A stretch of 35,111 bases of DNA, taken from Alphaproteobacteria bacterium (lineage in GTDB: Bacteria; Pseudomonadota; Alphaproteobacteria; SMXP01). Positions 1 through 35,111 of the stretch are shown here, one piece after another; the stretch's first letter is position 1; each line of letters begins with the position of its first letter. Both the position numbers and the translations under genes were made by a program. The notes beneath the pieces are model-generated. The model worked only from the letters and a program-made list of their open reading frames with translations, was not told the DNA's origin and searched no databases. The stretch lies in assembly GCA_021774995.1 (NCBI GenBank), contig JAJFIM010000109.1:1-35111 (forward strand). The letters are read 5' to 3'.

Positions 1-558
1 AAAATGCTTGGCAGGGATACCGTTAAATTTCCGCATGTGACGCTTGGCCTGGTTCCAAAAATTCTCAATCCCGTTGATATGATTATGCTTGTTTGCAAAC
101 AATTTTGAGTGGTTGATCCGGTAGTGCTTAAACTCGGAAACATCGAGCACATTATACCCGCGCCAACAATCAGAATAGACGATGCTGTCGGGCTGTATTT
201 TGTCACGAATGATCGGCATTAACGTCTTGCTGGCCGCATCGGGAATGATCTGTGTGTAAACCCTGCCGCCACGTTTGAGGATTCCGAACACGGGAACCTT
301 ACCGGCAGCGCCGCGCCCACGCTTGCCTTTTCTGGTGCCTCCAAAGTAGCTTTCATCGACTTCAAACTCACCGGAAAGCAATGCCTCATTTTTGCATTCA
401 AGGGCGATAATTTCACGCAGTCGCCGGTAATAATACGCCGTCGTTTTGAAGTTAACGCCGATCAAATTAGCAGCACAACGCGCCGTCGTGCCGGCCACAA
501 AATGCTCCATCAAACGCTGCTGTTTTTCTCTACTTAAACGACTCTTTCGCATGACCAT
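1..558 (-). CDS. IS1595 family (ISXO2/IS1016-like) transposase, partial
   Basis: Minus-strand reading: MVMRKSRLSREKQQRLMEHFVAGTTARCAALLIGVNFKTTAYYYRRLREII...FEVDESYFGGTRKGKRGRGAAGKVPVFGILKRGG...YSDCWRGYN...NHINGIENFWNQAKRHMRKFNGIPAKHF. DDE-type motifs present. The listed ORFs at 219-416 and 446-748 are wrong-frame or antisense. Confidence 0.85.
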   Translation of the reverse strand, partial: MVMRKSRLSREKQQRLMEHFVAGTTARCAANLIGVNFKTTAYYYRRLREIIALECKNEALLSGEFEVDESYFGGTRKGKRGRGAAGKVPVFGILKRGGRVYTQIIPDAASKTLMPIIRDKIQPDSIVYSDCWRGYNVLDVSEFKHYRINHSKLFANKHNHINGIENFWNQAKRHMRKFNGIPAKHF

Positions 559-593
559 ACTGATAACCTTTCGTAGTTATCTGGTACAGCCCC
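1..593 (-). mobile_element. IS1595/IS1016-like insertion sequence, truncated by the window edge; right end near GGTACAGCCCC
   Basis: Minus-strand transposase plus a terminal sequence GGGGCTGTACCAGATAACTACG (reverse complement) just outside the transposase start. Exact boundary inferred. Confidence 0.6.
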
Positions 594-728
594 TATATGT
601 TTTTATATATAAACATAATATTGAATACTTGATTATTCATCCCAATCATATTATTACTAGCACTGCACGTTACGAGGCATTTACGGCCCCGACGCGTAGG
701 CCCCATAAACATCTAATAGCTTATAAAT

Positions 729-1442
729 ATGATACGCGCTTTATTTGACAGTTTCCGTGACCTGCTGCCAATCATTTTGGTCATTGCATTCTTTCAAATT
801 ATTGTCCTGCAACAGCCTTTCCCTAACCCGAACGATGTTCTTATCGGGCTGATTGCGGTGATATTCGGCCTCGCCTTATTCATACAAGGTCTTAATCTTA
901 GCCTGTTTCCTGTCGGCGAAGGCGTCGCAGAAGCTTTTGCTAAAAAAGGCAGCGTGTTCTGGATAGTCGTTTTCGCCTTTGCGCTTGGTTTTGGGACGAC
1001 AGTGGCCGAGCCGGCTCTCATTGCCGTTGCCGGTGAAGCGGCAGAAGCCAGAATCACGAGCGGCATGCTGGAGAATACCGCATCCGCTAAAAACGCCTAT
1101 GCCAATGGCTTGCGATACGTCGTTGCTGTTTCTGTCGGGCTGGCGCTTGTCGTGGGCGTCTTGCGTATTATTAAAGGCTGGGCGATACACAAAATCATCA
1201 TCGCCGGTTACATTACTATCCTCGTTCTGACTCAGTTTGCTCCGCGCGAAATCATCGGCATTGCCTATGACTCCGGTGGCGTTACAACCTCAACCATTAC
1301 AGTGCCGCTGGTCACTGCCCTTGGCATCGGTCTGTCGACTGTTATCAAGGGGCGGAACCCGATGATTGACGGCTTTGGATTGATCGCCTTTGCAAGCCTG
1401 TTTCCCATCGCCTTTGTATTGCTTTACGGAATGGTGATGTAA
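729..1442 (+). CDS. DUF1538 domain membrane protein (first of tandem pair)
   Basis: Multi-TM protein with [25 protein letters not shown]...[15 protein letters not shown], recognised as DUF1538. Confidence 0.8.
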
Positions 1443-1443
1443 A

Positions 1444-2238
1444 ATGGAGGAATTAGCGGGCACGATCATATTAACTTTTCTGAGCACATTACGAGATGTG
1501 GCCCCAATTATCATTCTTCTTGTCTTCTTCCACTATGTCGTGCTGCGGAAACCCATTCGCAATTTACGGCGGGTCATCGAAGGTTTCTTCTATGTGATTG
1601 CCGGACTGGCCTTGTTCCTAATCGGTCTGGAACAAGCGTTATTCCCGCTGGGTGAACTGATGGCACAGCAACTGACATCTCCCGATTTCATGGGCAAAGC
1701 GCTCGATCAGCTAAGTTGGGCAGACTATTACTGGGTGTATATTTTTGCGACCGCCATTGGATTTGCCACAACAATTGCCGAGCCTTCATTAATCGCCGTT
1801 GCGATGAAAGCGGCACAAATGTCCGGCGGTGCAATCAGTCCGTGGGGACTGCGGATTGCCGTTGCCATTGGTGTTTCCGCCAGTATTGCGCTCGGCGCCT
1901 TCCGCATTGTTACAGGTACGCCGCTACATATATATATGATGGTGGGCTATCTGGTCGTTGTTATACAAACCATGTTCACCCCCAAATGGCTGGTCCCCCT
2001 TGCCTATGATTCCGGCGGCGTGACAACATCAACCGTGACCGTACCGTTGGTTGCGGCATTGGGTTTGGGGCTGGCGAGCACCGTCCCCGGACGTAGCGCG
2101 CTGATCGATGGTTTTGGCCTGATCGCCCTGGCCAGCCTATTCCCGATGATTACGGTCATGGGCTATGCTCAGCTTTCGGAATGGCAGACAAAGCGTAAAA
2201 AAGGAAATACAGAGAATGATCTCAATGATTCAAAGTGA
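1444..2238 (+). CDS. DUF1538 domain membrane protein (second of tandem pair)
   Basis: Shares [26 protein letters not shown]...[15 protein letters not shown] with the preceding ORF; 1-nt gap after its stop. Confidence 0.8.
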   Translation: MEELAGTIILTFLSTLRDVAPIIILLVFFHYVVLRKPIRNLRRVIEGFFYVIAGLALFLIGLEQALFPLGELMAQQLTSPDFMGKALDQLSWADYYWVYIFATAIGFATTIAEPSLIAVAMKAAQMSGGAISPWGLRIAVAIGVSASIALGAFRIVTGTPLHIYMMVGYLVVVIQTMFTPKWLVPLAYDSGGVTTSTVTVPLVAALGLGLASTVPGRSALIDGFGLIALASLFPMITVMGYAQLSEWQTKRKKGNTENDLNDSK

Positions 2239-2268
2239 TAATGTGTTACTAGAAAATGGAGACTGAAC

Positions 2269-2619
2269 ATGGACTTTAAACTGATTATTGCCCTGGTGTC
2301 TGATGATTGCACCGAAAAAGTTATCGAAAAAGCCCGGGAAGACGGGGCCACAGGCGCTACCGTCATCACAAGCGGACGCGGCGAAGGACTGACCCCGGCG
2401 AAAACATTTTTCGGCCTGACGCTGGAAGGGCAGATGGACATGATTCTGTTTATTGTCGAAAAACATTTAAGCCGTCACATCCTCGAGGGGATTGCTGATA
2501 TCGCCGAATTTGATAAAGAAAAAGGCACCGGCACCGCAATACAGATCAATATTGAGGATGCCATCGGATTAAAAGCCCAACTTGAGACAATTGAAAAAGA
2601 AATCGAGGATCAGATATGA
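2269..2619 (+). CDS. PII-like (GlnB/GlnK superfamily) signalling protein
   Basis: 116 aa, MDFKLIIALVSDDCTEKVIEKAREDGATGATVITSGRGEGL...; PII-like fold pattern, but no canonical uridylylation-type T-loop tyrosine. Confidence 0.7.
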   Translation: MDFKLIIALVSDDCTEKVIEKAREDGATGATVITSGRGEGLTPAKTFFGLTLEGQMDMILFIVEKHLSRHILEGIADIAEFDKEKGTGTAIQINIEDAIGLKAQLETIEKEIEDQI

Positions 2620-3026
2620 GTAAGCCATCAAAATTTTATGTTAAAGTAAGCGATGTTATGACGCCACATGTAGAAACGATTGACGGTCTGACTACCGTTG
2701 ATATTGCCATCGCACAGATGAGAGATAAACGCTATGGCGCTTTAATTGTCGCACGCCGTGATGAGAGTGATGAATACGGGCTTGTCACAGTGCAAAATAT
2801 CGCCCGCAGTGTTATTGAACCGGATTTGTCGCCAGACCGAGTCAACGTCTATGAAATCATGGAGAAGCCCGTCCTGACCATACATTGTGATATGAACATC
2901 CGCTACGCGATCCGCTTGCTTGAACAGGTGGGCCAGCTGCGTGCGCTTGTCATTCGTGAAAATCAGGCTGTCGGTATTATTACTATGCTGGATATGGTGA
3001 CACGTTATCTGGATCATAAAGAGTAA
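2616..3026 (+). CDS. Two-CBS-domain protein
   Basis: DVMTPHVETIDGLTTVDIAIAQMRDKRYGALIV...EIMEKPVLTIHCDMNIRYAIRLLEQVGQLRALVI..AVGIITMLDMV; overlaps the PII-like stop by 4 nt (ATGA). Confidence 0.85.
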   Translation: MSKPSKFYVKVSDVMTPHVETIDGLTTVDIAIAQMRDKRYGALIVARRDESDEYGLVTVQNIARSVIEPDLSPDRVNVYEIMEKPVLTIHCDMNIRYAIRLLEQVGQLRALVIRENQAVGIITMLDMVTRYLDHKE

Positions 3027-3193
3027 AGATAATATAGGCCAGCGATAGAGTTGGCTGTGAAATATTTATCCCCCTCAGACGGGAAAACAAACTTTGTAGA
3101 AGTAATCACAGGCGTTGGCCATACTGCTCGCCCATAATTACTGCTTCCCTCATAAACAAGCCCTTCATTTTTCTCGATTCCAATATTGATCAT
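3014..3193 (-). CDS. Small ORF (59 aa) directly downstream of the hipA remnant
   Basis: Own reading: SD-like AAGGA then ATG; MINIGIEKNEGLVYEGSSNYGRAVWPTPVITSTKFVFPSEGDKYFTANSIAGLYYLYSL. Overlaps the CBS gene end; may be a truncated gene. Confidence 0.35.
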   Translation of the reverse strand: MINIGIEKNEGLVYEGSSNYGRAVWPTPVITSTKFVFPSEGDKYFTANSIAGLYYLYSL

Positions 3194-3206
3194 TTGCCGT
3201 TCCTTA

Positions 3207-4036
3207 CTATTTCGCTTTTTCTAAATCTTCATGCTCAAAGGCGGAGGCCATGCGATCAATTTCTTTATTGGCCAGACCACCCGCGCAGTACCTTCGCGAT
3301 CAAAACGCCTGATAATCAGCACTGGCTTTTCTGCTATATTTTCCAGCCGCCAAACAGGGGTTTGAAGCCCCGCATTTTTCGCCAGTGTGAGCGCAACCGC
3401 CTCCCACACAACGATATTATATTCATCATCCTTTTTAGGAAATTTAGCGATGGCCAGATGCCCGTCTTTATCCCGCACAGATGCTTTTGGCCGCGCGCCG
3501 CCAAGAGAAGACCCCGGCGCAAGCAGGATTTTCAAATCCTCTGCTGTCTCATCATCATCTAAAAATCTCTCAGAAGCGGATAATAATTTAGGCAAATCAA
3601 TGAGCGGTGGAATGCTTGTCGTATCTTTTGGGCTAAGATATGGCCCTTCCGGCGCAGCAGAAAACCGCAATGCCCCCTGGCGCGCCTCATCATTAACGCC
3701 AAGAAGATAATCCATCTCAAGAAGTGTCCTTGGTGTTTCATTATTTTCTTTGGCGCGCGCAGTTTCCCCGCGTCGCATCAAAACCCGCCCCCAGCGATCC
3801 GGCGCAGAATCTCCAATAGCGCCAAACAGCATTTGTCCCGCTTGCGTGTGAAACGCTCCTTCGGTGAGTTGCAAGGCAGGCTCTAGCGCAAATTTTTCCG
3901 GGTGGCTTAGCCAATTTTGATCATATTCAAACGTAGTGCTTTCCCGTCCGCCGCGCTGATGCCCCCATAATTTTCCTACAAGGTGGCATTCATCGCCAAG
4001 CTGAATGGAGACATAGACTTCTTTAGCGCTCATCAT
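3207..4036 (-). pseudogene. hipA: HipA-like kinase toxin gene with internal deletion
   Basis: N-terminal ~250 aa is HipA-like (QLGDECHLVGKLW...SSLGGARPKASVRDKDGHLAIAKFPKKDDEYNIVVWEAVALTLAKNAGL...LIIRRFDREGTAR). It then shifts frame to GGLANKEIDRMASAFEHEDLEKAK*, a HipA-like C-terminus. Confidence 0.75.
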
Positions 4037-4364
4037 CGCCTCCCGGCTTTTTGTTTCGCGGCAATCTCACGCGCTTTGGCAAATTTTCTTCCTCAAGCGC
4101 CCGCCCGACCAGATCATGACTGGCATCCGCCAGATCACGCAAATTATCCGTCAAACCCAACACAAACAGCGCCGAAGCATAAGCTCCCATGGATACAGAC
4201 GGTTCGCCTTTCTCAATTTTTGAAAGCGTTATGCGCGAAAACCCGGCGCGCTCGGCCATAAGCTCCATCGTAATGCGGCGACGACGGCGAGCATCACTGA
4301 TATCCTGACCCAGCTTGCGCAAAGCCTTTTTCATGGGAATAGCTAAATGTATCTTACGGCTCAT
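4023..4364 (-). CDS. hipB: HipB-like HTH (Xre) antitoxin
   Basis: LGQDISDARRRRRITMELMAERAGFSRITLSKIEKGEPSVSMGAYASAL; overlaps hipA by 14 nt. Confidence 0.8.
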   Translation of the reverse strand: MSRKIHLAIPMKKALRKLGQDISDARRRRRITMELMAERAGFSRITLSKIEKGEPSVSMGAYASALFVLGLTDNLRDLADASHDLVGRALEEENLPKRVRLPRNKKPGGDDER

Positions 4365-4374
4365 ATCGGCACCT

Positions 4375-4526
4375 TAATGTGTTTAATAGCATGCATTATT
4401 ACACTCAATGTTAACTATAAGGCGCATTAAGTAATTTTTCAAGCTTTTTTAGTTTAATGTAATCTATAGCAACCATTATGCCGCATTAAGTGCGTTATAA
4501 GGCACATTAAACTTTCCTACATTAAA
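4375..4526. promoter_or_regulatory. Repeated CATTAA-containing operator-like motifs upstream of hipB
   Basis: TATAAGGCGCATTAA (4416-4430), TTATGCCGCATTAAG (~4476-4490), TATAAGGCACATTAA (4496-4510), plus CTTAATGTG and ACATTAA variants. Confidence 0.5.
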
Positions 4527-4557
4527 ATTAGCGCTGCAAGTAAACTCTCAGTTTATC

Positions 4558-4685
4558 TGCAGAAAGAAATATGAGGATTGCAGAAAGAATCCAACGGAAA
4601 ATCACTTTAACCATTTGAAATTAAAGGAAAGTGGTCAAAAAATTGCAGAAAGAAAAAGTATAAATGCAGAAAGAATGCAGAAAGC
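4558..4685 (+). repeat. Five short direct repeats TGCAGAAAGAA/TGCAGAAAGC
   Basis: Starts at 4558, 4579, 4644, 4665 and 4676 (the last truncated to TGCAGAAAGC). Confidence 0.75.
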
Positions 4686-4736
4686 TTTTCGTGACTTTAC
4701 TGTTGAACACTAACATCAATATACTTGATATTAAGC

Positions 4737-5074
4737 TGTTGGTACCTAAACTTAAAAATGATTTAGGTTTTGGAAGCACTGAGTTCTTTGTTTTGCGTAG
4801 TAATACAAAAAGAATGCTTCCACGTCTCTTATTTCATATTACTAAATCAAAAGACTTCAGAGAAAAGGCAGAAAAAGCAATGACCGGTGCTTCTGGGCAT
4901 AGGCGTGTACCTAAATCTTTTGTTGAGAGCTATCCTATTCCTGATATACCTATATCGAAACAACAAAAAATTGTTTCTGAAATTGAAAACATAGAGAATA
5001 AAATTTCTGATCTACAAAATCAGTTAGATAGAATTCCAGAGAAGAAAAAAGAAGCTTTACAGAAATACCTTTAG
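4737..5074 (+). pseudogene. Type I restriction specificity subunit (HsdS)-like C-terminal fragment
   Basis: LGFGSTEFFVLR...SFVESYPIPDIPISKQQKIVSEIENIENKISDLQNQLDRIPEKKKEALQKYL; TRD end plus coiled-coil typical of HsdS, N-terminus absent. Confidence 0.6.
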
Positions 5075-5115
5075 TAAATTTACGATATATTTTTTCGCGA
5101 TTATCCCTTAATTGG

Positions 5116-5144
5116 TTGACATAATCACCAATCTACGCTATAAT
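5116..5144 (+). promoter_or_regulatory. Consensus sigma70 promoter for the IS1595 transposase
   Basis: TTGACA (5116-5121), 17 bp, TATAAT (5139-5144). Confidence 0.7.
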
Positions 5145-5169
5145 TAAAGTATAGGGAAGGTGATTATTT

Positions 5170-5802
5170 ATGAACATTATAGAAGTATTTGAAAAATTCC
5201 CAACACAAAAAGACTGTATTGAACATCTTGAAAAAATCAGATGGGCGGGCGGGATTTATTGCCCGTATTGCGGGGATTTAAACATCAACTCATATGACAA
5301 CGAAACCCGCCATCATTGTAACGGGTGCCGGAAATCTTTTTCCGTGACCGTGAACACCATCTTCCACGACACACGGCTTCCATTACAGAAATGGTTTCTG
5401 GCCATTGCGCTTATCTTGAACGCAAAGAAGGGAATATCAGCCAAACAATTGCAACGGGATTTGAGTGTCACATATAAAACTGCATGGTCAATGGGTCACA
5501 GAATTCGGGAAGGCATGAAAGACCAAGAGACTCTTTTGACTGGTATTGTAGAAATGGATGAAACATATGTCGGCGGCAAACCCAAGAAGGGAAGCAACAA
5601 AGACGGTGATGGAAATCTCATAAGCAAGCGCGGGCGCGGAACAAAGAAAATACCCGTTGTTGGCATGGTCGAGCGCGGTGGGAAGGTTAAAGCCGAAGTG
5701 AAGAATAAAGACCAACTGAAATTTAAAGATTTGTCGGAACTGGTGCGAAAGAATGTTGCACTTTTAGACGCGGTTCTGGTCACGGACGAATATCGCGGGT
5801 AG
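5170..5802 (+). pseudogene. IS1595 family transposase, C-terminally truncated
   Basis: Zinc-ribbon N-terminus (CPYCGDLN..CNGCRKSFSVTVNTIFHDTRLPLQKW) and DDE start (VEMDETYVGGKPKKG...LVTDEYRG*). The usual downstream H-x-N...IE..W..LK region is missing. Confidence 0.8.
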
Positions 5803-5958
5803 CTGGAGTCGCGCATATTGCTTTATCAAATAAAGCGCATCATCTTCTTTTTCGTACTCCTCAATATCATTGTCAAAAACATGAAGCGCGTCCACCCATT
5901 TTTGCAATGGCGTGCGGTATGTATTTTCTTGCCCGCGTTCTTGTTGCTGTTCTTGCAT
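5764..5958 (-). CDS. Small hypothetical protein, probably truncated by the IS junction
   Basis: MQEQQQERGQENTYRTPLQKWVDALHVFDNDIEEYEKEDDALYLIKQYARLQLP; AGGAG SD upstream. The C-terminal end runs into transposase sequence. Confidence 0.4.
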   Translation of the reverse strand: MQEQQQERGQENTYRTPLQKWVDALHVFDNDIEEYEKEDDALYLIKQYARLQLPAIFVRDQNRV

Positions 5959-6159
5959 TTCTCATATCTCCTTTTTTGTTTTGCAACAAGGGGAATTTGC
6001 CCCTCTCACTATTACTGGTATTCGGTTGCTGCAAAAAACGACGACGAAAAATGAAAAATATTTTTAGGATGTGAATATTCATCCATGAACGCCATAGATT
6101 TCTTGTGACATCAAGATAAATAGAATTGAAAAAGTCTTTTTGTCTTTTTGATTCCTTCC

Positions 6160-6190
6160 TGCGGGGGTAGGATTTGAACCTACGACCTTC
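6160..6190 (-). repeat. Degenerate tRNA-fMet 3'-end (att-like) remnant
   Basis: tgcgggggtaggatttgaacctacgaccttc: 30/31 identical to 14610-14640 of the intact tRNA-fMet. Confidence 0.7.
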
Positions 6191-6643
6191 CGCAAAGCAG
6201 CCGGACTGGAGGACGTGCGCATCCACGATTTGCGCCACAGCTTCGCCTCATACGCCGTCTCCGCCGGGCATTCCCTGCCGATGATCGGAAAACTCCTCGG
6301 CCACACCCAAGTGCAAACCACCGCCCGCTACGCGCATTTGATGACAGACCCGATGCATAAAGCGGCGGATGATATTGTGGGGAATATGGCTCGACACTTT
6401 ATTACCTGGCTGCCGCTAAGTAAGGCACATGCACGCAAGATTGAACCGGATGGGGATGGTGCGATTATCCTGACTTGGCAAACGGATCAAGAGCGTATTA
6501 TGCTTACGATAGATGGAAGTCTGATTCACCTCTCTCACGAACAAACGGGGCAAGATACTGTATTTGTAAATGATGTCCCGTTCTTTGATCAAGATGATAG
6601 AATACTTCCCAGCAGGATAATTGATCGTATCCCAAGAGTTTAG
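6191..6643 (+). pseudogene. Tyrosine recombinase/integrase C-terminal fragment with C-terminal extension
   Basis: KAAGLEDVRIHDLRHSFASYAVSAGHSLPMIGKLLGHTQVQTTARYAHL (HxxR...Y motifs). No N-terminal region; starts abruptly at the tRNA remnant. Confidence 0.8.
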
Positions 6644-6661
6644 TTATAAAAGGGAAGAATT

Positions 6662-6950
6662 TTGACATTGAGAGCTGTTGCCATCAATGATGACGATGAA
6701 GTTAGTCGCTTGGTATTCAGACCAAAGGACTTTCTTGACGGTATTGGCCCTTTGAAGATCTCAAAACATTTATACTTCAATGAGAAGCATAATTATAAAG
6801 AGTCCGTGAATTGCCGCAGGCTTGTAACGAATTATCCTAAAGACTTGCACCAGCAAGGACATGAAAAAGCTGCTAACGATAGCAGCAAAAAGAAACAAGA
6901 AGGTAAGGATCCCGTGACCTATGAAGGGTTCGTTTCTATAGGGGTTGGAA
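6662..6950 (+). CDS. Hypothetical protein (TTG start), 3' end uncertain
   Basis: TLRAVAINDDDEVSRLVFRPKDFLDGIGPLKISKHLYFNEKHNYKESV...; follows the integrase fragment by 18 nt. The ORF tail to 7000 overlaps the AbiEii fragment on the opposite strand. Confidence 0.35.
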
Positions 6951-7172
6951 GCGTGGCGATAAATCCTGTTTTTATATCGTCGGAGAAGCCTTCATTCTGA
7001 AAAAGGTGGTACACATCAAATAAATCACGCGGATGCTGACGATCCAGTGCAGCACAAATCTTTCCGCCGAACAATTCCTGATGAGAGACAACCTTTATAG
7101 CCGCAAACTTCCCAAATTCATCCTGAACGGCATCAGCAACGGACATCATGCGGACCGGCCATAAATGGGCGG
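6945..7172 (-). pseudogene. AbiEii-like nucleotidyltransferase, middle fragment
   Basis: HLWPVRMMSVADAVQDEFGKFAAIKVVSHQELFGGKICAALDRQHPRDLFDVYHLFQNEGFSDDIKTGFIATL; lacks N- and C-terminal parts. Bounds approximate. Confidence 0.7.
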
Positions 7173-7174
7173 CT

Positions 7175-7699
7175 GATATATTGCCCCAGTTGCACTTTCT
7201 CAAAAATGAAGCTGTCGAAATTGACGGCGTTCATTTTTTCGGTGGCACAATGTGGACCAATTTCAACAATGAAAATCCGCTGGCGATGCAGATTGCCCGG
7301 CGGGGCATGAGCGATTTCAGACTGATATACAAAGATGATGGCAGCCATTTTATGCCCGAAGACACATTGTCACTGCATCGGGATTACACTGAAAAGCTAC
7401 TTTCATGGTTTGAAACGGGGCTATCAGGGCCGCGCGTTGTCATCTCTCATCATGCGCCGGTCGTTAATTCGAACACCCAGTACGTAAACACCCCGCTCAT
7501 GCCTGCTTTTAATTCTCTGGATATGATTGAAATCATTGAAAGGCATCAGCCCGATCTCTGGGTTTACGGCCACACACATGAGTGCGATGACCAGAAGATC
7601 GGCAAAACTAGGATTATTTCCAACCAGCTTGGCTACCCTCATCGCACAGGGTTTGAATGTGCCGGTTTTGATCCGGCGGGAAAGCCTGTGGATTTATAA
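7175..7699 (+). pseudogene. Calcineurin-like metallophosphoesterase, N-terminally truncated
   Basis: LPQLHFLKNEAVEIDGVHFFGGTMW...VVISHHAPV...PDLWVYGHTHECDDQKIGKTRIISNQLGYP; homologous to 9349-10119 but missing the first ~90 aa. Confidence 0.8.
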
Positions 7700-8647
7700 T
7701 TTTTTGATATGATCTCGAATAATGCTCAATACATCTCCAAAAGCGGGCTGACCACGATAATAAAGGCCCCGGCGTTTTTCGTATTCCTGCTTATATAGCG
7801 CATGTGTATTTCTATCTCTGAGCAAAAATGCCTCATTCTCATATAAAGGAACTTTAAGGTCAGCCTTTGGAAACCGCTTTTCTTTATGACTTTCATAGGC
7901 TGGCGTGCCGATGAACTCTAAAACGGACTTATTTTGAAGCAAACAATAGACATCATAATAATGCCGCATAAAGTTTTCGGGAAATCCGCCTTGTTCCTGC
8001 TGCTTTCGATATTTTGTAGCAATCGTTTGCAGTTTTTCAACCAATGTGTAGCCGGGATCATAGCATAAAATGTCACGAGCCCTATTATCCAATACAGCCA
8101 CATTTCGCTCAATCGCAAAATCTAATGCCCAGGATGAAATATCGACCGCATGGTTAGGAGCCACATCGTCAAACCCGGCTTCAAGCAATACGCCGTCTTT
8201 TGCAGTGCCATCTGAGGCGAAGTGCGCTTGATAAAAAAGCCTGATACCGCCGCTAAAATATTTTGGGATGCCATCGAATAGCGTATCACGGTCTGCTCTT
8301 AGAACACCTGGGATTGTAATTGTTTGCGCAAGATAATCATAAAAATCCTTACGGCTTTGGCGGTGCTGTTCCTTATCCTGATTTTTTAGAGTTTTGACAT
8401 CCATATCTTTTGGCGGACTGATATGAATATCAATATCCTCAGAAAAGCGGTCTATAATACCAAACCCTTTTGAAAGCGATGTCCCACCCTTTAACTGAAA
8501 ATCGTATCCCGCCTGTTTCAGACCAAAAAGGCAGTGCATGATCCAATAGTCTTTCTCCGCCAGATACGGATCTATGCCTTGCTCTGCCGCAACTGTGCGT
8601 ATCAGATCTGTAAATTCTGGATGATCGTGTAAAAAAGGATCAGGCAT
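7694..8647 (-). CDS. AbiEii/AbiGii-type nucleotidyltransferase toxin
   Basis: MPDPFLHDHPEFTDLIRTVAAEQGIDPYLAEKDYWIMHCLFGLKQAGYDFQLKGGTSLSKGFGIIDRFSEDIDIHI: GGTSLSK and SEDIDI nucleotidyltransferase motifs. Confidence 0.85.
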   Translation of the reverse strand: MPDPFLHDHPEFTDLIRTVAAEQGIDPYLAEKDYWIMHCLFGLKQAGYDFQLKGGTSLSKGFGIIDRFSEDIDIHISPPKDMDVKTLKNQDKEQHRQSRKDFYDYLAQTITIPGVLRADRDTLFDGIPKYFSGGIRLFYQAHFASDGTAKDGVLLEAGFDDVAPNHAVDISSWALDFAIERNVAVLDNRARDILCYDPGYTLVEKLQTIATKYRKQQEQGGFPENFMRHYYDVYCLLQNKSVLEFIGTPAYESHKEKRFPKADLKVPLYENEAFLLRDRNTHALYKQEYEKRRGLYYRGQPAFGDVLSIIRDHIKKL

Positions 8648-9221
8648 CGGCAAGTACACTTTCAAAGAATTTCTTGCTTCTGACCCCGGCGTAATCACGC
8701 ACAGCTTTCATCAGTTTTTGCTGATCCATTGAGCGTGCTTTTTTAGCAACGTTATCTTTCAACTTTTCTTTATCCTCCGCTAAAAAATCAAGATTATTCA
8801 TCAGATCAACCAGTAAGAATTCAGGGCTGGCGGTTTTTGGAAAGCGAGGCCGCTTTACAAAGAAAAAAGGGCGTCCGGCCAGCGTAAAATGTCCATCACG
8901 TTTATGATTATACACAAGCCTTTCATTATATAGCTGAGTCGTACCAACGCCCAAAGAATTATAAGCATTTAGTGACGCCAGATAAAAGTTGTCCTCTTTT
9001 AAGAAGGTGCTCACCAGCTTTTCATCGTCTGGCGGAACAGCCCCAAAGGAAGCCTTTTTAGGGTAGTAATAAACGCCATTCCTGAGCTTCTGGAGAGTGT
9101 TATCAGCCATAAGCAGCTGCAGGTGCCTGTCAACGGCGCTGCTAAAGCGTGCCAGATCAGCCCGCCGGTAGACCTGGCCGGGGCGAAGATGCTTTCTTAA
9201 TTGTACTACTGCATTGCTCAT
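8640..9221 (-). CDS. DUF6088/AbiEi-like antitoxin partner
   Basis: MSNAVVQLRKHLRPGQVYRRADLARFSSAVDRHLQLLMADNTLQKLRNGVYYYPKKASFGAVPP; overlaps the AbiEii start by 8 nt. Confidence 0.75.
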   Translation of the reverse strand: MSNAVVQLRKHLRPGQVYRRADLARFSSAVDRHLQLLMADNTLQKLRNGVYYYPKKASFGAVPPDDEKLVSTFLKEDNFYLASLNAYNSLGVGTTQLYNERLVYNHKRDGHFTLAGRPFFFVKRPRFPKTASPEFLLVDLMNNLDFLAEDKEKLKDNVAKKARSMDQQKLMKAVRDYAGVRSKKFFESVLADA

Positions 9222-9348
9222 AACTTCATTATAAGGAAAAATAGTTAAAAAATCAATTTTTTAGTCTAAAATTCATGCAAATATAGATTTGACTGTCCCT
9301 GCGAATGAAGCGTTCATCATCCAAAACGCTTCTAACGAAAGGGATCTC

Positions 9349-10119
9349 ATGAAAATACTCACCTACAGCGATGTGCATCTGGAATTCGGGCACAACTGGC
9401 ATCCACCGACTGATATTGACGGCGATGTCATGTTACTGGCCGGAGATATTGTCAGCTTTAAACATTATAACCCGCTTAAATTCCTGCTGAAGTTCTGGAA
9501 CAAGCCGGTGATCTACATTTCCGGCAATCACGAATATTATGACACCAATATGGACGTGGCCGAAAGAGTGGCTCTGGAATGGATCAGCCGGAAATTGCCA
9601 AATGTTCATTATCTGAAAAACAGCGCCATTAAAATTGACGGTGTTCATTTTTATGGCGGCACGATGTGGACGGATTTTGATGGCGGTAATTATCAGGCTA
9701 TGCGTTATGCGCAGGAATACATGAATGATTACTGGGTTATCCGCACCGATAAAGCGCAAAAACTAACGCCGGAAGATACACTCAAATTCCATGAGAAATA
9801 TGTTGAGAACCTGATTAAATGGTTTGAGGCTGATCTATCAGGGCCAAGGATTGTGTTATCACATCATGCGCCGATACCGGGGCCGACAGGATTAAACCGT
9901 CATGGGAACAGAGAGATTGAGCCCGCATACACATCCCGTGATATGATCAAAATCATCGATAAATATCAACCCGATCTTTGGGTGTACGGCCACACGCACC
10001 AACCCAATGATCAGACCTTTGGCAAAACCAGGATTATTTCCAACCCGCGCGGTTATGCCTTCAGGCACGAGTTGTGCGAAGGTTTCGACCCTTACGGCAA
10101 GCCGGTGGAGGTAAAATGA
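9349..10119 (+). CDS. Calcineurin-like metallophosphoesterase
   Basis: MKILTYSDVHLEFG...LLAGDIVS...ISGNHEYYDTN...LSHHAPIPG...VYGHTHQPNDQTFGKTRIISNPRGY. Confidence 0.85.
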   Translation: MKILTYSDVHLEFGHNWHPPTDIDGDVMLLAGDIVSFKHYNPLKFLLKFWNKPVIYISGNHEYYDTNMDVAERVALEWISRKLPNVHYLKNSAIKIDGVHFYGGTMWTDFDGGNYQAMRYAQEYMNDYWVIRTDKAQKLTPEDTLKFHEKYVENLIKWFEADLSGPRIVLSHHAPIPGPTGLNRHGNREIEPAYTSRDMIKIIDKYQPDLWVYGHTHQPNDQTFGKTRIISNPRGYAFRHELCEGFDPYGKPVEVK

Positions 10120-10322
10120 GCGAGAACGACAATCAGAAAACAAAACATATCCGGTTCAAAACCTATTGGATTATCCAGCGCGCCGTTGAAGAAGGCATAG
10201 CTTACGGCTTAAATCGGGCGCACAAACATACGGATAATCCCGATAATAATCATATCGCCCTGGAAATTGAACAGGCAGTAATGTCTGCGCTGGATGAGAT
10301 CATCGATTTTGAGAGAAGCTGA
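10116..10322 (+). CDS. Small hypothetical protein translationally coupled to the metallophosphoesterase
   Basis: ATGA overlap at 10116-10119; MSENDNQKTKHIRFKTYWIIQRAVEEGIAYGLNRAHKHTDNPDNNHIALEIEQAVMSALDEIIDFERS. Confidence 0.6.
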   Translation: MSENDNQKTKHIRFKTYWIIQRAVEEGIAYGLNRAHKHTDNPDNNHIALEIEQAVMSALDEIIDFERS

Positions 10323-10336
10323 GGCTATTTCTACAG

Positions 10337-10695
10337 TTAAGATGTGGTGCCGTTCAGTTTATCTTCCAGCGCATTCAGGAGATCTTTGTGTTTGTCGGGA
10401 TTCTGCCGGATCAGTTTTTGAATATTTTGCAGTTTCCACCGGATGGCAGGCATGTCTTTCAAGCCAGGGACCGGGAACAAATCCCAGTCCGGTTCCCCCT
10501 TTTTGAAACTGATCAAAAAACGCTTATCGTCATCATTAAGCGCTGAATGGATCTTGGCAATCAGCTCTTCCCGCGTGGCTTCGAATTGTTCATAAGTAAA
10601 GGGATCTGCTGTCATACCCGCGAATTTATGCTGGAATGCAGATCTCTGATCCAGAAAATTTGGATAGATCAATTCATTAATCGGCCTTCCGCCAC
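10337..10695 (-). pseudogene. AbiEii-like nucleotidyltransferase, C-terminal fragment
   Basis: GRPINELIYPNFLDQRSAFQHKFAGMTADPFTYEQFEATREELIAKIHSALNDDDKRFLISFKKGEPDWDLFPVPGLKDMPAIRWKLQNIQKLI. Confidence 0.7.
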
Positions 10696-10715
10696 CTAGA
10701 GCCGCCCGCTCCATA

Positions 10716-10889
10716 AGTGAAGATAATCATAGTTTTGATATTATTCATTCACCAATTAAAAATAATCAAGCACACTGTGATATAGAACTTACTTTTCCAG
10801 ACACAAAGCCACAAAAAGCGCAAAGAAATTTGATAATTCAAAAACTTGCCGAAGGGTTCTCAGAAATTTTAACGCCTGTACAGGCTTGA
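10716..10889 (+). pseudogene. Open C-terminal coding fragment without start codon
   Basis: Own reading: SEDNHSFDIIHSPIKNNQAHCDIELTFPDTKPQKAQRNLIIQKLAEGFSEILTPVQA*. 57 codons, no in-frame start; sits between AbiEii pieces. Confidence 0.35.
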
Positions 10890-10973
10890 TTATCCTCAAT
10901 AATATAACTGGATGTTTTCCTTTTTTCACGCCTTCATGCTGATGATGCAATCATCACAAAAGCAAGGTTTGAT

Positions 10974-11240
10974 ATGACCAGTCCCAATCTCTCCGCCGAT
11001 ATTGCCGAAATGCTGCTGGCCAAGGGCTATACCGAGGCGCCCAGCGATAATAAACAGTGGCGCATTTTCTTTCAGCCTGCGAGCATGGACACGCGCTGGT
11101 TCGTGCATGAGGGCGGGAAAGTCCGGCGTGGCAAAAGCGTTCATAATTCCACCGCGATCACGCAGGAAGCCCGCCGCATGCTGGGGCGCTACTGGCTGGA
11201 AAAACGCGGCGGCAACCTCTGCAACAGATGGCCGGGATGA
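10974..11240 (+). CDS. Hypothetical protein, C-terminus likely chimeric
   Basis: MTSPNLSADIAEMLLAKGYTEAPSDNKQWRIFFQPASMDTRWFVHEGGKVRRGKSVHNSTAITQEARRMLGRYWLEKRGG; the last residues overlap the AbiEii N-fragment junction. Confidence 0.45.
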   Translation: MTSPNLSADIAEMLLAKGYTEAPSDNKQWRIFFQPASMDTRWFVHEGGKVRRGKSVHNSTAITQEARRMLGRYWLEKRGGNLCNRWPG

Positions 11241-11543
11241 ACTGCATAATAACTTTGCTTCTGTGCCGTCAGTTTGTTCAAGGATTTGCGTATTGACTTC
11301 GGGCGCTGCTTTTCCCAGACGCTCCTTAATCCGGCGCAAGCCTGCAGCGATATTTTCCAGTCCCGTTTTTCTATCATCCAAAGGCAGATATGTAAGGTCT
11401 ATATCAACCGACAGGCGCGGCATATCTCGAATAAAAAGGTTAATCGCTGTGCCGCCCTTTAGCGCGAAAACTTCTTCCTCCGCCACATGCGGCAAAATTC
11501 GGAGAAGCAGGTCAACCTGTGCACGGTAGCGGGGATCAATCAT
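11230..11543 (-). pseudogene. AbiEii-like nucleotidyltransferase, N-terminal fragment
   Basis: MIDPRYRAQVDLLLRILPHVAEEEVFALKGGTAINLFIRDMPRLSVDIDLTYLPLDDRKTGLENIAAGLRRIKERLG...EAKLL; the ORF then continues in unrelated sequence to 10926. Confidence 0.75.
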
Positions 11544-12307
11544 ACGTTTGCCAGCTCCTCTGGTATGCTGATTTTGAATTTTGAGACATAAACACCGCCT
11601 TTAACGATAGCGCGGTCGCCAGTTCCCAGATCAAATCGGTCTGTATCAAGGAATGTCCGCCATTGATGCCCTGCTTTATCCGCCATATACAGGAACAAGC
11701 GCTTCACCTTCACTGACTTGCATGATTCCAGCAATTCCTGCAACAGCTTCGGACGTAAATTGGCAAGTCCTTCCATCAGTTGATAGCATTCCACCAGATC
11801 CATTCGTTCTGGCGCAAGATACAGGCATTCCAGTATTGCCCGTTCGGATGATGAAATACGGATAGTAAAATTTTGTTCCTGATGTTCGCTCAGCCCTATG
11901 TCTTCTGGCAAAAAGGAGGTTCGGATATATTCTAAGGGCGCACCCCATTCGTAATCAGAAAACCATTTCGGCAATGTTCGGCCAGTGCCAGAAAACAAAA
12001 AGATCGTCTCACCACCAAGCCGCACATAGCGGGCCGTACCTTGCCGCGACAGAGCCGTCAGCGCTCCTGCGTGAACCGGAAAGGCCAATTGCTCCTGCAG
12101 CGCACACAGCGCGCCTGGCCAGGCCACAGAATCATGCGGCCTTTTATAAGCGCCTGCACCCAACGAAGACAACCAGCCGCTCTTCCGGTATCTTTTCTGC
12201 AGATCGCGCGATATGCCATGCTGCTCCAGCCATCCGGCAAGAAAAGGAACACCGGATTTATGAGCCTCCAGCATATACTTTAATTTATCTTCTTTTTTGG
12301 TACTCAT
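11540..12307 (-). CDS. AbiEi family antitoxin (type IV TA)
   Basis: GISRDLQKRYRKSGWLSSLGAGAYKRPHDSVAWPGALCALQEQLAFPVHAGALTALSRQGTARYVRLGGETIFLFSG...SSERAILECLYLAPE; overlaps the AbiEii N-fragment start. Confidence 0.8.
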   Translation of the reverse strand: MSTKKEDKLKYMLEAHKSGVPFLAGWLEQHGISRDLQKRYRKSGWLSSLGAGAYKRPHDSVAWPGALCALQEQLAFPVHAGALTALSRQGTARYVRLGGETIFLFSGTGRTLPKWFSDYEWGAPLEYIRTSFLPEDIGLSEHQEQNFTIRISSSERAILECLYLAPERMDLVECYQLMEGLANLRPKLLQELLESCKSVKVKRLFLYMADKAGHQWRTFLDTDRFDLGTGDRAIVKGGVYVSKFKISIPEELANV

Positions 12308-12577
12308 AGTACCTATAATACAGTTTTTTTAATGAAAAGCCAGTTAAATAATCTGCTTCCAAAAACCTGAAGGTCGCATATTTCCGGCACCTAACGCATT
12401 GATTTTGCATGCGTGAATTATTCATAAAGTACAATAGGGTATTATTCCTAAGTCAATTTTCGCTTGTTTTCGAAGGGGTTGTCAGGAATTTGCTTCCGGA
12501 TTGCTTCCAAATCCGATGTAGGGTATCGATCTGCATCGCATCGAAATGACGGTTAAGTCATTGAAATATAAAGGAAA

Positions 12578-12627
12578 AAATTGGTTGCGGGAGTAGGATT
12601 TGAACCTACGACCTTCAGGTTATGAGC
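12578..12627 (-). repeat. Exact 50-bp copy of the tRNA-fMet 3' half (att-like direct repeat)
   Basis: aaattggttgcgggagtaggatttgaacctacgaccttcaggttatgagc, identical to 14602-14651; sequences diverge on both sides. Confidence 0.9.
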
Positions 12628-12923
12628 TTAAAAGGCCATATGCTAACCTATTGATTTTAAATGTAAAAATTGCCATTGACATATTAATGTGCGAACGCGT
12701 GTGCGACTGATTCGGCCTATTTTACAAGCCATTCCAAGCACTTGCTTGCTGAGCAACGATTTTCGAGTTTTTACTCAGAATTACGCTCTTCAGGTTTTTG
12801 ACTCGAAGGTCGCAGAGACGCCTAAAAACCTATGCGAATTCGAGTATATTTATACCACTTTATAAGAAAACCAATACTTTACAACAATGCAGTTTGTACG
12901 AATTTTTGTGCGAGAAATAAAAC

Positions 12924-12939
12924 ATTCCCGTTCGGGAAT
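12924..12939. promoter_or_regulatory. Dyad ATTCCCG-TT-CGGGAAT, operator-like
   Basis: 7-bp perfect inverted arms with 2-nt spacer in a non-coding stretch. Confidence 0.35.
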
Positions 12940-12970
12940 ATTTCCCTCTAAATGCTATTCAAACGTGACT

Positions 12971-13228
12971 TCACGGCTCGCATAATAGTGCATCCGCTAA
13001 CATTGTTTGTTTTGTTCTTTCATTTATTCGGAGTTCTAAATCTAAGGCAGACAGAACAGCCAAAATCGTTTCCAGCTTTGCCGCCGGATTTCCATTTTCG
13101 ATGAGAGATATGGTTTCTTGGCGCAGCCCCGCCTTTTCACCCAATTCGGATTGGCTCATGCCGCGCTTTTTACGGGCGCGGCGAATAGTGTTTCCAAGTT
13201 GTTCAGGGCTACGTGCTAATTCAGACAT
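12971..13228 (-). CDS. Xre/HipB-like HTH transcriptional regulator (orphan antitoxin?)
   Basis: MSELARSPEQLGNTIRRARKKRGMSQSELGEKAGLRQETISLIENGNPAAKLETILAVLSALDLELRINER; SD AAGGAG before ATG at 13228. Confidence 0.8.
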   Translation of the reverse strand: MSELARSPEQLGNTIRRARKKRGMSQSELGEKAGLRQETISLIENGNPAAKLETILAVLSALDLELRINERTKQTMLADALLCEP

Positions 13229-13248
13229 AATCGACTCCTTCGACATCA

Positions 13249-13349
13249 TTATGCGCCAAATCGCATAAAACGTCAATATCGGAATTAACACATAAAATGG
13301 AATTATGCGCCAAATCGCATAAAATTAAATTATCGGATTTGACGCATAA
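13249..13349. promoter_or_regulatory. Two identical operators TTATGCG-ccaaat-CGCATAA plus a half-site
   Basis: 13249-13268 and 13303-13322 identical; CGCATAA half-site at 13343-13349, upstream of the Xre gene. Confidence 0.75.
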
Positions 13350-13378
13350 GAAATATTGGCGGCTAAAATCAAAAACTA

Positions 13379-13560
13379 AAGTTTAAGCGTACTCATTAGC
13401 GTTTCAATTTTCTGCAAAAGCTCATCAAAAGTCACTATTTCAACATTTTTCTGATTGTTTCTGAGCAGTTCAAAACATTCCTTTTGTTCATCTGACAAGC
13501 TAGATTTACGCCCCGCAATCAATATTACTTTGGGATCAAGGCTTGGATATAGTGGAACTA
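13379..13560 (-). pseudogene. Shedu-like DUF4263 protein, C-terminal fragment
   Basis: [60 protein letters not shown] resembles the DUF4263 C-terminus (IAGR...L.RN...VEI.TFDELL). Confidence 0.5.
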
Positions 13561-13565
13561 AAACG

Positions 13566-13767
13566 GCCTGGCATACCCATCCACATGCCTTTACGTTTGG
13601 AAGCCGCCAATTTATCGCGGATGCGCTCCCCAATGACCTCACGCTCAAATTGGGCAAAGCTCAGCAGGATATTTAGCGTCAAGGCTGTTAAATTCTTGAT
13701 CTAGACCTTCCTCTGTAGATTTACGGGTGTAAATGGCGCAGCGGATATTGCTTTTTTCTTTGCTCAT
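13566..13767 (-). pseudogene. Large serine recombinase, internally deleted
   Basis: [31 protein letters not shown] is followed, in another frame, by [36 protein letters not shown]. Confidence 0.75.
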
Positions 13768-14201
13768 GATATCCGCTCCTTACGAGAGGTCAGGCCAAAA
13801 AAGGCATTCCCGCTCCAGCGCGTGCCTGTAATCAATGTAGCAATCGCGCTCAGGCTTTTATAATGGTCACCCTGATATTCAAAGCCTTTGCTGAGCACTG
13901 TGACATAATGATCTGTGCCACCATGTTCCCGCATCAGGCGCGTACCAGCGACAGGGCGGAAGGCTTTGACGCGGCGTTTGATTTTTTTGCCTTTAATCAG
14001 GTCACGGAGCATATTATGGGTATCAGTCGATAGTCCGCCAAATTCCAGCTCTTGCATACGGTAGGCCAGCTTATTGACCAGTGTGGCTTTGTTAAATAAA
14101 GGGGCAGATTCATCAAAATAGCTCTCCCACAAATCTTTTAAATAGGGCATGGACTGATTAGCAAGCCCGGCTATTTCTTTTTCTAATTCACTGTTATACA
14201 T
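13764..14201 (-). CDS. DUF2924 domain protein
   Basis: LVNKLAYRMQELEFGGLSTDTHNMLRDL...AFRPVAGTRLMREHGGTDHYVTVLSKGFEYQGDHYKSLSAIATLITGTRWSGNAFFGL. Confidence 0.75.
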   Translation of the reverse strand: MYNSELEKEIAGLANQSMPYLKDLWESYFDESAPLFNKATLVNKLAYRMQELEFGGLSTDTHNMLRDLIKGKKIKRRVKAFRPVAGTRLMREHGGTDHYVTVLSKGFEYQGDHYKSLSAIATLITGTRWSGNAFFGLTSRKERIS

Positions 14202-14605
14202 CGATTTTTCTCCGTATTCGTCTTACACACATGAATGCTTCACCGGGGCAGTAAGTCCAGCTAAAGCTCTCTCTTTCTTCTGGTATGTGAATGGCTTTAA
14301 AAACGACGACGAGAATTCAAACTTTTTCAAAGAAAACCGCATAGCAAACGATACAAACGGAATCTTCTGGTTGGGAATATGTGGGTTTTGTTCAAAATCA
14401 ATGCGTTACAACCTGAATACTTTTTGCGAAAGAGTCTTCAGCTTTTGAGAGAATGGGCACAATTTCGCCTTTGAACAGAGGAAATGGGGGAGAGATAGTA
14501 TTGAGCCTGTGAACAGCTCTACCTCGAAAACCCCGCAAAGACTGGGCTTTCGGGCAAAGAAAAACCGCCCAACATTGCTGTTAGAGCGGTTCGTAATTAG
14601 TAAAT

Positions 14606-14682
<77 letters not shown>

Positions 14683-14775
14683 TCACCGAGAGATCTAGGG
14701 TTATAAACAACCCGCCTCTATTAATCAAGCAGCTTCTTTTTCCCGCTTCTTTTGCGATACCTCAGGCGCAGTGGT

Positions 14776-15570
14776 CTAATTCCCGAACAGATTTTTAATA
14801 CCGTTGGTTAAGGAGTCACCAAATCCTTCGCCTGTTTGTTTTGTAAAAGAACGGCCCAGATCAAGTTGTGCGCCTATTTCCGCCAGCGCTTCTTGTGACA
14901 TGCCCTGTAAAAGCCCGCCGGATCCGGCCGATTTCATCGCTATTTTCACAAACTGATCTGTAATGTCGGAAACGGCTTGCGCCGGTGCGATCCCTCCCTC
15001 TTTTTGACCAAGATTCTGCATATGAATATTGGGAAGGGCTATGGCGGCCATTTCCTGATCCAGCAGCGTGATAAGCGGTTTCATTGTCGCATCATCAATA
15101 TGTAGATTGTTAATGATGACTTTTGTAGCGGATGTGGCTGGATCTTTCGCCGGTTTATCGGCTTGTTTTTTGCTGCTCATCGCATTGTCGCGTAATGCCG
15201 TCAGGTTTGTCCCCTGTGCGCCAACCTCCAGATTTAAGGTCGTACCTGTCACAATAATTTTGTCAAAAACAAGTTTTTCACGAGAAAGACTGTTTGCTGT
15301 TACAGAAATGTTCTCAACCGTTAAAGCATGGGGGGCGCTAAATCCTGCTGGATTACCGACATGAAGACCTGTTAATTCGACCGTTAACTCAGCAAGTGAA
15401 ATATCCAATGTATCAATTGTAACCTTTACATCCAAAGCCTTGCTGGCTACTTTTTCAATGGCTGTTTTTGCTACGGACCCCATATTCAAATACAGGGCTA
15501 CGGCTCCGATTAACAAAAGCGCTATAATGCCGCCGATAACAGGCATTTTATTTTTTTTCTTCTCGCTCAT
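14776..15570 (-). CDS. AsmA-like/DUF748-type envelope protein
   Basis: N-terminal TM plus VEKVASKALDVKVTIDTLDISLAELTVELTGLHVGNPAGFSAPHALTVENISVTANS. Confidence 0.6.
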   Translation of the reverse strand: MSEKKKNKMPVIGGIIALLLIGAVALYLNMGSVAKTAIEKVASKALDVKVTIDTLDISLAELTVELTGLHVGNPAGFSAPHALTVENISVTANSLSREKLVFDKIIVTGTTLNLEVGAQGTNLTALRDNAMSSKKQADKPAKDPATSATKVIINNLHIDDATMKPLITLLDQEMAAIALPNIHMQNLGQKEGGIAPAQAVSDITDQFVKIAMKSAGSGGLLQGMSQEALAEIGAQLDLGRSFTKQTGEGFGDSLTNGIKNLFGN

Positions 15571-15681
15571 CTGATGTTTTCCTTTGAGGGTAAAATTTTA
15601 CTTATGCTGCCTAACTTTCTGGACTCAATCAAGTGAAAGCTTTTATGTAACTGTTTTTCTCAACAATACGAATTTAAGACT

Positions 15682-17118
15682 ATGGATAAAATAAAAAAAT
15701 ATATGCCTCTCGCTGTTCTGATCCTGTTGATCGCCGGAGCCTATGCTAGCGGTTTACATGAAATGTTGAACCTTGAGACATTACAGGCTCATAAAGGGCA
15801 ATTGAAAGCCTATGTGACAGAGAAACCCGTTATGACCGCGATGGGTTTTACGGCGGCCTATCTTGTGGCGGTGGCCTTGTCTTTGCCCGTGGCAACGTTA
15901 TTAACGCTTTTGGGCGGGTTCTTGTTTGGTAAATGGTTGGGCACGTTGTTTGTGGTGTTGGGCGCGACCCTTGGGGCAAGCATTATCTTTCTGATCGCCA
16001 AAAGCTCTTTGGGAACGGTTTTGCGTGAGAAGGCCGGGCCGTTATATAAGAAAGCCGCCAAAAATATGGAGGAGAATGCCTGGGGTTATCTCTTTTTTAT
16101 GCGCCTTGTCCCCGTGTTTCCTTTTGTTTTGGTCAATATTGTTCCGGCCCTGTTTAACGTGCCTCTGCGTATGTATTTTATAACGACCTTTTTTGGCGTG
16201 ATGCCCGGCACATTCGTTTTCGTCAATGTCGGCGAAACACTGGGGGAGATTGAGTCTCTGAATGATCTGGTGTCGCTGAAAACTTTATTTGCCGTGGCGC
16301 TGTTTGGCGTTTTTGCGTTGATCCCGGTTATTTATAAACAGGTGAAAGCCCGTAAAGCCACGGTTGAAATGGTACTTTTTGCACTTGCTTTGGGTGTGGC
16401 AACACCGGCGCAAGCCTCGGATTATAATCGTTTTCTGACATTGTATGACGGCCTGTTGCAAGATTATGTTCATCAGGCAGACTTCCGAACCTTTTCGTAT
16501 AATGCCGTGGATTATGAGGGCTGGGCGCAGGATCCCCGGTACAAACAGGCCCGGGCAGCGATTATAAAATCCGTGCCACAAGACGGAGAGACTCGTGATG
16601 AGGAAATGGCATTTTGGATCAATACCTATAACTTTCTGACGATTGATTTGATAGTCAGTCACAACGAAAATGAGAGCATTAAAAATCTGGGTAGTTTTTT
16701 TCACTCTCCCTGGGAAAAAGCAGAGTGGGTAATCGGCGACAGGTCTTTAACATTGGATGACATAGAGCACGATATTCTGCGACCCATGGGGGAGGCACGT
16801 GTTCATTTTGCCATTAATTGCGCTTCCTTGTCTTGTCCGGATTTACGCCCGGAATCTTACCGTGCCGAACGGTTGGATGAACAGCTTGAAAATCAGGCCC
16901 GGCTTACATTGAAGAATCATGGTAAAGGCTTTTACTACGACAACGAAAATGATACAGCTTACGTCACAAAGATACTGGACTGGTTTGGCGATGATTTTGG
17001 TGATCTTTACACATGGCTGCAAGACTACAAGCCCGGTGTTATGAATTCGGAAACGACAATTCGCTTTCTTCCCTATGATTGGTCCCTCAACAAGAAAAGG
17101 ACGGAAATTCGTTCATGA
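15682..17118 (+). CDS. VTT-domain (TVP38/TMEM64) membrane protein fused to DUF547
   Basis: N-terminal GGFLFGKWLGTLFVVLGATLGASIIFLIAK...FMRLVPVFPFVLVNIVPALFNVPLRMYFITTFFGVMPGTFVFVNVG; C-terminal MAFWINTYNFLTIDLIVSH...LTLDDIEHDILRP...VHFAINCASLSCPDLRPESY. Confidence 0.85.
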   Translation: MDKIKKYMPLAVLILLIAGAYASGLHEMLNLETLQAHKGQLKAYVTEKPVMTAMGFTAAYLVAVALSLPVATLLTLLGGFLFGKWLGTLFVVLGATLGASIIFLIAKSSLGTVLREKAGPLYKKAAKNMEENAWGYLFFMRLVPVFPFVLVNIVPALFNVPLRMYFITTFFGVMPGTFVFVNVGETLGEIESLNDLVSLKTLFAVALFGVFALIPVIYKQVKARKATVEMVLFALALGVATPAQASDYNRFLTLYDGLLQDYVHQADFRTFSYNAVDYEGWAQDPRYKQARAAIIKSVPQDGETRDEEMAFWINTYNFLTIDLIVSHNENESIKNLGSFFHSPWEKAEWVIGDRSLTLDDIEHDILRPMGEARVHFAINCASLSCPDLRPESYRAERLDEQLENQARLTLKNHGKGFYYDNENDTAYVTKILDWFGDDFGDLYTWLQDYKPGVMNSETTIRFLPYDWSLNKKRTEIRS

Positions 17119-18554
17119 GTGAAGATGCAAAAAATATAATCGTCGATTTATGCGTTATTGGCGCCGGGTCAGCCGGGTTGTCCGTTGCCTCCGGTGTTGT
17201 TCAACTGGGCCTTGATGTGGCTCTGATTGAAAAAAGCAAAATGGGCGGCGATTGCCTGAATACAGGCTGCGTTCCTTCCAAGGCATTGCTGGCGGCGGCT
17301 AAAGCGGCGCAAGTTATGCGCACTTCTGATAAATATGGCATAGCAGAGCAGGAGCCCGATATAGATTTTAACGCTGTTAAGACTCATGTTTCTGATGTCA
17401 TCAAAGTGATTGAGCCGCATGACTCTGTAGAGCGTTTTGAAGGTCTTGGCGTGAAGGTTATCAAGGGCGCTGCCGCGTTTACATCAGCCCACACCGTGCA
17501 GGTTGGTGAGCAGACGATCACGGCACGCTATTTTGTGATCTCCACAGGATCACGGGCTGCAATTCCGCCTATTGAGGGGCTGGACCCTGATAAAATCCTG
17601 ACCAATGAAAATATCTTCGAACTGCGTGAAAAACCGGATCATCTGATTATTGTAGGGGGCGGGCCGATTGGTATTGAAATGGCGCAAGCCCATAAACGGC
17701 TAGGCTGCAAGGTCACCGTTCTGGATATGGGATCCATTCTGCCTCATGATGACCCTGACCTGACGGCGGTCGTTCGTGACTCTCTGGACAATGAAGGCGT
17801 GCGGCTTCTCGAAAATATAAAAATAGAAAAGATCGCTCATGCGGAAAAGGGTGTGCGCGTTTATGTTGAAAAAGATGGTGAGCAGAATGCCATTGACGGC
17901 TCCCACTTGCTCATAGCTGCCGGACGGCAGGTGAATGTTGACGGGCTGGAGCTGGAAAAAGCCGGAATCGTTTATGACAGGCGCGGCATTCAGGTCGATG
18001 CGCGTCTGCGTACGAACCACAAGCATATTTATGCCGCCGGTGATGTGGCGGGAGGCCCTCAGTTCACCCATGTCGCGGGGTATCATGCCGGTATTATCAT
18101 TCGTAATATGATTTTCAAGACTCCGGCAAAAATCGATTACAAAGCGTTGCCCTGGGTTACATATACAGACCCGGAGCTGGCCAATGTCGGAATGACCGAA
18201 AGCAAGGCACGTGAAAAATATGGCGATAGCATCAAAGTGGTGAAGTGGAAATTCAAGGAAAATGACAGAGCCACAGCAGAGCGCCGCACCGACGGCATGA
18301 TTAAGGTTGTGACGCGGAAAAATGGTAAAATCCTGGGGGCTGCGATTGTCGGCCCTCATGCCGGGGAACTGATCGGCGTTTGGGTGCTGGCCATTTCCAA
18401 AGGTCTAAAAATCGGGGCGATAACGGGTATGATTGTGCCCTACCCGACATTTGGGGAAATCAGCAAACGCGCTGCCGGGGCCTTTTATACAGCGTCCTTA
18501 TTCAGCGATCGTACGAGAAAGATTGTGGGCCTGTTGCAGAAGCTTCCGTTTTAG
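17115..18554 (+). CDS. Mercuric-reductase-like FAD/NAD(P) pyridine nucleotide-disulfide oxidoreductase
   Basis: GAGSAGLSVASG...GGDCLNTGCVPSKALL...YAAGDVAGGPQFTHVAGYHAGI...WVTYTDPELANVGMTE; ATGA overlap with upstream gene. Confidence 0.85.
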   Translation: MSEDAKNIIVDLCVIGAGSAGLSVASGVVQLGLDVALIEKSKMGGDCLNTGCVPSKALLAAAKAAQVMRTSDKYGIAEQEPDIDFNAVKTHVSDVIKVIEPHDSVERFEGLGVKVIKGAAAFTSAHTVQVGEQTITARYFVISTGSRAAIPPIEGLDPDKILTNENIFELREKPDHLIIVGGGPIGIEMAQAHKRLGCKVTVLDMGSILPHDDPDLTAVVRDSLDNEGVRLLENIKIEKIAHAEKGVRVYVEKDGEQNAIDGSHLLIAAGRQVNVDGLELEKAGIVYDRRGIQVDARLRTNHKHIYAAGDVAGGPQFTHVAGYHAGIIIRNMIFKTPAKIDYKALPWVTYTDPELANVGMTESKAREKYGDSIKVVKWKFKENDRATAERRTDGMIKVVTRKNGKILGAAIVGPHAGELIGVWVLAISKGLKIGAITGMIVPYPTFGEISKRAAGAFYTASLFSDRTRKIVGLLQKLPF

Positions 18555-18630
18555 GGCCTGTTGCCGGACCATGTTTTCACATAAAACAGTTGCGTAATGC
18601 GATTTTTTATGTTTTCATAATTGTGTTCTT

Positions 18631-19269
18631 ATGGAGATTATGATTTTGAAAGCGCTCGTACAACATATTAAATCAAGGCTTGAAGACTTTGATGAGCAGG
18701 CTTTTGTCCTTGCCGGACGCTCCCCGACATACCTTATGCGGAAAGACGGCTCCCATTTTGAGTATCCATTACTCGGCCATGTCATGCCGGCGTTGGATTT
18801 TGAAGAACGTACAAAACTATCAGGCGTTGCCGGTGGCTATCGTTATTTACCCGGTCTGGAAGCTCATGAAATTGAAAATTATGCGCTGGCTATATGCGCG
18901 CTTGCGCGGTTTGACGTTGATGTTGTGCGTGAATGTAATGAGAGGCTGCCTTTAATATGGACGGCCTTAAAAAAGTTAAATCCAAAACTTGGGGCTGTCC
19001 GTATTGATGAGACGGACCGGGAGGATATTTATGACGCTGTAATTGGCGTTTTAAGCAATTATAATCCACGGGATATAGAGGCTTATATCAATGTCGGGCA
19101 TGGCATAATAAGAGCAAAAGGCGACGCTTATCAGGCCTGTCGCACATGGGTTGAAAATAATGCCGGTGAAATGCAATGGGTTCCCAGCTATCACACATTA
19201 ATTTCAATCAAAAGTCAGATAGAACAAAGAGCTCAAAAGAAGACGGGGCCTTCCTTCCGTCCTGTATAA
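18631..19269 (+). CDS. Hypothetical protein (212 aa)
   Basis: Coding-like ORF MEIMILKALVQHIKSRLEDFDEQAFVLAGRSPTYLMRKDGSHFEYPLLGHVMPALDFEERTKLSG...; no family recognised. Confidence 0.55.
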   Translation: MEIMILKALVQHIKSRLEDFDEQAFVLAGRSPTYLMRKDGSHFEYPLLGHVMPALDFEERTKLSGVAGGYRYLPGLEAHEIENYALAICALARFDVDVVRECNERLPLIWTALKKLNPKLGAVRIDETDREDIYDAVIGVLSNYNPRDIEAYINVGHGIIRAKGDAYQACRTWVENNAGEMQWVPSYHTLISIKSQIEQRAQKKTGPSFRPV

Positions 19270-19463
19270 ATGTTACGCAGGATGCTATGCGCCGGGGAGA
19301 AGATATCTATAAAGAACAGAACCTTTCTGCCCCGGATTTATCACGACAAGACTTGCTTGGCGCTATGGAAAAATATCCCGTTTTGATCGAGCGGCCCATC
19401 GTCGTAACAGAAAAAGGAACACGCATTTGCCGGCCTCCGGAATGTGTGCGGGAGATTTTGTAA
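19266..19463 (+). pseudogene. Arsenate reductase (ArsC, glutaredoxin type) C-terminal fragment
   Basis: INVTQDAMRRGEDIYKEQNLSAPDLSRQDLLGAMEKYPVLIERPIVVTEKGTRICRPPECVREIL; ArsC-like YPVLIERPIVV..RPPE; N-terminus with catalytic Cys absent. Confidence 0.75.
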
Positions 19464-19512
19464 ATCATTGGCGTTGATTTTTGTGGCGGATCGTTGTAAA
19501 TACCCCTTCATT

Positions 19513-19602
19513 GGAGATGTGGCCGAGTGGCTTAAGGCGCACGCTTGGAAAGCGTGTTAGGGTTCACGCCCTACGTGGGTTCGAATCCCACCGTCTCCGC
19601 CA
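19513..19602 (+). tRNA. tRNA-Ser (GGA)
   Basis: ggagatgtggccgagtggcttaaggcgcacgcttggaaagcgtgttagggttcacgccctacgtgggttcgaatcccaccgtctccgcca; long variable arm. Confidence 0.97.
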
Positions 19603-19683
19603 TTAACCCAATAGCGTAAAGTCTCTCCCCTTTGCGGCACCGCTCGCTAAACCGCAGGGATACTAAGGCTTTGCGCTTTATTT

Positions 19684-19790
19684 GCGCCCCCCTAAAATGA
19701 CAATGGCTATCGCGTTAAAACCCTTAAAAGTCTCTATATACCCCCTTATCTCTACACTTGCGCCCCCCTTACAAAATTTTAGGGGGGCGC
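19684..19790. repeat. Two copies of GCGCCCCCCT competing for one complementary arm (inverted repeat)
   Basis: GCGCCCCCCTAAAAT (19684-19698) is the exact complement of ATTTTAGGGGGGCGC (19776-19790); nearer arm GCGCCCCCCT at 19760-19769. Confidence 0.8.
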
Positions 19791-19882
19791 AACTTTCCCA
19801 GCATTTCTACGGCTTTGCGGGGAGGTCAATTTTTGTATTCTAAACGAACTATTGCCTATCGGTTGAAACGGTTTAAATTCAT

Positions 19883-19914
19883 TTGACTCTGGAGTATGGT
19901 CTAGAGTTTAGACT
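19883..19914 (+). promoter_or_regulatory. MerR-type promoter/operator
   Basis: TTGACT, 20-bp spacer, TAGACT; dyad ACTCTGGA-gtatgg-TCTAGAGT in the spacer region. Confidence 0.65.
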
Positions 19915-19934
19915 GTAATTATAGGAGATAAATT

Positions 19935-20336
19935 ATGCTCATCGGTGAATTGGCAGAAAAGACAGGCGTAAGCATTGATACCATTCGTTATTACGAACGG
20001 GAGGGACTTATAGAGCCTGTCTCTGTGCGCGACTCCGGCTATCGTGAGTTTGATAAAAAATCGGTTAAAACCATGATTTTTGTTGTTCGTGCAAAAGATT
20101 TGGGGTTCTCACTCAAGGAAATTCAGAATCTTTTAATTTTAAAAAATACCCCTGACACTACATGTTCCAACATACAGAGCTTGGCAAAACAAAAATTGGA
20201 GGATGTTACAAGCAAAATCAAAGAGCTTCGCAGAATTGAAACTGAGCTTAAAACACTGGTGAAAGAATGCACAGGCGGAAATGCCGGACTGGAAGCCTGT
20301 CCGATTGTAAGCACGCTGGAAAAGGAAGACGATTAA
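19935..20336 (+). CDS. MerR family (metal/CueR-ZntR-like) transcriptional regulator
   Basis: IGELAEKTGVSIDTIRYYEREGLIEPVSVRDSGYREF...C-terminal CTGGNAGLEACPIV. Confidence 0.85.
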   Translation: MLIGELAEKTGVSIDTIRYYEREGLIEPVSVRDSGYREFDKKSVKTMIFVVRAKDLGFSLKEIQNLLILKNTPDTTCSNIQSLAKQKLEDVTSKIKELRRIETELKTLVKECTGGNAGLEACPIVSTLEKEDD

Positions 20337-20392
20337 ATGAGAAAGCTTTTTGGTGCTTTCTCGTTCTACTCATATCAATGACCCTCCTTTGG

Positions 20393-21037
20393 TCATAAAA
20401 AGTAGCTTAACACCCTGTCCAACGAAGTAGGACCACCTCTTCCCTGTCCAAGGGTTTTCTTTAAACGTTCTATTCTACAGAGTGGCTTGCTATATTCCAA
20501 AAGGGGACAAACACCTAAGCTCATATATGCAGAAAATGTTTTAGCATTGCTTTGTAATAGCCCTGTATAAGCAAGACTTGCACCTGACATGCGCCCGATA
20601 AGAATAACCGGCATTGGAGAGGATAATGCTTCACTCTGTTTAACAGACGTAATCAAGTTTTGTAGAGGCATCCCTACATTCGTGCATTCACCCTCTTGAG
20701 CATTTAATTGCTTTAGAAATTCATGATTATTAATCCATATAACCATATTACCTTGCCAGGACAGGGGGATAATTACCGGAGCTAAATTTATTCTCCAGCT
20801 ATCTTCTTCTGCTAAAATTAAAATAAGGCGTTTAATTGCACCATCAGGCTTATAGCTCTGTATGTGTTGAATAAAGCCGTAATCAAGTGCCTCACTCTCG
20901 TCCGTCTTTGTTGTTTCTGTATCAACAGGCAATTCTTTTTCCGAGTGCGACACCTCCCCAACAATCCAGAAGATAAAAACTGCTAGAGTTACAAAAATAA
21001 AGAAATTTCTTAGCTTAAGAGATGTTTTATGCTTCAT
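20393..21037 (-). CDS. VirJ/AcvB-like protein, short or truncated
   Basis: Signal/TM N-terminus, then LILILAEEDSWRINLAPVIIPLSWQGNMVIWINNHEFLKQL...PVILIGRMSGASLAYTGLLQ...AYMSLGVCPLLE, like the AcvB N-terminal alpha/beta domain. Confidence 0.5.
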   Translation of the reverse strand: MKHKTSLKLRNFFIFVTLAVFIFWIVGEVSHSEKELPVDTETTKTDESEALDYGFIQHIQSYKPDGAIKRLILILAEEDSWRINLAPVIIPLSWQGNMVIWINNHEFLKQLNAQEGECTNVGMPLQNLITSVKQSEALSSPMPVILIGRMSGASLAYTGLLQSNAKTFSAYMSLGVCPLLEYSKPLCRIERLKKTLGQGRGGPTSLDRVLSYFL

Positions 21038-21040
21038 ATT

Positions 21041-22447
21041 CTATCCTTCTTTCTCCAGACTGGAACTGCTTTCATAACGCTTGTCCTTGCCGACAATCCA
21101 GAGCCATGTATATCCGGCGATACCGGAAATAAGCGAAGCTGCCAGTATGCCTGTCTTCGCTATTTTTAATAGATTTTCATCGCCATCGAATGCAAGCTGA
21201 GCAATAAAAATTGACATGGTAAACCCAATACCGGCCAGAAGGGCCGCCCCAACAATTTGGGAAAAGCTTGTGTTGCTCGGTAATTGCGCCAGTTTTAACT
21301 TCAGCGCAATCCAGCAAGTGCCCGTAATTCCTAAAAATTTACCCAGTACCAGGCCAAATGTCACCCCCAGCATGACAGAGCTGTCAGCCATATCGCCAAA
21401 ACTTTTCAGGCTCAAGACAACGCCTGCGTTAAACAAAGCAAAAACGGGAATGACAAAAAATGCTACGGGCATATGCCAGATATGTTCCAGCCGTTGCAAC
21501 GGGGTCATAACACTTTGAATCAGTTCTTCCATCGTTTGCACGAGAGACTTCATTGTCATGTTTGTCATCATGTGATGATCAATATCATAGCTTGTATCAA
21601 ATTTAGACATCAGGTCATCGCTCTGCTCCCTAAAGTATTTGGGATCATATTTGGGCCGGGCAGGCACGGTAAAAGCACCAATTATACCGGCCAATGTCGG
21701 ATGAACACCGGAATATAGCATGGCAAACCACAGCAACACAGCAACAAGGAAGTAAGGAATTGGCCATCTAATACCTATAAAATTAAATATGATAAGAATG
21801 GCAGTAAAACCCGCTGCCCACATCAATGCTTCAATGACGACGGTATCAGTATAGAACATGGCAATAATGACAACCGCCCCCAGATCATCGGCAATAGCTA
21901 ATGCGACAAGAAAGGCCATTAATGAGCGCGGAACACGGTTACCAAGCAAAACCATTATACCCACGGCAAACGCAATATCAGTGGCCATCGGTATGGCCCA
22001 GCCATTTGCCGCATTACCTGCAGGATTAAAGAAGTAATAGATGAGAGCAGGCACAGCCATGCCACCAATAGCAGCAATAATCGGCAAGGCTGCTTTACGG
22101 GGACTGGCCAGTTCGCCAACAAGAATTTCCCGTTTAAGCTCTAACCCTACAACAAAGAAAAAAAGCGCCATCAGGCCATCATTGACCCAGTGGTGGAGTG
22201 TTTTTTCTAAATATAGAGAACCGAGAGAAAACCCAAGTTTCATATGGGTAATATCGTAATACAGCGTCTGCAAGGCACTGTTAGCGAGAATCAACGCAAG
22301 GATTGTTGTGGCAATAAGCAACAGAGAGCTTGTCGTCTCTCTGTGAACAAAACGTTCAAAGGGCGTTATAATACGGTCAGCGGATTTTTCCCACGGCGCA
22401 TAATAAATACCTGTTTCCAGTTCTGATCTTCGCCATCTTTTTTCCAT
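21041..22447 (-). CDS. nhaA: Na+/H+ antiporter NhaA
   Basis: ATDIAFAVGIMVLLGNRVPRSLMAFLVALAIADDLGAVVIIAMFYT and GAALLAGIGFTMSIFIAQLAF motifs. Confidence 0.93.
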   Translation of the reverse strand: MEKRWRRSELETGIYYAPWEKSADRIITPFERFVHRETTSSLLLIATTILALILANSALQTLYYDITHMKLGFSLGSLYLEKTLHHWVNDGLMALFFFVVGLELKREILVGELASPRKAALPIIAAIGGMAVPALIYYFFNPAGNAANGWAIPMATDIAFAVGIMVLLGNRVPRSLMAFLVALAIADDLGAVVIIAMFYTDTVVIEALMWAAGFTAILIIFNFIGIRWPIPYFLVAVLLWFAMLYSGVHPTLAGIIGAFTVPARPKYDPKYFREQSDDLMSKFDTSYDIDHHMMTNMTMKSLVQTMEELIQSVMTPLQRLEHIWHMPVAFFVIPVFALFNAGVVLSLKSFGDMADSSVMLGVTFGLVLGKFLGITGTCWIALKLKLAQLPSNTSFSQIVGAALLAGIGFTMSIFIAQLAFDGDENLLKIAKTGILAASLISGIAGYTWLWIVGKDKRYESSSSLEKEG

Positions 22448-22474
22448 ATATTCGAATGTCCTTTTATATTAAGC

Positions 22475-23506
22475 TCAGTCCATAAAACGGTTATTCTCTT
22501 CAGTATCCAGAGCTTCTTCAAATATATCGACATGTTCTTCAACGGCGTTGGCATCTTCAAATGTAGCCACATGAAAAACGGCATCGCCGCTATTTAACAA
22601 AGGCAGGGTTGCCGCGCCTATGATGATCCCGGTTCTACGGGCGGTAATTTCAAATTTCTCTCTGCCAAATGGATCAGAAATGATGCCCATCGTCTGGCCT
22701 TTTTTCACGCGCGCGCCCAGTTTTGTCTTAACCGATAGTATGCCGCTATGTGGAGCGCGTATCCAGTGGCTGGAGCGGGCGATAAAAGCCTCATGCTGAA
22801 TGGGTTTCTTTTTTAAAGGATTTAGCATTCCAATTTCACGCATGACAGACAAGACACCATTAAGACCGCTTTTAATAACTCTTCCGTTAAAACGCAGAGC
22901 CTCCCCCCCTTCGAATAGCAGAGTCGGGATATTGCGCTCGCGTGTTGATTCCCGTAACGATCCATCCCTTAATGTTGAGTGCAACAGTACAGGAACATTA
23001 AAGGCGTTTGCCATTCTTTGCGTTTCTGGGTCGTCAAGGCAGGCACGTATTTGTGGCAGATTTATACGGTTGATGGCCGCACAATGCAAATCAATACCAT
23101 GGGTACATTTTTCGACAATTTCAGTCATAAATACGTGAGCTAAATGCGCTGTTAGTGAACCATTTTCTGATCCGGGAAAATTGCGATTTAAGTCGCGACG
23201 GTCGGGCAAATAGCGCGATTTGCTGTTAAACCCGAACACATTGACGATCGGTACGGCAATCAATGTGCCCTTAATGCTGTTCAGGGATTTTTTGCATAGA
23301 AGTTGCCGGATAATTTCCACGCCGTTGATTTCATCGCCGTGCACAGCCGCGCTCACAAACAGGGTTGGTCCATCGGTTTTGCCGCGTACAACTTCCACAG
23401 GAATAGTCATGTCTGTAAAATCATACAGCTTTGCAATATCAAGCAGGACACGTTTCCGTTCTCCTGGGCCCACATGCTGGCCCGCTATAATAAATTCCTC
23501 TGCCAT
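22475..23506 (-). CDS. Succinylglutamate desuccinylase/aspartoacylase family protein
   Basis: GPTLFVSAAVHGDEINGVEIIRQLL...VNVFGFNSKSRYLPDRRDLNRNFPG...GIDLHCAA zinc-site motifs. Confidence 0.88.
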   Translation of the reverse strand: MAEEFIIAGQHVGPGERKRVLLDIAKLYDFTDMTIPVEVVRGKTDGPTLFVSAAVHGDEINGVEIIRQLLCKKSLNSIKGTLIAVPIVNVFGFNSKSRYLPDRRDLNRNFPGSENGSLTAHLAHVFMTEIVEKCTHGIDLHCAAINRINLPQIRACLDDPETQRMANAFNVPVLLHSTLRDGSLRESTRERNIPTLLFEGGEALRFNGRVIKSGLNGVLSVMREIGMLNPLKKKPIQHEAFIARSSHWIRAPHSGILSVKTKLGARVKKGQTMGIISDPFGREKFEITARRTGIIIGAATLPLLNSGDAVFHVATFEDANAVEEHVDIFEEALDTEENNRFMD

Positions 23507-23509
23507 GTC

Positions 23510-24412
23510 TTATCCTTTATTTGCCCTACTTTTTTTGTCTGACAGTGCATATTTTTCTACATACTCAATCATCAGCCCGGCGATGTCTTTGCCTGAAGTT
23601 CTTTCTATTCCTTCAAGGCCGGGGGATGAGTTCACCTCCAGTATCAGGGGACCACGATCAGAGCGCACAATATCAACACCGGCGACATCAAGCCCCATTG
23701 CTTTGGCACCGGCCACTGCCAGTTTTCTTTCTGCAGGGGTAATCTTTATTTTCTCAGCAGAGCCGCCAGCATGCAGGTTGGAACGGAAATCACCGTCCTG
23801 TGCCTTGCGCATCATAGCGGCAATGACCTTATCGCCAATGACAAAGCACCTTATATCCGATCCGGCGGATTCTTTTATAAATTCCTGTACCAGAAAATGG
23901 GCTTCCAGACCGCGAAAAGCCTCAATAACACTCTCTGCTGCTTTTTTAGTTTCTGCCAGTATAACGCCTTTGCCCTGCGCCCCCTCCAAAAGCTTAATAA
24001 CCAAGGGTGCACCGCCCATCATAGTAATTAAATCATCTGTATTTTTTGTGGAATGGGCATATCCTGTAAGAGGCATACCTAATTTTTTTCGCGAGAGTAT
24101 CTGATGCGCCCGCAACTTGTCCCGCGCCCTTGTAACAGCCAGAGAGCCGTTAAGAGCATAAACACCGCCCATTTCAAACTGCCGCAAAGACGCCGTGCCA
24201 TAAAAGGTCACAGACGCGCCGATCCGGGAAACCACCGCATCAAAATCAAGAACTTCTTCATTGTAATGAACCTCCGGTTTGGTCGAGTTGATATTCATAA
24301 AGCATTTCAAAACATCAACAACCCTCACTTCATGCCCACGCTCTTCAGCAGCTTCAACCAGCCGTTTGGTTGAATAAAGTTCCGGTCCACGTGAGAGAAT
24401 TCCTATTTTCAT
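23510..24412 (-). CDS. rimK: RimK-type ATP-grasp ligase (ribosomal protein S6 glutamylation-like)
   Basis: [37 protein letters not shown]...[19 protein letters not shown]...[26 protein letters not shown]. Confidence 0.9.
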
Positions 24413-24413
24413 G

Positions 24414-25505
24414 TTAGTTCTTTCTCCCAATCCAGCCCTTGCGCCAAAAATAAATTAAGAGTCCGGCAGCAAATAGAGCCATTAGTCCCAATGCAAACGG
24501 ATAGCCAAAATACCAGCGCAGTTCGGGCATGTTAAGAGGCGAGACATCCGGGTCGAAATTCATGCCGTACAGCCCGGCTATAAAGCCCAGAGGCATAAAG
24601 ATCGTGGCGATGATGGTCAGAACTTTCATAACTTCATTCATTTTGTTGGACAGGCTGGACAAATAAAGGTCTGTAAGGCCCGCCGCCCGTTCGCGGTATG
24701 TCTCTAAAATATCGATAATCTGGATCACATGGTCATAGCAATCACGTAAAAATAGCTTCGTTTCGTCATGGATTAAAGGCATATCACCGGACAGGCGGCT
24801 TAGTGCCTCACGCAACGGCCAGATGCCATGACGAAGCACCTGCAAATCACGCTTTATCTCATGCGTTTGTTCCACGACTTGTTTGTCCGGATTGCCGACA
24901 ACCACGTCTTCCAGTGCATTAAGCCGTTCGCTGAAATGTTCAAGAACCGGGAAATAACCGTCCACAATCGCGTCAAGCAGGGCGTAAGCCAGATAATCAG
25001 CCTCCATAAAACGAATGCGCTGTCCGCCCTTGCGGATACGCTCGCGCACAGGTTCGAGGCAATCGCCGGGACGCTCCTGAAAGGAAACTACAAAATTCTT
25101 GCCCAGGAAAAAGCTGACCTGTTCTATGTCCAGCACATCGTTCCGCAGACAGGCCATGCGGGTAATGATAAAAATTTCCTTGTCGTACTCTTCAACTTTT
25201 GGCCTGTGATGCACATTCAAAACATCTTCCAGTGCCAGCGTATGAAGCCCGAAGATTTCCCCCAGTTTTTTCAGCAAATCTGCATCACCAAGACCGTCCA
25301 CATTGACCCATACAATTGTTCCCTTTTTCAGGAACGGCTTTATTTCTTCAGGATTTTCAATCACTTTTTCTGTCAGTTCATCCCGGTTAAACGCCATAAC
25401 CGTTACAACAGGCTCTGGAGCCTGTTCGGGCACAATCAGCGTTCCCGGTGCCGTGCCGGGCAGCTTCAGATGTGATTTTGGTAATAATCTATGTCGTTTT
25501 AGCAT
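24414..25505 (-). CDS. corA: CorA family magnesium/cobalt transporter
   Basis: [20 protein letters not shown] (GMN motif) plus C-terminal TM pair. Confidence 0.92.
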
Positions 25506-26691
25506 GAACCCTCCTTTTTCCCGTTCTGCGGGTGCGCCGCCTTCGCAACAAATTCATCCGTCTTATACCATAAAGCCAGAGCGGTGTTATCACTAACGAT
25601 AAAGCAATAATGGAAACAACGTATTTGTAACCATCCGGCATGATGGCTCCGGTGGTAAGGCCGAGCGCAGCCAGTACAAAGGAGAACTCTCCGATCTGGC
25701 CCAATGCTGCCCCAATCACAATCGAATTGCGGCGTGATAAGCCAAGCCATTTCAAAATAGTGATATTAACCACTGTTTTAAGTGTCATGGCTATTCCCAG
25801 CAATGCCAGAACGCGCCAGAGTTTTTCGACCAGAAAATCAAGATCAATCAAAAGCCCGATGGACAGGAAGAACACCATCATTAACACTTCAAATATCGGC
25901 TTAATATTATCTTCATAGGCTGAACGTTTTGCGGTATTCCCAATCACAAGCCCTGCCAGGAATGCCCCGTACGCTGCCGATAGGCCAAAAAAACCTGCCA
26001 AAGCTGCCGCCGAAAAACACATAGCCAGAGCCGTCACGGCCGTCTGGCTTTCCAGTGGTATCATGCCTACCATCCTCGCAAACCAGTGTGGCTTGCGATT
26101 TAAAATAATTATCAACCCCGACATAAAACCAATAGCCAGAACGATCCTAGGAATTTCCATGACGTCAAAACCATGACCACCCATTGCACCAACAATCAGC
26201 AACATCGGAATAACGGCAATATCCTGCGCGATCAGGATACCAACAGCGGCACGCCCCAACGTGGTATTCAGTTCCCCTATATCCTGCAACAGCTTAATAG
26301 CCACTGCCGTACTGCTCAGCGATACCGAAAAACCGAGTAACAAGATACGAGCCAATGGCCAGTCAAACAGGGAGCCAAGGGCAAACATTGCTCCCACGCC
26401 AATGATAATCTGTGATAGCGTAAGAATAATCGCCGCCCTGTAAACAGGCGCGAATTTCTTTAGATCAAGCTCTAACCCGACAACAAACAGGAGTAAGAGA
26501 ATGCCAAGCCCGGCCAGCGTCTTGATTTGCTCTTCGTCATGAACCACTCCAAGAACAGACGGCCCCAGCACAAACCCGACCAAGATATAACCGACCAGTA
26601 CAGGCTGATGCAGGCGCTGTAATAACGCCCCGCCTGCAAAGGCAGAAGCCAATAATAACGCCAGTTGGGTTAAAGTGCTGTGATCTTCCAT
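25489..26691 (-). CDS. Cation:proton antiporter (CPA2, Kef/RosB type)
   Basis: LLLFVVGLELDLKKFAPVYRAAIILTLSQ...LLGFSVSLSSTAVAIKLLQDIGELNTTLGRAAVGILIAQDIAVIPMLL. Confidence 0.9.
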   Translation of the reverse strand: MEDHSTLTQLALLLASAFAGGALLQRLHQPVLVGYILVGFVLGPSVLGVVHDEEQIKTLAGLGILLLLFVVGLELDLKKFAPVYRAAIILTLSQIIIGVGAMFALGSLFDWPLARILLLGFSVSLSSTAVAIKLLQDIGELNTTLGRAAVGILIAQDIAVIPMLLIVGAMGGHGFDVMEIPRIVLAIGFMSGLIIILNRKPHWFARMVGMIPLESQTAVTALAMCFSAAALAGFFGLSAAYGAFLAGLVIGNTAKRSAYEDNIKPIFEVLMMVFFLSIGLLIDLDFLVEKLWRVLALLGIAMTLKTVVNITILKWLGLSRRNSIVIGAALGQIGEFSFVLAALGLTTGAIMPDGYKYVVSIIALSLVITPLWLYGIRRMNLLRRRRTRRTGKRRVHAKTT

Positions 26692-26694
26692 CTT

Positions 26695-27675
26695 TTACTT
26701 GCCTCGCGGCATCATTTTAGAGACTTCAGAACTTTTAATATGAAGATCACGCTGCGGAAACGGTATTCCAATATGGTTTTTATTAAACTTGCGCCATATC
26801 TCAAACATAACTTCGCTTTGTGGTTCCCAACGTCCCTGCGTCACATCAGCCACCCAGAAATGCAAGATAAAATTCACAGAACTATCTCCGAACCCTCTTA
26901 GAAAGCATTTGGGTTCCGGCTCTGCTATGCAACGCGGATGATCTTTAGCTGCCTCTAATATAAGCTCGCGAGCTTTTTCGATATCAGATCCATAGGATAC
27001 GCCCAGTGCTATCTCTACTCGTCCCTTGGTATTGCTGAATGTCCAGTTAATCACGCGGCTTGTTATAAAATCCTCGTTGGGAATCATTATTTCTTTGCCA
27101 TCAAAGGTTTCGACCAAAGTAAAACGTGCACTGGATTTGCGAACGAAGCCAAAAGTGCCGTCACTAAGCTCCACCAAATCATCCTGCTCCACCGATTTTT
27201 CCAGCAATAAAATAAGACCGCTAATAAAGTTAGACGCTATTTTTTGTAGACCAAACCCCAAACCTATACCAAGCGCACCACTGAAAACAGTGAGAGTCGT
27301 TAAATCAATGCCAAGAATATCCAGGGTGAACAGGAAAGAAACAAAGTAAATAAAAATTTGAATTATTTTTAGAAGCAAGGCGCGGTTAGAAGCCCGCAAT
27401 TTTTTCAGTTTATTGATTCTGCTCTCTGCAACATCAGAAACTATGGCTGCTGTCCAAAAGATTAAGACAATAATCAATAACGACTTCAAGGCCTTGTAGG
27501 CACTAATTTTATAAGCACCCGCTTTAAATGACAAACCATCAGTGTCCAGATATTGTTTGGCGACATCAAAATATCCGGCAGTACCAAGGGCAAGGATGGC
27601 AATCATGGCCAGAAACATCAGCCATTTAGCAAATGCTCCTTTAGGTTTTAGTATATGTAGCCATATATTTTTCAT
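26695..27675 (-). CDS. MscS family mechanosensitive ion channel
   Basis: TVFSGALGIGLGFGLQKIASNFISGLILLLEKSVEQDDLVELSDGTFGFVRKSSARFTLVETFDGKEIMIPNEDFITSRVINWT. Confidence 0.92.
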   Translation of the reverse strand: MKNIWLHILKPKGAFAKWLMFLAMIAILALGTAGYFDVAKQYLDTDGLSFKAGAYKISAYKALKSLLIIVLIFWTAAIVSDVAESRINKLKKLRASNRALLLKIIQIFIYFVSFLFTLDILGIDLTTLTVFSGALGIGLGFGLQKIASNFISGLILLLEKSVEQDDLVELSDGTFGFVRKSSARFTLVETFDGKEIMIPNEDFITSRVINWTFSNTKGRVEIALGVSYGSDIEKARELILEAAKDHPRCIAEPEPKCFLRGFGDSSVNFILHFWVADVTQGRWEPQSEVMFEIWRKFNKNHIGIPFPQRDLHIKSSEVSKMMPRGK

Positions 27676-27815
27676 GAAATCAGCATACTTATCTGGAGGT
27701 TTTATATCAACTAATCTTTATTGAAACTCAATGGTTTATAAGATGTTTTATGATCGCGGACTTCGGCTAACACCCGTATGGCAATCACCAAAAACCAAGT
27801 TTATAGCTTAAAAGA

Positions 27816-27846
27816 AAACCCCACCTTTACGGAGAAGGCGGGGTTT
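27816..27846 (-). terminator. Rho-independent terminator for the 27872-28192 gene
   Basis: Stem AAACCCCgCCTT/AAGGtGGGGTTT followed by TTCTTTT on the minus strand. Confidence 0.7.
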
Positions 27847-27871
27847 GATCAATTCAATATTTAACTTTATG

Positions 27872-28192
27872 TTATTGCAACGTCCAATCCCCTTTTAACT
27901 CACCGTCACTATCCTCATGCTCGTCCGGTATATCTTCATCCGGCGTTTCAGGGTCCGCAACAACAAACCCTTTTTCGTTCATGCAGGAAGCAAATACAGC
28001 CTCCCATTGTTCCTTCGGATAGCCCTCGGTTTCTGCATCAAAAGCAATATCCTCATTAGCCATATCCGTACAGGATTCATAGGCCATCCCATAAGCATCC
28101 GACTCCTCATATACGTCATCTTCTCCAAATGCTAATTGCGGAGTCATGGACATAAAAACAATGGCTGCCGAAAGTAAAAATGGTTTTTTCAT
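27872..28192 (-). CDS. Secreted acidic hypothetical protein
   Basis: Signal peptide MKKPFLLSAAIVFMSMTPQLAFG then acidic EDDVYEESDAYGMAYESCTDMANEDIAF...PDEDIPDEHEDSDGE. Confidence 0.65.
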   Translation of the reverse strand: MKKPFLLSAAIVFMSMTPQLAFGEDDVYEESDAYGMAYESCTDMANEDIAFDAETEGYPKEQWEAVFASCMNEKGFVVADPETPDEDIPDEHEDSDGELKGDWTLQ

Positions 28193-28251
28193 TATCTTAT
28201 TCCTTGTCCGGTTTCCCTGCGGGACTCACCCGCAGGGCACCAGTTCTATTG

Positions 28252-28392
28252 TTAACCGCAAGAGCCTTTGTGCGAACCGCACCCTGACTCTGATTTGCCT
28301 TTTGATTTTTTGCCCTTTTCTTCCTTTTTGGGCTGGTTTGCCGGAACCGGTTTATTGGCAGCGGATTTTTCAGTTTTTGACTTTTTTAGCAT
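28252..28392 (-). CDS. 46-aa Lys-rich small protein ending CGSHKGSCG
   Basis: Own reading: MLKKSKTEKSAANKPVPANQPKKEEKGKKSKGKSESGCGSHKGSCG*; downstream hairpin CCCTGCGGG-TGAGT-CCCGCAGGG. Below the ORF-track length cutoff. Confidence 0.55.
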   Translation of the reverse strand: MLKKSKTEKSAANKPVPANQPKKEEKGKKSKGKSESGCGSHKGSCG

Positions 28393-28534
28393 GGTTGTTC
28401 TCCATTAAAATTTGTAACCTTTAGCGGCCACAGCGATGACCCGATTCTTCAGATCACGATAAAACTATAAAATTTTCCCTGGCAAAAAACTTGACGATAG
28501 TCAATAAAACAGACTTTGTATGAAGCCACCTGAT

Positions 28535-28732
28535 TTAGTCACTTGAAATGGCAAGATCAATACCGTCACCGTCATCTTCATCGTATTCGTAATCACCATC
28601 TGACATTACATCCTCAATCTCATCAATAAGATCGTTGATCAAGCCATGTATATTACGATTATTGGTAAAGCGATGCGCGTCATGTTTCAAATCCTTGACC
28701 TTGTTTCAAAGCACCTCTAAATTATCTGACAT
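28535..28732 (-). pseudogene. Small acidic protein gene with in-frame TGA at codon 9
   Basis: Own reading: MSDNLEVL*NKVKDLKHDAHRFTNNRNIHGLINDLIDEIEDVMSDGDYEYDEDDGDGIDLAISSD; SD AAGGAA upstream; stop at 28706-28708. Confidence 0.5.
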
Positions 28733-28745
28733 AACAAAAGATTCC

Positions 28746-28955
28746 TTAATCTATATCTTTATCCATATCTTCGCGGTGAACACCCCAGAAGATGACGTCA
28801 CTTCCAAAATTACCTTTGCCACCAAACAGCGCACCGTTAGCTTTTGGTGTGGATTTTTTTGTTTTTACACCGGGCTTGTTTCCGAACATATTGGCCGGAT
28901 CGGCGGTATGTTTCTTGACATTGTCAGATGTCGTTACAATGGTTGGTGTTTTCAT
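28746..28955 (-). CDS. Small hypothetical protein
   Basis: MKTPTIVTTSDNVKKHTADPANMFGNKPGVKTKKSTPKANGALFGGKGNFGSDVIFWGVHREDMDKDID. Confidence 0.5.
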   Translation of the reverse strand: MKTPTIVTTSDNVKKHTADPANMFGNKPGVKTKKSTPKANGALFGGKGNFGSDVIFWGVHREDMDKDID

Positions 28956-29062
28956 GGCTTTTCTCCCGCTACTGGACACACTTAAAGTATGAAATAAATC
29001 ACCTTTTTAAAACTTGATGACGGTCAATTTTTTAAGGGACAGGAGAGAATATTTTGGTTCCA

Positions 29063-29145
29063 GCCTGTGATGTTTTTACCCGGTGCCAGTTTTTCATTAA
29101 GGAGAATTATTAGCTATGGGCACCTCACGGAAAGACATCACAGGC
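29063..29145 (+). promoter_or_regulatory. Long-range stem in the hsp20 5' leader
   Basis: GCCTGTGATGT (29063-29073) pairs exactly with ACATCACAGGC (29135-29145); inner GGTGCC/GGGCACC arms. Confidence 0.55.
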
Positions 29146-29154
29146 ATTACTTAA
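29116..29154 (+). CDS. Candidate 12-aa leader peptide upstream of hsp20
   Basis: AAGGAG SD, then ATG: MGTSRKDITGIT*; ends 29 nt before the hsp20 ATG. Confidence 0.35.
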   Translation: MGTSRKDITGIT

Positions 29155-29183
29155 CAATTTGAGTTAAAAAAGGAACCAAAGCT

Positions 29184-29702
29184 ATGGCACATCCTGCTGA
29201 AAAAGAACCTCATACACCTGTCAGCGACAGGCCCGAGGAAAAGATTGATCCGGCAACAAACATGATGTTCGCACCGTTTTTTGTCCTGCAACGGGAAATC
29301 AATCATATGTTTGCCGATACCATTAAAAACTTCGAATTACCCAATAACTGGCATGGTATAGGGAAAAGCCTGCCGTCTGTAGATATCAAGGAAAATGATG
29401 AAGCCTTCAGCGTGCAAACACACCTGCCAAGCAAGCGGCCTGAAGATGTTGAGGTAAGCATTGCTGATGATTTTCTGACGATTAAAGCGCATCATAAAAC
29501 AAACGAGAAAAAAGAGACGGAATTTGGCCCATGGAGTCCTTATACTGCTGGAAACCATCTGCGCACTGTCATGCTGCCGGAAACAGCAAATATAGACAAA
29601 GCAGTTGCTGAAATGAGCGATAACATTTTAACCATCAAAGTTCCAAAAAAGCAGGAAGCGGTCGATAAAACCCGGAAGCTTACGATTAAAAAGATCAAAT
29701 AA
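29184..29702 (+). CDS. Hsp20/alpha-crystallin small heat shock protein
   Basis: LPSVDIKENDEAFSVQTHLPSKRPEDVEVSIADDFLTIKAHHKTNEKKE...VMLPETANIDKAVAEMSDNILTIKVPKK. Confidence 0.92.
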   Translation: MAHPAEKEPHTPVSDRPEEKIDPATNMMFAPFFVLQREINHMFADTIKNFELPNNWHGIGKSLPSVDIKENDEAFSVQTHLPSKRPEDVEVSIADDFLTIKAHHKTNEKKETEFGPWSPYTAGNHLRTVMLPETANIDKAVAEMSDNILTIKVPKKQEAVDKTRKLTIKKIK

Positions 29703-29733
29703 TTTGTTCACTACCCCTTTAATACCAATCCCT

Positions 29734-29761
29734 GAAGCCCCCATGATGGGGGCTTCTTTTT
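29734..29761. terminator. Intrinsic terminator between hsp20 and the Crp/Fnr gene
   Basis: GAAGCCCCC-ATGAT-GGGGGCTTC followed by TTTTT. Confidence 0.85.
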
Positions 29762-30545
29762 ACATTAACTTCAGGATGCGGCAAATATCACAATCTGCTT
29801 TCGTGCAAAGCAGCTTTTCCTTGAGCGTACATTCTGACTCACGGCAACAGTAAATTTCGCAGTAATCCTGTAATTCATCCAGATCACCAATGGTAACTTC
29901 ACGGCCTTTAAACCGCATATCCAAATCATGTTGCAGCCGCCGCATGGCACGGGAAAAGGTTTCCGGTTTCATGCCAAGACGCTCGGCAACAAGAAACTTG
30001 TTAAATGGCAACATCACCTGTTGAACGCCACCCCGGTCAAGACATAGTTTTAAAAGAAAGGCAGCAACGCGCTGTGCCGCCGTTAGCTGACTTGATAGCT
30101 CTAGTACAAATCCTGATTTATTGAGATGATCTGCTAACGATGAAATCATTTTCAGGGCTAATTCGGGGTGATCTCTCAACCGTTCCCGCATGGTAGAGGA
30201 AGGGATAACAAGGCATTTAGCGTCCTTACCCCCGACCTGCGCACTACAGGGATAGGAACGCCCCTTTACAACGCATTCTTCACCGAATGTATCACCCCGT
30301 GTTAGCAGTGCCTGTACGACTTGTTCACCTTCCACGTTGTCATGAAAAAGTTTGATCCAGCCCTCCATAATGACATAAAGAAAATCTGCCGGATCGCCAT
30401 GCTGAAAAAGCAGGTTGTTTTTCTGATATTCAACAAAGCGGGAATGTTTCAAAAACCAGTCAATATCTACATCAGACAATTCCGCAAAAAATGGAACTGT
30501 TTTAAGTAAAAGTTTGTTGTTTATTTCATTCTTTGCGGCAATCAT
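29760..30545 (-). CDS. Crp/Fnr family transcriptional regulator
   Basis: Cyclic-nucleotide-binding fold (FQHGDPADFLYVIMEGWIKLFHDNVEGEQVVQALLTRGDTFGEE) plus HTH (FLVAERLGMKPETFSRAMRRL). Start could be 30593. Confidence 0.85.
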   Translation of the reverse strand: MIAAKNEINNKLLLKTVPFFAELSDVDIDWFLKHSRFVEYQKNNLLFQHGDPADFLYVIMEGWIKLFHDNVEGEQVVQALLTRGDTFGEECVVKGRSYPCSAQVGGKDAKCLVIPSSTMRERLRDHPELALKMISSLADHLNKSGFVLELSSQLTAAQRVAAFLLKLCLDRGGVQQVMLPFNKFLVAERLGMKPETFSRAMRRLQHDLDMRFKGREVTIGDLDELQDYCEIYCCRESECTLKEKLLCTKADCDICRILKLM

Positions 30546-30645
30546 AAATAATAATTCCAATAAAAGTTGATGATGGTCAAACTTTTTCACCACTATCCTT
30601 TGTATCCTGAGATTGTATCACACATGCAAGCAAAGGGAGACTGTC

Positions 30646-31146
30646 ATGAAAACAAGTAACAATACTTCACCTTTACAAATAATTTTAAATAAACGGCCAC
30701 TTTTAACCGTTTCCCCAACAGACTTGATTCGCATGGCGGCCTGCTTAATGCAGGAACATCATGTTTGTGCAACCGGTGTTGTTGATGATGAAGGCAGGTT
30801 CATCGGTCTTTTAACGGAACGCGATATTATAAAACAGGCCGTGGGGGTCCACAGAAACGTAGATAAAACGATGATTGGTGAGATTATGACCATCCAGCCT
30901 ATCGTTATTCCGATGACAGCAACAATATATGAAGCCTTAACCGCTATGACCCACCACGGCATCCGCAACCTACCCGTTGTTGATGGTGAGAAATTGGTCG
31001 GTATCATTGATATCCGTGATCTGTATGAAGCAATGCAAAACCTGATGCAAAAAGCCATGGATGAAAAAGACCTTGTGATTTCCTATTACTACGGTGAAGA
31101 CTACGGAGGGTGCAAAGAATCACCCCGTCCTTTTGGTGCGGTTTAA
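30646..31146 (+). CDS. Two-CBS-domain protein
   Basis: LIRMAACLMQEHHVCATGVVDDEGRFIGLLTERDI...MTIQPIVIPMTATIYEALTAMTHHGIRNLPVVDGEKLVGIIDIRDL. Confidence 0.88.
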   Translation: MKTSNNTSPLQIILNKRPLLTVSPTDLIRMAACLMQEHHVCATGVVDDEGRFIGLLTERDIIKQAVGVHRNVDKTMIGEIMTIQPIVIPMTATIYEALTAMTHHGIRNLPVVDGEKLVGIIDIRDLYEAMQNLMQKAMDEKDLVISYYYGEDYGGCKESPRPFGAV

Positions 31147-31203
31147 ACCTTTTACCCCGTTATAAGATGGCTGGTCTGTTATTTTTGGGATAGTACAAAC
31201 ATC

Positions 31204-31338
31204 ATGAGAATTATCGTTTTTCTTTTATTACTATGTTTTCCGGCCTTGGCTCAGGAGGGCAAACCTACCCCTACTGATGAATTACTGCAGAACATAACGG
31301 ACGGTCCGCATGATAATATTCATCACGCCGGCCTTTGA
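31204..31338 (+). CDS. 44-aa exported peptide or truncated gene start
   Basis: Own reading: MRIIVFLLLLCFPALAQEGKPTPTDELLQNITDGPHDNIHHAGL*; clear signal-peptide-like N-terminus. Confidence 0.4.
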   Translation: MRIIVFLLLLCFPALAQEGKPTPTDELLQNITDGPHDNIHHAGL

Positions 31339-31515
31339 AAATGACTCCATCGGCCAGAACCTTTATCGTGCTAGAAATAAAATAAAAGAAATCAAAAATA
31401 CTATAACGCCCAATTTCAAAAGATCTGCTTAATCATTTGCTCAAGTAATAGCTATTGCTAGCAAAAGAATTTAACAAATGTTCATTTAAGTTAAGGTAAT
31501 AGGTTATAATTCCCC

Positions 31516-33186
31516 ATGACTAACGAGCCGATGCACTCCCATAAGAATTCTTTTGCTAAAAGTAGGATTGCGTTATACCAAATGCTATCCTTACCTGTTC
31601 CTAAAATATTATCTTTTTTATTGCTTTTATCTGGCGCTGTTTTGCTAATATCAGGGGCCACTCCTACGGATCCATCCTATCTAAAATGGCTGCGTGGAAC
31701 TATACCCTTGCCTGTTCTGGAAGTATCTCACTTAATTACAAATTTGACAGGTCTTCTCCTTTTGCTTTTAGCAAGAGGAGTAAGACTACGGCTTGATGCA
31801 GCTTGGTATGGCAGTGTTATCTTATTGGCATTGGGAATAGTCGCCTCTTTACTAAAGGGCTTAGGGTGGCAAGAGGCTTTATTCTTATGTGCGCTGTTGC
31901 TTTTAGTGCTGCCAACTAAAGGTTACTTTTATCGTAAATCTTCTTTGTTTTCTATGTCGTTTAGTCTTTCATGGGTTTCAATGATATTTGTGATTTTATG
32001 CGGCTCTGTATGGATCGGTATTTTTGCATTTGAATCTGTTGAGTATGACAGGGATTTATGGTGGCACTTTTCTTATCAATCAGACGTATCTCGTTTTTTA
32101 AGAGGTGAGCTTTTAGTTATTATCACATTAACTTTTTACGCCCTTTATAGACTCCTGAATGTTGCTCGTCCTAAATTTCCTCCTGCTTTATCTATGCAGG
32201 AATTAGATGAAGTTCATGAGTTAACAACACAGGGAGAGGACATAAAGGGTTTTTTGGCTTTACTCGGAGACAAACATTTATTTTGGAGCGATGATAGAAA
32301 AGCATTTATTATGTTTGTCGACACCCAAAAATATTGGTTTGCAATAGGAGACCCTATTGGTGAAAAAGCCTTGTTTAAGAAACTTTTGTGGCAATTTCAT
32401 GAGCAGGCTGATCTTTATGGGGCAAAAGCTGTTTTTTATCAAACTAGCCAAGAATATTTATCGAATTACCTTGATCTTGGCTTAGTACTACTAAAAATGG
32501 GTGAAGAAGCAATCTTGTTATTAGAGGATTTTTCTTTAGAAGGAAAAAAACGATCCGATCTTCGTAGTGGACGAAACAAGTTCAATAATTTGAACTACAC
32601 ATTCGCTGTCGTAGGTAAAAAAGAAGTCCCGGACATTCTACCACGCCTAAAGGAGATTTCAGATCAGTGGCTCAACAAAAAGAACGCGCGTGAAAAAGGG
32701 ATCTCATTAGGATTCTTTAATAACTCATACTTAGAGCGTTGCCGTCAGGCGGTAGTTAAAGACGATCAAGGAAAAATTATGGCTTTTGCAAATATTTGGG
32801 AAGCAGAAGGTAATAAGGAAATATCAGTTGATCTAATGAGATATGATCCCCAATGCCCAAATGGAGTAATGGATTATCTTTTTGCTGAATTAATGCTTTG
32901 GGCAAAGAGCGAAGGATTTCAGACTTTTTCTTTTGGAATGGCACCTTTATCTGGTCTTGAACGACATCCACTTGCTCCTCTTTGGCACAAAATTGGTACG
33001 GCTATTTTCGATTTAGGTGAAGAGTTTTATAATTTTGAAGGCCTTTACGAATACAAAGCTAAGTTTGGGCCACGGTGGTTTCCACGCTATCTTGCGGTTC
33101 CTGTAGGGGTATCGATACCTATGATTTTAATCACGCTTTCGCGTTTAATTTCTCAGCCTATTAAATACTCGTCCAGTGTAAAATAA
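31516..33186 (+). CDS. MprF/LpiA-like aminoacyl-phosphatidylglycerol synthase (short form)
   Basis: ~6 TM then DUF2156/GNAT-like domain: SDDRKAFIMFVDTQKYWFAIGDPIGEKA...FQTFSFGMAPLSGLERHPLAPLWHKIGTAIFDLGEEFYNFEGLYEYKAKFGPRWFPRYLAVP. Confidence 0.88.
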   Translation: MTNEPMHSHKNSFAKSRIALYQMLSLPVPKILSFLLLLSGAVLLISGATPTDPSYLKWLRGTIPLPVLEVSHLITNLTGLLLLLLARGVRLRLDAAWYGSVILLALGIVASLLKGLGWQEALFLCALLLLVLPTKGYFYRKSSLFSMSFSLSWVSMIFVILCGSVWIGIFAFESVEYDRDLWWHFSYQSDVSRFLRGELLVIITLTFYALYRLLNVARPKFPPALSMQELDEVHELTTQGEDIKGFLALLGDKHLFWSDDRKAFIMFVDTQKYWFAIGDPIGEKALFKKLLWQFHEQADLYGAKAVFYQTSQEYLSNYLDLGLVLLKMGEEAILLLEDFSLEGKKRSDLRSGRNKFNNLNYTFAVVGKKEVPDILPRLKEISDQWLNKKNAREKGISLGFFNNSYLERCRQAVVKDDQGKIMAFANIWEAEGNKEISVDLMRYDPQCPNGVMDYLFAELMLWAKSEGFQTFSFGMAPLSGLERHPLAPLWHKIGTAIFDLGEEFYNFEGLYEYKAKFGPRWFPRYLAVPVGVSIPMILITLSRLISQPIKYSSSVK

Positions 33187-33285
33187 CATAAATTCACCCA
33201 TTAGCACCCATTAATTTTACAAAGCGGCCTGCCATAAGATGGCCTCGTCCGCCGTTATGTGATATAAAATTTGAGAGTAATTATT

Positions 33286-33477
33286 ATGAATTTAAAGATC
33301 GAAAGAGAAATGGCAGCAAGTCTCGCAAAAACCCTCACCGCCATGTGTGTCAGGAATACTGTGCTGGAAGACATTCATAGCGGCAAGGTCCCTGTGACAA
33401 AGACAGGCGATTATTTCAGCCGTTTTACGGCGAACTGGGATGAACCAAAGCCGGAAATCGATCCGGCGCTGGACTGA
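33286..33477 (+). CDS. Small hypothetical protein (63 aa)
   Basis: MNLKIEREMAASLAKTLTAMCVRNTVLEDIHSGKVPVTKTGDYFSRFTANWDEPKPEIDPALD. Confidence 0.6.
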   Translation: MNLKIEREMAASLAKTLTAMCVRNTVLEDIHSGKVPVTKTGDYFSRFTANWDEPKPEIDPALD

Positions 33478-33756
33478 GTCCGAAAAGAAACCGTGTTCAA
33501 TATTCAAAAAGAAGTCGATAAGATATAGATTGAAACGTTTCATTGTTATAATATTAAAATAAATGGAATTTTTGTCTTATACGTAATATATGATTTGTTT
33601 TATATCAATTACTTACAAAGCGAAAAGTGGAGACTTGTCTTTTTTTTCGTCGCTATCCTCCGCCATTTTTAGTGGTTTTACCGTTTAATATCAATGGGTT
33701 AAAAATCACATTTTTCATGGTTGTTATTATTGGTGTGTTACAAAGTGAGTTACACC

Positions 33757-34002
33757 ATGACAATCAGACCCCCAACCTACCTGACCATGCGTAATGGCAT
33801 TTATTACTTCCAGACTCGCATTCCGACTGATTCTGTGCATGATAACGCTAGAAAACATAAGCTTATCCGGCGGTCAACGCGAACAGGGAACCACCGTGAA
33901 GCATTAAAAATAGCCAGAACATGGTACGTAGGCTGCCCGATATCTGACTCCGTACTGATCATGATAGATTTACGGCATTGGGAAGGTTTGAGGCGAGAAT
34001 AG
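33757..34002 (+). pseudogene. Phage-type tyrosine integrase, N-terminal fragment
   Basis: MTIRPPTYLTMRNGIYYFQTRIPTDSVHDNARKHKLIRRSTRTGNHREALKIARTW resembles integrase N-termini; no catalytic domain follows. Confidence 0.65.
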
Positions 34003-34351
34003 AGCATAAACCGGGCCGCGATTTTGCACCAATTCCATTAGTCCGTTTGTATATTGTTTGACAAAAAATAACTAAGCTATTGTTTTAACAGGGAACCCCA
34101 TTAGTTTGTTTTCCCGATCCCGCCCATAAAAAAGGCGCACGAAAGGCGCCACTGACTCTCACTATAGCATAAAATCCAACATATTGCAACCTGTGCGCGT
34201 ATGGTTTAAAATCTCACACCTAAATCATAGATGCCCTAACCCTTTGTCAGCAAGGATTACCAACCCTAAGTATACCTTAATAACATTCTATGTAAAATAG
34301 AAAGAATAAAGATAAAATTTTACACAAAGTGTTTTAAACACAAAACGATAT

Positions 34352-34411
34352 ACTGACGGGATGTGGAATATTAACAGGGAAACTGACGGGATGTGGAATA
34401 TTAACAGGGAA
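34352..34411 (+). repeat. Exact 30-bp tandem duplication
   Basis: ACTGACGGGATGTGGAATATTAACAGGGAA at 34352-34381 and 34382-34411. Confidence 0.97.
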
Positions 34412-34418
34412 TAAGAAC

Positions 34419-34952
34419 GTGAAACGGTTTGGATTAAAGTATTTGTTTTTCATAGGCTTGTTTTTAGTTCTGGGGGCATGTTTGCCCTCCGAACAAAAGA
34501 CGGAGAAACGAAAAGATATACAAAAAATTTCGATTTCTGGAACGATGTTATGTATTCCACAGAACTATATAAAAGGAAGGGATGACCCGACAAACAGTAC
34601 TGTTCCCATTCAAACAATGTACCCTGATTTTTTGCCATTAGAGAAGCGTCCCAATGAATACTGGAAAGAAGGGGAGTGGTGGCGGCAAGTCAGTATTTTA
34701 TTATCGCATATTAGAACCACTCTTACATATGAGGAATTAGCACAGAAAAAAATAGATGTTTTAAAAGCCTATAAAGTTGTTGGGCTTGAATATGACGGGT
34801 TATTGCACCGTACACAGCCGGAAGGTGAGGTGCAGGATATACAAGACTTATGGGTTGAGCTAGATAATAACAAAGTTGCTATCGCATACATCGCATGTAG
34901 CGAAAAACTAACGGATATATCCAATCCTCAATGCGTCTACGCAGGCCAATAA
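34419..34952 (+). CDS. Lipoprotein, hypothetical (GTG start)
   Basis: Signal peptide and lipobox MKRFGLKYLFFIGLFLVLGACLPS. Confidence 0.7.
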   Translation: MKRFGLKYLFFIGLFLVLGACLPSEQKTEKRKDIQKISISGTMLCIPQNYIKGRDDPTNSTVPIQTMYPDFLPLEKRPNEYWKEGEWWRQVSILLSHIRTTLTYEELAQKKIDVLKAYKVVGLEYDGLLHRTQPEGEVQDIQDLWVELDNNKVAIAYIACSEKLTDISNPQCVYAGQ

Positions 34953-35020
34953 TTCTGTTCTCACTGATACAAAAAAGTTATGTCTCTTTCCACGCGTTCT
35001 AAACTGTGCGAAAAGGGGAT

Positions 35021-35111
35021 ATGGATGATAAGACGGTTCTTATACGCGATGAAATACTTGAAGCGCTTTTGCCGGATATAGCCTTTGACGGCTGGATCTG
35101 GGGCGCTGTGG
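35021..35111 (+). CDS. COQ9-like ubiquinone biosynthesis protein, 5' end only
   Basis: MDDKTVLIRDEILEALLPDIAFDGWIWGAV..., typical COQ9 N-terminus; truncated by the window edge. Confidence 0.7.
   Translation, partial: MDDKTVLIRDEILEALLPDIAFDGWIWGAV

What the first reader, a model, noticed from the sequence alone, without database searches (positions are those of the whole stretch)
6945..11543. One AbiEii toxin gene apparently scrambled into three separated, complementary pieces
Seen: an N-terminal piece (11543-~11230) next to an intact AbiEi, a C-terminal piece (~10695-10337), and a middle piece 3+ kb away (~7172-6945), all minus strand. The middle piece ends ...GFIATL and the C-piece begins GRPINELIYPNFLDQRSAF, which reads like adjacent stretches of one protein. 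Only ~20 aa seem missing between the N and middle pieces. Inference: either one gene was shuffled by rearrangement, or two copies suffered complementary deletions. The intact AbiEi antitoxin remains without a cognate toxin.
Basis: partly seen in the sequence, partly recalled or inferred. Interest (0 to 1): 0.7.

Follow-up and report, generated by a model that had tools for sequence, protein, structure and literature searches.

The report
Toxin gene scrambled by block swap
In a tRNA-linked island of an uncultured bacterium, one toxin gene and an unrelated neighbouring gene have swapped their ends with near base-pair precision, probably because a small DNA circle popped out and went back in at another point, killing the toxin but leaving its antitoxin intact.

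Summary
Three minus-strand pieces match one AbiEii subfamily and tile full-length homologues without overlap: N piece residues 1-100, middle (M) piece 117-190, C piece about 191-306. About 16 residues are missing between N and M and none between M and C. The cognate AbiEi_3 antitoxin is intact.

The ORF next to M's broken end (Z, 6662-6948 +) and the ORF next to C's broken end (X, 10700-10886 +) are the two halves of a second, unrelated gene. I predicted this from the junction layout and then found it: Z+X matches single genes in two other genomes. Exchanging block M (about 220 bp) with block X-Y (about 530 bp) restores both genes, in frame and with no net loss at that exchange. This is a block interchange, most simply excision of a circle (about 3.75-4 kb) and permuted reinsertion.

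It lies in a decayed island with three tRNA-fMet-derived repeats and many truncated genes. The contig is from a 515-contig draft genome; no second assembly confirms the junctions. It is gene decay, not a new system; the base-resolved reciprocal exchange is unusual.

The parts
11540..12307 (-). AbiEi1, intact AbiEi_3-type antitoxin (255 aa), overlapping the abiEii start codon
   Evidence: PF17194 E 3e-32 and PF11459 E 2e-58, both full length; 51-58% identical to AbiEi of intact pairs L022-L030 and L033
11244..11543 (-). AbiEii1 N piece: homologue residues 1-100, NTase motifs I (GGTA) and II (DID); the frame reads on into foreign sequence to 10926
11228..11244 (.). Junction J1: Y fragment | N piece; 3' part of Y and about 16 codons of abiEii are absent
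10974..11228 (+). Y: 5' part of a gene of unknown family, cut at J1
   Evidence: no Pfam or PHROG hit; no homologue in 288 other genomes of the class, in plasmids or in viral contigs
10700..10886 (+). X: 3' half of the ZX gene
   Evidence: matches G065 ORF aa 79-139, shuffle z = 26
10699..10700 (.). Junction J2: C piece | X (exact to a few bp)
10337..10699 (-). AbiEii1 C piece: homologue residues about 191-306, to the stop codon
9289..10119 (+). MP-A: intact calcineurin-like phosphoesterase, convergent with abiEii
   Evidence: PF00149 E 8e-12
8640..9221 (-). AbiEi2, antitoxin of a second, different AbiE pair
   Evidence: PADLOC AbiEi PDLC02234 E 5e-81
7694..8647 (-). AbiEii2, intact second AbiEii of another subfamily
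   Evidence: PF08843 E 4.5e-28; PADLOC AbiEii PDLC02289 E 6e-66
7166..7699 (+). MP-B: phosphoesterase lacking its N-terminal ~80 residues
   Evidence: 64% identical to residues 81-261 of the 262-aa intact protein on C476; missing part not found elsewhere in the genome
7160..7168 (.). Junction J3: M piece | MP-B
6949..7167 (-). AbiEii1 M piece: homologue residues 117-190, NTase motifs III and IV
6948..6949 (.). Junction J4: Z | M piece; reciprocal partner of J2, with a 2-nt GA overlap
6662..6948 (+). Z: 5' half of the ZX gene
   Evidence: matches G065 ORF aa 5-69, shuffle z = 22, and G013
6407..6643 (+). U: 3' end of the gene that precedes ZX in the TIGR04255-U-ZX gene order
   Evidence: 31% identical to the 176-aa ORF upstream of ZX in G065 (L037) and 28% to that in G013 (L038)
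6192..6405 (+). Tyrosine-integrase C-terminal remnant abutting the tRNA-derived repeat
   Evidence: PF00589 E 3e-10, profile 119-168 of 172
6160..6190 (-). 31-nt copy of the tRNA-fMet 3' end (att-like)
12580..12629 (-). ~50-nt copy of the tRNA-fMet 3' end (att-like)
14606..14682 (-). Intact tRNA-Met (CAT), reads as the initiator type; insertion site of the island
   Evidence: ARAGORN; alignment

Best explanation
A single abiEii gene of the AbiEi_3/AbiEii type, together with an unrelated neighbouring gene (ZX), was broken by a block interchange inside a decaying tRNA-fMet-linked island. The inferred ancestral + strand order is Z-X-Y-(lost)-MP-B-AbiE2-MP-A-C'-M'-(16 codons)-N'-AbiEi1' (a prime marks minus-strand genes). 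The present order is Z-M'-MP-B-AbiE2-MP-A-C'-X-Y-N'-AbiEi1'. The simplest path is two steps through a DNA circle: a segment is joined end to end and leaves, then re-enters opened at a different point. The abiEii(M|C) x ZX exchange is conservative at base level with a 2-nt overlap; the other pair of joins lost DNA (16 codons of abiEii, the 3' end of Y, the 5' end of MP-B). Either exchange could have come first. The result is a dead toxin, because motifs I-II and III-IV are on separate pieces, and an intact, presumably autoregulatory, orphan AbiEi. Shown: the piece map, complementarity and in-frame restoration of two genes by one swap. Inferred: the circle, the order of steps and the enzymes.
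For: The three pieces tile one homologue with no overlap and no gap at M|C. Concatenated they align end to end to single genes, 57% over residues 1-279. The junction layout predicted that Z and X are halves of one gene. Z+X then matched single genes in G065 (50%) and G013 (34%), and each half is independently significant. Under a conservative cut at 6948|10700 and 10699|6949 both reading frames are restored, with residue counts equal to the homologues. All blocks keep their orientation, as circle excision and reinsertion predicts and inversions do not. The contig has no Ns. Truncated genes cluster in the island, about 3.2-14.2 kb, while the ORFs from about 14.8 kb on look intact. Each AbiEii motif I-IV was needed for toxicity in PMC3985639.
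Against: No relative holding the unbroken order was found: the same-genus genome lacks this DNA, and there is no second assembly and no reads. ZX has only two homologues, with 1-4 residue indels nearby, so zero net loss rests on few sequences. The missing 5' part of MP-B and 3' part of Y are not seen elsewhere, so the second join pair cannot be checked for reciprocity. No recombinase or repeat long enough to drive the exchange was identified at the junctions.
Confidence: 0.6

Rival explanations
1. Assembly or library artefact: the organism has the unbroken order, and small contigs or chimeric reads (for example from whole-genome amplification) were joined in the wrong order.
For: The genome is a 515-contig draft, 84% complete with 4% contamination. 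The misplaced blocks are short (about 220 and 530 bp). One exchange is conservative, as graph misjoins are. No independent copy of any junction was found.
Against: No Ns and no repeat near the junctions longer than 8 bases, far below an assembly k-mer; a graph misjoin would leave its repeat at both junctions. Sequence was lost at two junctions, and other gene truncations cluster in the same tRNA-linked island.
Confidence: 0.25
2. Shattering and re-ligation: several double-strand breaks at about the same time, with fragments rejoined in a new order by end joining, without a circle.
For: Four breakpoints within 4.3 kb. Loss at N|M and at Y|MP-B is typical of end joining. Inverted 8-bp words lie at J3/J2 and J3/J1.
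Against: All fragments keep their orientation (chance 1 in 8 for three free fragments), and the abiEii x ZX exchange shows no net loss or gain.
Confidence: 0.15
3. Two copies of abiEii existed, and each suffered deletions that happen to be complementary.
For: Two phosphoesterase copies and two AbiE modules in the same place show that similar modules do accumulate here.
Against: The cut ends meet without overlap or gap at M|C, and the other sides of those junctions are the matching halves of one gene, ZX. The two phosphoesterases are only about 52% identical, so they are not a recent tandem duplicate carrying abiEii.
Confidence: 0.05
4. A series of inversions produced the same order.
For: Inverted 8-mers occur at junction pairs J3/J2 and J3/J1.
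Against: About four inversions sharing breakpoints would be needed to bring every block back to its original orientation. Inverting between those 8-mers does not bring the abiEii pieces together.
Confidence: 0.04

Closest known systems
AbiE type IV toxin-antitoxin system (AbiEi_3 / AbiEii, DUF1814; PMC3985639)
   Same: Bicistronic order with overlapping start and stop codons, both AbiEi domains present, AbiEii pieces with motifs I-IV, roughly 46-73% identity per piece to most intact homologues.
   Different: The toxin is in three displaced pieces with about 16 residues lost, so it cannot be functional; only the antitoxin is intact.
Block interchange in the double-cut-and-join model (PMC2614205)
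   Same: Two non-adjacent blocks exchange places with orientation kept, which fits circle excision plus permuted reinsertion; the diagnostic adjacencies described in that paper are met for one exchange.
   Different: That paper treats it as a formal operation not represented in the biological rearrangement literature. Here it is seen at kilobase scale, near base resolution, inside genes, with DNA loss at the second exchange.
Integrative elements / genomic islands at tRNA genes
   Same: Intact tRNA-fMet, two further direct copies of its 3' end, and an integrase remnant next to one of them.
   Different: The integrase is a C-terminal remnant and the cargo is largely truncated genes; no sign that it is still mobile.
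Orphan antitoxins left by toxin loss
   Same: AbiEi remains intact while AbiEii is destroyed. A second AbiEi in this genome (C476) also lacks its toxin.
   Different: Here the toxin was destroyed by rearrangement, with most of it still recognisable.

Membership tests
AbiE type IV TA (AbiEi_3/AbiEii) | AbiEi with N-terminal wHTH domain and C-terminal antitoxin domain | tested here: met
   PF17194 2-93/93 and PF11459 2-157/157
AbiE type IV TA (AbiEi_3/AbiEii) | AbiEii with NTase motifs I-IV in one contiguous ORF | tested here: not met
   Motifs I-II in the N piece (11543-11244), III-IV in the M piece (7167-6949), about 4 kb apart
AbiE type IV TA (AbiEi_3/AbiEii) | Bicistronic operon, antitoxin first | tested here: met
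   AbiEi stop overlaps AbiEii ATG at 11540-11543
AbiE type IV TA (AbiEi_3/AbiEii) | Inverted repeats in the promoter bound by AbiEi | tested here: inconclusive
   Only an imperfect 11-nt repeat at the start codon, 12294-12318
Block interchange via a circle | Swapping two blocks restores two or more broken genes | tested here: met
   abiEii (except 16 codons) and ZX
Block interchange via a circle | All blocks keep orientation | tested here: met
   Piece strands
Block interchange via a circle | Unbroken order present in a close relative | tested here: inconclusive
   No close relative carries the region
Block interchange via a circle | Circle or its joint detected | not testable with these tools
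   No reads available
tRNA-integrated element | Direct repeat of the tRNA 3' end at both borders | tested here: met
   14606-14682, 12580-12629, 6160-6190
tRNA-integrated element | Complete integrase | tested here: not met
   Only profile positions 119-168 of 172 remain

The most novel reading that the evidence does not exclude
The 3.75-kb segment between J4 and J2, which carries the intact AbiE2 pair and a phosphoesterase, integrated as a circle through a site-specific, conservative exchange with a 2-bp overlap. The crossover point in abiEii is the centre of an inverted repeat (6-bp arms, 8-bp spacer), as a recombinase core would be. Defence modules in this genome would then be shuffled by an unrecognised circle-forming recombination that lands inside genes.
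Probability: 0.07. Interest if true: 0.75.

Novelty: new variant of a known kind. Interest (0 to 1): 0.45.

Why it matters
If real, it is a near base-resolved natural example of a block interchange, a rearrangement that PMC2614205 describes as formal and not represented in the biological rearrangement literature. It also shows how a toxin can be destroyed within a defence island while its antitoxin stays. As a practical lesson, apparent gene fragments scattered in islands can sometimes be put back into order by asking what sits on the other side of each break.

Tried and rejected
Circular permutation of the whole island at its tRNA repeats: gives only the cyclic order N-C-M, never N-M-C. Inversion between J2 and J4: would fuse Z to C and M to X, not M to C. 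Y and MP-B as one gene: Y has no similarity to the phosphoesterase N-terminus, and the missing part of MP-B was not found elsewhere in the genome. Homologues of Y: none in 288 other class genomes, plasmids or viral contigs. A second copy of junction J3 in viral contigs: none; AbiEi1 relatives there: none. HipA C-terminal part on contig C447 as the missing end of the window's HipA: rejected, since the window copy retains its own C-terminal tail after an internal deletion (sequence, ORF). DNA copies of the island elsewhere in the genome: only distant phosphoesterase matches on C476 and tRNA-like matches. More ZX homologues in the phylum: none.
Full report
WHAT WAS CHECKED. The window is contig C12, complete at 35,111 bases, of a 515-contig draft genome (84% complete, 4% contamination). 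PF08843 finds three AbiEii matches in the genome, all in this window: a full one (8521-7730), an N-terminal one (11510-11277) and a middle one (7170-6949), all on the minus strand. The C piece (10699-10337) has no Pfam hit but is unmistakable against full-length homologues.

ONE GENE, THREE PIECES. A query made of the three pieces in the order N-M-C found 13 full-length relatives, mostly in Bacteroidales/Bacteroidota assemblies, the best with 57% identity over query residues 1-279. Aligned separately to the best of these (L022), N covers residues 1-100 (64% identity), M 118-190 (71%) and C 189-306 (56%); the other relatives agree. The pieces do not overlap beyond a residue or two. About 16 residues are missing between N and M, and none between M and C. 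All pieces are on one strand with comparable identity, so they belong to one subfamily and fit one gene. In all the relatives a homologue of AbiEi1 lies just upstream of the toxin gene, except in L031, where none was found.

A SECOND GENE WAS BROKEN BY THE SAME EVENT. The + strand order is: Z (6662-6948), M' (6949-7167), MP-B to C' (7166-10699), X and Y (10700-11228), N', AbiEi1' (a prime marks minus-strand genes). If M and C were once adjacent and one reciprocal exchange separated them, the sequences on the far sides of those junctions, Z and X, should also once have been adjacent. Joined, they match a single 139-residue ORF in genome G065 (50% identity, query 7-155 of 157) and a single ORF in G013 (34%). 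Separately, Z matches residues 5-69 and X residues 79-139 of the G065 ORF, with shuffle z-scores of 22 and 26. In G065 and G013 the ZX gene follows a 176-187-residue ORF (U) and, in front of that, a third gene, which in G065 is of the TIGR04255 family. In the window the end of U lies just upstream of Z, as expected. So ZX is a real gene, broken exactly where abiEii was broken.

PRECISION. With a cut at 6948|10700 and 10699|6949 the exchange restores the reading frames of both genes and the residue counts of their homologues, with no net gain or loss and a shared dinucleotide GA at the crossover. Simultaneous frame restoration alone would occur one time in three; the ungapped alignments carry more weight. 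The other two junctions are not conservative: 16 codons of abiEii, the 3' part of Y and the N-terminal ~80 residues of MP-B are absent, and the MP-B part was not found elsewhere in the genome.

MECHANISM. The present order differs from the inferred ancestral order by exchange of two blocks, M' and X-Y, around a central block that stays in place, with orientation kept. In the double-cut-and-join model this is a block interchange: excision of a circle and its reinsertion opened at another point (PMC2614205). Two paths are equivalent: (a) the X-to-C' segment left first by the conservative exchange and re-entered between M and N with loss; or (b) a segment left between Y and N' with loss, closing M to MP-B, and the resulting circle of about 3.75 kb then entered ZX conservatively. 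I cannot tell these apart. The enzymes are unknown. Two hints are recorded but not relied on. The reconstructed abiEii crossover sits at the exact centre of a 6-bp inverted repeat with an 8-bp spacer; only 0.2% of positions in the island have such symmetric arms. Inverted 8-bp words shared by J3/J2 and by J3/J1 lie within a few bases of the breaks; two such pairs occur in 0.13% of random sets of four points, a test chosen after seeing the data.

SETTING. The region is a decayed island at tRNA-fMet. The intact tRNA is at 14606-14682. A ~50-nt copy of its 3' end is at 12580-12629 and a 31-nt copy at 6160-6190. An integrase C-terminal remnant abuts the last. Other genes in the island are also cut: HipA (internal deletion near 3275), HsdS (C-terminal part only), an IS1595 transposase (3' end missing) and U (C-terminal part only). 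The ORFs beyond about 14.8 kb look intact by inspection.

CONSEQUENCE. In AbiEii, motifs I-II and III-IV are each required for toxicity (mutations in PMC3985639). Here I-II are on the N piece and III-IV on the M piece, so no active toxin can be made (inference). AbiEi1 keeps both domains. An imperfect inverted repeat at its start codon is the only operator candidate seen. The intact AbiE2 pair between the pieces belongs to other PADLOC AbiE families.

ARTEFACT OR REAL. The contig has no Ns, and the longest words shared between the junction neighbourhoods are 8 bases, so a de Bruijn misjoin is not expected. Chimeric amplification or mis-ordered small contigs cannot be excluded: the same-genus genome lacks this DNA, and junction J3 and AbiEi1 were not found in viral contigs. 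I put the artefact probability at about one in four.

VERDICT. It is ordinary gene decay in outcome but unusual in form: a block interchange between two unrelated genes, conservative at one exchange.

Noticed in passing
L021 (G000:C476) 3998-6406: A second AbiEi_3 homologue (49% identical) in the same genome whose AbiEii is reduced to roughly its first 25 codons, running into the 3' end of a convergent HipA gene: another orphan AbiEi.
   Followed up: partly
window 14606-14682, 12580-12629, 6160-6190: Three tRNA-fMet-derived repeats suggest two tandem integrations at one tRNA; the 31-nt copy lacks the last tRNA bases and is fused to an integrase remnant.
   Followed up: partly
L037 1501-3235 and L038 140-1938: A conserved three-gene order in two relatives of the same class: a TIGR04255-like gene, ORF U (176-187 aa), ORF ZX (139-152 aa); function unknown, U and ZX of L037 without NCBIfam match.
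   Followed up: partly
window 3221-4364: HipB/HipA pair with an internal, frame-shifting deletion in HipA that leaves a HipA-like C-terminal tail (EIDRMASAFEHEDLEKAK) in another frame.
   Followed up: partly
window 7166-7699 and 9289-10119; L021 7342-8130: Three related calcineurin-like phosphoesterases near toxin-antitoxin modules in this genome; MP-A matches PADLOC candidate PDC-S10 (E 2.8e-16).
   Followed up: partly
window 5170-5958: IS1595-type transposase cut at about 5800 and joined tail to tail with the N-terminal part of a gene resembling L021 2862-3509.
   Followed up: no
window 7155-7174, 10699-10706, 11228-11235: Inverted 8-bp words shared by junction J3 with J2 and with J1, lying at or within a few bases of the breaks; unexplained.
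   Followed up: partly
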